In this document: piece by piece, positions 1-64,000 of the stretch
How the letters are laid out: every line of letters starts with the position of its first letter
Position numbering within the stretch: position 1 is the first letter of the stretch
Source: Micromonospora kangleipakensis
GTDB taxonomy: Bacteria; Actinomycetota; Actinomycetes; Mycobacteriales; Micromonosporaceae
Assembly (NCBI RefSeq): GCF_004217615.1
Contig: NZ_SHLD01000001.1
Location: forward strand, 6,076,001-6,140,000
Direction: 5' to 3'
Length of the DNA: 64,000 nucleotides
Position numbers and translations under genes: made by a program
Notes under the pieces: model-generated
What the model saw: the letters and a program-made list of their open reading frames with translations, nothing else
What the model was told of the DNA's origin: nothing
Database searches by the model: none

Positions 1-3000
1 GACGAGCTGGGCGGGCCCGCCGGCCCGGGCGAGGTGACCGGACCGCCCGACGCCCCGCGGGTGGTGCTGGTCGACGACAACCCGGACCTGCGTGCCTACG
101 TCACCGAGCTGCTCGCGCCGCATTTCGGGGTCCGCACCGCCGGGGACGGCCGGGCCGCGCTGGCGGCGATCGTCGCCGACCCGCCGGACCTGGTGCTGGC
201 GGACGTGATGATGCCGCACCTGGACGGCTTCGGCCTGCTCGCCGCGCTGCGCGCGGACCCGCGCACCGCGGACCTGCCGGTGGTGCTGCTCTCCGCCCGG
301 GCCGGACCGGAGGCGGCGGTGGAGGGGCTCGCCGCCGGCGCGGACGACTACCTGGTCAAGCCCTTCTCGGCGAGTGAGCTGCTGGCCCGGGTGCGGGCCA
401 ACCTGGCCCGGGCCCGGGCCCGGCTGCGCCGGGGCGAGTGGGCGACGCAGGTGGTCGAGTCGATCACCGACGGGGTGTGGGTCGCCGACGAGAACGGCGT
501 CGTCTTCCAGGTCGACGAGACGTTCGAGCGGCTGACCGGCTACGGCCAGGCGGACGCGCCGTATCCGCCGCCGTACCCGTGGTGGCCGGACCCGGTCACC
601 CACCCGGAGGAGCGGGCGCTGCTGGACCGGGCGCTGGTGCACCTGCTCGGCGAGCGCACCGGGGCGTGGGAGGTGCCGTTCCAGCACCGGGACGGCCGGA
701 CCCACTGGGTCTCCGTCTCCGCGACGGAGGTGCGCGACCCGGAACACGACCGCACCCTGCTGGTCGGCACCGTCCGGGACGTGACCGCCGAGCACGCGGT
801 GACGCAGCGGCACCGGGCCGCCGCCGCGCTGGCCGACCGGCTCGCCGAGGTGGCCGCCGAGGACGAGGTGCTCGCGCTGACCGCGGCGGCGCTGAGCCAG
901 GCCTTCGCCGGTACCGCGTACCTGCTCCCCCGCGACGGCGACGGCCCGGCGCACACCGCGGCCGGGCCGGTGGCCGTGGCGGAACTCGACCCGACGGTGG
1001 CGGCCCGGTTGGCGCGGCCCGGGGACGACGAGGGGACGGACGCGGCGGTGTTCGGGGTCGGCGGGCGGCTGAGCACCCCGACCCGGGCGTGGGCGGTCTG
1101 GGTGGCGTTCGCCGCGCCGCGCGCGGTCCGCGCCGACGAGCGGATGCTGGGTGGGCTGCTCACCGCCGCCGGCAGCCAGGCGCTGCGCCGGGTGGAGGCG
1201 GTACGCCAGCAGCACGCGCTCACCGACGGGCTGCGCGACGCGGTCCGGGAGGCCACCGAGCGGGAGCGCGCCTGGCGGGCCGAGGCGGCCGCCCGGGCCG
1301 ACCAGCAGCGGGCCGAGGCGGCGGCCCGGCGCACCGCCACGGTCAGCGAGGCGCTGCTGGACAGCGCCCCGGTCGGCGTCGGCCTGGTCGACACCGAGCT
1401 GCGCTACCTGCTGGTCAACCCGGCGCTGGCGGCGATGAACCGGCTGCCCGCCGCCGACCACCTCGGCCGGCGGCCGAGCGAGTGCCTGCCGGTGTACGAG
1501 CCGCGGATCGAGGAGCTGATGCGCCGGGCCCTGGCGCACGGGCCGATCGTCGGTGTCGAGTTCACCGCCGAGGCGGCCCCGCCGGCGACCGGCCGGCAGC
1601 ACGTGGTGGCCAGCTACTTCCCGATCCGGATCGCCGACACCGGCGAGCTGGTCGGGCTCGGCTTCACCATCGTCGACGTCACCGAACGCACCCGGCTGCT
1701 GGAGGCGCTCGGCGCCGAGCGGGCCCGCCACGAGCGGCTGGCCGCGACCGACGTGCTCGCCGTCTTCGGCGGCGAGGAGGAGCGGATCACCGAGGCCAAC
1801 GAGGCGTTCCTCGCCCTGCTCGGCTACACCGCCGAGGACGTGGCGCGGGGGCGGTTGACCTTGTCGGACCTCACTCCCCCGGGCTGGGAGGAGGCCGACG
1901 CGCGGGCCCTGGCGGAGCTGACGGAGAGCGGCCGGGCCCGGGCGTACGACAAGGAGTACCGGCACGCCGACGGGCGCCGGGTGCCGGTGCAGATCGGCGT
2001 GGTGGCGTTGGAGCGGAAGCCCTTGCGCTGGTTGGCGTACGCCACTGACCTGAGCGCCGAGCGGGCCGCGCAGGCCGAGCTGCGGCTGTTCCAGGCGCTG
2101 GTGGAGCGGTCGGGCGACTTCATCGCGGTGGCCACCCCGGACGGCCGGGCGGTCTACGTCAACCCGGCCGGCCGGCAGCTCGTCGGGCTCGGCGAGGTCG
2201 ACCGGGTCGATGGGCTGGGACTGGTCGACTTCGCCGCGCCGGACGTACGGGAGGTGTGGCGGCGCGAGCTGATCCCCACCGCGCTGCGCGAGGGCCAGCA
2301 CCGGGCGGAGAGTCGGCTGGTCCGCCTGGACACCGGCGAGCAGTTCGAGGTGGAGCACCAGACGTTCACGGTGACGACCGGGGACGGGCGGGACAGCACC
2401 GCGTTCGTCGCCACGGTGGCCCGGGACATCGGCGACCGGCAGCGGGCGTTGCGGCAGGCGGAGGGGCTGGCCCGGCTGGCCGGGGCGCTCAGCTCGGCGC
2501 GGGGCCGGGCGGCCATCGTCGACGTGGTGACCACGGTCGTCCCGTCGGTGGTGGGGGCCGCCGCGCTCCGGGTCGCGATCGCCCCGCCGGGCGCGCTCAC
2601 CCTCGACGTGGCCGGGGGCGGCGATCCGGCCGGCCAGCTGCCGGTGGAGGCCGACGAGCCGTTGGCCCGGGCGGTCCGCGACAACGTCGTGCTGCCGGTC
2701 GACCCGGCGGGCGGCCGGACGGCGGGCATCTGCCTGCCGCTGCGGTACGGCGACGGCGGCGCGCTGGGCGCGCTGGAGGTCCGCTGGGCGCGGCCGGTCG
2801 CCGACGACGAGGCGCTGCGCAACCTGCTGCACGCGGTGGCCGGGCTGTGCAGCCAGGCGCTGCAGCGGGCCGAGCTGACCGGTTCGGCGCAGGCGATGGC
2901 CGACTTCGCGGCCCGGCTGAGCGTCGCCCGGTCCACCACGGAGGCGGTCGAGGTGATCCTCACCGCGGCGCCGATCGCGCTGGGGGCCGCCCTGCCCGGC

Positions 3001-4074
3001 CTCGCCATCCACGACGAGGGGCGCCGGATCCGGCTCTGGTACAACGACGAGGTGCCCACCGGGCTGGCCGCCACCTACCGCGATCTGATGATCGACGACC
3101 CGCGGCCGATCGCCCGGGCGCTGCGCACCGGTGAGCGGATCATCCTGCGCAACCGGGCCGAGTTCGCCGCCCGGTTCCCCGGCCTGCCGGACCCGGTCGG
3201 GGCGCACGGCATGGTCACCACGGTGGCGCTGCCGCTGTTCGACGCGCAGCGCCGGCCGATCGCCGCGCTGGGCTTCGGCTGGCGGCGGGAACGGTCGCTG
3301 CGCGAGAGCGACCTGACGCTGCTGGACACCCTCGCCGACCTGTGCGAGCAGACCCTGGAGCGGGTCCGGCTGGCCGCCGCCGAGCACAACCTGGTGACCC
3401 GGTTGGCCGGGCGGCTGCGCAGTTCGGCGCGGAGCACCCCGAGCGGGTTGGAGATCGCCACCCGCTATCAGCCGGCGATGAGCGGCCTGCACCTCGGCGG
3501 GGACTGGTACGACCTGGTCCGGCTGGACCAGGACCGGCTCGCGGTGGTGGTCGGCGACGTGGTCGGGCACCGGGTGGAGGCGGCCGCCGACATGGCGCAG
3601 CTGCGCACCATGCTCAACACGCTGATCCGGCTGGGGGTGCCGCTGGAGGAGGTGCTGCTCCGGCTCACCGACCTGCTGGGGGTGGGTTTCCTCGGCACCT
3701 GCCTGGTGATGGTGGTCGACCCGGTGGCCGGGGAGGTACGGGTCGCCCGGGCCGGTCATCCGCATCCGGTGCTGCTGCCCCGGGGCCGGCCGGCGGAGCC
3801 GGTCCACACCGTCAACGCCTTGCCGATGGGCATGGTGGACGAGCCGATGACGGTCACCACCGTGCCGTTCGGCCCGGGTGACCTGCTGGTGGCGTACACC
3901 GACGGGCTGGTGGAGCGCCGCGAGCGGGCGTACGACGAGGGGGTGGCGGCGCTGCACCGGGCGGTGGAGGCGGTCCGTGACCGGCCGGTGGAGGCGATCG
4001 CCGACGCGCTGCTGGCCGACCTCGCCGGCGGCGAGGACGACCAGGCCCTGGTGGTGATCCGGCACGTCGGCTGA
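1..4074 (+). CDS. Hybrid signalling protein: receiver-PAS-GAF-PP2C phosphatase (5' end outside window)
   Basis: Cytoplasmic multi-domain signalling protein ending in a SpoIIE/RsbU-type PP2C serine phosphatase, a class that normally controls anti-sigma-factor antagonists. Counting from the GTG at 34, a receiver domain lies at about residues 10-130 (VLVDDN, phospho-Asp in LADVMMP, Lys in LVKPF). PAS domains follow at about 135-255, 445-560, 570-685 and 690-810, with GAF-like regions at about 265-400, 815-960 and 965-1120. The PP2C domain (about 1140-1345) shows GDWYD near 1156 and a terminal GGEDDQ, so the metal-binding acids are present. The frame is open upstream of the GTG to the window edge, and a Gly/Pro linker before a receiver is typical after a histidine-kinase ATPase domain. 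I infer the gene starts outside the window and may be a hybrid histidine kinase. The partner anti-sigma system is not in the window. Confidence 0.85.
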
Positions 4075-4172
4075 GCGTGTCCCCACCCACAATCCGGGTC
4101 TCGGCGTTGCACCCGCCGTGTCCCGGGAACAATCGGGACGTTGACGACGACGGACAGGATTGGGGACCGTTC

Positions 4173-5045
4173 ATGGCGATCGAAGCCGGCAAGCAGCCCG
4201 CGAAGGCCTCCGGGACGTACCGGATCGGCGGCGACCTCCAGGTGGACCGGCTGGGCTACGGGGCGATGCAGATCACCGGGCCGGGGGTCTGGGGGGATCC
4301 GAAGGATCCGGCCGAGGCGGTCCGGGTGCTCCGCCGGGCGTACGAGCTGGGCGTGACCTTCATCGACACCGCCGACTCGTACGGCCCCTTCGTCAGCGAG
4401 CTGCTGATCAAGGAGGCGCTGCACCCGTACGCCGACGACCTGGTCATCGCGACCAAGGCCGGGCTGACCCGCTCGGGCCCCGGCGACTGGCGGCCGGTGG
4501 GCCGCCCGGAGTACCTGCGCCAGCAGTGCGAGCTGAGCCTGCGCCACCTGGGGCTGGAGAGCATCGGGCTCTACCAGCTGCACCGGATCGACGCCAAGGT
4601 GCCGCTGGAGGAGCAGATCGGCGAGCTGGCGCTGCTCAAGCAGGAGGGCAAGATCCGGCACATCGGGCTCTCCGAGGTGACTGTCGAGCAGATCGAGGCG
4701 GCCCGGAAGATCACCCCGATCGTCTCGGTGCAGAACCTCTACAACCTCGCGGACCGCAGCGCCGAGGACGTGCTCGACCACTGCGAGCGCAACGACCTGG
4801 CGTTCATCCCGTGGTTCCCGATCGCCACCGGCAACCTGGCCAAGCCGGGCGGTCCGCTGGACGCGATCTCCACCGAGCACGGCGCGACGCCCGCGCAGCT
4901 CGCGCTCGCCTGGCTGTTGCGCCGGTCGCCGGTCATGCTCCCCATTCCCGGTACGTCCTCCGTGGCGCACCTGGAGGAGAACATCGCCGCGGCCGAGGTG
5001 CGGCTCACCGACGACGAGTTCGAGGCGCTCGCCAAGGCCGCCTGA
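4173..5045 (+). CDS. Aldo/keto reductase
   Basis: NADPH-dependent oxidoreductase of the aldo/keto reductase superfamily (about 290 aa, TIM barrel), physiological substrate unknown. The catalytic tetrad is visible: Asp and Tyr in [10 protein letters not shown], Lys in VIATKAGL and His in YQLHRID. The C-terminal PIPGTSS segment matches the cofactor-phosphate site of the family. The ATG used here begins MAIEAGK and follows a GGGG stretch. The frame stays open further upstream, but that part has no family similarity. The gene stands alone after the PP2C gene (98-nt gap) and ends at a strong hairpin shared with the convergent lipase gene. Confidence 0.9.
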
Positions 5046-5058
5046 CTCCCGTACGCGT

Positions 5059-5091
5059 GACGGCCGGCCGCCACCTCGGCGGCCGGCCGTC
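5059..5091. terminator. Perfect bidirectional terminator hairpin
   Basis: A 14-bp perfect stem (GACGGCCGGCCGCC / GGCGGCCGGCCGTC) with a 5-nt loop lies exactly between the convergent aldo/keto reductase and lipase genes. There is no T-tract, as is usual for high-GC actinomycete terminators. Confidence 0.85.
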
Positions 5092-5100
5092 TGTTGCGAT

Positions 5101-5928
5101 CTACAGGGCGAAGCAGTCGGGGCGGATCGCGGCGTCGGTGAGCGCCTGGCGGACCACGGTGTAGGTGGTGCCGTCCAGGATGAGACCGAGGTGGCCGACG
5201 ACCCGCAGCGGGCACCACGCCTGGATCAGCACGTTGGTCGCGCCGTCGGCGAGGCTGGCGTTGCCGATCGGCCAGACCAGCTCGTCCTGCCAGGTCCGGA
5301 CGGTGGTCCAGCGCACCGATCCGGGGGTGTCGTCGCCGCCGTTGAGGGCGGCGAGCAGGTCCGAGCCGATCGACATCTGCTGGCAGGCGATGATGCCGGC
5401 GCAGCTGCCGAGCCCGATGAACTTCAGGATGTTGGCGGCGTAGGTGCCCTGCTGGGGGCTGCCGAGGCTGAGGTAGTGGTCGACCTTGTCGACGCCGCCG
5501 AGGAACTTGACGTACCAGCGGGAGACCAGGCCGCCCTCGGAGTGGGTGACCAGGTCGACCTTGGCCGCCCCGGTGGCGGCGCGGACCTGGTCGACGTAGG
5601 CGGCGAGGGCGCGGGCGGAGTCGCGGATGTCCCCGAAGCCGAGGTTGGGGAGCTGGTAGATGGAGACCCGGAAGCCGTCGGCGCGCAGCCGGGCGGCAAT
5701 CGGCTCGTACGCGATGGAGACCCCGATCAGTCCCCCGACGACGATGACGGGGTTGGCGCCTGCGGCAGCGGTCACCTCGCTCGCTGCGGTGCGGGCGGTG
5801 GTGGCGACGGCGCCGGTGGCGGCGCTGGTGGTGGGGGCGGCGCGGTGGGGGCTGGCCTGGGCGGCGGTGGCCGGGACCAGCAGGGCGGCGACGGTGGTGG
5901 TTGCGGCGAGGATCGTTCGGAGCAGCAT
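5101..5928 (-). CDS. Secreted lipase/esterase (alpha/beta hydrolase)
   Basis: Extracellular serine hydrolase of the triacylglycerol lipase type, about 275 aa. The chosen ATG (MLLRTILAATTT...) has GGAGGTG seven bases upstream and opens a classical Sec signal peptide ending near TAAQASP. The nucleophile elbow is VTHSEGG (the Gly of GHSxG is replaced by Thr, as in several actinobacterial class 2 lipases). A late His (VVGHLGL) is the likely catalytic base. Four cysteines in the mature protein (SCAG, IACQ, WCPL, DCFAL) could form two disulphides, which fits secretion. An oxyanion-type VVGG segment precedes the first helix. It faces the aldo/keto reductase gene across the shared terminator. Confidence 0.88.
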   Translation of the reverse strand: MLLRTILAATTTVAALLVPATAAQASPHRAAPTTSAATGAVATTARTAASEVTAAAGANPVIVVGGLIGVSIAYEPIAARLRADGFRVSIYQLPNLGFGDIRDSARALAAYVDQVRAATGAAKVDLVTHSEGGLVSRWYVKFLGGVDKVDHYLSLGSPQQGTYAANILKFIGLGSCAGIIACQQMSIGSDLLAALNGGDDTPGSVRWTTVRTWQDELVWPIGNASLADGATNVLIQAWCPLRVVGHLGLILDGTTYTVVRQALTDAAIRPDCFAL

Positions 5929-6037
5929 GGCTGCACCTCCGGTGGGAGGCACCCGGGGAGCCGGGACGGTGGGTGGGGGAATCCGATCGATCGTGGAAAC
6001 GATGATGCGTGGCAGATTTCACACTCGTCAATGGAAA

Positions 6038-6053
6038 GTTACGCGCTGGTAAC
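6038..6053. promoter_or_regulatory. Inverted repeat upstream of the lipase gene
   Basis: GTTAC-N6-GTAAC, a perfect 5-bp dyad about 110 nt upstream of the lipase start, in a locally AT-richer stretch. On the minus strand a TTGACG hexamer lies just downstream of it. It could be an operator, but neither a regulator nor a clear -10 box can be assigned. Confidence 0.25.
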
Positions 6054-6218
6054 GTGAAGTCTCGCCAGGAGCACGAAGCGGCCTATCGGACGCGGCGGCG
6101 GAACGGTCCACAGGGCGTCCACAGTGGCGGTTCCGGACAGGTGCCCGCGCTCGAATGTGGGCACCTGACGGCCCGTCGCCACCAGGGCGATCTCGCCGCA
6201 CCTCGGAAGAGGGCTCAT

Positions 6219-6320
6219 ATGCCCATGCCCGGCGCCATCCGTACCGGCATCGCCACCGCCTTCTCGACGCTGCTGGTCTGACGGCCAACCCCACCGCAGC
6301 CCTCGCCTGGCCCTGCCCGG
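6219..6320 (+). pseudogene. Remnant of a secreted-protein gene (signal peptide with a frameshift)
   Basis: An ATG preceded by GAAGAGGG opens MPMPGAIRTGIATAFSTLLV, followed at once by TGA. Moving one base, the next frame continues LTANPTAALAW. The two together make a complete signal peptide with an AxA-type cleavage site (TAALA/W). A one-base deletion at about 6277-6280 therefore explains the stop. Beyond about 6320 the frame runs into the antisense of another decayed gene, so the mature part is missing. Product unknown. Confidence 0.5.
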
Positions 6321-7020
6321 CCCTCGGTCGGCCAGCAGTTCCCCGGACAGGGTCGCCACGACGTAGTTTGACCTGCCGGTACCGGGTGATTTCCAATCAA
6401 TCTTCTTCACCGTCTCCCCGTTCTAGTAGCGGAACGGGCAGCCTTCCGGCGCGGCCACCGCCTGCGCAACGCAGGAGTCCAGGTACGCCACCTTGACGCT
6501 CTCCTCCGCCGTCGCCTCGGCGGCCGGCATCAGGGTCGGCGTCAGCTCCGCGCTCCCCGCGCTCTCCTGCCCGGGCGCGTCGAGGACCACCTGCGGCACG
6601 CCCCGGACGCGATCGGCGCCGGCAGGCCGGGCCTGGTCAGCCCGCCTGCCCGCCGGGGAGGCTGAGCGGCGCGGGCGCGACGGCGATCGACCACCGGTGG
6701 AACAGCCCGAGGGCCGCCGACTCCTCCCGACGCGACGGCAGCTCGGCCGTCAGCTTCTGCCCGGCCAGCGTGTTGGCGACCTTGGCGACCGCCTTGTCCC
6801 CGTCCCGCCCGACCGAGGTCACCTCCACGTCGGTCGGCGGCTGGTAGCTCTCCGCCTCAACCATCCGAGCAATCTGCTCGCCGTCGCCCACGGATGCCCT
6901 GACCTGCGGCCTCAGCAGCTCCAGTGCGCCCTGGCCGTCGTGGTCACCCAACGCGGAGAATCAGTCGTCCACCACCGCCTGGACCCCGGAACAGCACCCA
7001 CTGCGCCATTGTGAGCCCGC
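6312..7020 (-). pseudogene. Decayed gene for a hypothetical (probably membrane-anchored) protein
   Basis: On the minus strand protein-like sequence is spread over two frames. It reads AVVDD, an in-frame TGA (6961-6963), then FSALGDHDGQGALELL and on to WSIAVAPAPLSLP. A frame change at about 6635-6660 leads into RVRGVPQVVLDAPGQES, then EESVKVAYLDSCVAQA and CPFRY, an in-frame TAG (6423-6425), then NGETVKKIDW and YVVATLSGELL. Codon use inside each segment is typical of this genome, so this was once one gene. Two nonsense codons and at least one frameshift make it a pseudogene. The pattern recalls actinobacterial secreted or membrane proteins with tandem small domains, but I do not name a family. 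Confidence 0.6.
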
Positions 7021-7316
7021 TCCGTCGAGGCAGCTGCGCACGGCTGAACATGAGTGTCGCAGGTCAGGGCGCACGGGCGACACGCCAAAAGCGCACAAGG
7101 AAATTTTCGTTCACTTATAGCCTCTGTGCAGGCTTTTAGCACATACGTACACATCATTGGGGTTAGACCCCTAGTGAATGGGCTTGGTATGGCATCGGGC
7201 ATTGCGATACGTTGTGCGGCTCGCTGCTGGGCCGCCCATCGGTCCACCTGCTCATTATCGGCACGAGGCAAACGCGGCGACTGTCCACGGCCAGTACATC
7301 CACCGAGAGGACCCCC
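7021..7316. other. AT-richer gene-free stretch before the ATPase gene
   Basis: No gene seen. Base composition drops (for example GAAATTTTCGTTCACTTATAG near 7101), which contrasts with the rest of the window and marks the left side of the probable island. It holds a GGGGT-TAG-ACCCC mini-hairpin at 7159-7171. No integrase, tRNA or obvious attachment site was found. Confidence 0.5.
7184..7213 (+). promoter_or_regulatory. Possible promoter for the ABC ATPase gene
   Basis: TTGGTA, 18-nt spacer, TACGTT. It lies about 105 nt upstream of the chosen GTG start in the AT-richer leader region. Moderate match only. Confidence 0.35.
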
Positions 7317-9719
7317 GTGGACACGACACGCGTGCCGCGACAGGTGCTGCTTACCTGGCAAGACATCGCTGACGCCGCCTCAGGTCTCGACGTTGACATG
7401 CGCGAACTGCTGCTGGAACTCGTCCACGAGAAAGGCACGGCTTCGACAACGAGCGTCACCACCGCCGAGGGACCGTGGTACGTCCGTGCGGTCCGTGTGC
7501 GCGGGCACATCGGCGTCGGCGAGCACCCGGTCAACCTGGATCTCACTCCGACAACTGGCCTGACTGTCGTCACCGCCCGCAACGGCACGGGCAAGACCAG
7601 CATCGCCGACGGATGCCGGCACAACCTCAGTGGAGGCGCCAAACGCTCTTATCAAGTCCTGGCCGAGAACGTCCACTACCGCGAGCGCGATGTAGTGGTA
7701 ACCCTCACCAACGGGACTCGCGAAATCGAGATCCTGTGCGGGCCCGATGAGGTCGTACGATGGCGCGACCCTGACGGCGAGCTGTCCACGCCACCCGCCG
7801 AGTGGAGCGAGGCGTTCGAACGCTACATGCCGGTGCTGCTGTATCCCGAGATGTCGCAGGTCATCCAGGATCCGAGCAACCTACACGCCTTCCTCAAGGA
7901 CGCGCTTGAACTTGCAGCGTTGGAGGATCTGCAGGCGAGGCTGAAGGCCATCCGTGAAGCTGGCACAGCCGCGCAGCGCACCGTGGACGCCGCCCACAAG
8001 GCCGCGCTGAACGGCGTGACGAAGGTCGGCCACCAGGAGCTGGCGGCCTTGCTGCGATCTCACGGCGGGGTCGCCGACGACGGCGCTCTCGAGCAGATCC
8101 GCTTGCTTTCGGCCGGCCTCCCGGACACCACGCCTCCGCCACTGAGCCTGCCCGAGCTGTGGATGGTGGACGAGCAGCGGCGCACCACCGCCATCGCGGC
8201 GCTGACCGAACTGGCCAGGATTCGCGAGTCGACTGCCACCGACACCCGACCGATGCTCGACGCGCTCAGGAGGCTACTCAGAGCGGACGATCCGGCGACT
8301 GCGCACAACCGCGACCACGATGTGTGCCCGGTATGCCAGGCAGGCGGCCGCGACTGGGTAAAGCTCGCCACGGAGGAGATGAACCGCCTAAGCCTGAGTT
8401 CGAAGGCCCTACGGAACGCGGAGAGGGCTGCATCCGCGGCGCTGGAACAGGCGGCAGCGTGTTTTCCCCCAGCGCTGACGGCCTCTCTGCGTCAAGCGCT
8501 GGCACACCATGCGGACCCAACGTGCAATCTCCGGATCAAGCAATGGGATCGCCTCACGCTCAATAGAGGAGGCCTGACCACGGCCGAACTGTCCCCCGCC
8601 GGGCTCGGGGCGTTGCTGGACGAGTGCGCTGACCTGGCCGAGTGGTACGGACCGATCCGCGAGGATCTGTTCGCTCAGCGTGATGACGCAATCGCCGCAC
8701 AGGCAGCCGTGCGCGTCCATGTCGAATCATGGATCGACACCCTCAGCCAGGAACGTCCAACGCTCGCCCGGCTCGTTGTCGCCGAACGGCTCCACCGCAA
8801 GGTGGACGGGTGGCTGCGCACCGCCCGCGAGGACATCTTCGAACCCATTGGCGAGGAGGTGATCGAGCTGTGGTCCATCCTCAACTCCGACGCCGATCTG
8901 AAGCTGACCGAGATCGCCCTCACTGGCGGGACCCAGCGCCGACGGGGCGTAACTTTGGGTCTGGCGGACGGCGACGTGGCCCTGCCGACGGGAAAGAACA
9001 GCTCAGCAGTGCTGAGCACCGGGCAGCGCAACGCCCTCTCCCTCGCTACATACCTGCCACGGGCCACCCAGCAGAAGAGCCCATTCGGGTTCCTCATCCT
9101 CGACGACCCCATCCACGCCTTCGACACCTGGCGCGTTCGTTACCTCGCCGCCCACCTTCTCAAGCTCGCTGAGCGCTTTCAGGTCGTCGTGTTCACCCAC
9201 GACGACCGGCTCTGGCGCGAGCTACGCGGGCTAGGCGCTCGACCCGCTCACGTCCGAATGGACCGGCGCGGAGACCGCAATCCGCAGGTGCGGGTCACCA
9301 ACATCACCAGCCCGGGTAATCAGATGCTTGCCGACCTACAGAAGATTCTGGGCGAGGAAAGTGGACCATCGGCGATCGGAACACCCGAGGCCCAGACGGC
9401 GATGACCTTGGCGATGTGCCGTCAAGCTCTCGACACCGAGGTGGTTACCCAAATCGAAATCCTAGGCCGGCGTACCCAGCTTCCGGAGGCGAAGATCGTC
9501 GCCGATCTCAAGAGAGCACGGAAGACCCGTGACCAGATCGAGCTTCTCAACGACTACGCCCAACTCGCCCAACTGAGGCCCGTGCGGATCGGTCCGTACG
9601 AGCCAACAATCCAAGCGCTCAATGGCGGTTCCCACGGTCGCGTTCCCGCGGGTGAGCTCAAGGAGTGGGTACGCCATACGCGCAAGATCATCAAGGCCGT
9701 TCAGGCGATCGGGGGTTGA
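7317..9719 (+). CDS. Rad50/RloC-like ABC ATPase with CPVC hook
   Basis: An 800-aa SMC/Rad50-type ATPase. Walker A (RNGTGKTS) is near residue 87 and a CPVC pair, as in Rad50-type zinc hooks, lies near 337 inside a helical insertion. The ABC signature (LSTGQRNAL) is near 566, Walker B (FLILDDP, second Asp instead of Glu) near 592 and the H-loop (FTHDD) near 626. The LDDP variant is common in RloC/PrrC/AAA_13-like defence ATPases. About 170 residues follow the ATPase. They contain CRQALD (Arg702, Asp706) and NGGSHG (Asn769, His773), which loosely resembles the R...E...N-x-x-SH pattern of PrrC/RloC HEPN-type nucleases. The GTG start has GAGAGG upstream; the longer frame before it has no SD. The next gene starts one base after the stop. 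A defence role is inferred from the architecture and the adjacent type I RM operon; nuclease activity is a hypothesis. Confidence 0.85.
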   Translation: MDTTRVPRQVLLTWQDIADAASGLDVDMRELLLELVHEKGTASTTSVTTAEGPWYVRAVRVRGHIGVGEHPVNLDLTPTTGLTVVTARNGTGKTSIADGCRHNLSGGAKRSYQVLAENVHYRERDVVVTLTNGTREIEILCGPDEVVRWRDPDGELSTPPAEWSEAFERYMPVLLYPEMSQVIQDPSNLHAFLKDALELAALEDLQARLKAIREAGTAAQRTVDAAHKAALNGVTKVGHQELAALLRSHGGVADDGALEQIRLLSAGLPDTTPPPLSLPELWMVDEQRRTTAIAALTELARIRESTATDTRPMLDALRRLLRADDPATAHNRDHDVCPVCQAGGRDWVKLATEEMNRLSLSSKALRNAERAASAALEQAAACFPPALTASLRQALAHHADPTCNLRIKQWDRLTLNRGGLTTAELSPAGLGALLDECADLAEWYGPIREDLFAQRDDAIAAQAAVRVHVESWIDTLSQERPTLARLVVAERLHRKVDGWLRTAREDIFEPIGEEVIELWSILNSDADLKLTEIALTGGTQRRRGVTLGLADGDVALPTGKNSSAVLSTGQRNALSLATYLPRATQQKSPFGFLILDDPIHAFDTWRVRYLAAHLLKLAERFQVVVFTHDDRLWRELRGLGARPAHVRMDRRGDRNPQVRVTNITSPGNQMLADLQKILGEESGPSAIGTPEAQTAMTLAMCRQALDTEVVTQIEILGRRTQLPEAKIVADLKRARKTRDQIELLNDYAQLAQLRPVRIGPYEPTIQALNGGSHGRVPAGELKEWVRHTRKIIKAVQAIGG

Positions 9720-9720
9720 G

Positions 9721-10164
9721 GTGGCTACCTTTCCTGACGTCAGCATCAACGATCTTGAGACGGCCTATGCCGCGTGGCCCGATGACCCCAGAGGGAAAAC
9801 AGCCCTGTGGGCGCTGATCCTGAGGGTACGGATCGAGCGGGCTGCGGCGAACCTGCCCGGCACGGTCATCGCCGCGCAGCCGGACATCTCCCTCATCGAA
9901 AGGCGGCTGTATTTGAGCATCGGCGAGCCGGGGCTTACGCATGAAGAGCGAGTCCGGCGGATGCGGGTCATCGCCGCAGGGGTAGGCACCTACCAGTCCA
10001 TTTGCGAGTTGCTACACGGGCGCAACCCGGATCCGACGCCGCCGATACAAGATGTGGAGGCATGGACGGCCGCCGTCGACAATCTCGAACTTGAGTTGTG
10101 CATCACCCGACCTGAGCAACCGCTCGTGCTGGATCAACCCTCACTAACCACCACGGTTCCCTAG
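9721..10164 (+). CDS. Small partner protein of the ABC ATPase (unknown family)
   Basis: 147-aa mostly helical, soluble protein with no recognised motif, signal peptide or membrane segment. The GTG start lies one base after the ATPase stop codon and is preceded by GGGGG, so translation is almost certainly coupled and the two proteins probably work together. Position and size resemble the small middle components of Lamassu/ABC-three-component systems, which is an analogy only. There is no HNH, PD-(D/E)xK or HEPN signature. Single Cys residues (ICELL, ELCIT) do not form a metal site. It converges with hsdM 39 nt downstream, without a clear hairpin between them. Confidence 0.75.
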   Translation: MATFPDVSINDLETAYAAWPDDPRGKTALWALILRVRIERAAANLPGTVIAAQPDISLIERRLYLSIGEPGLTHEERVRRMRVIAAGVGTYQSICELLHGRNPDPTPPIQDVEAWTAAVDNLELELCITRPEQPLVLDQPSLTTTVP

Positions 10165-10203
10165 CCGACGTCCCGCCACTCCCGGGCGTTAGGCGACGGA
10201 CCG

Positions 10204-11721
10204 TCAGCTTTCGATGTCCAAGCCCTCAGCAGCCGTACTGGGAGCGCGAGAGTTGAGGGCATCCGCGATGGCGGCGAACTCGCGTAGCGCCGCCTCCAGG
10301 TCCTCGACAATCTCCTGGGCGATCACCTCGGGTGGCAGGAGCGCGTCGGCGTCCTCCAGGGAGGCGTCCTTGAGCCAGGTGATGTCGAGGTTCACCTTGT
10401 CTCGGGTGATCAGTTCGTCGTAGGAGAAGGCCCGGAACCGCTCGGCCTCGACCCGTTCGGCGCGGTCCTTGCCGGGCAGGTAGCAGTCCACGAAGTCCTG
10501 GAGGTGTTCGCGGCGCAGCGGGTTCTGCTTGAGGGTGAAGTGCTGGTTGGTGCGGAAGTCGTACACCCAGAGTTTTTGGGTCCACGGCTCCTCGCGGGCG
10601 CGCTTGCGCTCGAAGAAGAGCACGTTGGCCTTCACCCCGCCGGCGTAGAAGATGCCGGTGGGCAGGCGCAGCAGGGTGTGCAGGTCGTACTGCTTGAGCA
10701 GCCGGCGGCGGATGGTCTCCCCCGCGCCGCCCTCGAAGAGCACGTTGTCGGGCAGCACGACGGCGGCCCGGCCGTCGATCTCCAGCAGCGAGGCGATGTG
10801 CTGGACGAAGTTGAGCTGTTTGTTGGCGGTGGTGGCCCAGAAGTCGTTCCGCTCGATCTCCCGCTCCTCGCGGGTGGACCGTCCGTCCTCGCCGACCATC
10901 CGGATCGAGGAGCTGCGGCCGAACGGCGGGTTGGCGAGGACAAGGCTGTAGCGCCGGTCCGGCTCCCTGCCGAGAGCGTCCCTGATCGCGATCAGGGATT
11001 CCCCACTCGGCGTGCCGATGCCGTGCAACAGCATGTTCATCGCGGCCAGCCGGGCGGTGCCGTCGACCAACTCGGTGCCGGTGATCGCGCCACCCGCGAG
11101 CCGGCGGCGCTGACCCGGGGTGAGTGCACTGCCGTGGTGCCGCTGGATGTGGTCGAACGCGGCGAGCAAGAAGCCGCCGGTCCCGCAGGCCGGGTCGGTG
11201 ATGGTGTCGTCCGGGGTGGGCAGCATGCAGTCGACCATCGCGGCGGTCAACGCCCGCGGCGTGAAGTACTGCCCGGCACCCGACTTCGCGTCCTCGGCGC
11301 CCTTGGCCAGCAGCTCCTCGTAGGCGTCACCCTTGACGTCGACGCCGGCCTGCGACCACTGCTCCTTGTCGATCAGGTCGACGATCAGCCGCTTGAGCTT
11401 CGCCGGGTCCTGGATCTTGTTCTGGGCCTTGCGGAAGATCGTGCCGAGCGTGCCGCCCTCCCGGGCAAGCCCGGTCAGGATGTGCCGATACTGCACCTCC
11501 AGCGCGTCGCCCTCGGCGTCGAGCAGGGTCTGCCAGCTCAGCTCGTCCGGCACGATCTGCTCCGGCCTGATCGGCCGCTTGGCACGCTCGTCGGCCATCT
11601 TCAGGAACAGCAGGAACGTCAACTGCTCCACGTAGTCGATGGTGGAGACCCCGTCGTCCCGCAGCACGTCGCAGTAATTCCACAGCTTCTGCACCAGCCG
11701 GCGCGAATCCACAGTGCTCAC
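10204..11721 (-). CDS. hsdM: Type I restriction-modification system, DNA methyltransferase subunit HsdM
   Basis: N6-adenine methyltransferase subunit, 505 aa. The N-terminal helical HsdM_N region (VQKLWNYCDVLRDDGVS...YVEQLTFLLFLKM) is followed by the AdoMet motif DPACGTGGF (about residue 172) and the catalytic NPPF (about 262). A coiled C-terminal tail ends it. The family is usually 480-530 aa, so it is complete. GTG overlaps the hsdS stop as GTGA, so M is made by translational coupling as the last gene of an R-S-M operon. With two HsdS-recognised half-sites it methylates host DNA and forms the core of the restriction complex. Confidence 0.95.
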   Translation of the reverse strand: MSTVDSRRLVQKLWNYCDVLRDDGVSTIDYVEQLTFLLFLKMADERAKRPIRPEQIVPDELSWQTLLDAEGDALEVQYRHILTGLAREGGTLGTIFRKAQNKIQDPAKLKRLIVDLIDKEQWSQAGVDVKGDAYEELLAKGAEDAKSGAGQYFTPRALTAAMVDCMLPTPDDTITDPACGTGGFLLAAFDHIQRHHGSALTPGQRRRLAGGAITGTELVDGTARLAAMNMLLHGIGTPSGESLIAIRDALGREPDRRYSLVLANPPFGRSSSIRMVGEDGRSTREEREIERNDFWATTANKQLNFVQHIASLLEIDGRAAVVLPDNVLFEGGAGETIRRRLLKQYDLHTLLRLPTGIFYAGGVKANVLFFERKRAREEPWTQKLWVYDFRTNQHFTLKQNPLRREHLQDFVDCYLPGKDRAERVEAERFRAFSYDELITRDKVNLDITWLKDASLEDADALLPPEVIAQEIVEDLEAALREFAAIADALNSRAPSTAAEGLDIES

Positions 11722-13229
11722 AGCGGCAGTGCCTCCTGCTGGTAGTCGTCGCCGGTCACCCTGGTCGGCGGCGCCGGCAGCTCCTTTTGGGTACGCCGAG
11801 AGCGCACCTTCTGTTTCGGCAACGCGGCTGGCCGTTCGGCTTGGATCCGGGCCAGCAACTCTGACGCCGGCTCGTCATTCGGATCCTGCGGGACCAGCCG
11901 CCCGGCGAACGCCTCCACGAGCACTGACTTCCGCAAGTGATCCGCACGATCTGCCGCTGTTGCCGAAAGATCTCCGACGACCTCAATCCTCGTCAGCAAC
12001 CTATCGGCGAACTCAACTATCCGCTTCTGTTCAGCAAGGGGCGGTACCGGCAGAGGCAACTCTCTACAGGTCGACAGGGCGATGTTGAACTGCCCAGCAG
12101 TCGCCTTCGCCGTTTGCTGCAGGAACCCAAGGATTAGCGGAGATTGAAGGGCTAACGCGAGCCACTGGGGCAAGACATCGGACCCGGCTCTGAACGCGAC
12201 AATCGCTTGGTTGATGTTCCACTCCGCATGCATGGCTGGCACGACGGCAGTCTTCCCGAGCGGTGGGCCCACAATATTCGTGAGGACGTCACCTGGCCTC
12301 ACGCGAGAGCGGCGAAGCAATCCCGCGTGCGTCGACCTATCGATATAGGTCGGACGGATCGAGAAATCAACGTGTCCCGAGCCTGCAAGATTGTAAACCT
12401 TCAGAAAGGGAATCTCGCCATTTCCGGCGTACATGTGAGATGCCACCGGCGTACCGCCTGAGACAATCGAGCTGCAGACCTCGTGGGCAACTCGCCACTT
12501 CCAACCGTCGGGCAAAAGCGGCAGGCCATCATAGCTGATCTTCTTAGCCACCCTGCCTTGCAATTCGGAGAAACAGCTATCCTGCACGGGCCCGCGAGCG
12601 GCCGGCAAAAATCTGCCCTCAACGATGCTGTCGAGGAGGTTGTTACGCAGCGTCTTGGCTCGCGGCTTCACGGCTTGGACGGAGTTAGCCGCAGCATCTA
12701 GACGTGACAGGTGGTCTTCGAGTGCGGCGACGATGCGGCGCTGCTCGGCGAGCGAGGGAAGTGGTAGCCGCACGGACTTGAGCTTTCCTGTGCTCAGCGT
12801 ATAAAGCCCGCTTGTGGAGCCGGCGACTTCGCGAAGGTGACGCGCGACAAGAGGCGAATTCCAGACCAGCTCAAGATACTTGTATAGGAGCGCGGCGGTG
12901 GGGCGGACACGAATCAGATGGTTCTGATGCACGCATCTGTCGATGCTACCGTCCCAGATGGCCGCACGACCGATCTGGTCAGGGCTACCGTTTCCCTCCA
13001 CTACCAAGAGGTCCCCACGCCGCAGCCCGAACCGCTCCAACTCCCCGTCGAACAGCTCGACCTCGTGAACATCAGCAAGGTCAAGCTTGCCTCGGTGCAC
13101 GTTGGCCACCCGCAGGAACGGGTACTTGTTCAGCACTGGTCGACGCTTGGCTTGCTTCTGGATACCGCCCTGTACGTCGGCAACGTCAGCCAGGTCAACC
13201 CAGACCCAACCTGCCGGTAGAACAGTCAC
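11718..13229 (-). CDS. hsdS: Type I restriction-modification system, specificity subunit HsdS
   Basis: 503-aa DNA-recognition subunit with the usual duplicated layout. The first target-recognition domain (LPAGWVWVDLADVADVQGG...) ends with LPSLAEQRRIVAALEDHLSRLD. The second (LPDGWKWRVAHEVCSSIVSGG...) ends with VPPLAEQKRIVEFADRLLTRIE. The GTG start overlaps the hsdR TGA (GTGA) and has AGGAG upstream; the longer open frame upstream overlaps hsdR and is not used. Both recognition domains, especially the second (about 12150-12600), are visibly poorer in G/C than the neighbours, which fits recent exchange of recognition domains. The recognition sequence cannot be predicted here. Confidence 0.95.
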   Translation of the reverse strand: MTVLPAGWVWVDLADVADVQGGIQKQAKRRPVLNKYPFLRVANVHRGKLDLADVHEVELFDGELERFGLRRGDLLVVEGNGSPDQIGRAAIWDGSIDRCVHQNHLIRVRPTAALLYKYLELVWNSPLVARHLREVAGSTSGLYTLSTGKLKSVRLPLPSLAEQRRIVAALEDHLSRLDAAANSVQAVKPRAKTLRNNLLDSIVEGRFLPAARGPVQDSCFSELQGRVAKKISYDGLPLLPDGWKWRVAHEVCSSIVSGGTPVASHMYAGNGEIPFLKVYNLAGSGHVDFSIRPTYIDRSTHAGLLRRSRVRPGDVLTNIVGPPLGKTAVVPAMHAEWNINQAIVAFRAGSDVLPQWLALALQSPLILGFLQQTAKATAGQFNIALSTCRELPLPVPPLAEQKRIVEFADRLLTRIEVVGDLSATAADRADHLRKSVLVEAFAGRLVPQDPNDEPASELLARIQAERPAALPKQKVRSRRTQKELPAPPTRVTGDDYQQEALPL

Positions 13230-16200
13230 GCGGACAGCTCCTGGTTCAGCTCGTCGAGGAGGGGTTCGGCGCGGTTGCCGAAGACGTGGGCGTAGCCGTC
13301 GAGGCCGCCGCGTTCGGTGAACGGGGCGCCGTCCAGGTCGTCCGCGGTGATCTCCACGCTGACCGCTATCACGTCCTTGATCCTCTCCAGCCACCACGTC
13401 TGATCAGCAGTGAACGTAGCGCCCGCCTGCTCCTGCCGGAGCAGCCACCCACGGAAGCGCTCCTCGATCAGGCTGCGGTAGGGGCGCAGCTCCTGGTCGA
13501 GCCCCAACTCATACCGGATGAGGGTGACAAGGTCTGTCACACCCCGGCTGCCCGGCGCCTCGGCGGTCCGCCCGAGCAGCACGTACGCCTTCCACAGCGA
13601 CTCCGGCGTCCACGCCTGCGGGGGCCGCTCGATCCGCGCGGCCAACTCCTTGAGCTGGTCGTAGCCGACCCGGCTTCGACCATCGAAGAAGACCTGCAAC
13701 GCGGTGATCTCGTCGCGGTGCTGTTCCAGGTAGTCGTGCCAGCTCTTCACGGTGACCTGCGCACGCTCCTCGGCCGGCACGCCGGCCGCCGAGATCAGCG
13801 TGTCGGCGTTCACCTCGTCGATGGTGATGTCGTGCGCCCGCCGGATCTCCAGGATGCGTTCACGCAGCGCCGGGTTCGCGGCGAGGGGACGCAGCGCGCC
13901 CGCCAGCAGATCGCGTACGGCCTCCGGCCCGGCCTGCTTGGCCGGGTTGAGCTGCTCGGGGGCGATCGCGTCGACCAGGCCGCGCACGATGCCGGTCAAC
14001 GGTTGCTCGGCGAGGTCGGCCAGCTCGTGGCGCTCGGCGTCGGTCAGCTGCTGATTGAGCCGGGACAGCCGGGCGGCGAGGGTGGCCACCTCGTCCGGGC
14101 CGGCGGTCAGCGTGCCGGCCTTCTTGAGCAGGTCCCGCAGCGAGATCTGCCGTTCAGAGTGCCGTTGCAGCGGCACCGCCTCGTCCAGGTCAGCCTCGGT
14201 GACACCGACCGCGTCAATGATGACGAACCGCTCCTTGACCTCGGCATCCGGCGTGACCGCCTGGAAGTCAGCGGGGTCGATGGTTCGAGCGCCGCGCCCC
14301 TTCATCTGCTCGAAGTAGGTGGCACTGCGCACCGGACGGAGAAAGAACACGCACTCCAACGGCCGGATGTCGGTGCCGGTGGCGATCATGTCGACAGTCA
14401 CCGCGATGCGCAGCTCAGGGCTGTTGCGGAACGCCTGAATGAGCCTGTCCGGGTTGCCTCCGTCCCGCCGGGAGGCATAAGTGATCTTTGTGGCGAAGTC
14501 ATTGCCCAACCCGAAGACGAGCCGGACCATGGTCACGATCTCCTCGGCGTGGTTGTCGTCGCGCGCGAAGATCAGGGTCTTGGGCACGGTTGACCGGCCC
14601 GGGAAGATCTCTGTGAAGAGCCGGTCCCGGAAGGTCTCCAGCACCAGCTTGAGCTGCCCCTTGGAGATCACCGACCGGCCGACCTGGCTGCCGGCGTACG
14701 TGAAGTCGTCCTCCAACTCCTCGTAGCGCTCGGCCCGGGTGCGCCGGTCGCGCAGCGGCACGACCGTGCCGGCCTCGATCTTCTCGCCGGCCTCGGTGAT
14801 CTGCGTCTTGATCCGGTACACGTCGAAGTTGACGTTTACCCCATCGGCGACCGCCTGCTCGTAGGTGTACTCCGAGACCAGGTTCTGCTGGAAGAAGCCC
14901 AGCGTCTGCTTGACGGGCGTCGCCGTCAGGCCGACTACGAACGCGTCGAAGTATTCGATCACGGCTCGCCACTTGCCGTAGATCGAGCGGTGGCACTCAT
15001 CCACGACGATCAGATCGAAGGTCTCCGGCGCGATCTGGGGGTTGTAGCCGACTTCGGCCGGCGCGTCCAGGTCGTAGCTGTCGTACTCCCGGTCGTCCAG
15101 GTCGACGTCCGGGATCTCAGCGCCGCGCAGCGCGCCGTAGAGCCGCTGAATCGTCGAGATCACCACCGCCGACGAGTCGAGCATCCCCGCCCCGGACAGC
15201 CGGTCGACGTTGTACAGGTCAATGAACTTCCGCCCGTCATCCGGAGTCTGATAGGCGGCGTACTCCCGCAGGGTCTGCTTACCGAGGTTGTTACGGTCGA
15301 CCAGGAACAGGATCCGGTCGGCGCGGGCGTGCTTGATCAGACGGTAACTGGCCGTCACCGCGGTGAACGTCTTCCCCGCGCCGGTCGCCATCTGAATCAG
15401 AGAGCGGGGCCTGTCCTCGCCCAAGGACCGCTCCAGCCCCTCAATGGCGTCGATCTGGGCCGGCCGCAGACCGAGCCGGTCCAACTCCGGCATCCGGCGT
15501 AGCCGGGCCCGCAGCGTCGGCGCCTCTGGCTCGTCGTCCGCCTCGCGCATCCACCGCGCGAGGGTCTCCGGCCGGTGGAAAGCGAAGACCTCCCGGGTAC
15601 GAGGAAACGGATCCAGCCGGTTGACGAATGCGGTCTCCGTCCCGGTGGCGACGTATCCGAACGGCAAGGGCGCATCCCGCCGCCACGCGGCGAGCTTCTG
15701 TTCGGCCGTGAGTCCCTTCAGGTAGCGGTCAAGCTGGGCCTCCACCCCTCGGGGGGCGGTGCCCTCCCGCTTGGCCTCGATCACGCCAACTAGCCGCTGG
15801 TTGACGTAGAGCAGATAGTCGGCTCGGCCCGTCGCCAGGGTCACCTCGCGCACGGCCACGCCAGTGCTCGCGTATGGGTTGATCTGGCTCTCGTCCTGGA
15901 CCACCCACCCGGTCGCGGCAAGCTGCCGGTCGATCTCGAGCCGGGTCTGCATCTCGTTCAACGGTTCGTGGGAGGCGCGCCGTGCGCGGGCTATGAAGTC
16001 CTCCCGCTTGGCCGCTGAGACCTTGGCGACCTTTGCGCTCTCGAACTCACGCTGAGCAGCCTGGACCGCCGGCTCCAGACTCGTGACCAGCGCCGCTGCC
16101 TCGTCTCGGCGGGCTTCCGCATCGCGCACGGCACGCTCGGCCGCCACCGCCGCCTCGGCCTGGGCCTGGGCAAGCGACGCCTTGCCCTCCAGGAGCAGCT

Positions 16201-16717
16201 TCGTGTCAGCCAATTCCTGCTTGTAGCGGAGGATCTCGGCCTGGAGTCCGTCGACCACAGCCGCGGGCACCTGCTGGGGCGGCGGCGTGGGTGGCACGAA
16301 CCCGACAGGCGAGCGGTCGCCGGTCAGCGCGCGGTGGAACCAGAGCCCCAGCTCGAAGCTTGTGCGGAGCAGCTCCAGGGCGGTTCGCACCTCGTCGAGG
16401 TGGTCATGCACCGCCTGGTTGCCCACGTTGCGCAGACGCTCGAAGGCGGCATAGATGTGGGGAACAAGGGTGCCGTCGGCGTTGAGCGCCTGCACCTGGT
16501 GCACGAACTTGCCACTCACCGGCCTGGCGTTGGTGCGCCGGACAAGGTCCCGGGCCAGTACCTCACCGAAGCTGCGGGTCTTGAACATCGCCGCCTGGGC
16601 GTCGACGTAGATGAGGGACTCCGCCCCCGCGCCGTAGAAGACCAACAGCGGGTGGTCCTTCAAGAACCCGAAGTTGGCGGATCCTTCCGCCAACCGTCGC
16701 ATCTGTCGAGGATCCAC
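13226..16717 (-). CDS. hsdR: Type I restriction enzyme, endonuclease/translocase subunit HsdR
   Basis: 1163-aa restriction subunit. The N-terminal ~150 residues (HPLLVFYGAGAESLIYVDAQ) look like a DUF4145-type domain, followed by an Ala/Glu-rich coiled coil (about 165-250). The nuclease site is GRADYLLYV...GVIEAKREG (about 300-322). SF2 motifs follow: ATGAGKTF (443), DECHRS (572), TATPVK (597), then helicase motif VI-like MKGRGART and the EcoEI-type C-terminal domain. The start is a GTG (GGAGAG just upstream); an ATG five codons later is an alternative. It is the first gene of the hsdRSM operon, an unusual order compared with the enterobacterial R-M-S and the common M-S-R. Confidence 0.95.
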   Translation of the reverse strand: MDPRQMRRLAEGSANFGFLKDHPLLVFYGAGAESLIYVDAQAAMFKTRSFGEVLARDLVRRTNARPVSGKFVHQVQALNADGTLVPHIYAAFERLRNVGNQAVHDHLDEVRTALELLRTSFELGLWFHRALTGDRSPVGFVPPTPPPQQVPAAVVDGLQAEILRYKQELADTKLLLEGKASLAQAQAEAAVAAERAVRDAEARRDEAAALVTSLEPAVQAAQREFESAKVAKVSAAKREDFIARARRASHEPLNEMQTRLEIDRQLAATGWVVQDESQINPYASTGVAVREVTLATGRADYLLYVNQRLVGVIEAKREGTAPRGVEAQLDRYLKGLTAEQKLAAWRRDAPLPFGYVATGTETAFVNRLDPFPRTREVFAFHRPETLARWMREADDEPEAPTLRARLRRMPELDRLGLRPAQIDAIEGLERSLGEDRPRSLIQMATGAGKTFTAVTASYRLIKHARADRILFLVDRNNLGKQTLREYAAYQTPDDGRKFIDLYNVDRLSGAGMLDSSAVVISTIQRLYGALRGAEIPDVDLDDREYDSYDLDAPAEVGYNPQIAPETFDLIVVDECHRSIYGKWRAVIEYFDAFVVGLTATPVKQTLGFFQQNLVSEYTYEQAVADGVNVNFDVYRIKTQITEAGEKIEAGTVVPLRDRRTRAERYEELEDDFTYAGSQVGRSVISKGQLKLVLETFRDRLFTEIFPGRSTVPKTLIFARDDNHAEEIVTMVRLVFGLGNDFATKITYASRRDGGNPDRLIQAFRNSPELRIAVTVDMIATGTDIRPLECVFFLRPVRSATYFEQMKGRGARTIDPADFQAVTPDAEVKERFVIIDAVGVTEADLDEAVPLQRHSERQISLRDLLKKAGTLTAGPDEVATLAARLSRLNQQLTDAERHELADLAEQPLTGIVRGLVDAIAPEQLNPAKQAGPEAVRDLLAGALRPLAANPALRERILEIRRAHDITIDEVNADTLISAAGVPAEERAQVTVKSWHDYLEQHRDEITALQVFFDGRSRVGYDQLKELAARIERPPQAWTPESLWKAYVLLGRTAEAPGSRGVTDLVTLIRYELGLDQELRPYRSLIEERFRGWLLRQEQAGATFTADQTWWLERIKDVIAVSVEITADDLDGAPFTERGGLDGYAHVFGNRAEPLLDELNQELSA

Positions 16718-16842
16718 GACTCTCCACGTTCATAGCCGCCGATGAACACGCCAGGATATGTGCCGTTACCGAACGGCGCGACCCTTTACACGGGCGGTAT
16801 CAGGTATCCGACACTGCCCGGCTGGCCACAGACGGGCCGGCC

Positions 16843-17061
16843 TCAGCGGTCGGCGACGAAGACACCGACTCCTGGCACGCCCACGACGCGGCCTTCGGCT
16901 TTGAGCGTCAGCATCGCGTTCCGCACGACGATCGCGGAGACGCCGTGGATCTGACAGAGCTGCGAGGTGGAGGGCAGCTTCTCCCCGGGCGACAACTCGC
17001 CCGAGGAAATCTGCTTGCGGATGTGCTCGGCAAGCTCAACCCACTTGGGGCTTGGCGGCAT
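16843..17061 (-). CDS. Single-domain GntR-family repressor
   Basis: 72-aa protein consisting only of the GntR winged helix-turn-helix (WVELAEHIRKQISSGELSPGEKLPSTSQL, then HGVSAIVVRNAMLTLKAEG and GVGVFVADR), with no effector-binding domain. The ATG has AGGGAG seven bases upstream. Such minimal GntR proteins are common in actinomycete integrative elements and next to small-protein clusters. It diverges from the small-protein operon at 17342, and the intergenic region carries repeated GATAGCTTG/CTTGTTATC sites that overlap a good promoter, so it probably represses that promoter and perhaps its own. Whether it also controls hsdRSM (126 nt downstream, same strand) is open. Confidence 0.88.
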   Translation of the reverse strand: MPPSPKWVELAEHIRKQISSGELSPGEKLPSTSQLCQIHGVSAIVVRNAMLTLKAEGRVVGVPGVGVFVADR

Positions 17062-17104
17062 AGCGGTACTCCCTGGTCAGCACCGCTATTCGACCACCCC
17101 TCGC

Positions 17105-17154
17105 CTTGTTATCGCAAGTGATAGCTTGACTGCGATAGCTTGTTATCCTAGGCT
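17105..17154 (+). promoter_or_regulatory. Promoter with overlapping GntR-type operators
   Basis: TTGACT (17126-17131), 17-nt spacer, TAGGCT (17149-17154). Overlapping it are two copies of CTTGTTATC (17105 and 17139) and two of GATAGCTTG (17120 and 17134, 14 nt apart), giving TATC-N6-GATA and GATA-N6-TATC dyads. Placement over the -35/-10 region is that of repressor sites; the divergent GntR protein is the obvious candidate. Confidence 0.6.
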
Positions 17155-17341
17155 TCGAACTGACCGGCTCCCTGGTCAGCACCCTTGGAGTTGGTCCTTC
17201 CCCTCCGTGCAGAGCGCCCGGTCGGCCGGTCCCCCCGGACGGCCGGGCGTGCCGGAGTCCACTCATGCCAGACGTCTTGAGCGACACCGCGACGGCCCGC
17301 AGCACCGCAGCCGAGCCGAGGGAGACCGACGGGAGACACCC

Positions 17342-17515
17342 GTGGACGAGCAACGCGACCAACCGCGCTTCGTGTCCGAGCAAGACATGGAAGACGCCGA
17401 CGACATCCTCTTCGCCCATCCCCCGCACCGGGTCACCCGCTGGCTCTGCCACTGCGGCGAGGACTACCCCTGCCCCGAGGCTCGCTTCGCCCTGCTGGTC
17501 AAGGCGAATCTGTGA
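17342..17515 (+). CDS. Tiny Cys-rich protein (CxCGxxYPC motif)
   Basis: 57-aa protein starting at GTG with GGGAG seven bases upstream. The N-terminus is acidic (DMEDADDILFAHPP). The C-terminus WLCHCGEDYPCPEARFALLV has three cysteines arranged C-x-C-G-x3-P-C. Function unknown. The same motif recurs in the protein at 17838 (WRCRACGVEWPCQPARLALLV), so the two are probably related, perhaps metal-binding. It is the first gene behind the GntR-controlled promoter. Confidence 0.7.
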   Translation: MDEQRDQPRFVSEQDMEDADDILFAHPPHRVTRWLCHCGEDYPCPEARFALLVKANL

Positions 17516-17640
17516 ACGCGGGCTGAGCTGAGGACGGCGCAACCGGTGGAGGCGAGCAGCCCGGCGGTCGGCATCGGCGTAGGGCCGCCCCGCCAACGCC
17601 GTCGAGGCGACCCCCATCCACTCTGAAGGAGGCATCCCCC

Positions 17641-17841
17641 ATGCGTTTCCTGTTCTGGCGCCGCAAGCCCATACCGACGTTCCCGGTCCCTGGGCAACGG
17701 ACACCGCTCAACGAGCGGCCAACGTGGACGACCACCCCGACCCAGGTCTTCCCCACGACCGACCCGGGTGGCGCCGGCAACCTCACCCGGGCGCAGCGAT
17801 GGCGGGCCGGCGGGTGGCGGCAGAACGGCGGCCCACGGTGA
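17641..17841 (+). CDS. Small basic hypothetical protein
   Basis: 66-aa protein rich in Arg, Thr and Pro (starts MRFLFWRRKPIPTFPVPG). It has a near-perfect ribosome-binding site (GAAGGAGG) and a GTGA overlap with the next gene. No family recognised. The clear translation signals and coupling argue that it is expressed. The 125 nt before it hold no gene. Confidence 0.65.
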   Translation: MRFLFWRRKPIPTFPVPGQRTPLNERPTWTTTPTQVFPTTDPGGAGNLTRAQRWRAGGWRQNGGPR

Positions 17842-18086
17842 ATCGGGCGTCCCGGCCGCACCTGCCGATGCGTCCACTATGGCGATGCCGCGCCTGCGGG
17901 GTCGAGTGGCCCTGCCAGCCGGCGCGGCTGGCCCTGCTGGTCGAGTACCGCGCCGACCGCACGGCATTGCTGGTCTACCTGAGCACGCTGATGGCCGAGG
18001 CCGGTGCCCAGCTCTCCCAACTCAACGGGCACGCCGTACCGGAGAACCTGACCGAACGCTTCCTCACCTGGGCCCGGGCCCGATGA
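17838..18086 (+). CDS. Small Cys-rich protein related to the one at 17342
   Basis: 82-aa protein. Its start GTG overlaps the preceding stop (GTGA). The motif WRCRACGVEWPCQPARLALLV is followed by a helical part (LLVYLSTLMAEAGAQLSQLN...TERFLTWARAR). Homologues in actinomycetes often carry the automatic name 'flavin reductase' as far as I recall; nothing in the sequence supports that activity. Three Cys in C-x2-C-G-x3-P-C suggest metal binding. It is the last gene of the small-protein operon. Confidence 0.7.
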   Translation: MNRASRPHLPMRPLWRCRACGVEWPCQPARLALLVEYRADRTALLVYLSTLMAEAGAQLSQLNGHAVPENLTERFLTWARAR

Positions 18087-18092
18087 CCGCCC

Positions 18093-18356
18093 TCAGCTGC
18101 CCAGCGCCCGCACCTTGGCGATGGTCTCCTGAACGTGCTGCTTCGCCGGCTCGCCGCCCTGCACGGCCTGCGTGAGGGCCTGCCGGTAGGCGTCGATCAC
18201 CCCGATCAACGGACCGGCCGCGACGCCTTCGAGGGCGCCGGCGACCAGCGCCCGCGCCTCGGCGGCGTCCTGCGCCGCGGCGGCCGTCTTGGCCTTCGCC
18301 TCGTCCAGCTTCTCGGCTGCCGCCGCCAGCCTCGCCATGATCTGCGCCGCGCTCAC
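18093..18356 (-). CDS. Small helical protein (DUF6244-like)
   Basis: 87-aa, Ala-rich, predicted coiled-coil protein (MSAAQIMARLAAAAEKLDEAKAKT). It has a GTG start and GGGGAGGG upstream. It resembles small Micromonosporaceae proteins known as DUF6244, but is shorter than most. Function unknown. It converges with the Cys-rich small gene six bases away. Confidence 0.7.
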   Translation of the reverse strand: MSAAQIMARLAAAAEKLDEAKAKTAAAAQDAAEARALVAGALEGVAAGPLIGVIDAYRQALTQAVQGGEPAKQHVQETIAKVRALGS

Positions 18357-18444
18357 GCGCCCTCCCCTGGTCGGACCGCCCCGGCCGGGTCACGCCGCAG
18401 GCCGGTGCTGAATCCTGACACGGCGACGGCCCGGCCGGCACCCG

Positions 18445-19377
18445 TCAGCCGGCGGCGAGCAGGGCGGCGAGGCGGCGTACCGCGGGGTTGGTGGTGCCGC
18501 GGCGCCAAGCGAGTCCGATGTCGACGGTCGGGGTGGGGGCGGTGAACCGGCGCAGTCGTACCCCGGGCACGGTCAGCGCCCGGGCCCGGCCGGCCGGCAC
18601 GGCCGCGACCATGTCCCCCTCGGCGACCGCGCGCAGCAGTTGCTCGTCGTCGGGCTCCTGGCGGACCAGCCGGAAGCCCCCGCCCGGCCAGATCTGGGCG
18701 ATCGTGCGGTCGAACATGCCGGGGCCGTTCTCCCGCGGCCACATCACCGCGAGGAGGTCGACCACCTCGGCCCGGTCGAGCCGCCGGCGGCCGGTGGCGA
18801 GCGGGTGCCCCGCCGGCACGGCCAGCAGCAGCTCCTCGGTGTCGACGATCCGGCAGGTCAGGCCCGGCTCCGGCACCGGCGGGCGGACGAAGGCCGCGTC
18901 GAGGCGGCCGGCGAGCAGGCCGGCGACGTTCGGCGCCGTCCAGCCGGTCTCGGCGACCACCTCCACCTCCGGGTTCTCCGCCCGGAAGTGGGCGATCAGC
19001 GCGTCCACCCGGCCGCCCCGCGCCGAGCGGGTGTACGCCAACCGGAGCCGGCCGCCCCGACCACGGACCAGGTCGCGGATCCGGGTGGTGGCGGCGTCCA
19101 CCTCGGCGAGCAGACGCCGGGCCTCCGCAGCGACCTGCTCCCCCACCTCGGTCAGCGCGCAGCCGTGGCTGTCGCGGCGCAGCAGCGGCACGCCGAGCTG
19201 CCGTTCCAGCGCCCGGATCTGCTGGCTGAGCGCCGGCTGGGCGATGCGCAGCCGGGCGGCGGCGCGGGTGAAGTGCAGCTCCTCGGCCAGCACCACGAAG
19301 TACCGCCACCGGCGCAGGTCCCCGCCGCCCCGGCCGGCGTCCGGCCGGTCCGCGCCTCCGGTCGGGGTCACCGCCAT
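18445..19377 (-). CDS. LysR-family transcriptional regulator
   Basis: 310-aa LysR regulator. The winged HTH (FVVLAEELHFTRAAARL, then QPALSQQIRALE) occupies about residues 25-85, followed by the two-lobed substrate-binding domain. The ATG is preceded by TATGAT with a 6-nt gap, so the mRNA is probably leaderless. It diverges from the D-amino-acid oxidase-like gene, its most likely target. The ligand is unknown. Confidence 0.92.
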   Translation of the reverse strand: MAVTPTGGADRPDAGRGGGDLRRWRYFVVLAEELHFTRAAARLRIAQPALSQQIRALERQLGVPLLRRDSHGCALTEVGEQVAAEARRLLAEVDAATTRIRDLVRGRGGRLRLAYTRSARGGRVDALIAHFRAENPEVEVVAETGWTAPNVAGLLAGRLDAAFVRPPVPEPGLTCRIVDTEELLLAVPAGHPLATGRRRLDRAEVVDLLAVMWPRENGPGMFDRTIAQIWPGGGFRLVRQEPDDEQLLRAVAEGDMVAAVPAGRARALTVPGVRLRRFTAPTPTVDIGLAWRRGTTNPAVRRLAALLAAG

Positions 19378-19383
19378 CCGGCC

Positions 19384-19389
19384 ATCATA
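19384..19389 (-). promoter_or_regulatory. Leaderless-type -10 box of the LysR gene
   Basis: TATGAT six nucleotides before the ATG. A transcript starting at the usual distance would begin at or next to the start codon. No -35 match. Confidence 0.55.
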
Positions 19390-19500
19390 GGCGCGGCTTA
19401 TCGCCGCCGGTCGATCCGGACTTGGACCGCGCCGTCCCGCCGGGGAGACGATTCAGGTCCAGCCGCCCGTCGCGGGCGGCCCGACGTGGGAGGCCTGACC

Positions 19501-20505
19501 ATGACGAACCGGGCGGACGTGCTGGTGGTCGGTGGCGGGATCATCGGGTTGACGGCGGCGGTGCGGCTGCGGGAACGCGGAGCGCGGGTGACCCTGCTGG
19601 CCGCCGACGACCCGGCGGACACCGTCTCGGCGGTGGCCGCCGCGGTCTGGTACCCCAGCCACACCGAGGCGGACCCGCGGGTGCTGCGCTGGGCCGCCGA
19701 GACCCACGCCGAGCTGGGCCGGCAGGCCGAGGCGGGCGTGCCGGGGGTGGTGGCCCGGCCGACCCGGATGCTGCTGCGGCGGCCGGGGGCGGGCCCGCCC
19801 TGGTGGGCGGCGGCGACCGCGGACCTGGTCGCCCGGCCGGGCAGCGGGCCGTACTCGACGGAGCTGCGGTTCACCGCGCCGACGGTGGAGATGCTGCCGT
19901 ACCTGGGCTGGCTGCGGCAGCGGTTCGCCAGCGCCGGCGGGCGGTTGCTGCGCGGCCGGCTCGACCGGCTCACCGACGGCTTCGCCCTGGCGCCGACGGT
20001 CGTCAACGCCACCGGGCTGGCCGCCGGTCGGCTCGCCGACGACCCGGCCGTGCACCCGGCACGGGGGCAGGTCGTGCTGGTCGCGAACCCGGGGTTGACC
20101 ACCTCGGTCCGGGACGAGGAGAACCCGGCGGGGATCACCTACGTGCACCCGCGCCGGCACGACGTGGTGCTCGGCGGCACGTTCGAGCCGGGCGAGTGGG
20201 ACACCCGGCCCGACCCGGCCATCTCGGCGGCGATCCGGCGCCGCTGCGTGGCCCTGGTGCCGGAGCTGGCCGCCGCGCCGGTGCTCGCCGAACGGGTCGG
20301 GCTGCGACCGGCCCGGCACGGCGGCCCGCGGGTGGCGGTGGCGCCGGAGGGTCCGCCCGGGCGGCGGCTGGTGCACGCCTACGGCCACGGGGGCGCGGGG
20401 GTCACCCTCTCGTGGGGCTGCGCGGCCGAGGTGGCCCGGCTGGCGCTGGACGACGCGGATGGCCCTCGGCCGGCTCAGCGCAGCACGCGGAACGCCAGCA
20501 GGTAG
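19501..20505 (+). CDS. D-amino-acid oxidase-like FAD oxidoreductase
   Basis: 334-aa DAO/glycine-oxidase-family flavoprotein that should deaminate D-amino acids or similar amines with O2. The dinucleotide-binding motif VVGGGIIGLTAAVRL is at the N-terminus and the DAO signature region (VHAYGHGGAGVTLSWGCA) near the C-terminus. The mid part carries GQVVLV and YVHPRRHDVVLGGT as in the family. The ATG has GGGAGG eight bases upstream. It diverges from the LysR regulator. Its last 31 nt overlap the 3' end of the convergent membrane-protein gene, so the two mRNAs are antisense there. Confidence 0.92.
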   Translation: MTNRADVLVVGGGIIGLTAAVRLRERGARVTLLAADDPADTVSAVAAAVWYPSHTEADPRVLRWAAETHAELGRQAEAGVPGVVARPTRMLLRRPGAGPPWWAAATADLVARPGSGPYSTELRFTAPTVEMLPYLGWLRQRFASAGGRLLRGRLDRLTDGFALAPTVVNATGLAAGRLADDPAVHPARGQVVLVANPGLTTSVRDEENPAGITYVHPRRHDVVLGGTFEPGEWDTRPDPAISAAIRRRCVALVPELAAAPVLAERVGLRPARHGGPRVAVAPEGPPGRRLVHAYGHGGAGVTLSWGCAAEVARLALDDADGPRPAQRSTRNASR

Positions 20506-21440
20506 GCGCAGTAGACCAGCGGCACCAGCAGGACGCAGATCACGAAGCCGAGCGGGACGAACCGCGACGACGGGGCACCGCCGTCGATCACCGGTCGCCC
20601 CCAGCGGCCGAGCACCAGGTAGCCGGCGACGAACGACGCCACCGGCAGGCCGGCGCACATCGAGGCGTACAGGGCGCCGAGCCCGACCACCTCCAGGCCG
20701 GAGGCGACCACCATGGCCAGCATCAGCACCGCCCCGGCCAGCGCGGCACCGGTGTAGACGGCGGCCGCCCGGGCCAGCGGGGACCAGGTCGGCAGCAGCG
20801 CGGGCCGCCGGGCCAGCGCGTCGGCCTGCTGCCCGTGCCGGTCCGCCTCGTCGGCGAGCTGCCGGGCCGCCGCCAGCTCAGCCGCCGGGTCGGCCTCCGG
20901 CGCGCGGGGCCCCGGCACCCCGCCGCCCGTCGTGCCGGCGCCCGTCGTCGGCGTCGCGCCGGTCGCCGCCACCGCCACCTGCGGGTACGCCCCGACCCCC
21001 GGCCGCCCCGGCGCGGCGGCTGCGCCGCCGGGACCCGTCGCCCCGCCGTGACCGGGACCGAACGGCCCCACCACGGTTGAGGCGGGCCCGGCCGACGGCA
21101 CCGCCGACCCGGACGCGGCAGCGAGGTCCCCGCCGGGCGCGGCGAAGTCGGCGCCGGGCTGGGCGGCGAAGTCGATGCCGGACGGCGCGGGCCCGGTGTG
21201 CGGCGCGGCGGCGAGGTCGGCGCCGGACGGGGCAGGGCCGGCGCCGGACGCGGCGGCACCGATGGCCCGGCCGAGCCGGTCGAGAAGCTGCCGCTGGGCG
21301 GCGAGCCGCTGACCGAGCTGGTCGACGGCGGCGTGCAGGGCCCGGCGGCGCTCCGCCTCGGCGGTGGCGGCCCGGTCCGCGCCGCGCCGCTGGCCGGCGA
21401 GCTGCCGGGCCAGCGCCGCGTACTCCTCGAACGCCGTCAC
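20475..21440 (-). CDS. Coiled-coil membrane protein, partner of the FtsK-like ATPase
   Basis: 321-aa protein of unknown family. An N-terminal coiled coil (about 1-65, EEYAALARQLAGQRRG...) is followed by a low-complexity Gly/Ala/Pro linker (about 66-200), a second short coiled coil and three hydrophobic segments at the C-terminus (about 225-320). GTG overlaps the stop of the upstream FtsK-like gene (GTGA), so expression is coupled. I infer a membrane anchor or channel-like partner for the soluble ATPase. The longer frame upstream is antisense noise over the ATPase gene. Confidence 0.75.
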   Translation of the reverse strand: MTAFEEYAALARQLAGQRRGADRAATAEAERRRALHAAVDQLGQRLAAQRQLLDRLGRAIGAAASGAGPAPSGADLAAAPHTGPAPSGIDFAAQPGADFAAPGGDLAAASGSAVPSAGPASTVVGPFGPGHGGATGPGGAAAAPGRPGVGAYPQVAVAATGATPTTGAGTTGGGVPGPRAPEADPAAELAAARQLADEADRHGQQADALARRPALLPTWSPLARAAAVYTGAALAGAVLMLAMVVASGLEVVGLGALYASMCAGLPVASFVAGYLVLGRWGRPVIDGGAPSSRFVPLGFVICVLLVPLVYCAYLLAFRVLR

Positions 21441-24088
21441 CGGTCGTCGCCCCCGTCCGGCTCGGGTCCGGAGTGGACGAACGGCACGATCAGCCGGACG
21501 CGATGGTCGTGCCGGTCCACCAGCAGCGCCCGGCCGGCGCGCGGGGTGTAGCTGAGGTCGTGCACGCCGAGGTGCAGGCCGAGGTCGGCGCCGGGCACGT
21601 TCAGCGCGACCAGGCAGGCGACGTCGTCCCGGTGCTGCGCGCCGCCGAGGTCCTCGGCGAGCCGGCGCAGCCCCCGCCACCAGCCGAGCAGGTGCACCCC
21701 GTGGCCGGGCCCCTGGCGCAGCAGGGCCCGCAGGTCGTCGTGGCCGGAGCGGAAGGTGGCCGGGTCGGTGGCACCGAGCGCGGCGGAGGCGGCGTCCACG
21801 CCGAACACCACGAGGTAGGTCCGGCGGGCGGCGTCGGCCGGCCCGGACCGTGCTCCGGCGTCGGTGGCGGCCGAGCCGGGCGCCGGACCGGTCGGTGCCC
21901 CAGCCGCTGGGCCGGCGGGGCTGCCGCCCGCGGCGGAGGCTCCGGGCTGGTCCGGGGTGGCGACGGCGGCGATGCGGTCCGGCAGGGCGGGCGCGTCGAG
22001 GCGTTCGACGGGGTGGCCGGCGTCGGCCAGGGTCATGGCCAGGTCGCCGGCGAGCTCGGCCGTCCCGGCGACGAGCGGGGCGAGCAGGAAGCGGGCGGTG
22101 CCCGGGGCGTGCTGCCGGGCCAGGCTGAGGGTGGCCGCCCGGAGCACGTCCGCCCCGGCGGTGGCCGTACCCACCACGGCCAGGTGCCGGCCGGGGGTGG
22201 CGTCCAGGGGGAACCCGGCGGCGCTGCCGGCCACGTCGACGGCGCGGCCGACCAGGGCGAGCGGCACGTCGCCGCCCGGTCGCAGCCCGGCCCAGGCGGG
22301 GTCGTCGGTCAGCCGCGGCGTCTCGTACCCCCGGAAGACGGCGGGTGGCCGCGCGCCCGCCGGTCGGGCCGCCCACAGCTCGTGGCGGAGGGTGGCCAGG
22401 TCCGCGGCGGCGGCGTGCGCGTCGGGGAACCGGACCACGGTGTTCGCGCCCGCCGCGCCGCCGGCCGTGTTGACCACGGCGGAGCCGATCCCGAGTGCCT
22501 TCGCCGCGTCGTTCAGCGGGTCCAGCACGCCGCCTCCGCCGGGCAGCGCCACCCGCAGCGGGAACTGGCCGAAGATAGCCTCGGCCCGGCCGTAGAGCGC
22601 CTCGACGCCGGTCGTGCTCTGGCTGGCCAGCACCAGGTGCAGGCCGTACGAGCGGCCCTTGCGGGCCAGCTCCTCCAGCAGGTCGACGGCCTGCCGGGCG
22701 AGGGCGTCGTTGCCGGCGAAGAGCACCTGGAACTCGTCGACCACGGTGACGATCCGGGGTGGACGGACGCCCGCGGGCAGGTCGGCGAGCTTGGTGACGC
22801 CGTGTCGCTTGAGGACGTCGGCCCGCCGGGTCAGCTCCCCGCGCAGCTCCCGCAGCACGGCCACGCCGTACTCGCGGTCGGATTCGATGCCGACCGCGCG
22901 GGCGTGCGGCAGCCAGGACGGGTCGCGTTCGGTGGGGACGAACTCGGTGAAGCTCACCCCCTCCTTGAAGTCGAGCAGGAGGAGCTGGAGCTCCGCCGGG
23001 GCGTACCGGGCGGCCAGCCCGTAGAGCACGTCGAGCAGGAACACCGTCTTGCCCGCCCCGGTGCGACCCCCGACCAGCCAGTGCGGGGTGGCGTCGTCGA
23101 AGGCGACCGTCACCTGCTCCCGACCGGCCCGGCCGAGCACCGTGCGCAGTCCGGGACCGGCCGATTCCGCCCAGCGCCCGGCGGGGAGCAGGTCGGTGAA
23201 GCGCAGCGCCTCGGCGCGCCGGGTGGCCGCGGCGAGCCGCGCGCCCAGCGCGGCCACCGAGGCGGCCGGCGGATCCCCGTCGAGCAGCACCGCCGCGGCC
23301 AGCCCGCTGCCGTCGGCGCTGTACGGCTGCCCGGGCGGGTCGCCGACCAGCGCGTACCGCTCGTTCAGCCGGAGCTGGGTGGTCGCGCCCAACGGCGGCG
23401 GGGCGTCACCCGGGCCGGCCGGCGGGTGACCGGCGATCAGCACGCAGACCGCGGCGTCCGGGCCGGCGTGGGTCAGCGCGGCGAGCCGGGCCAGCTCCCG
23501 GGGCGGCGGCGCGGACGCGGCGACGAGCAGCAGCAGCTCCCGGTCGGCCGGGGCGCCGTGCTGGGCGCCGCGGGCGTGCCGCTCCGCCTCGTCGAGGAGG
23601 GCGGCCACGTCGGCGGCGGTGGTGGCCGGCGGGGCCAGCACCCCGGCGTCGAGCAGTGGGCGCAGCGGCAGGAAGGCGGCCCCGAAGGCGACCGTGTCGA
23701 TCCCGGCGACCCGGACCGCGCCGGCCGGGGCGGCGGCGAGCAGCCGCACGACCACCGCCCGCAGCAGTTCACCGACCCGGGGGTCCCGGGCGTCGCAGTC
23801 CACCGCGAGGTGGGCGCCGCCGGCCAGCGGCAGCAGCACCGGGAAACCACCGTCCAGAGTGGTGGCCTCACCGACGCGGACCGGCACCGGGGCGGCGGTG
23901 AGGTCGGCGGCGCCGGGCGGCGGGCCGGCGAGGTCGGCGGCGACCCGGGCCAGCCAGGCGACCAGCTCCGCGTTGTCGGGGGCCGGCGGTCCGGCGGCGG
24001 CGAGCGCCCGGCGGGCGTTCTCCCAGCGCCGTACGGCCTCGCGGTGCGCGGCGATCGCCTGCCCGTACGCCGTCGCGAGCCTGCCCAC
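21437..24088 (-). CDS. FtsK/SpoIIIE-type ATPase
   Basis: 883-aa soluble ATPase with a single FtsK/SpoIIIE core. Walker A GGRTGAGKT is near residue 340 and Walker B IVTVVDEFQV near 447; ARKGRSYGLHLVLASQ is typical of the family. About 330 N-terminal residues without membrane segments and about 300 C-terminal residues with a second RecA-like but Walker-less region flank it. It lacks the FtsK membrane and gamma (DNA-orienting) domains, so it is not the cell-division FtsK. GTG with GGGGGGCAAGGG upstream is the start; the frame continues upstream without an SD. It is coupled to the coiled-coil membrane protein gene. Substrate (DNA or protein) unknown. Confidence 0.85.
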   Translation of the reverse strand: MGRLATAYGQAIAAHREAVRRWENARRALAAAGPPAPDNAELVAWLARVAADLAGPPPGAADLTAAPVPVRVGEATTLDGGFPVLLPLAGGAHLAVDCDARDPRVGELLRAVVVRLLAAAPAGAVRVAGIDTVAFGAAFLPLRPLLDAGVLAPPATTAADVAALLDEAERHARGAQHGAPADRELLLLVAASAPPPRELARLAALTHAGPDAAVCVLIAGHPPAGPGDAPPPLGATTQLRLNERYALVGDPPGQPYSADGSGLAAAVLLDGDPPAASVAALGARLAAATRRAEALRFTDLLPAGRWAESAGPGLRTVLGRAGREQVTVAFDDATPHWLVGGRTGAGKTVFLLDVLYGLAARYAPAELQLLLLDFKEGVSFTEFVPTERDPSWLPHARAVGIESDREYGVAVLRELRGELTRRADVLKRHGVTKLADLPAGVRPPRIVTVVDEFQVLFAGNDALARQAVDLLEELARKGRSYGLHLVLASQSTTGVEALYGRAEAIFGQFPLRVALPGGGGVLDPLNDAAKALGIGSAVVNTAGGAAGANTVVRFPDAHAAAADLATLRHELWAARPAGARPPAVFRGYETPRLTDDPAWAGLRPGGDVPLALVGRAVDVAGSAAGFPLDATPGRHLAVVGTATAGADVLRAATLSLARQHAPGTARFLLAPLVAGTAELAGDLAMTLADAGHPVERLDAPALPDRIAAVATPDQPGASAAGGSPAGPAAGAPTGPAPGSAATDAGARSGPADAARRTYLVVFGVDAASAALGATDPATFRSGHDDLRALLRQGPGHGVHLLGWWRGLRRLAEDLGGAQHRDDVACLVALNVPGADLGLHLGVHDLSYTPRAGRALLVDRHDHRVRLIVPFVHSGPEPDGGDDR

Positions 24089-24282
24089 CCCTTGCCCCCC
24101 GACGCCGCCGCGGTCCACGATCGATCCGAACCCTAACGGACCCTCGGCGACTCGGCACGGCGCGCGGCACACCGATGGTTGGTCGACTGTTCACCTGGCT
24201 GCCGCCGGCCACGCCGGCGTCGTTGGCCCGGTCCGGATTGCCTGCTCAACGGAACAACAATGGTGAACAGGAAGGCGACGAC

Positions 24283-25704
24283 GTGACCTCCTCCCCCATC
24301 TCCCGGCGCGCCGTGCTGCGCGGCGGCGCGGCCGGCGGCCTCGGCATCGTGCTGGCCGGCAACCTGGAAGCGATCGCGGGACCGGCGACCGCCCTGGCCG
24401 CCACCCGTCCGGCGGTCGGCTACGGCGAACTGGTGCCGGACCCGGCCGGTCTGCTGGCCCTGCCGCCCGGCTTCTCGTACACGATCGTGGCCCAGGCCGG
24501 CGCGACCCTGCTGGAGTCCGGGCAGCCGACGCCGAGCGACGCCGACGGCACGGGGTGCTTCCTCGGCCGCGAGGGCTCGGTGCTGGTCAACAACCACGAG
24601 ATCGGCGGCAGCGAGCCGTACCCGGTGCCCGCGCTGGCCGGCCTCACCTACGACCCGGGCGCCCGCGGCGGCACCACCACCATCGAGGTGGACCAGCACG
24701 GCCGGCGGCTGCGCGAGTACGTCAGCGTGGCCGGCACGCACAACAACTGCGCCGGCGGCATCACCCCGTGGGGCACCTGGCTGACCTGCGAGGAGACCGA
24801 GCAGCGGGCCGGCGGGCAATTCCTCAAGGACCACGGGTACGTCTTCGAGGTGGACCCGCACGACCGGGCCGCCAACCAGAACCCGGTGGCGCTGAAGTTC
24901 CTCGGCCGCTACTCCCACGAGGCGGTGGCGGTCGACCCGTACACCCACTCGATCTTCCTGACCGAGGACGCGGGCGGGCCGAACGGGCTCTACTTCCGGT
25001 GGACGCCGCCGGCGGGCTTCCGCGGCGGCAAGGGCGCGCTGCGGGCGCTGGCGCAGCGGCCCGACGGCGACACCGTGGGCAGCCTCCAGGCGATGAGCTG
25101 CTACCTGGGCAGCCAGCACATCGCCGACCTGTCGGAGGCCACCACGCCGGGCACCCGGTACAAGGTGGAGTGGGTGGACGTGCCGGACCGGGACGCGAAG
25201 ACCGTGTCGGTGCGCAAGCAGTTCACCGACGATCAGGTGACCCGCAGCCGCAAGCTGGAGGGCGCCTGGTGGGCCGACGGCGGGGCCTACTTCGTGGCCA
25301 GCTTCGCCCGGCACTCCGACGGCAGCACCAACGAGCACGACGGCCAGGTCTGGTTCTACGACCCGCGGACCGAGACGGTCACGCTGAAGACCATCTTCGG
25401 GGTGAACCAGGACCCGGCCGCCGACACCGGCAACTTCGACGGGCCGGACAACATCACCGTCTCCCCGTACGGCGGGGTGATCCTGGCCGAGGACGGCGAG
25501 GGGGTGTCCCACCTGGTCGGGGTGACCGCGGAGGGCAAGGCGTTCCCGCTGGCCCGCAACGAGCTCAACGACAGCGAGTTCACCGGCCCGACGTTCAGCG
25601 CGGACGGGCAGATCCTCTTCGCCAACATCCAGTCGCCGGGCTACGTCTTCGCGATCACCGGCCCGTGGGGCCGGCCGAGCAACGCGGACGTCGCCGACGC
25701 CTGA
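24283..25704 (+). CDS. PhoX-family (DUF839) Tat-exported phosphatase
   Basis: 473-aa secreted protein of the PhoX/DUF839 family, whose studied members are Ca/Fe-dependent alkaline phosphatases. The N-terminus SRRAVLRGGAAGGLG is a twin-arginine signal, followed by a hydrophobic stretch and ATALAAT cleavage site. Family hallmarks include LVNNHEIGGSEPYP, NNCAGGITPWGTWLTCEE, YSHEAVAVDP and EGAWW. The GTG at the Tat signal has GGAAGG upstream. It stands alone, diverging from the FtsK-like operon. No Pho box was recognised. Confidence 0.9.
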   Translation: MTSSPISRRAVLRGGAAGGLGIVLAGNLEAIAGPATALAATRPAVGYGELVPDPAGLLALPPGFSYTIVAQAGATLLESGQPTPSDADGTGCFLGREGSVLVNNHEIGGSEPYPVPALAGLTYDPGARGGTTTIEVDQHGRRLREYVSVAGTHNNCAGGITPWGTWLTCEETEQRAGGQFLKDHGYVFEVDPHDRAANQNPVALKFLGRYSHEAVAVDPYTHSIFLTEDAGGPNGLYFRWTPPAGFRGGKGALRALAQRPDGDTVGSLQAMSCYLGSQHIADLSEATTPGTRYKVEWVDVPDRDAKTVSVRKQFTDDQVTRSRKLEGAWWADGGAYFVASFARHSDGSTNEHDGQVWFYDPRTETVTLKTIFGVNQDPAADTGNFDGPDNITVSPYGGVILAEDGEGVSHLVGVTAEGKAFPLARNELNDSEFTGPTFSADGQILFANIQSPGYVFAITGPWGRPSNADVADA

Positions 25705-25717
25705 CCACGCCGCGCCA

Positions 25718-25750
25718 CGGCCGGCGGTCCTCACGAGGGGCCGCCGGCCG
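25718..25750 (+). terminator. Terminator hairpin after the PhoX-type gene
   Basis: Stem CGGCCGGCGGTCC paired with GGGCCGCCGGCCG (13 bp, one G-T pair), 7-nt loop, starting 14 nt after the stop codon. Confidence 0.7.
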
Positions 25751-26023
25751 GCGGTCAGGCCGGCCGGCAGCCCGGGTCGACGTCTTCACCACCTGGCTCT
25801 CCACCGCCGGCCGCCCAGAGCTGACCACCGCCACGGCACGGTCGGCCGGCGCTCCGGCGCAGCCGAAGTCCTGGGCGAAGGTGCGCGCCGCGCACCAGCT
25901 CCTGGCCCACTGACCGGCACCGGCCGGACGCCCGCTCCCGTAGCAGGCGCCCGGCCGGCCCGTCGGACGGCACTGCCCGTCGGTCGGCACCGCCGTCGGC
26001 CGGCGCGGTGGTCCGAGCCGACG
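25751..26023. other. Gene-free interval, no convincing coding sequence
   Basis: Between the terminator and the next gene several overlapping frames are open on both strands, but none has a start, SD and plausible protein together. Further inverted GGCCGG-rich runs are present. A vestigial gene cannot be excluded. Confidence 0.4.
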
Positions 26024-26545
26024 CTACGGAGCTGATGTCACCGGTGAATCAGCCGGCCGGGCGGCGGCCGCCTCGATCGCGCGGATGTGCCGGTACGCGA
26101 TCCAGAGCGGCGGGAACGCGCCGACCGCGAACGACAGGTCGACCAGCGTCCAGAACCAGGGAAGGTCCCGGATCGGCCCGCAGATCAGCGCCAGCGGCAC
26201 GATCCCGGCGCAGGCGATCATGCCGACCTGGACGACCCAGACGTTGCGCACCGGGTCCCGCAGCGGCCCCCAGAACGCCACCGCGAGCACCAGGTGGGCG
26301 AAGGCGAGCCAGTCGGTGCCGTACCGCATGAAGGGATAGCGGTCACCGGTCTCGACCAGTCCGGTGTGGACCCGCTCGATCCAGGAGACCAGCGCCGGCA
26401 ACTGGCCGGCGAGCGGGTCGAGCGCCCGCAGCAGCCAGCGCACCTCGATCTCCAGCGGAAACGCGGTCACCCCGCTGAGGAAGAGACCGACCACCACGAC
26501 CCATAGCCACCCGCGCACCCGGCGCAGGCGCTTCTCGATGTCCAT
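26024..26545 (-). CDS. Four-helix membrane protein, unknown function
   Basis: 173-aa protein with four hydrophobic segments (WLWVVVVGLFLSGV, WLAFAHLVLAVAFWGPL, VGMIACAGIVPLALICG, LVDLSFAVGAFPPLWIAY) and a basic N-terminus (MDIEKRLRRVRGW). The ATG chosen starts the conserved-looking part and is preceded by TACGCT with a 6-nt gap, so it is probably leaderless; upstream codons in the same frame lack an SD. The last residues and stop codon are contributed by a dispersed repeat, suggesting the original C-terminus was altered. Confidence 0.75.
   Translation of the reverse strand: MDIEKRLRRVRGWLWVVVVGLFLSGVTAFPLEIEVRWLLRALDPLAGQLPALVSWIERVHTGLVETGDRYPFMRYGTDWLAFAHLVLAVAFWGPLRDPVRNVWVVQVGMIACAGIVPLALICGPIRDLPWFWTLVDLSFAVGAFPPLWIAYRHIRAIEAAAARPADSPVTSAP
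26025..26056 (+). repeat. Dispersed palindromic element, copy A
   Basis: Core TGAtgTCAccggTGAaTCA (26033-26051), preceded by TACGGAGC. The 20 bases GACGCTACGGAGCTGATGTC here are identical to copy C near 39.4 kb. Its complement supplies the last codons (DSPVTSAP) and the TAG stop of the adjacent membrane-protein gene. Confidence 0.6.
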
Positions 26546-26551
26546 GACGGC

Positions 26552-26557
26552 AGCGTA
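26552..26557 (-). promoter_or_regulatory. Leaderless-type -10 box of the four-helix membrane protein gene
   Basis: TACGCT six nucleotides before the ATG; no SD sequence between them. Confidence 0.45.
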
Positions 26558-26640
26558 ACGATGATCTTCATGGCGTCCGCTCCCGAAAGTGTCGGACCCG
26601 GACACGAGGGTCATGGCCTCGCTCACACCCGAGGAGGACC

Positions 26641-26775
26641 ATGGCCAGGCCGAGCGCCGTCGCCGAGGTGCCGTACGACGCCGACGGCAATCTCATCCAC
26701 CACGTGGCAGCCGGCGTCCGCCCGGGCGGCGCTCCCCGCACGGGCCCTGCGGCCACACCGTGCCGGGCGACGTCA
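26641..26775 (+). pseudogene. Possible 5' remnant of a small gene
   Basis: An ATG with a very strong SD (GAGGAGG) opens MARPSAVAEVPYDADGNLIHHV, which looks like a genuine protein start. From about 26715 the reading turns into antisense of the MFS gene's 3' end. Either a truncated gene or a short expressed peptide. Confidence 0.3.
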
Positions 26776-28371
26776 GTCGGCAGGCGGGCAGTCGACCAGG
26801 TGGGCGTCGACCCGGGCCGGGCCGGCCGGCCGGGGGCGACGGCGGGACCGGGGCGGCGCGAAGCCCGCGCAGTCGTGGGCGGCCCGGACCGCTTGGCTGG
26901 ACGGCAGCCGCCCGGACCCCGGGCGGCGCCCGGCCGGGCGCAGGCCGGGCGGCAGGCTCCCCGCCGGTCGGGCCGTCGCGGCCGGGCGGGCGAACGCGAC
27001 GGCCGGGGTCGCGGGCAGGACGACGCGGGCGGCCATGGCGGCGACCCGGCGGGCCGGGCGGCGCACGGCGGGCGCGGCCAGCACCAGGGTGACCCGGCGA
27101 CGCAGCCGGCGGTCGCGCAGCCCGTCGAGGGCCACGCCCGCGGCGGCGGTGGCGATCGCGGTCACCGCGCCGGCCAGCACCAGGGTCTGCCGGGGGCCGG
27201 CGTGTTCGGAGAGCCAGCCGAGCAGGGGCGCGCCGACCGCGGCGGAGACCGAGCCGGTGACCGCCAGGGCGGCCAGCACCCGACCGCGCATGGCGTAGTC
27301 GGTGTCGAGCTGGGCGCGGGCGCCGACCGTGGTGTCGATGATCACCGCCGCCGCGGCCACGGGGAGGATCACCGCGGCGAAGCTGAGCGTGCCGGGGGCC
27401 AGCCCGGCGACGATCTGCAGCACGCTGGCCAGCAGGCCGGCGCCGACCAGCATCCCGTAGCCCAGCTCCCGGCGGCGGGCCGCCACGAGCGCGCCGAGCA
27501 CCGTGCCGACCGCGAAGACGGTGGAGAGCAGGCCGTAGCCGGACGCCCCGCCGTGCAGCGGGCCGTCGCTCATCGCCGCCATGGTCACCTGGTAGTTGCG
27601 GCCCAGGCTGCCCAGCACGAACGACAGCGCCAGCGCGACCAGCACGACCGGCTGGCCCAGCAGGTAGCGGAAGCCGGCCCGGATGCCGCCGTCCGCCGGC
27701 TCGCCTGCGGGCCGCTCCCGCTCGCGTACGGCGGAGTCGCCGTCGGCGACCACCGCCTCCGTCGCGGCCTCTCCCCGGTGCAGCTCCCGCTCGCGTACGG
27801 CGAACAGGGCCGCGACCACCGCGACGAAGCTGGCCGCGTTGATGGCGAAGAGCAGCGCGGGGCCGACGGCGGCGACCACGACGGCGCCGACGCTCATGCC
27901 GAGGATGCGCCCGGCGGAGTTGGTCAGCGAGCCGAGCGCGAGGGCGTTGCCGAGGTTCTCCCGGTCGACCAGGGTCGACGACCAGCGCCCCGACACCGGC
28001 CCCTCGATCGCCGACACCGCGCCGGTGACCAGGGCGATCGCGTAGATCGCCGGAAGGCCGCCGACGCCGGTGACGGCGACCACCGCCAGCCCCGCGGCGA
28101 GGGTGGCGTGCACGGCCTGGGCGGCGATCAGCAGCGGCTTCGCCGGCAGCCGGTCGGCCAGCGCCCCGCCCCAGACGCTGAGCAGCAGCGTCGGCAGGGC
28201 CTGGAGCAGGACGGCCAGGCCCATCGAGGTCGCCGAGCGGGTCTGCGCTAGGACGTACCAGTTGACGCCGAGCACCTGCATCCAGGTCCCGATCACCGAT
28301 ACGAACCCCGCGCCGGCCCAGATCCGGTAGTTCCGGTGGCGCAGCGCGGCGAACGTGGCTCCGAGGGCCAC
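26773..28371 (-). CDS. MFS transporter (enterobactin-exporter-like, MFS_3)
   Basis: 532-aa major facilitator with about 12 membrane segments in the first 410 residues. LGATFAALRHRNYRIW at the N-terminus and GGALADRLPAKPLL (loop 2-3 motif A) are typical of the MFS_3/EntS-like exporters. The GTG with GGGGAGG upstream is the start. The last ~115 residues are an unusual Arg/Pro/Ala-rich soluble tail that exporters of this family normally lack; it may have grown by loss of the original stop. Substrate unknown; drugs or siderophores are usual for the family. A hairpin in the leader may regulate it. Confidence 0.88.
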   Translation of the reverse strand: MALGATFAALRHRNYRIWAGAGFVSVIGTWMQVLGVNWYVLAQTRSATSMGLAVLLQALPTLLLSVWGGALADRLPAKPLLIAAQAVHATLAAGLAVVAVTGVGGLPAIYAIALVTGAVSAIEGPVSGRWSSTLVDRENLGNALALGSLTNSAGRILGMSVGAVVVAAVGPALLFAINAASFVAVVAALFAVRERELHRGEAATEAVVADGDSAVRERERPAGEPADGGIRAGFRYLLGQPVVLVALALSFVLGSLGRNYQVTMAAMSDGPLHGGASGYGLLSTVFAVGTVLGALVAARRRELGYGMLVGAGLLASVLQIVAGLAPGTLSFAAVILPVAAAAVIIDTTVGARAQLDTDYAMRGRVLAALAVTGSVSAAVGAPLLGWLSEHAGPRQTLVLAGAVTAIATAAAGVALDGLRDRRLRRRVTLVLAAPAVRRPARRVAAMAARVVLPATPAVAFARPAATARPAGSLPPGLRPAGRRPGSGRLPSSQAVRAAHDCAGFAPPRSRRRPRPAGPARVDAHLVDCPPAD

Positions 28372-28403
28372 GGCGGCCTCCCCGTTCCGACGACATGACA
28401 AAG

Positions 28404-28423
28404 CCGCACCACGGTCGGTGCGG
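28404..28423 (-). promoter_or_regulatory. Leader hairpin upstream of the MFS gene
   Basis: Perfect 7-bp stem CCGCACC/GGTGCGG with a 6-nt loop, ending 32 nt before the GTG on the transcribed strand and followed by CTTTGTC. A further split repeat AACCTG...CAGGTT (28447-28475) lies just upstream. It could be an attenuator or operator; no regulator gene is nearby. Confidence 0.3.
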
Positions 28424-28553
28424 CAGCCGCCAAGTCTCACCCCAGCTCAAACCTGTTTGCCGCATTCGTGAGCAGGTTCACCGGCTCGGCGGCGCCCCGA
28501 GGTGGGCACACCTCACCAGCCGGGTAGCCCCCGCCACGAACCGGACGGGGACG

Positions 28554-28600
28554 CCGAACACCCCGGCCCGGGACGGGTACGTCCGGACCGGGGTGTTCGG
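28554..28600 (-). terminator. Terminator of the gltBD operon
   Basis: Perfect 13-bp stem CCGAACACCCCGG/CCGGGGTGTTCGG with an inner GGAC/GTCC stem in the loop, 20 nt downstream of the gltD stop. Confidence 0.8.
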
Positions 28601-28619
28601 GTCGGGTGGAGCCCCGGGG

Positions 28620-30129
<1,510 letters not shown>

Positions 30130-30137
<8 letters not shown>

Positions 30138-33100
30138 GAGCCACCTCCTGGGCGGCCGCCCGCGGGGCGGGCGGCACCGGCATGGACGAAGCGGAAGGCG
30201 CCGACTGCGGTGTCGGGGCGGCGTGCGCCGCCAATGCGCTCATCACCGCGTCGTCGACGTCACGGCCGGCGGCTTCGGCGGCCCGCATGATCTCCAGCAC
30301 CCGGCGGTAGTCCCGGGGCACCACGGCGGTGAACTCCTCCACCGCCTCCGGCCAACGCTTCAACAGCTCCTCGGCGACCGCCGAGTCGGTCTCGGCGAAG
30401 TGTCGCTGCACCAGCTCGTGCAGCCGGTCCCGCTCCTCGGCGCGCAGCGGCGACAGGTCGACCAGCTCGGCGTTGACCCGCGCCCGGTCGAGCCGCCAGA
30501 CGAACGCGGTGCCGCCGGACATGCCGGCGGCGAAGTTGCGCCCGGTCTCGCCGAGCACCACCACCGTGCCGCCGGTCATGTACTCGCAGCCGTGGTCGCC
30601 GACGCCCTCGACAACGGCCACCGCGCCCGAGTTGCGCACCGCGAAGCGCTCCCCGACCCGGCCGCGCAGGAAGACCTCGCCGCCGGTCGCGCCGTACAGG
30701 ATGGTGTTGCCGGCGATGATCTGGTCCTCGGCCCGATCCCCCGGCCCGGCCTCGCCGTCGACGAACGGCGCGGCGGTGTCCGGGCGGACGATGAGCCGGC
30801 CGCCGGAGAGGCCCTTGCCGACGTAGTCGTTGGCGTCGCCGTGCAGCCGCAGGGTTACCCCGCGCGGCAGGAACGCGCCGAACGACTGGCCGGCGGTGCC
30901 GTGCAGCAGGAACTCGATGGTGTCCTCCGGCAGGCCCGCGCCGCCGAAGCGGCGGGTCACCTCGCCGCCGAGCATCGCGCCGACGCTGCGGTGCTCGTTG
31001 CGCACCGCCACCTCGACCCGGACCGGCGTGCGGTCGCGCAGCGCCGGCTCGGCCAGCGCGATCAGCTCGTTGTCCAGGGCCAGCTCCAGGCCGTGGTCCT
31101 GGGCCCGGATCCCGCGCCGCGCGGCGTCCGCCGGCAGCTCCGGCAGCTCCGGCAGCTGGAGTACGGGCGACAGGTCCAGCCCGTGCCCCTTCCAGTGGTC
31201 GATCGCCGGGGTGAGGTCGAGCAGCTCGGTCTGCCCGATCGCCTCCTCGACGGAGCGGAAGCCCAGCTCGGCCAGGTAGCCGCGGACCTCCTCGGCGAGG
31301 AAGAGGAAGAAGTTCTCCACGAACTCCGGCCTGCCGTTGAACCGCTCGCGCAGCACCGGATTCTGGGTGGCGATGCCGACCGGACAGGTGTCCAGGTGGC
31401 AGACCCGCATCATCACGCAGCCCTCGACGATCAGCGGGGCGGTGGCGAAGCCGAACTCCTCCGCGCCGAGCAGCGCCGCGATGAGCACGTCCCGGCCGGT
31501 CTTGAGCTGGCCGTCGACCTGCACGGTGACCCGGTCGCGGAGCTTGTTGAGCAGCAGCGTCTGCTGCGCCTCGGCCAGGCCCAGCTCCCAGGGGGTGCCG
31601 GCGTGCTTGAGCGAGTTGAGCGGGGACGCGCCGGTGCCGCCGTCGTGGCCGGAGATCAGGATGACGTCGGCCTTCAGCTTGGCCACGCCCGCCGCGACGG
31701 TGCCCACGCCGACCTCGCTGACCAGCTTGACGTGCACCCGGGCGGCCGGGTTGACGCACTTCAGGTCGTGCACGAGCTGGGCGAGGTCCTCGATGGAGTA
31801 GATGTCGTGGTGCGGCGGCGGGGAGATCAGGCCGACGCCCGGGGTGGCGTGCCGGGTCCGGGCGATCCACGGCCAGACCTTGTTGCCGGGGAGCTGGCCG
31901 CCCTCGCCGGGCTTCGCGCCCTGGGCCATCTTGATCTGGAGGTCGTCGGCGTTGACCAGGTATTCGCTCGTCACGCCGAACCGGCCGCTGGCGATCTGCT
32001 TCACCGCGGATCGGCGGGCCGGGTCGTGCAGCCGGTCGACGTCCTCGCCGCCCTCGCCGGTGTTGGACTTGCCGCCGAGCCGGTTCATCGCGATGGCGAG
32101 GGTCTCGTGCGCCTCCGCCGAGATCGACCCGTACGACATGGCGCCGGTGGCGAACCGCTTGACGATCTCGCTGGCCGGCTCCACCTCGTCCAGCGGCACC
32201 GGCGGGCGCACCCCGGCACGCAGGGTGAACAGACCGCGCAGCGAACCCGCCTGCGCGGCCAGCTCGTCGACCTTGGCGGTGTACTGCCGGAAGACGTCGT
32301 ACTGACGGCTGCGGGTGGCGTGCTGGAGCAGGAAGACCGTCTCCGGGTTGAACAGGTGCAGCTCGCCCTCGCGGCGCCACTGGTACTCGCCGCCGACCTC
32401 CAGCCGGTCGGAGCTCTCCGCGCCGGGGGCGGGCCAGGCCAGGGCGTGCCGGGCGGCCACCTCGGCGTGGATCTCGTTCAGCCCGATGCCGCTGATCTTG
32501 CTGGGGGTGCCGCGGAAGTAGCGCTCGACCAGCCGGGTGTCCAGGCCGACCGCCTCGAAGACCTGCGCGCCGCAGTACGACGAGACCGTCGAGATGCCCA
32601 TCTTCGACATGATCTTCAGGACGCCCTTGCCGAGCGCCTTGACGTAGTTCCGGACGGCCTTGGCCGGCTCCATGCCGACCAGCGCGCCGGTGGAGATCAT
32701 GTCCTCGACCGACTCGAAGGCCAGGTAGGGGTTCACCGCCGCCGCGCCGTAGCCGATCAGCACGGCCGCGTGGTGCACCTCCCGGCAGTCGCCGGACTCC
32801 ACGATCAGCGCCACCTGGGTCCGCGTCTGCTCGCGGACCAGGTGCTGGTGCACCGCCGCGGTGAGCAGCAGCGACGGGATCGGCGCCAGGTCGGCGTTGG
32901 AGTCCCGGTCGGAGAGGACCAGGATGCGCACCCCGTCCTCGATCGCCTCGGAGACGTGCCGGCAGATCTCGGTCAGCCGGGCCTTGATGCCGGCGCCGCC
33001 GTCGCGGATCCGGTAGAGCCCGGAGACCCGGACCGCCTTGAAGCCGGGCAGGTCGCCGTCCTCGTCGATGGAGAGGATCTTGGCCAGCTCGTCGTTGTCG

Positions 33101-34839
33101 ATCACCGGGTACGGCAGCACGATCTGCCGGCAGCTCGCCGGGCCCGGGTCGAGCAGGTTGCCCTCCGGCCCGATGGTCGAGGCAAGGCTGGTCACCAACT
33201 CCTCCCGGATGGCGTCCAGCGGCGGGTTGGTGACCTGGGCGAAGAGCTGGTGGAAGTAGTCGTAGAGCAGCCGCGGCCGGGTGGACAACGGGGCGATCGG
33301 GGTGTCCGTGCCCATCGAGCCGATCGGCTCCGCGCCGGCCCGGGCCATCGGCGCGAGCAGGATCTTCAGCTCCTCCTCGGTGTAGCCGAAGGTCTGCTGG
33401 CGGCGGCGGACCGAGTCGTGGGTGTAGACGATGTGCTCGCGCGGCGGCAGGTCACCCAGCTCGATCAGGCCGGCGTGCAGCCACTCGTCGTACGGCCGCT
33501 CGGCGGCCAGCTCGGCCTTGATCTCGTCGTCGGAGACGATCCGGTGGTTGACCGTGTCGACCAGGAACATCTTCCCCGGCTGGAGCCGCCCCTTGGCGAC
33601 CACCCGGGCCGGGTCGAGGTCGAGCACACCCGCCTCGCTGCCGAGCACCACGAGCCCGTCCTCGGTACGCCACCAGCGACCGGGGCGCAGCCCGTTGCGG
33701 TCCAGCACCGCGCCGACGATCTCGCCGTCGGTGAAGGCGACCGAGGCGGGGCCGTCCCACGGCTCCATCAGGCTGGCGTGGAAACGGTAGAAGGCGCGCT
33801 TGTCGGCGCGCATGTCCAGGTCGTTCTCCCAGGCCTCCGGGATCATCATCAGCACCGCGTGCGGCAGGCTCCGGCCGGACAGGTGCAGCAGCTCCAGCAC
33901 CTCGTCGAAGTTGGCCGAGTCGGAGGCGGCGGGGGTGCAGACGGGGAAGATCCGGCGGATGTTGCCGGGCAGGTTCGGGCTGCGCAGCAGCGCCTCGCGG
34001 GCCTGCATCCAGTTCCGGTTGCCGCGGATCGTGTTGATCTCGCCGTTGTGCGCGATGAACCGGTACGGGTGGGCCAGCGGCCAGGACGGGAAGGTGTTGG
34101 TGGAGAAGCGCGAGTGCACCAGGGCGATCGCGCTGACCACCCGGGAGTCGGTCAGCTCCGGGAAGTACGCCGGGAGCTGGTCCGGGGTGAGCATTCCCTT
34201 CCAGACCATGGTCCGCCCCGACAGCGACGGGAAGTACGCCGGCACGCCCCGCTCGGCGGTCTCCCGCTCGGCCTGCTTGCGCACGCAGAACGCCACCCGG
34301 TCCAGGTCCAGCCCGGCGAGCGGGGACCCGCCCGGGCCGGCCGGCGAGTCGGTCAGCCGGTGCGCGGCGAGGAAGAGCTGCCGGACCCGGGGCATCGCCG
34401 CGAGCGCGGTCTCGCCGAGGCCGCTCGGGTCGGTGGGTACGTCCCGCCAGCCGAGCACGTCGGCTCCCTCGACCAGGGCGTACTTCTCGATCACCCGGCG
34501 GGCGCGGGCCTCGGCGGCGTCGTCGTCGGGGAGGAAGACCAGGCCGGTCGCGTACTGGCCGGCGGGCGGCAGCGGGAAGTCGACCACGGCGCGCAGGAAC
34601 GCGTCCGGCACCTGGATCATGATCCCGGCGCCGTCACCGGTGTTGTGCTCCGCGCCCCGGGCGCCCCGGTGGTCCAGCCGGCAGAGCGCGCCGAGACCGT
34701 TCGCGACAACCTCGTGCGACCGGCGTCCGTGCAGGTCCGCCACGAAGGCCACGCCGCACGCGTCGTGCTCCTGCGCGGGGTCGTAGAGGCCCGTCGCGGG
34801 CGGGGCCGACTGCGGGCTGAGAGGGTACGGAAAGGCCAC
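30130..34839 (-). CDS. gltB: Glutamate synthase (NADPH) large subunit
   Basis: About 1569-aa enzyme making two glutamates from glutamine and 2-oxoglutarate; central to ammonium assimilation. The amidotransferase nucleophile is the Cys of [11 protein letters not shown] (about residue 28); the preceding residues are the propeptide removed on maturation. The FMN domain and 3Fe-4S cluster ([13 protein letters not shown]) are followed by the beta-helical GXGXG domain. I chose the GTG at VAFPYPL because AGGAGG sits four bases upstream; the GTG six codons earlier has no SD. A TAGACT box lies about 70 nt upstream, between this gene and the divergent GNAT gene. Confidence 0.95.
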
Positions 34840-34905
34840 CGGGCCTCCTGTCGTCACTCAGGTTGGATCATGGTCGGGACGACGTCGGCCCTTGTGGGTT
34901 TATTG

Positions 34906-34911
34906 AGTCTA
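34906..34911 (-). promoter_or_regulatory. Probable -10 box for gltBD
   Basis: TAGACT about 67 nt upstream of the chosen gltB start. No convincing -35 at 16-18 nt (CCTTGC at 16 nt is the best). Confidence 0.35.
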
Positions 34912-34972
34912 CGTTAGGGCGTGCCGCGCAAGGCCAGTTCGGATTGATCACACTTCCAGAATCTGGGACGTG

Positions 34973-34978
34973 TAGTCT
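34973..34978 (+). promoter_or_regulatory. Leaderless-type -10 box of the GNAT gene
   Basis: TAGTCT six nucleotides before the GTG start; no SD between. Confidence 0.55.
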
Positions 34979-34984
34979 CGCGCG

Positions 34985-35830
34985 GTGGATGTCGTACGCG
35001 CTGCGCTGTTCGACCGCTTGGAGACCTTCTACGACGCGGTGCCCCGCGACGGGGCCCGCACGGAGGAGTACGGCGCCCTGGTCCTCTTCGTCCGGGACGG
35101 CCTCGGCTGGCCGTTCTACGCCCGCCCCCGGCTCGACGCCACCACGCCACCGTCGCTGGCCGACGTGACCGCCGTCCGGACCCGCCAGCGGGAGCTCGGG
35201 CTGCCCGAAACGTTCGAGTGGGTGCACGAGGTCACCCCCGACCTGCTCGCGGTGGCCCGCTCCGCCGGGCTGAGCGTGCTGGAGGCGCCGCTGATGGTGC
35301 TCGACCCGGCCGGCCTGCCGGACCCGGGGACGCTCAGCGACGTACCGGTGCGGGTCCTCGACCCCGGCTCCCCCGGCTTCGCCGCCGACGTGGCGATCCG
35401 CCGGGCCGTCGCGGCGGTCGGGTTCTCGAACGGCGGCACCGCCCGTGGCGACGCCGGACCGGCGGAACGCGACGCGACGGTGGCCCGGCTCGACGTGGCC
35501 GCGCTCGAGGAGGAGGGCGCCCGGATCGCGGACGGCCGGCGGATCTCGGTGCTCGCGGAGACCGCCGACGAGGGGGCGCTGGCCAGCGGGATGGCGATGC
35601 GGGTCGGCGACGTCGCGGAGATCGCCGGGGTGGCCACCCTGCCGGTCGCCCGCCGCCGTGGCCTCGGCGCGGCGGTCACCGCCACCCTGGCCCGTGAGCT
35701 GCGCGCCGCCGGCACCGATCTGATCTTCCTCTCCGCCGGCAGCGAGGAGATCGCGCGGGTCTACCTGAGGGTCGGCTTCCGCCGCGTCGGCACCGCCTGC
35801 ATCGCCGAACCGGCCGCCCTCATCGGCTGA
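34985..35830 (+). CDS. GNAT-family N-acetyltransferase
   Basis: 281-aa protein with a C-terminal GNAT fold. The acetyl-CoA-binding loop is VARRRGLGAAVTATLA (R-x-x-G-x-G/A type), preceded by a beta strand (IAGVATLP) and followed by ARVYLRVGFRRVG, which is the usual end of the domain. The N-terminal half is a degenerate or second GNAT-like region. Substrate unknown. The GTG has no SD and a TAGTCT box six bases upstream, so I infer a leaderless mRNA. It diverges from gltB. Confidence 0.85.
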   Translation: MDVVRAALFDRLETFYDAVPRDGARTEEYGALVLFVRDGLGWPFYARPRLDATTPPSLADVTAVRTRQRELGLPETFEWVHEVTPDLLAVARSAGLSVLEAPLMVLDPAGLPDPGTLSDVPVRVLDPGSPGFAADVAIRRAVAAVGFSNGGTARGDAGPAERDATVARLDVAALEEEGARIADGRRISVLAETADEGALASGMAMRVGDVAEIAGVATLPVARRRGLGAAVTATLARELRAAGTDLIFLSAGSEEIARVYLRVGFRRVGTACIAEPAALIG

Positions 35831-35872
35831 CCGGCCCCCCGAACCCGTCGTGGTGAGCGGAGGCGTCCGGGC

Positions 35873-37060
35873 TCAGGCGGGCGGGTGCCACTGGGCGGCG
35901 GCGGAGGCGGCGGTGCTGCGCAGCCGGGGGCTGATCGTGCCGAGGGCGGCGTCGCGGGCCCGCAGGGCCAGGCGGCCGCGGGTCTGCAGCACCGCGGACA
36001 TCCGGCGGGTCTGCCGGACCATGGTCGCCGCGCGGGGGCGACGCAACCGGTCGTACGCCTGCACGGCGTCCGGCAGTCGCGACTCGCGCAGCAGCGAGGC
36101 GAGCGTGGCGGCGTCCTCAAAGGCGAGGCAGGCGCCCTGCCCGAGGTGCGGCGGCATGGCGTGCGCGGCGTCGCCGAGCAGCACCACGCCGCCCGGGCCG
36201 GCCGGGAAGCCGTACGCCCGGGGCAGCGGACGCAGCTCGCGGATCTCCTGCTGGACCAGGTCGGCGGGGTCGGTCGCGTCGAGCAGCTCGGCGATCGGCG
36301 CGGGCCAGCCGGCGTACCAGCGCTTGAGCAGGGCGAGCTGGGTCTCCGGCGGCTCGGGGCGGGGCGCCCCCGCGGCGGTGGCCACCCAGTAGATGCCGCC
36401 CCGGCTGGAGCCGCCCGCCGTGCCCCGCTCACCGAGCGAGGCGGCCACGAAGCGATAACCGGCGCCCAGCGTCTCCCCGCCCACGGGCTGGTCGGCGGGG
36501 AGCTTCGGCGCCCGGTACCAGGGGATCACCGCGCGCCAGGCGGCGCAGCCGGAGCTGACCACCCCCGCTTCCGGGGCGAGCTGGCGGCGGATCTCGCTGT
36601 CGGTGCCGTCGGCGGCGACCACCAGGTCCGCCTCGACGGTGTGCCGGCCGTCGCCGACCGCCGGGCGTTCGCCGGGGACCGCGCGGACCGTCCGGACGGC
36701 CACCCCGGTCCGCAGCTCGACCCGGTCACCGAGGCCGGCGATCAGCGCGTCGTGCAGGTCCTCCCGGTGCACCACCACCGGCATCCGCTCCGCCGGCGTC
36801 GCGCGGGGCTGCACCAGCCAGTGCCCGTCCGGACGGCGGACGCCGCCGTCGGCCAGCGGCGTGGCGATCGCGTCCAGGCCCGCGCCGAGGCCCAGGGCGC
36901 GCAGCGCGCGTACCCCGTTGGGCCAGAGCACGAGGGCGGTCGGTTCCGGGCGGACCCGGTCGGCCCGTTCGAGGAGGCTGACCCGCCACCCGGACCGGGC
37001 CAGCGCGCCGGCCGCCGCCAGCCCGCCGAGCCCGGCGCCGACCACCACCGCGGTACGCAT
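35873..37060 (-). CDS. FAD-dependent monooxygenase (group A)
   Basis: 395-aa flavoprotein hydroxylase. FAD motif GAGLGGLAAAGALARSG is at the N-terminus, the DG motif (VVAADGTDSEIRRQL) in the middle, and GDAAHAMPPHLGQGACLAFEDA late in the chain, all as in salicylate/3-hydroxybenzoate hydroxylase-type enzymes. A single protein with no reductase partner is expected for this group. The substrate cannot be told. It lies 12 nt downstream of the end of lgt reading the same way, but with its own ATG. Confidence 0.9.
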   Translation of the reverse strand: MRTAVVVGAGLGGLAAAGALARSGWRVSLLERADRVRPEPTALVLWPNGVRALRALGLGAGLDAIATPLADGGVRRPDGHWLVQPRATPAERMPVVVHREDLHDALIAGLGDRVELRTGVAVRTVRAVPGERPAVGDGRHTVEADLVVAADGTDSEIRRQLAPEAGVVSSGCAAWRAVIPWYRAPKLPADQPVGGETLGAGYRFVAASLGERGTAGGSSRGGIYWVATAAGAPRPEPPETQLALLKRWYAGWPAPIAELLDATDPADLVQQEIRELRPLPRAYGFPAGPGGVVLLGDAAHAMPPHLGQGACLAFEDAATLASLLRESRLPDAVQAYDRLRRPRAATMVRQTRRMSAVLQTRGRLALRARDAALGTISPRLRSTAASAAAQWHPPA

Positions 37061-37071
37061 CGCCGCCCCGC

Positions 37072-38286
37072 TCAGCTGTCCCGGTCGGCGGGGCGGGCGC
37101 CGGCCGCGCCGGCCCGGTCGTCCGGCTCGGTCCGCTCGTCCGACTCGGCCCGGTCGTCCGGCTCAGTCCGCTCGGCCCGGTCGTCCGACTCGGCCCGGTC
37201 GTCGGGGTCCGCGACGGCCGTGCCGTCGCCCTCGGTCCCGTCCTCGGGCGTGGTCTCCGTCGGCTCGTCGGGCACCGCGCCGGTCTCCTGGTACGCGCGG
37301 AACTGCTCCTCGCTGACCACCCGGTAGCCCTCCGGCGCGACCGCCCGCGGCCCGGCCTCCCGGGCGGAGAGGTCGACCTGCGACACGTCGCCGCCCGCTG
37401 GCGGGACCGGCGTCGCCGGCGTGCCGACCGGGATGAGGTACTCCCGCGGGCCGCGGACCCGGAGGAAGTAGATCAGCGCGCCGAGGAAGACCAGCGCCGC
37501 GGTCCAGACGTTGAGCCGCAGGCCGAGGATGTGGTTCGCCTCGTCGGTGCGCATCAGCTCGATCCAGAACCGGCCCACGGTGTAGCCCATCACGTAGAGC
37601 GCGAACGCCCGGCCCTTGCCGAGCCGCAGCTTCCGGTCGAGGACGAGGACCAGCGCGGCGACGCCGATGTTCCAGAGCGCCTCGTAGAGGAAGGTCGGGT
37701 GGTAGAGCCCCGGCAGGAGGACCGCGTTGCCGGCGTCGTCACGCAGCGCGTGCCCGGGGTTGTCCGGGTCCATCACGTGGACCTCGAGCCCCCAGGGCAG
37801 GGAGGTGCGGCCGCCGTACAGCTCGTTGTTGAACCAGTTGCCGAACCGGCCCACGGCCTGGGCCAGCGGCAGGCCCGGCGCCAGCGCGTCGGCGACCACG
37901 GCGAACGGGATGCCGAGCTGCCGGGCGGCGATCCAGGCGCCGAGCGCGCCACCGGCGACGGCGCCCCAGATGCCGAGACCGCCCTCCCAGATGGCGAACG
38001 CTTTGAGCGGCTGCCCGTCGGCGCCGAAGTACTTCTCAGGCGAGGTGATGACGTGGTAGATCCGGGCGCCGATGATGCCGGTGGGCACCGCCCAGACGGC
38101 GATGTCGAGCACCGCGCCCGGTGCGACGCCGCGCTGGCGCAGCCGACGCTCGGTGACCAGGCAGGCCACCACGATGCCGACGATGATGCAGAGGGCGTAC
38201 GCCCGGATCGGAACCGGTCCGAGCTGCCAGACGGCGGTGCTGGGGCTGGGCAGGGCCGCCAGGGGGGTCATCGGGGCGTGGGTCAC
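37072..38286 (-). CDS. lgt: Prolipoprotein diacylglyceryl transferase
   Basis: Integral membrane enzyme that moves diacylglycerol from phosphatidylglycerol to the lipobox Cys of prolipoproteins. Seven or so membrane segments, the signature GRFGNWFNNELYGG, the early RIYHV (catalytic-His region) and LYHPTFLYEALW are visible. About 404 aa: the first ~300 match the family, and a ~100-residue hydrophilic tail with repeated DDRAE/DERTEPDDRA units follows, as in other actinomycete Lgt proteins. GTG is 8 nt after a TAGCGT box and has no SD; an ATG five codons later is an alternative. It follows trpA in the classic actinobacterial trp-lgt order, though a 1.3-kb interval intervenes. Confidence 0.95.
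   Translation of the reverse strand: MTHAPMTPLAALPSPSTAVWQLGPVPIRAYALCIIVGIVVACLVTERRLRQRGVAPGAVLDIAVWAVPTGIIGARIYHVITSPEKYFGADGQPLKAFAIWEGGLGIWGAVAGGALGAWIAARQLGIPFAVVADALAPGLPLAQAVGRFGNWFNNELYGGRTSLPWGLEVHVMDPDNPGHALRDDAGNAVLLPGLYHPTFLYEALWNIGVAALVLVLDRKLRLGKGRAFALYVMGYTVGRFWIELMRTDEANHILGLRLNVWTAALVFLGALIYFLRVRGPREYLIPVGTPATPVPPAGGDVSQVDLSAREAGPRAVAPEGYRVVSEEQFRAYQETGAVPDEPTETTPEDGTEGDGTAVADPDDRAESDDRAERTEPDDRAESDERTEPDDRAGAAGARPADRDS
37111..37212 (-). repeat. Repeats encoding the charged Lgt tail
   Basis: Four near copies of GGCCCGGTCGTCCGGCTC (starting at 37111, 37147, 37174 and 37192) encode the DDRAE-type repeats. Copy number could vary by slippage without breaking the frame, because the offsets are multiples of three. 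Confidence 0.6.
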
Positions 38287-38294
38287 GGGTGCAC

Positions 38295-38300
38295 ACGCTA
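38295..38300 (-). promoter_or_regulatory. Leaderless-type -10 box of lgt
   Basis: TAGCGT eight nucleotides before the GTG start; no SD. Confidence 0.45.
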
Positions 38301-38352
38301 CCGGTGCGGGCCGGCTCCGCGGCACCCCGGTCCGGTCGGCTTCGCCGGCCGG

Positions 38353-38381
38353 CTGACTTCTGGTTTGCGCGGTCGTAGGCT
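38353..38381 (+). promoter_or_regulatory. Promoter of the Nudix gene
   Basis: CTGACT, 17-nt spacer, TAGGCT, then 8 nt to the ATG. Both hexamers match the vegetative consensus well, and the transcript should begin at or next to the start codon. Confidence 0.65.
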
Positions 38382-38389
38382 CTTTGTCC

Positions 38390-38974
38390 ATGAGCGCGCT
38401 CACCTGGGCGGTCGCGGCGGTCGTCAGCGACGACGCCGGTCGGGTGCTGCTCTGCCGGCAGGGCCGGGGCGAGCGACGCTGGGGGCTACCCGGCGGGCGG
38501 CTGCGCCGGGACGAGAGCCCCGCGGCGGCGGTGCTCCGGAACATCCACGCGGAGACCGGCTGGGAGATCCGGGTCGTCGACCTGGTGGGCCTCTACCGGC
38601 TCGGCGACCCGAGCGCTCCGCCGCCCGCCGCGGGCCGGTGTGGGCCGCTGCCGGACGTGCTGGTGCACGTCTTCCGCGCCCGGGTGACCGGCGGGACGCC
38701 GACGGGAGACCCGGTGGGCGGCTGCCACCTGGGCTGGCACGCCCCGGCCGAGCTGCCGAACGCCGTCACCCCGATCACCCGGGCGGCCGTCGCCGACGCG
38801 CTGGCCGGCCGGTCTGGGGTGCTGCGGGACGCCGGGCGGGAGCTGGCCCGACCGGCGGCCGCCCCGTCCGCCGTCGGGGGCGACGGAGGTCCCGGCGGGC
38901 GAGGCCAGGGCGGCGACCTCGTCGCGCCCGGGCAACGTCCCGAGCCGGACGACACCCCGATCGCCCGACGCTGA
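38390..38974 (+). CDS. Nudix-fold protein with a degenerate Nudix box
   Basis: 194-aa Nudix-family protein. The Nudix helix reads G36...E42...R50-N51-I52-H53-A54-E55-T56-G57-W58. Compared with G-x5-E-x7-R-E-U-x-E-E-x-G-U, the first two Glu of the REUxEE metal-binding part are Asn and Ala; only E55 remains. Hydrolysis may be weak, or the fold may serve for ligand binding. The C-terminal ~45 residues are a Gly/Ala/Pro-rich tail. The ATG is 8 nt after a strong promoter -10 box (leaderless). It diverges from lgt. Confidence 0.85.
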   Translation: MSALTWAVAAVVSDDAGRVLLCRQGRGERRWGLPGGRLRRDESPAAAVLRNIHAETGWEIRVVDLVGLYRLGDPSAPPPAAGRCGPLPDVLVHVFRARVTGGTPTGDPVGGCHLGWHAPAELPNAVTPITRAAVADALAGRSGVLRDAGRELARPAAAPSAVGGDGGPGGRGQGGDLVAPGQRPEPDDTPIARR

Positions 38975-38992
38975 GCCCTCGCCGCCCGCGTT

Positions 38993-39106
38993 GCCGCCGT
39001 CGCCGCCGCCGTCGCCGTCGTCGCTGTCGCCGCCGTCGTCGCTGTCGCCGCCGCCATCGCCGTCGTCGCTGTCGCTGTCGCCGCCGTCGTCGCCGTCGCC
39101 GTCGCC
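38993..39106. repeat. Low-complexity CCG/GTC repeat
   Basis: About 110 nt made almost only of GCC, GTC and GCT triplets (CCGTCG-type hexamers), just after the Nudix gene. Open in all frames because of composition; not taken as coding. Confidence 0.75.
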
Positions 39107-39122
39107 TATGCCCGGCGCCCCC

Positions 39123-39153
39123 TATGAAGCTGATGTCGCAAACGATTCAACGG
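39123..39153 (+). repeat. Dispersed palindromic element, copy B
   Basis: TATGAAGC followed by TGAtgTCGcaaaCGAtTCA (39131-39149). Same layout as copies A and C; stem bases TCG/CGA. Confidence 0.55.
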
Positions 39154-39401
39154 GCAGCCAGCTCGCCGTCCAGCTCAAGATCCGCACAGTTTCTCGCAAG
39201 GAGTGAGCTCGGCGCGGGAAAGCCGCTCTTCCCCGGAAGCTGCGGCCTCGTCACGGGCCTGCGCCGTGCGGGCAGCGCGGTGCGGGGGTGCGCTGCGGAC
39301 CTGACTGCGGGGCCGCACGGGGCGTGGAACGCCGGCCGTGCGGACGCGGCTGGTTCCGAGCGACACCACCGGAAGGGTGCGCACCCCTGGCGGCGCCGGC
39401 C

Positions 39402-39437
39402 GGGCTGAGTCATCTGCGACATCAGCTCCGTAGCGTC
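39402..39437 (-). repeat. Dispersed palindromic element, copy C
   Basis: Minus-strand reading TACGGAGC then TGAtgTCGcagaTGAcTCA (39406-39424). The 20 bases ending in CTGATGTC are identical to copy A. Confidence 0.6.
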
Positions 39438-39478
39438 CGTCAGCGAATACCGCCGTCGGGGCGCGGCGGGACGAAGCA

Positions 39479-39494
39479 GGGCCCGACCGGGCCC
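39479..39494 (-). terminator. Weak hairpin downstream of trpA
   Basis: GGGCCC-gacc-GGGCCC, about 65 nt after the trpA stop. Could end the trpCBA transcript; short stem. Confidence 0.3.
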
Positions 39495-39558
39495 GCGGGA
39501 GCGGCACGCCGCGCCGGCCCGTCCGAGGTCGGCGGACCGGGATTCGCCGGACCAGGGT

Positions 39559-40362
39559 TCAGCGGAGCGGGCTGCGGACGCCCTCGGCCAGCTCGGCGCT
39601 GAGCGTACGCAGCGCGGCCAGGCCGGCGGCCTGGTCCGGCGCGTCGAGCAGGCAGCGGACCAGCGCGCTGCCGACGATGACGCCGTCGGCGTACCCGGCG
39701 ACCGTGCCGGCCTGCGCGCCGGTGCCCACGCCCAGCCCCACGCCGACCGGCAGGTCGGTGACCTCGCGCAGCCGGGAGACCAGGATCGGCGCGGCGTCGG
39801 AGGTCTGCGCGCGGGCGCCGGTGACGCCCATGATCGCGGTGGCGTAGACGAAGCCCCGGCAGTGCTCCACGGTCATCTTCAGCCGCGCGTCCGTGGAGGA
39901 CGGGGAGACCAGGAACGTCCGGTCCAGGCCGTGCGCGTCGGAGGCGGCCAGCCACTCGTCGGCCTCGTCCGGGATCAGGTCCGGGGTGATCAGGCCGGTG
40001 CCGCCGGCGGCGGCGAGGTCCCGGGCGAAGGCGTCCACGCCGTACTGCTCGATCGGGTTCCAGTAGGTCATGGTGACCACCGGCGCGCCGGTGGCGGCGA
40101 CCGCCTCGACGATGCGCAGCGTGTCCGCGGTGCGCACGCCGCCAGCCAGGGCGATGTCGCTGGCCTTCTGGATCACCGGACCGTCCATCACCGGGTCGGA
40201 GTACGGGATCTCCACCTCGATGACGTCCACGCCCGCCTCGACCATCGCGGTCATCGCGGCGATGCTGCCCTCGACGGTCGGGAACCCGGCCGGCATGCAG
40301 CCGACCAGCACGGCCCGCCCGTCGGCGCGGGCCTTGTCGAAGGCCACCCCGATCCGGCTCAC
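39559..40362 (-). CDS. trpA: Tryptophan synthase alpha chain
   Basis: 267-aa subunit cleaving indole-3-glycerol phosphate to indole, which is channelled to TrpB. Catalytic Glu49 ([11 protein letters not shown]) and Asp60 (VMDGP) fall at the same numbers as in E. coli. Length is normal. GTG overlaps the trpB stop (GTGA), so alpha and beta are made together. Confidence 0.97.
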
Positions 40363-41603
40363 GATCTCACTGCTCCTTGGTCGAGGATGCCGAAGTACTC
40401 GCCGGCGGTGTGCACGTCCTTGTCACCCCGGCCGGAGAGGTTGACCACGATGACCGGCTCCCGGCCCAGCTCGGCGGCGAGCGTCGGGGCGATCTTCAGC
40501 GCTCCGGCCAGCGCGTGCGAGCTCTCGATCGCCGGGATGATCCCCTCGGTGCGGCAGAGCAGCTCGAACGCGGCCATCGCCTCGGTGTCGGTCACCGGCG
40601 CGTAGCTGGCCCGGCCGCTGTCGTGCAGCCAGGCGTGCTCGGGGCCGACGCCCGGGTAGTCCAGCCCGGCCGAGATCGAGTGCGACTCGATGGTCTGGCC
40701 GTCCTCGTTCTGGAGCACGTACGTCCGGGTGCCGTGCAGCACGCCGGCGGTGCCGCCGGTGATGCTGGCCGCGTGCCGGCCGGTCTCGACGCCCTCGCCG
40801 CCGGCCTCGAAGCCGTACAGCCGGACGTCGGTGTCGGGCACGAAGGCGTGGAAGATGCCGAGCGCGTTGGAGCCACCGCCGACGCAGGCGGCGACCGCGT
40901 CCGGCAGCGCGCCGGTCAGGTCGAGGCACTGCTGGCGGGCCTCCTCGCCGATGCCCCGGACGAAGTCCCGGACCATCTCCGGGAACGGGTGCGGGCCGGC
41001 GGCCGTGCCGATCAGGTAGTGGGTGTCGTCGACGTTGGCGACCCAGTCCCGCATCGCCTCGTTCATCGCGTCCTTGAGGGTCCGCGAGCCGGTGGTGACC
41101 GGGACGACGGTGGCGCCGAGCATCCGCATCCGGGCCACGTTGAGCGCCTGCCGCTGGGTGTCCACCTCACCCATGTAGACCACGCAGTCGAGGTCGAACA
41201 GGGCCGCGGCGGTGGCGGTGGCCACGCCGTGCTGGCCGGCGCCGGTCTCCGCGATCACCCGCTTCTTGCCCATCCGCCTGGTGAGCAGGGCCTGACCGAG
41301 CACGTTGCGGACCTTGTGCGCGCCGGTGTGGTTCAGGTCCTCCCGCTTGAGCAGGATCCGCGCGCCCGCCTTGGCGGAGAACCGCTCGGCGGAGTAGAGC
41401 AGCGAGGGGGTGCCGGCGTAGTCGCGCAGCAGGGCGTCGAACTCGGCGAGGAACGCCTCGTCGGTCATCGCCTTCCGGTACGCCGCGTCGAGCTCGTCAA
41501 GGGCCGCGACCAGCGCCTCCGGGACGAACCGGCCGCCGAACCGACCGAAGTGGCCGGCGGCGTCGGGGACCTGGCCGGCCGGGGCGGACGCGTTGACGCT
41601 CAT
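40359..41603 (-). CDS. trpB: Tryptophan synthase beta chain
   Basis: 414-aa PLP enzyme joining indole and serine to tryptophan. PLP Lys97 lies in HTGAHKVRN; the phosphate loop is [10 protein letters not shown] and the late [14 protein letters not shown] is conserved. The ATG follows GAGAGGA. It is followed by trpA with a 4-nt overlap and preceded by trpC with a 38-nt gap. Confidence 0.97.
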
Positions 41604-41641
41604 CGCGGTGTCCTCTCGCTGCGGACTCTCCCCGGCGCGGG

Positions 41642-42505
41642 TCAGCGCACCGGGCGGGGCGTGGCCGGGTGGTTGCCGGCGTTGACCAGCTCGGCGACCG
41701 CCTCGCGGGGGCTCTTCTGGGTAACCAGGCCCTCGCCGACCAGGACCGCGTCGGCGCCCGCCGAGGCGTACCGGATGAGGTCGTGCGGGCCGCGCACGCC
41801 GGACTCGGCGATCTTGACGACGCTGCTGGGCAGGCCGGGCGCGATCCGCTCGAACACCGAGCGGTCGACCTCCAGGGTACGCAGGTCACGGGCGTTGACC
41901 CCGATCACCTGCGCGCCGGCCTCCAGGGCCCGGTCGGCCTCCTCCTCGGTGTGCACCTCGACCAGCGCGGTCATCCCGAGCGACTCGATCCGCTCCAGCA
42001 GCCCGACGAGGGCGTTCTGCTCCAGCGCGGCGACGATCAGCAGCACCAGGTCGGCGCCGTGGGCCCGCGCCTCGTGCACCTGGTAGCTGGAGACCACGAA
42101 GTCCTTGCGGAGCACCGGGACGTTCACCGCGGCCCGCACGGCGGCCAGGTCGTCGAGCGACCCGCCGAACCAGCGGCCCTCGGTCAGTACGCTGATCGCC
42201 CGGGCGCCACCGGCGGCGTAGTCGCCGGCCAGGTCGGCCGGGTCGGCGATCTCCGCCAGCCGCCCCTTGGACGGCGACGAGCGCTTCACCTCGGCGATCA
42301 CGGCCACCCCGGGCCGGCGCAGGGCCGCGTACGCGTCCAGCGGCGGCGGCGCGGCCGCGGCGAGCTCCCGGATCCGCTCCAGCGGAACCTGCTCCTGCCG
42401 TCGGGCCACGTCCTCCCGGACGCCGGCCAGGATCTCGTCGAGCACGCTTACGGACGCCGCCGAACCGGCCTCGTCCCCCTCCGCGTGCGCATGCTCAGCA
42501 GTCAC
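41642..42505 (-). CDS. trpC: Indole-3-glycerol phosphate synthase
   Basis: About 287-aa TIM-barrel enzyme forming indole-3-glycerol phosphate. Signature [12 protein letters not shown] carries the catalytic Lys region; VLRKDFVV and [14 protein letters not shown] are conserved, with SESGV-type phosphate loop (IAESGVRG). I chose GTG (VTAEHAH) because GGGGAG lies seven bases upstream. An ATG nine codons earlier (MTPGEGS) is the alternative; it sits six bases after a TAGCAT box, so it may mark the transcription start. First gene of trpCBA. Confidence 0.93.
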
Positions 42506-42538
42506 CAACGGACTCCCCTCTCCGGGTGTCATGGGCCG

Positions 42539-42544
42539 ATGCTA
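42539..42544 (-). promoter_or_regulatory. -10 box for trpCBA
   Basis: TAGCAT six nucleotides before an in-frame ATG, giving either a leaderless mRNA from that ATG or a 27-nt leader before the SD-preceded GTG. No trp leader peptide or attenuator is visible. Confidence 0.5.
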
Positions 42545-42927
42545 GGGGGCGCCACCTGGCCACGAGTGCCCGGGGGTATGGCGCTCCTCACGAAATGGGC
42601 TGTGGCATGATGCCGGACTTCCGGTGAACGGAGTGTCACGTAGCGCCACGATGCCCATCGACCGGCGTCACCTCCGTCCCGGGCCCTCGTCGACCGCCCA
42701 TAGATCGCCGCCCATGCTCCATCTCACCATGGCCGGACCCGGGGCGCATAACGACGATGCCGGTCGATGTTGTGACCAAGCTCAAGGACGAACGGCCCTG
42801 TCCAGGTCGTCCCCTCGAAGGCACAGTTGACCTGGCCTTCACGGCCGCGAAACGTGAGCCGGGCAGCATCTTCCTCGGGCAGACTCGATGAGGCGTCCGC
42901 CAACCTTCGCCAACGATCTCGTGCGGG
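42545..42927. other. Interval upstream of trpC with a possible gene remnant
   Basis: No intact gene. On the minus strand at about 42726-42900 one frame reads smoothly (GQVNCAFEGTTWTGPFVLEL, then GHNIDRHRRY, ending in a stop), with lower G/C than the surroundings, but its upstream part runs antisense into the next gene. Possibly the 3' end of a lost gene. Confidence 0.3.
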
Positions 42928-42933
42928 GTGACC

Positions 42934-43209
42934 ATGAGCACCAACGGGCCGAGCCCGACCATCGGACTGACCACCATCTCCCGGACCGTCGCCTCGCTCG
43001 CCGTCGGCGTGGTGCACACCCTCGAACGGGCGGTGGTCGGCGACGGCCGGATGCGGACCGCGCGCGGCAACGCCTGGGAGGCGGTCTGCGCCGACCGGGC
43101 CCGCGCCGAGCAACGCCGGGAGCTGGACCGCCTGGTCGCCGAGCTGGCCGCCGCCCGGGCCGCCGCGCGGGAGCGCCGCGAGGTGCGCCAGCCGCAGTCG
43201 GTCAACTGA
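42934..43209 (+). CDS. Small hypothetical protein with a charged helical C-terminus
   Basis: 91-aa protein (MSTNGPSPTIGL...). The C-terminal half is a likely coiled coil rich in Arg, Glu and Ala. Third codon positions are almost all G/C in this frame only, which supports real coding. GGGG lies upstream of the ATG; a GTG two codons earlier is possible. No family recognised. It converges on the trpE-linked membrane-protein gene with an 8-nt overlap. Confidence 0.65.
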   Translation: MSTNGPSPTIGLTTISRTVASLAVGVVHTLERAVVGDGRMRTARGNAWEAVCADRARAEQRRELDRLVAELAAARAAARERREVRQPQSVN

Positions 43210-43810
43210 CCGTCGGGTCCTCACCCCGGTCCAGCGCGTCCCAGGCGTCCCGGGTGCCCCGCCCGACCGCCGGGCCGTCCGTCGCCGGCTGCTCCGCCGC
43301 GCGGACCGGCCGCTCGTAGCGGGCCCCCATCGCCGGCCAGTCGCCACCGCGCAGCGCGGTGACCAGGCCGCCGGCCGCGGCGATCAACCCGCCGACCAGG
43401 CAGAGCGCCGGCCACTGCCGGCTGACCCCGCCGTCGAAGGCGGCCGTCAGGCCGTACCCGCCGCCGGCCGCCACGGCCAGACCGAGCAGGGTCAGCAGCC
43501 CGCCCAGCAGGCGCCGGACCCGGCCCCGGGTGGCGAGCACCGCGCCACCGCCGGCCAGCGCGACCAGCGCCAGCGCGGAGAGCCAGGGCAGCAGGTCCCC
43601 GCCGGTGCGGGCGTGCCGGGCCGGCGGCAGCGACCCGCGGGGGGTCAGCTCGACCGACCAGGTCCGGGTCGCCGCCCAGCAGGCCAGGCCCGCGCCGGCC
43701 AGGCAGAGCAGCACCGCGTACGTCAGCTCGCGCCGCCGCCGCGCGACCGGCCTGCCGGCCGGAGCGGTGGCCGACGGGTGGTTGGCGGCGGGTTCGGGCG
43801 CGGCGCTCAT
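43202..43810 (-). CDS. Trp biosynthesis-associated membrane protein (TIGR02234-like)
   Basis: 202-aa protein with four membrane segments (LTYAVLLCLAGAGLACWA, LLPWLSALALVALAGGG, LLGGLLTLLGLAVAAGGG, ALCLVGGLIAAAGGLVTA) and a soluble tail. Its position between trpE and trpC is that of the actinobacterial TIGR02234 family. Function unknown. ATG overlaps the trpE stop (ATGA). Confidence 0.85.
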   Translation of the reverse strand: MSAAPEPAANHPSATAPAGRPVARRRRELTYAVLLCLAGAGLACWAATRTWSVELTPRGSLPPARHARTGGDLLPWLSALALVALAGGGAVLATRGRVRRLLGGLLTLLGLAVAAGGGYGLTAAFDGGVSRQWPALCLVGGLIAAAGGLVTALRGGDWPAMGARYERPVRAAEQPATDGPAVGRGTRDAWDALDRGEDPTVS

Positions 43811-45360
43811 CGGGCCGGCCGGAGGGTCTCGGCGGCGGCGATCGCGGCGAGCACCGCGGCGGCCTTGTTCCGGGTCTCCTGGTCCTCGGCGGCGGGATCG
43901 GAATCGGCCACCACGCCCGCCCCGGCCTGGACGTACGCCCGCCCGTCGCGGATCAGCGCGGTGCGGATGGCGATCGCCATGTCCAGGTCGCCGCCGAAGC
44001 CGAAGTAGCCGACCGTGCCGCCGTAGAGGCCCCGCCGCACCGGCTCCAGCTCCTCGATGATCTCCATGGCCCGCACCTTCGGCGCGCCGGAGAGGGTGCC
44101 GGCCGGGAAGGTCGCGGCGAGCGCGTCGAAGGCCGTCCGGTCCTCCCGCAGCTCCCCCACCACGGTGGAGACGATGTGCATGACGTGGCTGTACCGCTCG
44201 ATGGTGGCGAACTCCGGCACCTCGACGGTGCCGGGCCGGCAGACCCGGCCCAGGTCGTTGCGGCCCAGGTCGACCAGCATCACGTGCTCGGAGCGTTCCT
44301 TCGGGTCGGCGAGCAGCTCGGCGGCGAGCCGGGCGTCGGCCTCCGGGGTGCCGCCGCGCGGTCGGGTACCGGCGATCGGATGCAGCAGCGCCCGCCGCCG
44401 GCCGTCCGCGCCGGTGCTGACCTTCAGGTGCGCCTCGGGCGAGGAGCCGACGATGTCGAAGCCGTCGAAGCGCAGCAGGTACATGTACGGGCTGGGGTTG
44501 GTGGTGCGCAGCACCCGGTAGACGTCCAGCGGGTCGGCGTGGGTCTCCCGCTCGAAGCGCTGGGCGAGCACGATCTGGAAGCACTCGCCGGCCCGGATCG
44601 CCTCCTTCGCCGCCTCCACCGCCTTCGGGTACCCGCCGTCCGGGGTGCGGCTGACCACCTCGCCCGCGGGCGGCCGGTCGACCGTCGAGATCATGGGCGG
44701 AATCGGTCGGGACAGCGCGGTGGTCATCGCGTCGAGCCGCCCCACCGCGTGGTGGTACGCCGCCGCGACCAGCGGCGCCCGGTCCGGCGCGTCCGCCGGC
44801 GGCAGGATCGCGTTGGCGACCAGGATCGCCGAGCCGTCGTAGTGGTCGAGCACCACCAGGTCGGTGGCGAGCATCATGCCCAGCTCGGGCACGCCGAGGT
44901 CGTCCTCGGTCAGCTCGGGCAGCCGCTCGAAGCGGCGGACCAGGTCGTACCCGAGATAGCCCACCATGCCGCCGGTCAGCGGCGGCATGCCGCTGGCCGG
45001 GTCCCAGGCCGGCCCGGCGAGGGCCGCGACGGTCTCCCGCAGCACCCGGACCGGGTCCCCGTCGACGGGCAGGCCGGCCGGGGGCTCGCCGGTCCAGACC
45101 GCGGCGCCGTCCCGTTCGGTCAGCGTGGCGCTGCTGCGGACGCCGATGAAGGAGTACCGGGACCAGGCCATCCCGGCCGAGCCGACGCCCTGCTCGGCCG
45201 ACTCGAGCAGGAAGGTGCCGGGGCCGCCGGCGAGCTTGCGGTAGACCCCGACCGGGGTCTCCGCGTCGGCGAGCAGCCGCCGGGTGACCGGGACGACCCG
45301 CCAGCGGGCCGCCAGGTCGGTGAAGGTCGCCTCGTCCGGGCTGACCGCGCCGTCGGTCAT
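43807..45360 (-). CDS. trpE: Anthranilate synthase component I
   Basis: 517-aa chorismate-to-anthranilate enzyme. The Trp feedback-site motif LLES is present ([11 protein letters not shown]), and the catalytic core has the family blocks [41 protein letters not shown] and [18 protein letters not shown] overlaps the hisI stop (ATGA), so hisI-trpE-membrane protein form one coupled operon. The glutaminase partner TrpG and TrpD are not in the window. Confidence 0.97.
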
Positions 45361-45791
45361 GAGGTCGCCTCCGGGGCGGTCACCGGCAACTCGGTGAAGA
45401 AGCAGGTCCGGTGCCCGGTGTGGCAGGCCGCGCCGACCTGGTCGACGCTCACCAGCAGGGCGTCGCCGTCGCAGTCCAGCGCGACCGAGCGGACGTGCTG
45501 GTGGTGGCCGGAGGTGGCGCCCTTGACCCAGTACTCCTGCCGGCTGCGCGACCAGTAGGTGGCCCGGCCGGTGGTGAGGGTGCGGTGCAGCGCCTCGTCG
45601 TTCATCCAGGCGACCATCAGCACCTCGCCCGTGTCGTGTTGGCGCACCACCGCGGCCACCAGGCCGTCGGGGGTGCGGCGCAACCGGGCGGCGATGGCCG
45701 GGTCGAGCCGGGACGAGCGGACCGGGCCGGGGGCCGCGGGTTCGCCGGACGTGGCGTGGGCGCCGGTCAGCGGCGCGTCAGTGGCGGGCAC
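45357..45791 (-). CDS. hisI: Phosphoribosyl-AMP cyclohydrolase
   Basis: 144-aa zinc enzyme of histidine synthesis (step 3). Signature [25 protein letters not shown], then WVKGATSGH and metal ligands DCDGDALL and Cys residues in [12 protein letters not shown]. The separate HisE domain is absent, as usual in actinobacteria. First gene of the hisI-trpE operon; GTG start. Confidence 0.96.
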
Positions 45792-45888
45792 AGTGACCCA
45801 TTGTCCCGCACGCGGTGCCGGGACCGGCGCCGCGTCCCGACCGTCGGGCGCGGCGGGCGCGACGGCTGGCTGGTGTCCGGTGGCAGGG

Positions 45889-46893
45889 CTAGTGCCCGAC
45901 GGTTCGCATTCCTGCCGCGGTGTACCTTTCCCCGACCACCGCCCCGGCCGGCACCGCGTCGCGGAGCCGGGCCTGCTGCTCCGGAGCGAGCTTGATGTCG
46001 GCCGCCGCCGCGTTCTCCTCCAGGTAGCGAACCCGCTTGGTGCCCGGGATCGGCAGGATGTCCTCGCCCTGGGCCAGCAGCCAGGCGAGCGCCGCCTGGG
46101 CCGGCGTGCAGCCGATCTCTCCAGCCACCGCCCGGACCGCCTCGACCAGGCGCAGGTTGGCGTCGAGGTTGCCGTCGGCGAACCGCGGCACGTTCCTCCG
46201 CCAGTCGTCCTCGGCCAGCTGGTCGCGACCGGTGATCGCCCCGGTGAGCAGCCCCCGCCCCACCGGCGAGTACGCCACCAGCGACACGCCCAGCTCCCGG
46301 CAGGTCGCCAGCATCTCGCCCTCGACGTCCCGGCTGAACAGCGAGTACTCCATCTGCACCGCGGAGATCGGGTGCACCGCGTGCGCGGCCCGCAGGGTCG
46401 CCGGGCTGACCTCGGAGAGCCCGATCAGCCGGACCTTGCCGGCCGCCACGAGGTCGGCCATCGCCCCGACGGTCTCCTCGATCGGGGTTTCCGGGTTGCG
46501 CCGGTGCAGGTAGTACAGGTCGATGCTCTCCACCCCGAGCCGGCTCAGCGACGCATCGCAGGCCTCCCGGGTCCAGGCGGCGCTGCTGTCCACGAAGGCG
46601 CCCGGGGTGCCGGTGCCGCCGAAGCTGTCGCCGGTGGTGCGGTTGCCGAACTTGGTGGCCAGGAAGACCTCGTCCCGGCGGGACCGCACCACCGGGGCGA
46701 GCAGCCGCTCGTTCGCGCCGAAGCCGTACATGTCGGCGGTGTCCAGGTGGTTGACGCCGAGGTCGAGGGCGCGGTGCAGGGTCCGCGTCGACTCGGCGTC
46801 GTCCCCCGGGCCGTACGCGAAGCTCATCCCCATGCAGCCCAGGCCGATCGCCGAGACCTCAGGCCCCGTGGCACCCACTCGTCGCCGGATCAT
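45889..46893 (-). CDS. Aldo/keto reductase
   Basis: 334-aa member of the aldo/keto reductase family 13-like group (starts [22 protein letters not shown]). Tetrad: Asp and Tyr in HLDTADMYG, Lys in FLATKFG, His in YYLHRRNP. C-terminal [14 protein letters not shown] binds the cofactor phosphate. ATG overlaps the stop of the MerR gene (ATGA), so the MerR regulator and the enzyme form one operon, typical of MerR control of stress-related reductases. Confidence 0.93.
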
Positions 46894-47279
46894 GCGCTCT
46901 CCTCCTCCGCCCTGCGGTACGCGTCGATCTTGTAGTCGAGCACCTTCAGGTCCTCCTCCAGTTCGGCCATCCGGGCCAGCACCCGGGCCCGGTGCGCCTC
47001 GAAGAGCGCCCGCCGGGCGCCGAGCGTCCGATCGCCCTGGCGGGCCAGCTCGGCGTACCGGCGCATGTCCCGGACCGGCATCCCGGTCCGGCGCAGCCGG
47101 GTGAGCAGGAGCAACCAGTTGACGTCGCCCTCGGTGTAGCGCCGCCGGCCGGCGGAGTCCCGGCCGACCGGGGCGACCAGCCCCTCCTGCTCGTACCAGC
47201 GCAGCGTGTAGGTGGTCAGGCCGACCCGTTCCGCCGCCTCACCGACGGTGAGGCTCATTTCCCGCGTGCTGATGTCCAC
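46890..47279 (-). CDS. MerR-family transcriptional regulator
   Basis: 129-aa MerR protein: HTH ([25 protein letters not shown]) then dimerising coiled coil ([22 protein letters not shown]). No Cys-based metal or redox site. A dyad of MerR type overlaps a TTGACT -35 box upstream, so it probably regulates itself and the coupled aldo/keto reductase. Confidence 0.93.
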
Positions 47280-47294
47280 GCCCCCCAGGCTCCC

Positions 47295-47317
47295 AGTTGG
47301 AGCGCACTCGAAGTCAA
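47295..47317 (-). promoter_or_regulatory. MerR-type operator overlapping a -35 box
   Basis: Minus-strand TTGACT (47317-47312) runs directly into the imperfect dyad ACTTCGAG-TGCG-CTCCAACT. A dyad between -35 and an over-long spacer is the hallmark of MerR promoters; the -10 (GAGCCT at 19 nt) is weak, which also fits activation. Confidence 0.5.
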
Positions 47318-47346
47318 CCGTTGCGCGCGGGGGGACAATTCATCTA

Positions 47347-47362
47347 CCGTTGAGTTCAACGG
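47347..47362 (+). promoter_or_regulatory. Palindrome upstream of the ABC-TetR operon
   Basis: CCGTTGA-GT-TCAACGG, a perfect 7-bp dyad 24 nt before the ABC ATPase start. The operon ends with a TetR gene, so this is a good candidate for its operator; the nearby MerR is the alternative. Confidence 0.5.
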
Positions 47363-47385
47363 ATGATGAGTTTTGGAGGCGGGCG

Positions 47386-48125
<740 letters not shown>

Positions 48126-48129
<4 letters not shown>

Positions 48130-48881
48130 GTCCCCGAATCCTGGCCGCGACGACCGGCCGCATCCTGCGCCAGCTCAGGCACGACCGGCGCACCGTCGCC
48201 CTGCTGGTGGTGCTGCCGACCGTGCTGCTCACCCTGGTCTACTTCATGTACGTCGACCAGCCGACCCCGCCGGGGCAGCCCGCGGTCTTCGACCGGGTGG
48301 CGCTGATCATGCTGGGCTTCTTCCCGTTCATCATCATGTTCCTGGTGACCAGCATCGCCATGTTGCGGGAGCGCACCACCGGCACCCTGGAGCGGCTGCT
48401 CACCACCCCGCTGGGCAAGCTCGACCTGCTCTTCGGCTACGGCATCGCGTTCGGGCTCGCCGGCGCGGTCCAGGCGACCATCGCCTCGTCGGTCGCGTAC
48501 TGGGTGTTCGACCTGGACACCGCCGGCAGCATCGGGCTGGTGGTGCTGATCTCGGTCGTCAACGCCGTGCTGGCGGTGGCCCTGGGACTGTTCTGCAGCG
48601 CCTTCGCCCGCACCGAGTTCCAGGCGGTGCAGTTCCTGCCGGTCGTGGCGGTGCCGCAGCTGCTGCTCTGCGGGCTGTTCGTGCCCCGCGGCGAGATGGC
48701 CGGCTGGCTCCAGGCGGTCAGCGACGTGCTCCCCCTGTCGTACTCGGTCGAGGCCTTGCAGGAGGTCGGCCGGCACGTCGACCCGACCGCCACCATGTGG
48801 CGGGACCTGGCGGTGGTGGCCGGCGCGGCGGTCCTGGCGCTGGTGCTCGCCGCGGCCACCCTGCGGCGGCGCAGCGGATGA
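48126..48881 (+). CDS. ABC-2 type transporter permease
   Basis: 251-aa membrane subunit with six hydrophobic segments. The amphipathic MLRERTTGTLERLLTTPL after the second helix is a hallmark of ABC-2 permeases. GTG overlaps the ATPase stop. Confidence 0.93.
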
Positions 48882-49477
48882 TGGCCCGGCGGACCGGCCG
48901 CCGGCCCGGCAACCCGAACACCCGGCAGGCGATCCTCGCGGCGGCCCGGACGGCGTTCGCGGAGCGCGGCTTCGACGCCGCCTCGATCCGTGGCATCGCC
49001 ACCGCCGCGGGGGTCGACCCCGCCCTGGTGCACCACTACTTCGGCACCAAGGAGGAGCTGTTCCGGGCCACCATGGAGGTGCCGATCGATCCGGCGCAGC
49101 TGCTGCCCGGCGTGCTGGCCGGAGGTCGGGAGGGGGTCGGGGAACGGCTGGTCCGGACCTTCCTCGACGTCTGGGACTCCCCCGCCGGCACCCCGGCGGT
49201 CGCCCTGCTCCGCTCGGCGGTCAACAACGAGTGGACCGCCCGGCTGATGCGCGAGTTCCTGGTCACCCAGGTGCTCCGCCGGGTGCTGGACCACCTCGAC
49301 ATCGACCCGGCCGAGCTGCCGCTGCGCGGCTCGCTGGTGGCCACCCAGATGCTCGGCCTGGCGATGACCCGGTACGTCGTCCGACTGGAGCCGGTCGCCT
49401 CCGCCGACCCGGAGACCCTGGCCGCCGCGATCGGCCCGACCGTGCAGCGCTACCTCACCGGCGACGTCTCCGCCTGA
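48878..49477 (+). CDS. TetR-family regulator of the ABC operon
   Basis: 199-aa TetR protein: N-terminal HTH (TRQAILAAARTAFAERG, then GVDPALVHHYFGTKEELF) and a helical ligand domain. ATG overlaps the permease stop (ATGA), so it is the third gene of the operon and most likely the repressor acting at the palindrome in front of the ATPase gene. An ATG one codon later is also possible. Confidence 0.93.
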   Translation: MMARRTGRRPGNPNTRQAILAAARTAFAERGFDAASIRGIATAAGVDPALVHHYFGTKEELFRATMEVPIDPAQLLPGVLAGGREGVGERLVRTFLDVWDSPAGTPAVALLRSAVNNEWTARLMREFLVTQVLRRVLDHLDIDPAELPLRGSLVATQMLGLAMTRYVVRLEPVASADPETLAAAIGPTVQRYLTGDVSA

Positions 49478-49486
49478 CCGGCTGAC

Positions 49487-49525
49487 GGCTGGCGGCTGAT
49501 GGCTCGCGGCTGGCGGCTGATGGCT
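49487..49525. repeat. Tandem repeat after the TetR gene
   Basis: Two exact copies of GGCTGGCGGCTGATGGCT with a 21-nt period, flanked by further GGCTGACGG-like units. Non-coding. Confidence 0.6.
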
Positions 49526-49562
49526 GACGTCACCCACGGTGACCGCACCGGCGGCGAACGTG

Positions 49563-49620
49563 CCGGTGAGCGATATGCCTCTCTGTCATATTTATGCCTG
49601 TCAGGTATATCGCTCACCGG
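49563..49620. repeat. Long AT-centred inverted repeat between convergent genes
   Basis: CCGGTGAGCGATATGCCT pairs with AGGTATATCGCTCACCGG: 18 bp, one G-T pair, 14 outer pairs perfect, 22-nt loop. The loop is AT-rich and holds ATGCCTG-T-CAGGTAT. It sits between the TetR gene and the convergent ABC exporter gene, so it may be a bidirectional terminator; the AT-rich half-sites (GCGATAT/ATATCGC) also look like protein-binding sites. Confidence 0.55.
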
Positions 49621-49743
49621 GCATACAGCCGCCGGCGCAGGTGGGGACATGCCGGCAGCGCCGCCAGCGCCGCCCGCCGAGGATCGCAACCGCGAGCGAT
49701 GCGACGGCGCCGGAGGCGGGCCGGCGCTGCCGGGACGCGTCTC

Positions 49744-51525
49744 CTACCGGGTCTGCTCCAGCCAGGATGCGTAGAGCAGCCCGTAGATCGACTCGGGGTC
49801 CCGGACCAGCTCGTCGTGTGGGCCGCGCTGCACGACGCGGCCCCGGTCCACCACGATCACCTCGTCGGCGGCCTGCGCGGTGGAGAGCCGGTGGGCGATG
49901 GCCAGCGTGGTCCGGCCGCGGGTGACCGCGTCCAGGGTGCGCTGGAGGCGTACCTCGGTGGCCGGGTCGACCGCGCTGGTCGCCTCGTCGAGCACCAGCA
50001 GGTCGGGGTCGGCGACGTACGCCCGGGCGAGCGCGACGAGCTGCCGCTCCCCCACGCTGAGCGCCTCGCCGCGCTCGCCGACCGGGGTGTCCAGCCCCGC
50101 CGGCAGCCCGTCCAGCCAGTCGGCCAGGCCCAGCTCGGTGAAGGCGGCGGTGAGCTGCTCGTCGGCCAGCTCGGGCCGGACGAAGCGGACGTTCTCCCCG
50201 ACGGTGGCGTCGAAGAGAAAGCCGTCCTGCGGCACCATCACCACCCGCGAGCGCAGCGAGTCGAACCGGACCTGCCGCAGCGGCACCCCGGAGAGCAGCA
50301 CCTCGCCGGCGGTCGGGTCCATCAGCCGGGTGAGCAGCTTGGCGAAGGTGGTCTTGCCGCTGCCGGTCTCGCCGACCACGGCCACCCGGCTCTTCGCCGG
50401 GATCTCCAGGCGGACGTCGTGCAGCACCGGCGGGCCGCCCGGGTAGGCGAAGGTCACCCCGGCGAAGCGGATGTCCAGCGGGCCGGGCGGCAGCTCCCGC
50501 CCCTGCGTGCCCGGGTCGGCCACGTCCGGGGCGACGTCCAGCACGTCCAGCACCCGGCGCCAGCCGGCGATCGCGTTCTGCGCCTCGTTGAGCACCTCGG
50601 TGGCGATCTGCACCGGCTGGATGAAGAGCGTCACCAGGAACAGGAACGCGGTCAGCTGACCGATCGACAGGGTGCGGTCGACGCCCAGGGTCACCCCGAC
50701 GACGACCACGCCGGCCAGCGCCAGGCCGGCCGCCAGCTCCCCCACCGAGCTGCCCAGGATGCTGATCCGGATGGCCCGCTGCTGGGCCTGCCGCTGCCCC
50801 TCGATCGCCGCGTCCAGCCGCCGGGCCGTCCGCCCGGCGATCCCGTACGCCCGGATCACCGGAGCCCCCACGACGCTCTCCGCGATGGTGCCGAGCAGCG
50901 TGCCCATCCGCTGCCGGACCAGGCCGTACGCGCCGGCGAGGCGGCGCTGCAGCAGCCGGATCACCAGCACCGCCGGGGCGAAGGCGACGAGCACCACCAG
51001 GGTGAGCTGCCAGGAGTACGCCAGCATGACGATCGTGGTGACCACCAGCTGACCGAGGTTGACGATCAGGATCACGCCGCCCCACTGGAGGAACGTGGTG
51101 ATCTGGTCGACGTCGCTGGTCACCCGGGACACCAGCGAGCCCCGCCGCTCGGACTGCTGGTGCAGCATGGACAGGTCGTGCACGTGCCGGAACGCCCGGG
51201 TCCGCACCCCGGCCAGGGCGGTCTCGCTGACCGTGAAGAGCCGCCGCATCATCAGGTAGCCGCAGGTGGTGGTGATCACCAGCACGGCCGCGGTGACGGC
51301 GACCACCCGCCACACCACGCCGAGGTCCAGGCCGCCGACGATGCCGTGGTCGATGCCGCGCTGGACGGCGACCGGGACGGCGACCCGCCCGATCATGTAG
51401 GCCAGCGCCAGCGCCACGGTGCCGGCCAGCCCGGTCTTCAGCTCCGGGGAGAGCGCCAGCCCCCGCCGCAGCGTCCGCCAGGTCGACTCGGCCTCCTGCT
51501 CCGGCTCCTTGGTGGTGGTACTCAC
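49744..51525 (-). CDS. ABC exporter half (ATPase-permease), signature-degenerate partner
   Basis: 593-aa ABC exporter half: six membrane helices (about 30-330), then an NBD with Walker A VVGETGSGKTT, Walker B LLVLDEATS and H-loop IAHRLST intact, but a degenerate signature LSVGERQ (about 488) instead of LSGGQ. With the upstream partner it forms a heterodimer in which one ATP site is impaired. GTG overlaps the partner's stop (GTGA). Substrate unknown. Confidence 0.93.
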   Translation of the reverse strand: MSTTTKEPEQEAESTWRTLRRGLALSPELKTGLAGTVALALAYMIGRVAVPVAVQRGIDHGIVGGLDLGVVWRVVAVTAAVLVITTTCGYLMMRRLFTVSETALAGVRTRAFRHVHDLSMLHQQSERRGSLVSRVTSDVDQITTFLQWGGVILIVNLGQLVVTTIVMLAYSWQLTLVVLVAFAPAVLVIRLLQRRLAGAYGLVRQRMGTLLGTIAESVVGAPVIRAYGIAGRTARRLDAAIEGQRQAQQRAIRISILGSSVGELAAGLALAGVVVVGVTLGVDRTLSIGQLTAFLFLVTLFIQPVQIATEVLNEAQNAIAGWRRVLDVLDVAPDVADPGTQGRELPPGPLDIRFAGVTFAYPGGPPVLHDVRLEIPAKSRVAVVGETGSGKTTFAKLLTRLMDPTAGEVLLSGVPLRQVRFDSLRSRVVMVPQDGFLFDATVGENVRFVRPELADEQLTAAFTELGLADWLDGLPAGLDTPVGERGEALSVGERQLVALARAYVADPDLLVLDEATSAVDPATEVRLQRTLDAVTRGRTTLAIAHRLSTAQAADEVIVVDRGRVVQRGPHDELVRDPESIYGLLYASWLEQTR

Positions 51526-53399
51526 CGGTCAACCTCGATTTCCAGGCCGGAGGTCAACGGTGTGACCTCGTCGTACGTCCGGGGCTGCTCGCGGTCGTGC
51601 TCCGCCTGCTCGTACGCGGTGACCAGGTCGGCGTAGCCGGGGACGGTGGCCAGCAGCTCGAGGTGGGTGCCCCGGGCCAGGACTCGCCCCTGCTCCAGGT
51701 AGATCACCTCGTCGGCCAGGGCGATGGTGGCCCGCCGGTACGCGACCACCAGGATCGACGCGGCGGCGCCCGAGCCGCCGGTCGGAGCGCGCAGGCCGGC
51801 CAGGATGGCCGCCTCGACCCGCGGGTCGACCGCGCTGGTGGCGTCGTCGAGCACCAGCAGCCGGGGCCGGCCGGCGAGCGCGCGGGCCAGGGTGAGCCGC
51901 TGCCGCTGGCCGCCGGAGAGCGAGGTGCCCCGCTCGCCGACCATGGTGTCCAGCCCGTCGGGCAGGGCGGCGACGAACCCGTCGGCCTCGGCCAGCCGCA
52001 GGGCCGCCCACACCTCGTCGTCGCCGATGCCGGGCCGGTCGAGGGTGATGTTGGCCCGGACCGTGTCGTCGAAGACGAACGGCACCTGGGCGACCAGGGC
52101 GATCGTCGAGGCGAGCGAGGCGGCGGTGAGGTCACGGACGTCGACGCCGTCCAGCGTGACGGTGCCGGCGCGCGGGTCGACCAACCGGACCGCGAGGGAC
52201 GCGATGGTCGACTTGCCGGCGCCGGTCGGCCCGACCAGGGCGACGGTCTTCCCGGCCGGCACGGTGAAGCTCACCGCGCCGAGCACCTCGGCGCCGGGCC
52301 GGTGCGCCTCCGCCGGCTCGTAGCCGAAGTGCACGTCGTGGAAGGCGAGCGTGGCCGGCGTCGGAGCGGCCGGGTCGAGGACGCTGTCGCCGTACGGCAT
52401 CTCACCGGTGGCGTCGAGGACCCGGCGCACCCGGTCCCAGCCGGCGACGCTGCGCGGCAGCTCGGCCAGCACCCAGCCGATGGCCCGGACCGGGAAGGCC
52501 AGCACGGTGAAGAGGAAGGCGACGCTGACCAGCTCGGCGACGCTGATCGCGCCCTGCCGGAGCCGGACCGCGCCGACCACCAGCACGGCGAGGGTGCCGA
52601 GGCTGGGCAGGGTCTCCAGCATCGGGTCGAAGATGCCGCGCAGCCGGCCGACGGAGATCAGCGCGTCGCGCAGCTCGCCGGCGCGGGACGCGAAACGCGC
52701 CGTCTCCTGCGCCTCCCGGCCCATCGTCTTGACCACCAGGGCGCCGTCGAAGCTCTCGTGGGCGATGCCGCTGACCTCGGCGCGCAGCCGCTGGGCCCGG
52801 GCCTGGCGGGGCGCCATCCGCCGGGAGTAGACCACGTTGAGCGCGAAGAGCGCGGGGAAGACGGCGAGGCCGACCAGGGCGAGCGCCCAGTCGGTCAGGA
52901 AGAGCGAGACGATGGCGCCGACCAGCATGACCAGGGTGCCGACCGCGAACGGCAGCGGCGCGATGGGGTACCACGCCGCCTCCACGTCGGAGTTCGCGTT
53001 GGAGAGCAGCGTGCCGGTGGCGTTGCGGTGGTGCCAGGACAGCGGCAGGTCCAGGTAGCGCCGGGTGACCCGGCGGCGGTAGGCGGCCTGGAGCCGGAAC
53101 TGCATGTAGCCGGCGCCGAGCCGGCGGCCGAAGATCCCGACCACCCGCAGCAGGCTGATCCCGAACAGCGACGCGGCGGCCAGGGCGAGCACCCCCGCGC
53201 CGACCGAGCCGCGGGCGATCGCGGGCACCACGACGTCGCCGACCACCCGGCCGACCACGAACGCGCTGGCGATCACCATGAGGCCGAAGAGCACGCTCCC
53301 GGTCACCGCGACCGTGAAGATCCGCGGCTGTTCCCGGATGGCCCGGCCGAGGACCCACAGCCCTCTGCCGAGGACGTCCCGACTTGTCCCGCTCGCCAC
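51522..53399 (-). CDS. ABC exporter half (ATPase-permease), Walker B-degenerate partner
   Basis: About 625-aa ABC exporter half. The NBD has Walker A VGPTGAGKST and a canonical signature LSGGQRQR, but Walker B ends LLVLDDATS (catalytic Glu replaced by Asp, about 518) and the H-loop His is Tyr (VVAYRRAT, about 552). This complements the degenerate signature of the other half. I chose the GTG at VASGTSRD, preceded by GGGGGAG; a TTG eight codons upstream (after GAGGGAG) is possible. First gene of the two-gene operon. Confidence 0.92.
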   Translation of the reverse strand: MASGTSRDVLGRGLWVLGRAIREQPRIFTVAVTGSVLFGLMVIASAFVVGRVVGDVVVPAIARGSVGAGVLALAAASLFGISLLRVVGIFGRRLGAGYMQFRLQAAYRRRVTRRYLDLPLSWHHRNATGTLLSNANSDVEAAWYPIAPLPFAVGTLVMLVGAIVSLFLTDWALALVGLAVFPALFALNVVYSRRMAPRQARAQRLRAEVSGIAHESFDGALVVKTMGREAQETARFASRAGELRDALISVGRLRGIFDPMLETLPSLGTLAVLVVGAVRLRQGAISVAELVSVAFLFTVLAFPVRAIGWVLAELPRSVAGWDRVRRVLDATGEMPYGDSVLDPAAPTPATLAFHDVHFGYEPAEAHRPGAEVLGAVSFTVPAGKTVALVGPTGAGKSTIASLAVRLVDPRAGTVTLDGVDVRDLTAASLASTIALVAQVPFVFDDTVRANITLDRPGIGDDEVWAALRLAEADGFVAALPDGLDTMVGERGTSLSGGQRQRLTLARALAGRPRLLVLDDATSAVDPRVEAAILAGLRAPTGGSGAAASILVVAYRRATIALADEVIYLEQGRVLARGTHLELLATVPGYADLVTAYEQAEHDREQPRTYDEVTPLTSGLEIEVDR

Positions 53400-53603
53400 G
53401 CTCTCCCCCGCCGTAAGCCGCAATTATCTCCCTCATCCTTACCGGTCCGTGCCAGCTCCGCCGACCCGGACGGCATATGTCCAGCGTCACTCCCCCGCTG
53501 GCAGGGCGCCGACCAGGGCGGTTGGCGCCGCGGTGGATAGCCGCCGGCCCGGCCGCGGCGGCGCCGGGCCCGCGCCGGGCGCGCCGGGACGCCGCCGGGG
53601 CCC

Positions 53604-53609
53604 TACGAT
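53604..53609 (+). promoter_or_regulatory. Leaderless-type -10 box of the TIGR03085-type gene
   Basis: TACGAT six nucleotides before the ATG; no SD between. Confidence 0.5.
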
Positions 53610-53615
53610 CGGGCC

Positions 53616-54245
53616 ATGCCGCGGTACGCCCGATCGGAGCGCGAGGCGCTCGCCGACCTGCTGCTGGACCTGGGACCGGACGCGCCGACGGTCAACGAGG
53701 GGTGGGGCACGCGGGATCTCGCCGCGCACCTGATCGTCCGGGAGCGCCGGCCGGACGCCGCCGCGGGCATCCTGCTGCCGCCGCTGCGCCGGTACGCCGA
53801 GGCGGTCCGCCGCCGGGTCGCCGCCCGCCCGTACCCGGAGCTGGTGGCGCAGGTACGCCGCCCGCCGGCCTGGAGCCCGGTGAGCAACCCGCTCACCGAC
53901 GAGCTGGTGAACACGATGGAGTTCTTCATCCACCACGAGGACGTACGGCGGGCCCGCCCGGGCTGGCTGCCCCGGGACCTGCCGGCCGGCCTGTCGGCGG
54001 TGCTCTGGAAGCGGGCCACCATGCTGGCCCGGGTGGCGTTGCGCCGGTTCCCCGCCGACCTGCTCGTCCAGGCGCCCGGGTTCGGCGAGCTCACCGTCGG
54101 CCGGGGCGGGGAGCGGCTGCGGCTGGTGGGCGCGCCGGGAGAGCTGGCGCTCTTCCTCTCGGGCCGGCAGCGGGTGTCCCGGGTGCAGATCGACGGGCCG
54201 GCCATCCCGGCCGACCGGCTGCGGGCGGCCAGCCTGGGCTTCTGA
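53616..54245 (+). CDS. TIGR03085-like protein (mycothiol-dependent maleylpyruvate isomerase fold)
   Basis: 209-aa DinB/MDMPI-type protein. LADLLLDLGPDAPTVNEGWGTRDLAAHLIVRERRPDA places His in the helical metal-binding core; NTMEFFIHHEDVRRA supplies the second His pair. This family is widespread in mycothiol-producing actinobacteria and its function is not settled. The ATG sits six bases after a TACGAT box, suggesting a leaderless mRNA. It stands alone. Confidence 0.82.
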   Translation: MPRYARSEREALADLLLDLGPDAPTVNEGWGTRDLAAHLIVRERRPDAAAGILLPPLRRYAEAVRRRVAARPYPELVAQVRRPPAWSPVSNPLTDELVNTMEFFIHHEDVRRARPGWLPRDLPAGLSAVLWKRATMLARVALRRFPADLLVQAPGFGELTVGRGGERLRLVGAPGELALFLSGRQRVSRVQIDGPAIPADRLRAASLGF

Positions 54246-54369
54246 CCGAGTGTGCGGAAACGGTCACCGGTCAACGTGAACCGATCTCGACCCAGCGACC
54301 GGGGCCGATCCGTGCTCCCGTACGCTGCTGCCCGCCGCCTCGAACCAGGGTGGCGGGCAGGGGGTACGG

Positions 54370-55317
54370 ATGCGGAGCTTCGCGGTCTCGGCACTGCGCG
54401 AACCTCCCTTCCCGGCACGCCGGCACGCGGCCGTCGAGCTGGTCGCCGGGGAGAGCACCGGGTGGGCGCGCGACCTCGGCCTGGTGGCCACGGCGGCCGG
54501 TCTGCGCCGGTTGCGCGGGGCCGGTGCGGCGGAGCTGGCCGGCCGGGCCTGCCCGGACGCGCCGGTCGACCGGTTGCGGCTGCTGACCGACCTGATCTCC
54601 TGGTTGTTCGTGATGGACGACGCCTGCGACGAGGACGGGCTCGGTGCCAGCCCCACCCGGCTCGCGCCCACCGTGGCGGAACTGCTGGAGGTGCTGGACG
54701 GGCACGGTGATCCGGCGGCGCCGCGGCCGGTGGCGGCCGGGCCGCTCGGCGTCGGGCTGGACGACCTCTGCCGGCGGGTCCGCGCCCTGCACCGGCCGAC
54801 GCTCCTGCGGCTGATCAGCCAGCTCCGGGAGTACCTGCTGGCGCTGCTCTGGGAGGCGGCGAACCGGGAGCACCGCCGGGTGCCCGGGGTGGCCGAGTAC
54901 GTGCAGATGCGCCGGCACACCGGCGGGGCCCGGCCCAGCTTCACCCTCACCGACCTGGCGCACGACGGTCTGCCCGCCGCGGCCCGGCAAGCCGACCCGG
55001 CGCTGGCCGCGCTGGACGACCTCGCCGCGGACCTGGTCTGCTGGTGCAACGACCTCTTCTCCTACGGCAAGGAGCTGAGCAGCGCGCCGGACGTGCACAA
55101 CCTGGTGACCACGATCGCCGGGGAGAGCGGGCAGGGGGAGGAGGCGGCGCTGCGGGCTGCGGCGGCCCGGTTCAACGAGGGGCTGGCCGCGTACGCCGAG
55201 CGGGAGGCCGCGCTGACGGGCGCCGGGGACGAGTCGGTCCGGGCCTTCCTGGTCACCCGCCGGAACTGGATCCGGGCCACCTACGACTGGTCGCTCGCCG
55301 TCTCCCGGTATGCCTGA
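54370..55317 (+). CDS. Class I terpene synthase
   Basis: 315-aa bacterial terpene cyclase that ionises a prenyl diphosphate (size suggests farnesyl, giving a sesquiterpene). Both metal motifs are intact: DDACDE (Asp83, Asp84, Asp87/Glu88) and the NSE triad NDLFSYGKE (Asn227, Ser231, Glu235). The C-terminal Arg-Tyr pair is present (SRYA), as is WIRATYDWSL. The ATG has a GGGGG stretch upstream. No P450, methyltransferase or prenyl-diphosphate synthase adjoins it, so the direct cyclisation product may be final, or tailoring genes are elsewhere. The family does not allow prediction of the product. Confidence 0.9.
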   Translation: MRSFAVSALREPPFPARRHAAVELVAGESTGWARDLGLVATAAGLRRLRGAGAAELAGRACPDAPVDRLRLLTDLISWLFVMDDACDEDGLGASPTRLAPTVAELLEVLDGHGDPAAPRPVAAGPLGVGLDDLCRRVRALHRPTLLRLISQLREYLLALLWEAANREHRRVPGVAEYVQMRRHTGGARPSFTLTDLAHDGLPAAARQADPALAALDDLAADLVCWCNDLFSYGKELSSAPDVHNLVTTIAGESGQGEEAALRAAAARFNEGLAAYAEREAALTGAGDESVRAFLVTRRNWIRATYDWSLAVSRYA

Positions 55318-55459
55318 TCCGGCGTTCCACGTCCCGGGACGCCGGCCGACGCGGGATCAGAGGGCTAGCCGCCGCCCCGGTGCAGGCAATACTCTTCGGT
55401 AACCGCAGAATGGCGTGACCCCCGTCACGTCTCTCCACCCTCTGAAGGCGGCTACAGCG

Positions 55460-57286
55460 ATGGCTCTCGATGTACCGTACCGTTCCATCCCCGACATGTT
55501 CCTCAAGCGCGTGGCGGCGACCCCCGACCGCCGCGCCTTCGCCCATCCCGCTCCCGACGACTCGGGACCGGTCTGGCTGAGCTGGGAGCAGGTCGGTCGG
55601 CGCGCCAGGGCGGTCGCCGCCGGGCTGCACGGGCTCGGCGTCGGCCTGGAGGATCCGGTGGCGATCCTGGCGAACACCCGGCTGGACTGGGTGATCGCCG
55701 ACTTCGGCATCATGTGCGCCGGCGGCGCGACCACCACCGTCTACCCGACCACCGAGCCCGAGGACGCGACCTACATCATCGCCGACTCCGGGTCCCGGGT
55801 GCTCTTCGCCGAGAACCCGGCCCAGGCCGCGAAGATCGCCGGCGCCGAGCTGCCGGCGCTGACCCACGTGGTGCTCTTCGACGGCGACCCCGACCCGGCC
55901 GCCGCCGTCCCCCAGCTCACCCTGGCCGAGCTGGAGGAGCGCGGGGCGCGGACCCTCGAGGCCGAGCCGGACCTGATCGACATGCTGGTCGCCGGCATCG
56001 GCCCGGAGCACCTGGCCACCCTGATCTACACCTCGGGTACCACCGGACGGCCCAAGGGGGTCGAACTGCTGCATGGCGGTTGGTGCTGGGAGGGCGTGGC
56101 GCAGGCCGAGATGGGGCTGCTCCGCGACGACGACCTGCAGTACCTCTGGCTACCGCTGTCCCACTCGTTCGGCAAGACCCTGCTCTGCGGCGCCACCCAC
56201 GTCGGCATGCCGACCTATGTCGACGGCCGGGTGGACAAGCTGGTCGACCTGCTCGCCGTGGTCAAGCCGACGCTGATGTGCGGCGCGCCCCGGGTCTTCG
56301 AGAAGGTCTACAACAAGGCGGTCACCACGGCCCAGGGCGCCGGCGGCGCGAAGGCGAAGATCTTCGCCTGGGGAGTGCGTACCGGCAAGGAGAAGGTCGC
56401 CCTGGAGCAGGCCGGCAAGCCGGTCTCGGCGGGACTGAAGCTGAAGTACGCGCTGGCCGAGAAGCTGGTGTTCAGCAAGCTCCAGGCCCGGCTCGGCGGC
56501 CGGATGCGGGTGCTCGTCTCCGGCGCGGCCCCGCTGAGCCCGGAGATCGCCACCTTCTTCGCCGCCGCCAACCTGCCGATCTCCGAGGGGTACGGCCTCA
56601 CCGAGACCAGCGCGGGCAACTTCGTGAACCCGCCGGACGGGCTGCGGATCGGCACCGTCGGCCGGTCGATGGGCGACCTGGAGTGCCGGATCGACACCGA
56701 CGGCGAGATCCTGGTGCGCGGCAGGCCGGTGATGCGCGGTTACCACAACCTCCCGGAGGAGACCGCCGCGGCGTTCACCGAGGACGGCTTCTTCCGTACC
56801 GGTGACATCGGCAGCCTTGACGACGACGGCTACCTGCGGATCACGGACCGGAAGAAGGACCTGGTCAAGACCTCCGGCGGGAAGTACATCGCGCCGTCGC
56901 ACATCGAGGGCATGTTCAAGGCGATCTGCCCGTACACCTCGCAGGCCGTGGTGATCGGGCAGGCCCGCAACTACTGCACCATGCTGGTCACCCTCGACCC
57001 GGACGCGATCCGCGGCTGGGTGGCCGGCGGCCCGCTGGAGGGCAAGGAGTACGCGGAGATCGTCGCGTCCCCGGAGGCGCAGGCGATGGTCGACGGGTAC
57101 GTGGCCGAGCTGAACGCCAAGCTCAACCGGTGGGAGACGATCAAGAAGGTCGCCATCCTCCCCCGCGACCTGACGATCGAGCACGGCGAGATCACCCCGT
57201 CGCTGAAGATCAAGCGCCGGGGCGTGGAGAGCAACTTCGCCGCCGAGATCGACAAGATGTACGCCGGCACCCTCGCCGAGCTCTGA
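55460..57286 (+). CDS. Long-chain fatty acid-CoA ligase (AMP-forming)
   Basis: 608-aa acyl-adenylate-forming enzyme of the FadD15-like type. Core motifs: YTSGTTGRPKG (P-loop), ISEGYGLTETS, FFRTGDIGSLDDDGYLRITDRKKDLVKTSGGKYI (adenylation core A7/A8) and the C-terminal Lys in SLKIKR. The ATG (MALDVPYRS) follows GAAGG; the frame upstream lacks similarity. It ends at a perfect 16-bp hairpin. Confidence 0.94.
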   Translation: MALDVPYRSIPDMFLKRVAATPDRRAFAHPAPDDSGPVWLSWEQVGRRARAVAAGLHGLGVGLEDPVAILANTRLDWVIADFGIMCAGGATTTVYPTTEPEDATYIIADSGSRVLFAENPAQAAKIAGAELPALTHVVLFDGDPDPAAAVPQLTLAELEERGARTLEAEPDLIDMLVAGIGPEHLATLIYTSGTTGRPKGVELLHGGWCWEGVAQAEMGLLRDDDLQYLWLPLSHSFGKTLLCGATHVGMPTYVDGRVDKLVDLLAVVKPTLMCGAPRVFEKVYNKAVTTAQGAGGAKAKIFAWGVRTGKEKVALEQAGKPVSAGLKLKYALAEKLVFSKLQARLGGRMRVLVSGAAPLSPEIATFFAAANLPISEGYGLTETSAGNFVNPPDGLRIGTVGRSMGDLECRIDTDGEILVRGRPVMRGYHNLPEETAAAFTEDGFFRTGDIGSLDDDGYLRITDRKKDLVKTSGGKYIAPSHIEGMFKAICPYTSQAVVIGQARNYCTMLVTLDPDAIRGWVAGGPLEGKEYAEIVASPEAQAMVDGYVAELNAKLNRWETIKKVAILPRDLTIEHGEITPSLKIKRRGVESNFAAEIDKMYAGTLAEL

Positions 57287-57300
57287 CCCACCCGTACCGG

Positions 57301-57340
57301 CCGGCGGCCGTGCCCCTCCGTCCCGGGGCACGGCCGCCGG
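57301..57340. terminator. Perfect bidirectional terminator hairpin
   Basis: 16-bp perfect stem CCGGCGGCCGTGCCCC/GGGGCACGGCCGCCGG with an 8-nt loop, midway between the convergent acyl-CoA ligase and LtrA-like genes. Confidence 0.88.
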
Positions 57341-57352
57341 TTCGTCGGACGG

Positions 57353-58663
57353 TCACAGGTGGCGCTGCCGCCACCGGCTCTGCTCCACCTCGGCGGCGAT
57401 CTGCTCCTCCAGCGCGAGCTGGCGGATCTGCCGCCGCCGCCCGTCCTCGCTGACGGTCTCGGCAACCGTGGTGGCGAGGCAGAGCAACGCCAGCAGCGCC
57501 AGCGCCACCAGCTCCGGCAGCCGGGCGGCCACCGGGGCGACCAGGGCGAGCACCGCCACCGCCACCAGCAGCGGCCAGTGCACGGCCCGCAGCGCCCGCC
57601 GGGCGCAGGCGGCGAGGCTGAGCAGGTAGAGGCCGACCCCGCCGTACAGCACCGTGATCCAGAAGCCGCCCAGCGGCACCCCCCAGCGCGGCGTGTCGGG
57701 CTCCGCGGCCTCCTCGAGCAGGTCCTTGAGGCCGAGGGCGAAGAAGATGATCCCGGCGACCATCGGCAGGTGCAGGAAGGTGTAGACGTCCCGGGCCAGC
57801 CGGGCGCGCGGGACCGGCTCCCGGGTGTGGTGCAGCGCCTGCTCGACCGCGAAGGCCAGAGTGTCGAAGTACGCCCACCAGAGCGTCGCCACGACCGCGA
57901 TGCCGAGCGCGGCGGCGACCACCACCGGTCCGCTCAGCGGCAGGCCGCTGATGAACTTGGGGCCGATCCCCAACGCGATGATCGACTCGCCGAGCGCCAC
58001 CAGGATGATCAGGGCGTGCCGTTCCGCCCAGTGCCCGGCGGAGACCACCAGCCAGTACCTACCGCCCAGCGCCGCCCCGGCGGCGTACTCCACGACCAGC
58101 GCCGCCGTCCAGAGCGCGAGCTGGAGCCCGATGGCCGCGGGCCGGTCGGCGAGCCGCTGCGGCGCCAGCCCGGCGGCGAGCAGCAGGGCCGAGGCGAGCG
58201 CCGGCAGGACGGCCAGCAGCAGCCAGCGCCGGCGCCGGTCCGCGTCCGCGCGGGCCACCCAGACGAAGACCGCGAGTTGCGCGGCGCGGACCACGAAGTA
58301 GCAGGCGGCGAAGACGAGCGGGCCGTTCAGCCCGCCGGGGCGGTCGACGAACGCCCCCGGCATGCTCAGCGCCAGCAGGAAGGTGGCGGCCACGGTGACG
58401 AAGCCGACCACCGGCAGCACGCCCTGGTCGGCGCGGACCAGGTTGCCCACCCCGGCGAAGCCGGTCCAGCACCACCAAAGCAGCGCCAGCACCAGCAGGC
58501 ACCGGAACAGGTTGACCGGGGTGGGATGGCTCGCGGTCAGGCTGGTGACGTTGAGGAACGCGAAGACGAAGACCAGGTCGTAGAAGAGCTCCACCCGGGT
58601 CGTCCGGGACCCGGGCGCGCCGGGGCGGACCACGCGCGACCGGGTACCGCCGCCGTTCCCCAC
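57353..58663 (-). CDS. LtrA-like membrane protein
   Basis: 436-aa low-temperature-requirement A family protein with about 12 hydrophobic segments. Family hallmarks VELFYDLVFVFAF near the N-terminus, HWAERHALIILVALGESIIALG in the middle and the late DVYTFLHLPMVAGIIFFALG are present. The cytoplasmic C-terminus is charged (RRRQIRQLALEEQ). Function of the family is not established. The GTG has GGGAGA about eight bases upstream. Confidence 0.92.
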   Translation of the reverse strand: MGNGGGTRSRVVRPGAPGSRTTRVELFYDLVFVFAFLNVTSLTASHPTPVNLFRCLLVLALLWWCWTGFAGVGNLVRADQGVLPVVGFVTVAATFLLALSMPGAFVDRPGGLNGPLVFAACYFVVRAAQLAVFVWVARADADRRRRWLLLAVLPALASALLLAAGLAPQRLADRPAAIGLQLALWTAALVVEYAAGAALGGRYWLVVSAGHWAERHALIILVALGESIIALGIGPKFISGLPLSGPVVVAAALGIAVVATLWWAYFDTLAFAVEQALHHTREPVPRARLARDVYTFLHLPMVAGIIFFALGLKDLLEEAAEPDTPRWGVPLGGFWITVLYGGVGLYLLSLAACARRALRAVHWPLLVAVAVLALVAPVAARLPELVALALLALLCLATTVAETVSEDGRRRQIRQLALEEQIAAEVEQSRWRQRHL

Positions 58664-58940
58664 CTGCGCAGTCTCCCAGCCCGGCCGCCGGCACGAGGCC
58701 GATCCGGGCAGCTCAGAAGTGCTGGCGCCACCGATGGTTGGCCCCGGCGGTCAGCGCGGGCAGCCAGCGCGACGGCGGGGCGGCGCTGCCCCCGGGGCCT
58801 TGCGGCCGGGCGGCGCACCCGCGCCGCCCAGGCCGGGCAGCGGGCCGGTCAGCCGATGGTGGCTGTCGTCCCAGTCTCGCAGCCGGCCCGTACCACCGGT
58901 GTCCCCGAAGGTCCGGCGCGCCGTCGGGGCGCGGCCGGCC
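58664..58940 (-). pseudogene. Possible decayed small gene between the LtrA-like and MocR genes
   Basis: On the minus strand one frame reads TFGDTGGTGRLRDWDDSHHR and LTGPLPGLGGAGAPPG, and after a one-base shift near 58780 the next reads AAPPSRWLPALTAGANHRW and ends QHF-stop (58713-58715). Joined, they would make a small protein. No family is recognised and no clear start is seen; a sequencing error would also explain it. Otherwise the interval holds nothing. Confidence 0.3.
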
Positions 58941-60398
58941 TCACGCGATGACGGAGGGCTCCCGCCACTGTGGGCGGCCGGCGCGGTCCAGGTCGTAGCG
59001 GACCGCGGCAAGCCGGCCCACCGCCTCCACCAGGTCGGCGGCCGGCAGCGTGAAGGGCAGCCGCAGGAACCGTTCGAGGGTGCCGTCCAGGCCGAACCGG
59101 GGGCCGGGCGCCAGTCGTACGCCGACCTCCTCGGCGGCCCGGGCCAGGGCGCTGGAGATCGGGCCGTCGAGCTCGGCCCAGAGCGTCACGCCGCCGCGCG
59201 GGACGGTGACCCGCCAGTCGGGCAGCCGCTCGGCCATCGCGCCGATCAGCGCGTCGCGCTGGGTGGTGAGCTGGGCCTGGCGGGCGGCCACGATGGCCGG
59301 GGCGTCGGCCAGCAGGTGCACCGCGACGAGCTGGTCGAGCACCGGGCTGGCCATGTCGACCCCGACCCGGGCGGCGGCCAGCCGCTGCACCTGCGGGGCG
59401 GAGGCGCGGACCCAGCCGATCCGCAGGCCACCCCAGTAGGGCTTGCTCATTCCGCCGATGGAGATGACCCGGGAGTGCCGGTCGAAGGTGGCGGTCGGCG
59501 GGGGGAGCTCGGTGCCGTCCAGCGGCAGGTCCACGAAGGACTCGTCGATGACCAGGTCGGTGCCGGCGGCATGGGCGGCGCCGACCACCCGCTCACGCAG
59601 CTCGGCCGCCATCAGGTGGCCGGTCGGGTTCTGGAACTCCGGGATCAGGTACGCCAGCTTCGGCCGGGTCTGCCGGATGCTGCCGAGCAGCAGGTCGGCG
59701 TCCCAGCCCGCGCCGTCGGCGGCGAGCCCGTGGGTGGTGATCCGGGCCCGGCGGGCGGCGAGCGCCGCGAGGGCGTTGGGATAGGTCGGGGACTCGACCA
59801 GCACCCCGCCGCCGGGCGACAGCGCCAGCCGCAGCACCAGGTCCAGCGCGTGCTGCGTGCCGCTGGTGACCATGATCTGCTCGGGGCTGGTGGGCAGGCC
59901 CCGCTCGGTGTACGACCGGGCGACCGCCTCGCGCAGCTCGATGATCCCGGTCGGGTGGTAGCCGGCACCGCTCAGGTAGCGCGGCAGGTCCTCGGCGGCG
60001 GCCCGGGCGGCCGGGACGAGCTGGGCCGGCGCGGCGAGCGCGGCGACGCCGAGGTCGATCATGTCCCGGTCGTCCAGCGGGGTCCAGAGGCCGGTGCTGG
60101 CCACCCGGTGGGTGCCCGGGAGCATGGTCCAGCTGCCAGCGCCCCGGCGGCTGGCCAGATGGCCGGTCTCCCGCAGCTCCCGGTACGCGGCGGTGACCGT
60201 GGTCCGGCTGATCCGCAGCGCCTCGGCCAGCTCCCGCTCGGCCGGCAGGCGTACCCCCAGGGGGAGCCGGCCGTCGGCGAGCAGGCCGCGGACCGCGGCG
60301 GCGAGCGCGGCGTAGTCGGGGCTGCGCCGCCGGCCGGGCAGCGCGTGCCACTGACCGAGCAGCCGGGCCAATTGGGTGCCACGCACCTGACTCGTCAT
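58941..60398 (-). CDS. MocR-type regulator (GntR DNA-binding + aminotransferase fold)
   Basis: 485-aa MocR/PdxR-type regulator. Winged HTH at about 25-95 (GVRLPAERELAEALRISRTTVTAAYRELRETG), then a PLP-dependent fold type I aminotransferase domain with TSGTQHALDL, PEFQNPTGH, VIDESFVDL and the PLP-lysine region ISIGGMSKPYWGGLRIGW (Lys in SMSK-like MSK). ATG with GGGAGGGG upstream is the start. It diverges from a YczE-like membrane gene, a pairing known for MocR regulators, and direct ATTGGC repeats lie in the shared promoter. Confidence 0.93.
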   Translation of the reverse strand: MTSQVRGTQLARLLGQWHALPGRRRSPDYAALAAAVRGLLADGRLPLGVRLPAERELAEALRISRTTVTAAYRELRETGHLASRRGAGSWTMLPGTHRVASTGLWTPLDDRDMIDLGVAALAAPAQLVPAARAAAEDLPRYLSGAGYHPTGIIELREAVARSYTERGLPTSPEQIMVTSGTQHALDLVLRLALSPGGGVLVESPTYPNALAALAARRARITTHGLAADGAGWDADLLLGSIRQTRPKLAYLIPEFQNPTGHLMAAELRERVVGAAHAAGTDLVIDESFVDLPLDGTELPPPTATFDRHSRVISIGGMSKPYWGGLRIGWVRASAPQVQRLAAARVGVDMASPVLDQLVAVHLLADAPAIVAARQAQLTTQRDALIGAMAERLPDWRVTVPRGGVTLWAELDGPISSALARAAEEVGVRLAPGPRFGLDGTLERFLRLPFTLPAADLVEAVGRLAAVRYDLDRAGRPQWREPSVIA

Positions 60399-60413
60399 GG
60401 CCACCCCTCCCAA

Positions 60414-60450
60414 ATTGGCTCCTTGAAGTGCCGAGATTGGCCCCTAGGGT
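60414..60450 (+). promoter_or_regulatory. YczE-like gene promoter with direct repeats
   Basis: TTGAAG (60423-60428), 16-nt spacer, TAGGGT (60445-60450), 7 nt to the ATG (leaderless type). Direct repeats ATTGGCTCC (60414) and ATTGGCCCC (60436) are 22 nt apart, flanking the -35, and a third ATTGGC is at 60467. Direct repeats on one DNA face are the usual MocR site. Confidence 0.6.
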
Positions 60451-60457
60451 GGCATGC

Positions 60458-61135
60458 ATGGCAGCGATTGGCAATCTCCGGTACCGGCCGACCCGGCGGC
60501 TGAGCCAGCTCTACGTCGGGCTCGCCCTCTACGGGGTCAGCATGGCGCTGATGATCCGGTCCGGACTGGGCCTCGACCCCTGGGACGTGTTCCACCAGGG
60601 GCTCGCCGGGCAGACCGGGCTCTCCTTCGGCACAGTCACCATCGCGGTCGGCGCCCTCGTCCTGCTGCTCTGGATCCCGCTGCGGCAGCGCCCCGGCCTG
60701 GGCACGGTCAGCAACGTCGTGGTGATCGGCCTGGTGGTGGACGCCACCCTCGCGGTACTGCCGCCCGGCGGACCGCTGCCGGTCCGGATCGGCCTGCTGG
60801 TCGTCGGCATCGTGGCCAACGGCGCCGCCACCGGCCTCTACCTCGGCGCGCAGCTCGGCCCGGGCCCGCGCGACGGCCTGATGACCGGGTACGTCGCCCG
60901 CCGCCCGGGCCGGTCCGTCCGACTGGTCCGCACGGTCATCGAGGTGACGGTGCTGGCGCTGGGCTGGCTGCTCGGCGGCACCGTCGGAGTCGGCACCGTC
61001 GCCTACGCGCTCGCCATCGGCCCGCTGGCCCAGGTGTTCATCCCGCTCTTCGCGGTGGCCCCCCGGCCGGAGCCGGCGCGGTCCACCCCGGACCCGGCGG
61101 TCTGCGCGACCGGTCCGGCCACCGAGGCGGCCTGA
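60458..61135 (+). CDS. YczE/YitT-like integral membrane protein
   Basis: 225-aa protein with five or six membrane segments (YVGLALYGVSMALMIRSG with GLDPWDVFHQGL, then GTVTIAVGALVLLLWIPL, VVVIGLVVDATLAVLPP, LLVVGIVANGAATGLYLGA, VTVLALGWLLGGTVGVG). GPGPRDGLMTG is typical of the YczE family. Function unknown, transport is suspected. Likely regulated by the divergent MocR protein. Confidence 0.88.
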   Translation: MAAIGNLRYRPTRRLSQLYVGLALYGVSMALMIRSGLGLDPWDVFHQGLAGQTGLSFGTVTIAVGALVLLLWIPLRQRPGLGTVSNVVVIGLVVDATLAVLPPGGPLPVRIGLLVVGIVANGAATGLYLGAQLGPGPRDGLMTGYVARRPGRSVRLVRTVIEVTVLALGWLLGGTVGVGTVAYALAIGPLAQVFIPLFAVAPRPEPARSTPDPAVCATGPATEAA

Positions 61136-61311
61136 CCGCTCCCCCGGCCCGGCGACCCCGTCGCGTCCCGGCGGTGCCCGGACACGCAGGGTCACCGGCG
61201 GCCCGCCGACCGCCACTGAATGGGATCGCCCGGACCCGCGGTGAGCTGCGGTGATGCGCCAGTGGAAAACCGGGTGTTTTCTCCGCCGTCGGCGCCGGGC
61301 ATCATTCGTGC

Positions 61312-61773
61312 ATGGGGGAGAACGGATGGCGCTGGACCGACGCCTGGATCTTCGTCTCACTGGTCATCGCGAGCGGCGCCGGCCGACACCGCCGGTCGGC
61401 CTCGACGCGGCGGCCCGAGGGCGTGCGCCTGGCTGACATGCTCTCCACCGCCGACCACCTCAACCAGTCCATCCCCGAACGCCACGAGGTGGAGGGCGCG
61501 GTCCGCCGGCTGGCCGGCGCCGGGCTGGTCAGCGTCTCGGACGGCTGGTTCCGGCTCACGCCGGACGGGGAACGGCTCTGGCGCACCCGGCCCAGCGCCG
61601 GGGTGGCGACCACGGTGGAGACCGTGCAGGGGGTGCTGAGCCGTCGGCACACCCCGGGCACCGCCGAATGGAACCTCGCCGAGGACGACCACGCCGCCGC
61701 CGTCCAGGAGTACGCGGTCCGCTCGATCCCCGCCCCGCGCCGCTCCCCCGAGGGCCACTCCGGCCGCGGCTGA
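61312..61773 (+). CDS. Small winged-helix-like hypothetical protein
   Basis: 153-aa soluble protein. The middle part reads like a winged helix (LADMLSTADHLNQSIPERHEVEGAVRRLAGAGLVSVSDGWFRLTPDGERLW). The N-terminus is short and hydrophobic (WIFVSLVIASGAG) and the C-terminus disordered. The ATG has no SD; a CATCAT box six bases upstream is a weak leaderless signal. Function unknown; it converges on hisF. Confidence 0.72.
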   Translation: MGENGWRWTDAWIFVSLVIASGAGRHRRSASTRRPEGVRLADMLSTADHLNQSIPERHEVEGAVRRLAGAGLVSVSDGWFRLTPDGERLWRTRPSAGVATTVETVQGVLSRRHTPGTAEWNLAEDDHAAAVQEYAVRSIPAPRRSPEGHSGRG

Positions 61774-61813
61774 TCGGGACAGCGCGCGGGCTCGGCGGGT
61801 CAGGGGGCGGTGG

Positions 61814-62581
61814 TCAGCGGACCGGGTGGCCGGCTCCGCGCAGGGCGTCCTTGACCTCGCCGACGGTCAGCTCGCCGAAGTGGAAGACGCTGGCCGCCAG
61901 CACGGCGTCGGCGCCCGCGCCGATCGCCGGCGGGAAGTGCGCCACCTCGCCGGCGCCGCCGCTGGCGATCACCGGCACGTCGACCACCGCGCGGACCGCC
62001 TGGATCAGCGCCAGGTCGAAGCCGGTCTTGGTGCCGTCGGCGTCCATCGAGTTCAGCAGGATCTCCCCCGCGCCCAGCTCCGCGCCGCGGCGCGCCCACT
62101 CGACGGCGTCGATCCCGGTGCCCCGGCGACCGCCGTGGGTGGTCACCTCGAAGCCGCTCGGCGTGGTGCCGGCCGGCGCGCGTCGGACGTCGAGCGAGAG
62201 CACCAGCACCTGGCGGCCGAACCGGTCGGCGATCTCGGCGATCAGCTCCGGTCGGGCGATCGCGGCGGTGTTCACGCCGACCTTGTCGGCGCCGGCGCGC
62301 AGCAGCGTGTCGACGTCGGCGACCTGGCGTACGCCGCCGCCGACGGTCAGCGGGATGAACACCGACTCGGCGGTGCGGCGGACCACGTCGAGCATGGTCC
62401 CCCGATCGCTGGCGGAGGCGGTGACGTCGAGGAAGGTCAACTCGTCCGCGCCGGCCCGGTCGTACGCCGCCGCGAGCTCCACCGGGTCGCCGGCGTCGCG
62501 CAGGTCGAGGAAGTTGACCCCCTTGACCACCCGGCCGGCGTCCACGTCCAGACACGGGATCACCCGTACCGCCACCGTCAT
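61814..62581 (-). CDS. hisF: Imidazole glycerol phosphate synthase cyclase subunit
   Basis: 255-aa TIM barrel making imidazole glycerol phosphate and AICAR with HisH. The catalytic Asp residues are in [18 protein letters not shown] and [11 protein letters not shown]; the GGGVR phosphate loop is conserved. ATG sits six bases after TAGGCT, so the mRNA is probably leaderless. HisH and HisA are not in the window. Confidence 0.97.
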
Positions 62582-62587
62582 GCCGCG

Positions 62588-62593
62588 AGCCTA
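62588..62593 (-). promoter_or_regulatory. Leaderless-type -10 box of hisF
   Basis: TAGGCT six nucleotides before the ATG; no SD. Confidence 0.55.
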
Positions 62594-62607
62594 TCCAACG
62601 CGAACGG

Positions 62608-62641
62608 CACGGCGGCCGGCCCGACCGGGCCGACCGCCGTG
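62608..62641 (-). terminator. Terminator after the NADP-dependent oxidoreductase gene
   Basis: CACGGCGG-c-CGGCCC paired with GGGCCG-a-CCGCCGTG: 14 bp with one mismatch, 4-nt loop, 13 nt after the stop codon. Confidence 0.75.
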
Positions 62642-62654
62642 AACGAGTTCCGGG

Positions 62655-63653
<999 letters not shown>

Positions 63654-63700
63654 CGGAGTTCGTCCTTTCGTACGCGAGGGGTCGGGGCTGTCGCCGGCGC

Positions 63701-64000
63701 TCAGGCCGACGCGGCCTCGCGGACGGTGAGGGCGACCTCGATGTTGCCACGGGTCGCGTTCGAGTACGGGCAGACCTGGTGGGCGGCCTCGACCAGCTGC
63801 TCGGCGGCGGCGCGCTCGACGGCGGGGAGGTCGACCACGAGGGCGACGGTCAGGCCGAAGCCACCGCTGCCGTTCGGGCCGATGCCGACCTCGGCCTCGA
63901 CGACCGAGCCGTTGACGTCGGCCTTGGCACGGCGGGCGACCAGCCGCAGCGCGGAGTGGAAGCAGGCCGCGTAGCCGGCGGCGAAGAGCTGCTCGGGGTT
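63701..64000 (-). CDS. Ohr/OsmC-type organic hydroperoxide resistance protein (5' part outside window)
   Basis: The visible C-terminal 99 residues read [20 protein letters not shown], then [20 protein letters not shown], and [20 protein letters not shown]. These are Ohr hallmarks: the two reactive cysteines of the thiol peroxidase (AACFHSAL and [12 protein letters not shown]). About 40 N-terminal residues lie beyond the window. Ohr reduces organic hydroperoxides; a MarR-type OhrR is often adjacent and would be outside. Confidence 0.93.

What the first reader, a model, noticed from the sequence alone, without database searches (positions are those of the whole stretch)
7317..10164. RloC/Rad50-like zinc-hook ATPase plus tiny partner beside a type I RM operon: candidate RM-linked defence system
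The 800-aa ATPase has a split ABC domain, a CPVC hook motif, an LDDP Walker B and a ~170-aa C-terminal extension containing R-x3-D (702/706) and N-x2-SH (769-773). RloC and PrrC, known anticodon nucleases that guard type I RM systems, combine an ABC ATPase (RloC with a zinc hook) with a HEPN-type R/E/H C-terminus. The gene is coupled to an unknown 147-aa protein and converges on hsdRSM. The combination with a small partner, in an actinomycete, is not one I recognise. The nuclease assignment is weak (Asp in place of Glu).
Basis: partly seen in the sequence, partly recalled or inferred. Interest (0 to 1): 0.7.

Follow-up and report, generated by a model that had tools for sequence, protein, structure and literature searches.

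The report
Zinc-hook ATPase with small helical partner
An actinomycete carries a two-gene cassette, a Rad50-like ATPase and a tiny helical protein, that looks like an anti-phage device resembling RNA-cutting suicide enzymes, and whose small partner is not described in the databases searched.

Summary
An 800-aa Rad50/SMC-type ATPase (CPVC hook, LDDP) with a C-terminal helical tail bearing R702-x3-D706 and N-x2-S-H773 is followed by a 147-aa gene, converging on hsdMSR inside a low-GC stretch. The small gene matched nothing in Pfam, NCBIfam, PADLOC or PHROGs.

What tools add: tail and partner are a unit. A partner lies directly downstream in 55 of 55 unique tailed homologues and 0 of 4 tailless ones; 33 of 33 partner places found independently adjoin an ATPase or its remnant. 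Tail Arg (54/55) and His (55/55) are near-invariant, with Glu 46 / Asp 9. The partner carries its own R-x3-E...H. Methyltransferase genes lie within 10 kb of 17 of 41 loci (0.24 expected), but within the window's clade only beside the window; relatives sit by other defence or mobile genes.

Most likely a two-component, Rad50-gated, HEPN-like RNase defence: RloC-like in logic, not an RloC (AAA_13 cut-off, Glu and spacing not met). The HEPN fold was not demonstrated: no significant Foldseek match for the partner; the tail was barely tested. Function is inferred. New variant of a known kind.

The parts
7317..9719 (+). Rad50/SMC-like ABC ATPase, 800 aa, split head with zinc-hook coiled coil and C-terminal helical tail
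   Evidence: AlphaFold2 model (mean pLDDT 71.9, pTM 0.46); best VIA-align matches are Rad50, Smc and RecF heads, mostly over residues 53-675
8325..8336 (+). CPVC zinc-hook motif, residues 337-340
   Evidence: both Cys in all 16 aligned members
9099..9110 (+). Walker B / D-loop LDDP, residues 595-598
   Evidence: D596, D597, P598 invariant in 16 members
9312..9716 (+). C-terminal helical tail, residues 666-800, candidate HEPN-like domain; model helices 666-680, 690-719, 724-733, 737-750, 759-771, 781-799
   Evidence: tail present in 55 of 59 usable homologues, absent in 4
9420..9434 (+). R702-x3-D706, on the long tail helix 690-719
   Evidence: R in 54/55, E 46 / D 9 of 55
9621..9635 (+). N769-x2-S-H773
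   Evidence: His in 55/55; Asn in 24/55
9721..10164 (+). small partner, 147 aa, predicted five-helix protein
   Evidence: no family hit in Pfam, PADLOC, NCBIfam, PHROGs at E up to 1; model mean pLDDT 79.2, pTM 0.73
9823..9837 (+). partner R35-x3-E39 on helix 23-43
   Evidence: R-x3-E in 7 of 7 window-clade partners; helix
10015..10023 (+). partner H99-G-R101 just after helix 74-98
   Evidence: 7 of 7 window-clade partners
10204..11721 (-). hsdM, type I DNA methyltransferase, convergent neighbour
   Evidence: N6_Mtase 4e-63, HsdM_N 4.5e-13
11718..13397 (-). hsdS specificity subunit (longest ORF; overlaps hsdR, so the true start is probably further downstream)
   Evidence: Methylase_S 1.5e-16
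13226..16717 (-). hsdR restriction subunit
   Evidence: ResIII 2.6e-35, EcoEI_R_C 1.4e-33, HSDR_N 9.3e-7

Best explanation
A two-component defence cassette. A dimer of the Rad50-like ATPase, joined at its zinc hooks and heads, senses invading or broken DNA or a disturbed restriction enzyme. Its C-terminal helical tail and the small partner are HEPN-like halves, each carrying R-x3-E/D and a distal His, that together form an RNase site kept silent by the ATPase and released on infection to stop translation and phage growth. Shown here: the ATPase fold and motifs, the strict pairing of tail and partner, the conserved R/E/H residues in both, and the defence context. Inferred: that tail and partner bind each other, that they adopt a HEPN fold, that they cleave RNA, what triggers them, and protection against phage.
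For: Partner directly downstream in 55/55 tailed and 0/4 tailless homologues. Reciprocal: 33/33 places of a wider-family partner profile adjoin an ATPase (31) or a decayed ATPase end (2). Tailless ATPases nest within the tailed clade, which reads as joint loss of tail and partner (fork 94/97, not strongly supported). Tail R/E-D/H near-invariant. In 48 wider-family partners the Arg is in 48, Glu in 47, the two His in 48 and 47; E-to-H spacing is 48-52 in 46 of 48, inside RloC's published x36-52 (PMC2610378 passages); 31 of 48 also have the canonical HEPN R-x4-H at that site (motif from PMC3710099 passages). Tail and wider-family partner profiles align in register at both motifs, score 31-34 against 19-20 reversed. 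Distances of ATPase core and partner correlate in the 48 (Spearman 0.65, 0 of 300 permutations as high). Methyltransferase within 10 kb in 17 of 41 loci against 0.24 expected.
Against: No significant structural match for the partner model (best E 1.1; a HEPN toxin, 7ae6_B, ranks 42nd at E 4.4, TM 0.38). No profile similarity of the tail to RloC-like or other AAA_13 tails. Tail-partner similarity is not secure: on match columns it scores 25.9 against 21.6 for the reversed control (100 shuffles at most 16.1), reversed tails against circularly shifted partners reach 23.2, and one of 60 shuffles scored 134, unexplained. Window-clade and wider-family partners are hardly alike: no hit above the inclusion threshold, hhalign probability 0.5-5.5%. 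In the window D replaces E, the tail spacing is x66 and the partner spacing x59, both outside RloC's range, and neither chain has R-x4-H. No functional data.
Confidence: 0.48

Rival explanations
1. Toxin-antitoxin-like arrangement: the ATPase tail is the only nuclease and the small partner is its inhibitor or chaperone, released on infection.
For: Tightly coupled small gene absent when the tail is absent; window-clade partners have diverged strongly from the wider family while the ATPases remain clearly related.
Against: The partner keeps R-x3-E and His (47-48 of 48 in the wider family, 7 of 7 in the window clade), which a pure inhibitor need not do.
Confidence: 0.2
2. DNA-handling complex: tail and partner form a structural or DNA-binding module on a Rad50-like ATPase (like kleisin, DndE with a zinc-hook CxC ATPase, or LmuC with LmuB), acting on foreign DNA together with neighbouring restriction enzymes, without an RNase.
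For: ATPase head matches Rad50/SMC/RecF; hook ATPases with an obligate co-evolving small partner are known in Dnd systems (PMC10853773 passages); many loci adjoin type I RM, McrBC, GmrSD or helicase-nuclease genes.
Against: R-x3-E/D...H signatures in both tail and partner look catalytic; the partner model is all helix, unlike the ribbon-helix-helix of DndE; hook is CxxC, not CxC.
Confidence: 0.25
3. DNA-repair factor unrelated to defence.
For: Rad50-like head; two plasmid relatives are annotated 'AAA family ATPase' with the double-strand-break-repair GO term.
Against: Patchy distribution, 56 of 296 class genomes; relatives on plasmid records (partial coverage); decayed copies; low-GC stretch; repeated defence neighbours.
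Confidence: 0.07

Closest known systems
RloC anticodon nuclease
   Same: Split Rad50-like ABC head, CxxC zinc hook, C-terminal R-x3-E...H signature with Ser often before His, size 658-897 aa, rarely beside RM genes (8 of 73) (PMC2610378 passages)
   Different: Below the AAA_13 cut-off; triad spacing x66-77 instead of x36-52; Asp in the window clade; small second gene always present, with its own R-x3-E...H
PrrC anticodon nuclease
   Same: ABC ATPase plus C-terminal R/E/H signature, linked to a type I RM locus (PMC2610378 passages)
   Different: PrrC is 341-416 aa without the zinc-hook insert; here 800 aa, hook present, convergent neighbour, partner gene
Lamassu (LmuB with LmuA/LmuC)
   Same: SMC-like ATPase with other subunits; LmuB is the best PADLOC hit (8.8e-14); LmuACB structures among the Foldseek matches
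   Different: No LmuA or LmuC model matched among 10 window proteins scanned; own C-terminal tail
DndD/CxC ATPase with DndE
   Same: ABC ATPase with an obligate, co-evolving small partner in RM-like neighbourhoods (PMC10853773 passages)
   Different: CxxC not CxC hook; partner model has no strands
PADLOC candidate PDC-S06
   Same: About 850-aa ATPase with a C-terminal extension beyond the matched head; hit 1.2e-9
   Different: Match confined to about 70 residues of the head; nothing else about PDC-S06 was looked up

Membership tests
RloC | Rad50-like ABC ATPase with CxxC zinc-hook insert | tested here: met
RloC | Arg-x3-Glu-x36-52-His in the C-terminal part | tested here: not met
   Window has Arg-x3-Asp-x66-His; family spacing 66-77, Glu in 46 of 55; published range; two RloC-like proteins here have x37 and x40
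RloC | Pfam AAA_13 above its cut-off | tested here: not met
   E 0.096, 11.8 bits against 36; that AAA_13 marks RloC is recalled, and fits L158 and L159, found by this model
RloC | tail homologous to RloC tails | tested here: inconclusive
   hhalign score 13.8 against 9.7 reversed, on AAA_13 tails in which that of L158 was cut short by the script
RloC | cleaves tRNA anticodon loops | not testable with these tools
   needs biochemistry
PrrC | linked to hsd genes of a type I RM system | tested here: met
   hsdMSR converge on the pair
PrrC | 341-416 aa, no zinc-hook insert | tested here: not met
   800 aa, CPVC
HEPN superfamily | all-helical HEPN fold | tested here: inconclusive
   tail and partner models all-helical; no significant Foldseek match for the partner; tail barely tested
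HEPN superfamily | canonical R-x4-6-H motif (PMC3710099 passages) | tested here: not met
   Window tail and window partner lack it at the conserved His. In relatives: 31 of 48 wider-family partners have R-x4-H; 15 of 55 tails have an Arg 5-7 before the His. The paper notes HEPN families with altered motifs
Lamassu | LmuA and LmuC beside LmuB | tested here: not met
   10 window proteins scanned with PADLOC, none matches LmuA or LmuC in the rows shown (top 25 rows shown for hsdM and hsdS)
DndDE / CxC-DndE | DndE small partner with two ribbon-helix-helix units | tested here: not met
   partner model has no strands; no Pfam hit

The most novel reading that the evidence does not exclude
A previously undescribed, widespread actinomycete immune system in which an RNase active site is split between the tail of a Rad50-like zinc-hook ATPase and a separately encoded small HEPN-like subunit, so that an RNase heterodimer forms only on the sensor, and which has repeatedly been placed beside type I restriction systems as a back-up suicide device.
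Probability: 0.33. Interest if true: 0.78.

Novelty: new variant of a known kind. Interest (0 to 1): 0.6.

Why it matters
RloC and PrrC are single-chain guards; how the ATPase gates the nuclease is hard to test when both sit in one chain. A natural two-gene version, with a strictly co-inherited small subunit and a natural control (relatives lacking both tail and partner), makes the gating question directly testable. It would also suggest a function for a gene pair that the two Streptomyces plasmid records looked at name only 'AAA family ATPase' and 'hypothetical protein', and whose ATPase has relatives in 56 of 296 sampled genomes of its class (tailless and partial matches included).

Tried and rejected
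RM guard specific to this hsd system: weakened, because only the window among 6 clade members whose genomes were searched has a methyltransferase within 10 kb, although the wider family is RM-linked.

Viral copies: A1 in viral contigs gave 2 loci matching only 63 and 79 residues of the head; A2 gave none.

HEPN by profile: A2 against PDB sequences gave 4 weak hits, none a HEPN protein; Pfam on the 8 partner members gave only hits at E 0.05-0.14 to unrelated families; AAA_13 tails gave no match to tail or partner.

HEPN by structure: in the 50 rows shown, the whole ATPase model matched Rad50, SMC, RecF, RecN and similar heads, Lamassu, JetABC and a retron complex, and no HEPN protein; one domain can fill such a list. 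The partner model gave 199 matches at E <= 10 and 0 at E <= 0.001.

Literature: six library searches listed no paper whose title or abstract start describes such a pair. The 2020 ABC ATPase classification (PMC7544218) is not held, so it may already mention this clade; that is the main caveat on novelty. Of papers listed, only passages of PMC3710099, PMC2610378, PMC10853773 and PMC12839542 were seen.
Full report
What is there. The ATPase (7317-9719) and the small gene (9721-10164) are as described, one base apart, converging on hsdMSR. GC is 65.3% for the ATPase, 62.8% for the partner and 62-68% for the hsd genes, against 73.5% for the whole window, so the stretch from about 7.2 to 16.7 kb looks acquired, as one unit or as two. 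The ATPase matches SMC_N (1.4e-10, 41.4 bits against a cut-off of 40); AAA_13 is far below its cut-off. PADLOC's best hits (LmuB, mad3, PDC-S06) cover parts of the ATPase head and coiled coil, not the tail. The partner has no hit in Pfam, PADLOC, NCBIfam or PHROGs at E up to 1.

Relatives. ATPase relatives occur in 56 of 296 sampled genomes of the class and 82 of 300 of the family (samples overlap); not every match is full length. Five named relatives (40-64% identity) came from genome contigs. From the loci fetched (the best-scoring matches, not all), 60 unique ATPase loci were examined. One, L055, was a miscalled ORF at a decayed locus and is dropped (L152 shows only the end of an ATPase there). 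Of the other 59, 55 have a C-terminal tail and 4 (L024, L025, L029, L030) end within 40 residues of the FTHD switch.

Tail and partner go together. A partner is directly downstream in 55 of 55 tailed loci (48 of a wider-family type, 7 of the window's type) and in 0 of 4 tailless ones. Searching 246 genomes with a wider-family partner profile, which does not see window-type partners, gave 33 places in 31 genomes; by coordinates 31 adjoin an ATPase match, and the other two adjoin decayed ATPase ends. In a tree of 59 ATPase cores the window type is one clade (100/100) and the four tailless rows group together inside the tailed set (fork 94/97, not strongly supported), which reads as one joint loss. 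Among the 48 wider-family loci, distances of core and partner correlate (Spearman 0.65), as do tail and partner (0.59) and core and tail (0.63), each with 0 of 300 permutations as high. Co-inheritance is thus shown; that the two act together is the natural inference.

Signatures. In 55 tails Arg is kept in 54 (Lys 1), the residue four further on is Glu in 46 and Asp in 9, and the distal His is in all 55; the spacing to His is 66-77. Asn four before the His is in only 24 of 55; Ala (28), Ser (10) or Val (10) mostly precede the His. Published RloC: Arg-x3-Glu-x36-52-His, Ser often before His, each residue needed for activity in G. kaustophilus RloC (PMC2610378, passages). Two RloC-like proteins found here, L158 and L159, have x37 and x40. 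Of 48 wider-family partners, Arg is in 48, Glu in 47 (Gln 1), the two His in 48 and 47; spacing is 48-52 in 46, and the pattern gave 42 (L083, at another site, as its Glu is Gln) and 65 (L095, where the second His is not at the usual place). In 31 of 48 an Arg completes the canonical HEPN R-x4-H. Window-type partners keep R-x3-E-x58-59-H-G-R in 7 of 7 and lack R-x4-H there. So both chains carry an R-x3-E/D...H signature.

Are tail and partner HEPN domains? Unproven. In hhalign the tail and wider-family partner profiles align in register at both motifs (scores 30.8 and 33.8, probability 45% and 63%; reversed 20.4 and 19.3; reversed tails against 56 circular shifts of the partner, at most 23.2). 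On match columns alone the score is 25.9; 100 column shuffles reach at most 16.1, but the reversed control reaches 21.6. One of 60 shuffles gave 134, an outlier that I did not trace; it did not recur when gap-rich columns were removed. Window-type against wider-family partners: not found by hmmsearch above its threshold and 0.5% probability, 1.6%, and 21.4 over 93 columns, 5.5%, against 10.5 reversed. Tail against window-type partners: 1.5%. The tail shows no profile similarity to RloC-like or other AAA_13 tails. AlphaFold2 with six sequences gives a moderate ATPase model (mean pLDDT 71.9, pTM 0.46; blocks of 76-90 from residue 691 on, but 69 around H773) with R702 and D706 on a long helix and H773 just after another. 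The partner is a five-helix protein (mean pLDDT 79.2, pTM 0.73) with R35/E39 in helix 2 and H99 just after helix 4. Foldseek and VIA-align place residues 53-675 with Rad50, SMC and RecF heads; the tail was barely tested. The partner model has no significant PDB match (0 of 199 at E <= 0.001); a HEPN toxin is 42nd, E 4.4, TM 0.38.

Neighbourhoods. Methyltransferases (PF02384, 52 bits or more) lie within 10 kb of 17 of 41 loci, with 0.24 expected from each genome's own number. The 41 are loci I chose among the best matches in 40 genomes; they are related, so the computed probability (1e-28) overstates independence. Neighbours chosen for Pfam (30 proteins; 10 of 30 had no hit) include HsdM, HsdS, HsdR, McrBC, GmrSD, a DUF6361/PLD/helicase set, HIRAN and helicases, some with nuclease domains; PADLOC gives type I methyltransferase hits for two divergently placed genes next to the ATPase. 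In the window's clade the relatives lie near Abi_2, AAA_15 and GmrSD_N genes (L031), Mrr_cat (L034), a Cas3-like helicase and a group II intron protein (L081), a phage integrase (L082, same contig as L032 by length and protein) and a weak nSTAND match (L033); none of the 5 whose genomes were searched has a methyltransferase within 10 kb. So the window's hsd linkage is likely a separate association, which agrees with the RM-guard idea without proving it.

Mechanism and verdict. Combining the RloC/PrrC precedent (ABC ATPase gating a C-terminal R/E/H nuclease; PMC2610378 and PMC3710099 passages) with strict tail-partner pairing and R-x3-E/D...H in both chains, the best-supported reading is a Rad50-gated RNase assembled from tail and partner. 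Fold, activity, trigger and defence are inferred. By the membership tests it is not filed as RloC, PrrC, Lamassu or DndDE. It is a new variant of the ABC ATPase plus nuclease guard kind. Six library searches listed no description, but the 2020 ABC ATPase survey was not available.

Noticed in passing
window 13226-16717 (-): The HsdR carries an N-terminal DUF4145 match (1.5e-5, residues 32-116), a family that PMC3710099's table (passage) lists as HEPN-type and fused to restriction endonucleases.
   Followed up: no
L077 8494-11034 (G000:C1:4168000-4187000): The same genome has a second, distant copy of the pair with a wider-family partner, an RNase H-like gene upstream and an N6 methyltransferase 3.6 kb away.
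   Followed up: partly
L024, L025, L029, L030: Tailless, partnerless ATPases with a CPTC hook from one family (f18) nest within the tailed set; their function without tail and partner is unknown.
   Followed up: partly
L084 10790-14326 and L088 10853-14620: Related 1178- and 1255-aa genes downstream of the pair, followed by a large gene clustering with a DEAD-box helicase; the first has no Pfam or PADLOC match.
   Followed up: no
L085 6666-7931 and L086 10859-12205: A DndB-like gene (PF14072, 3.7e-8, in L085) and its relative in L086 sit just upstream of the ATPase.
   Followed up: no
L150, L151, L152: Decayed copies of the cassette: two with a partner beside an ATPase remnant, one with only an ATPase end.
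   Followed up: yes
L119 4265-6696: Bradyrhizobium plasmid with two adjacent genes, an 'AAA family ATPase' and a hypothetical protein that holds the matched head part, as if the ATPase were split, beside an AbiEii pair.
   Followed up: no
window 34-4074 (+): Long ORF that by eye looks like a receiver/PAS/GAF sensor with a PP2C-type phosphatase end; not searched.
   Followed up: no
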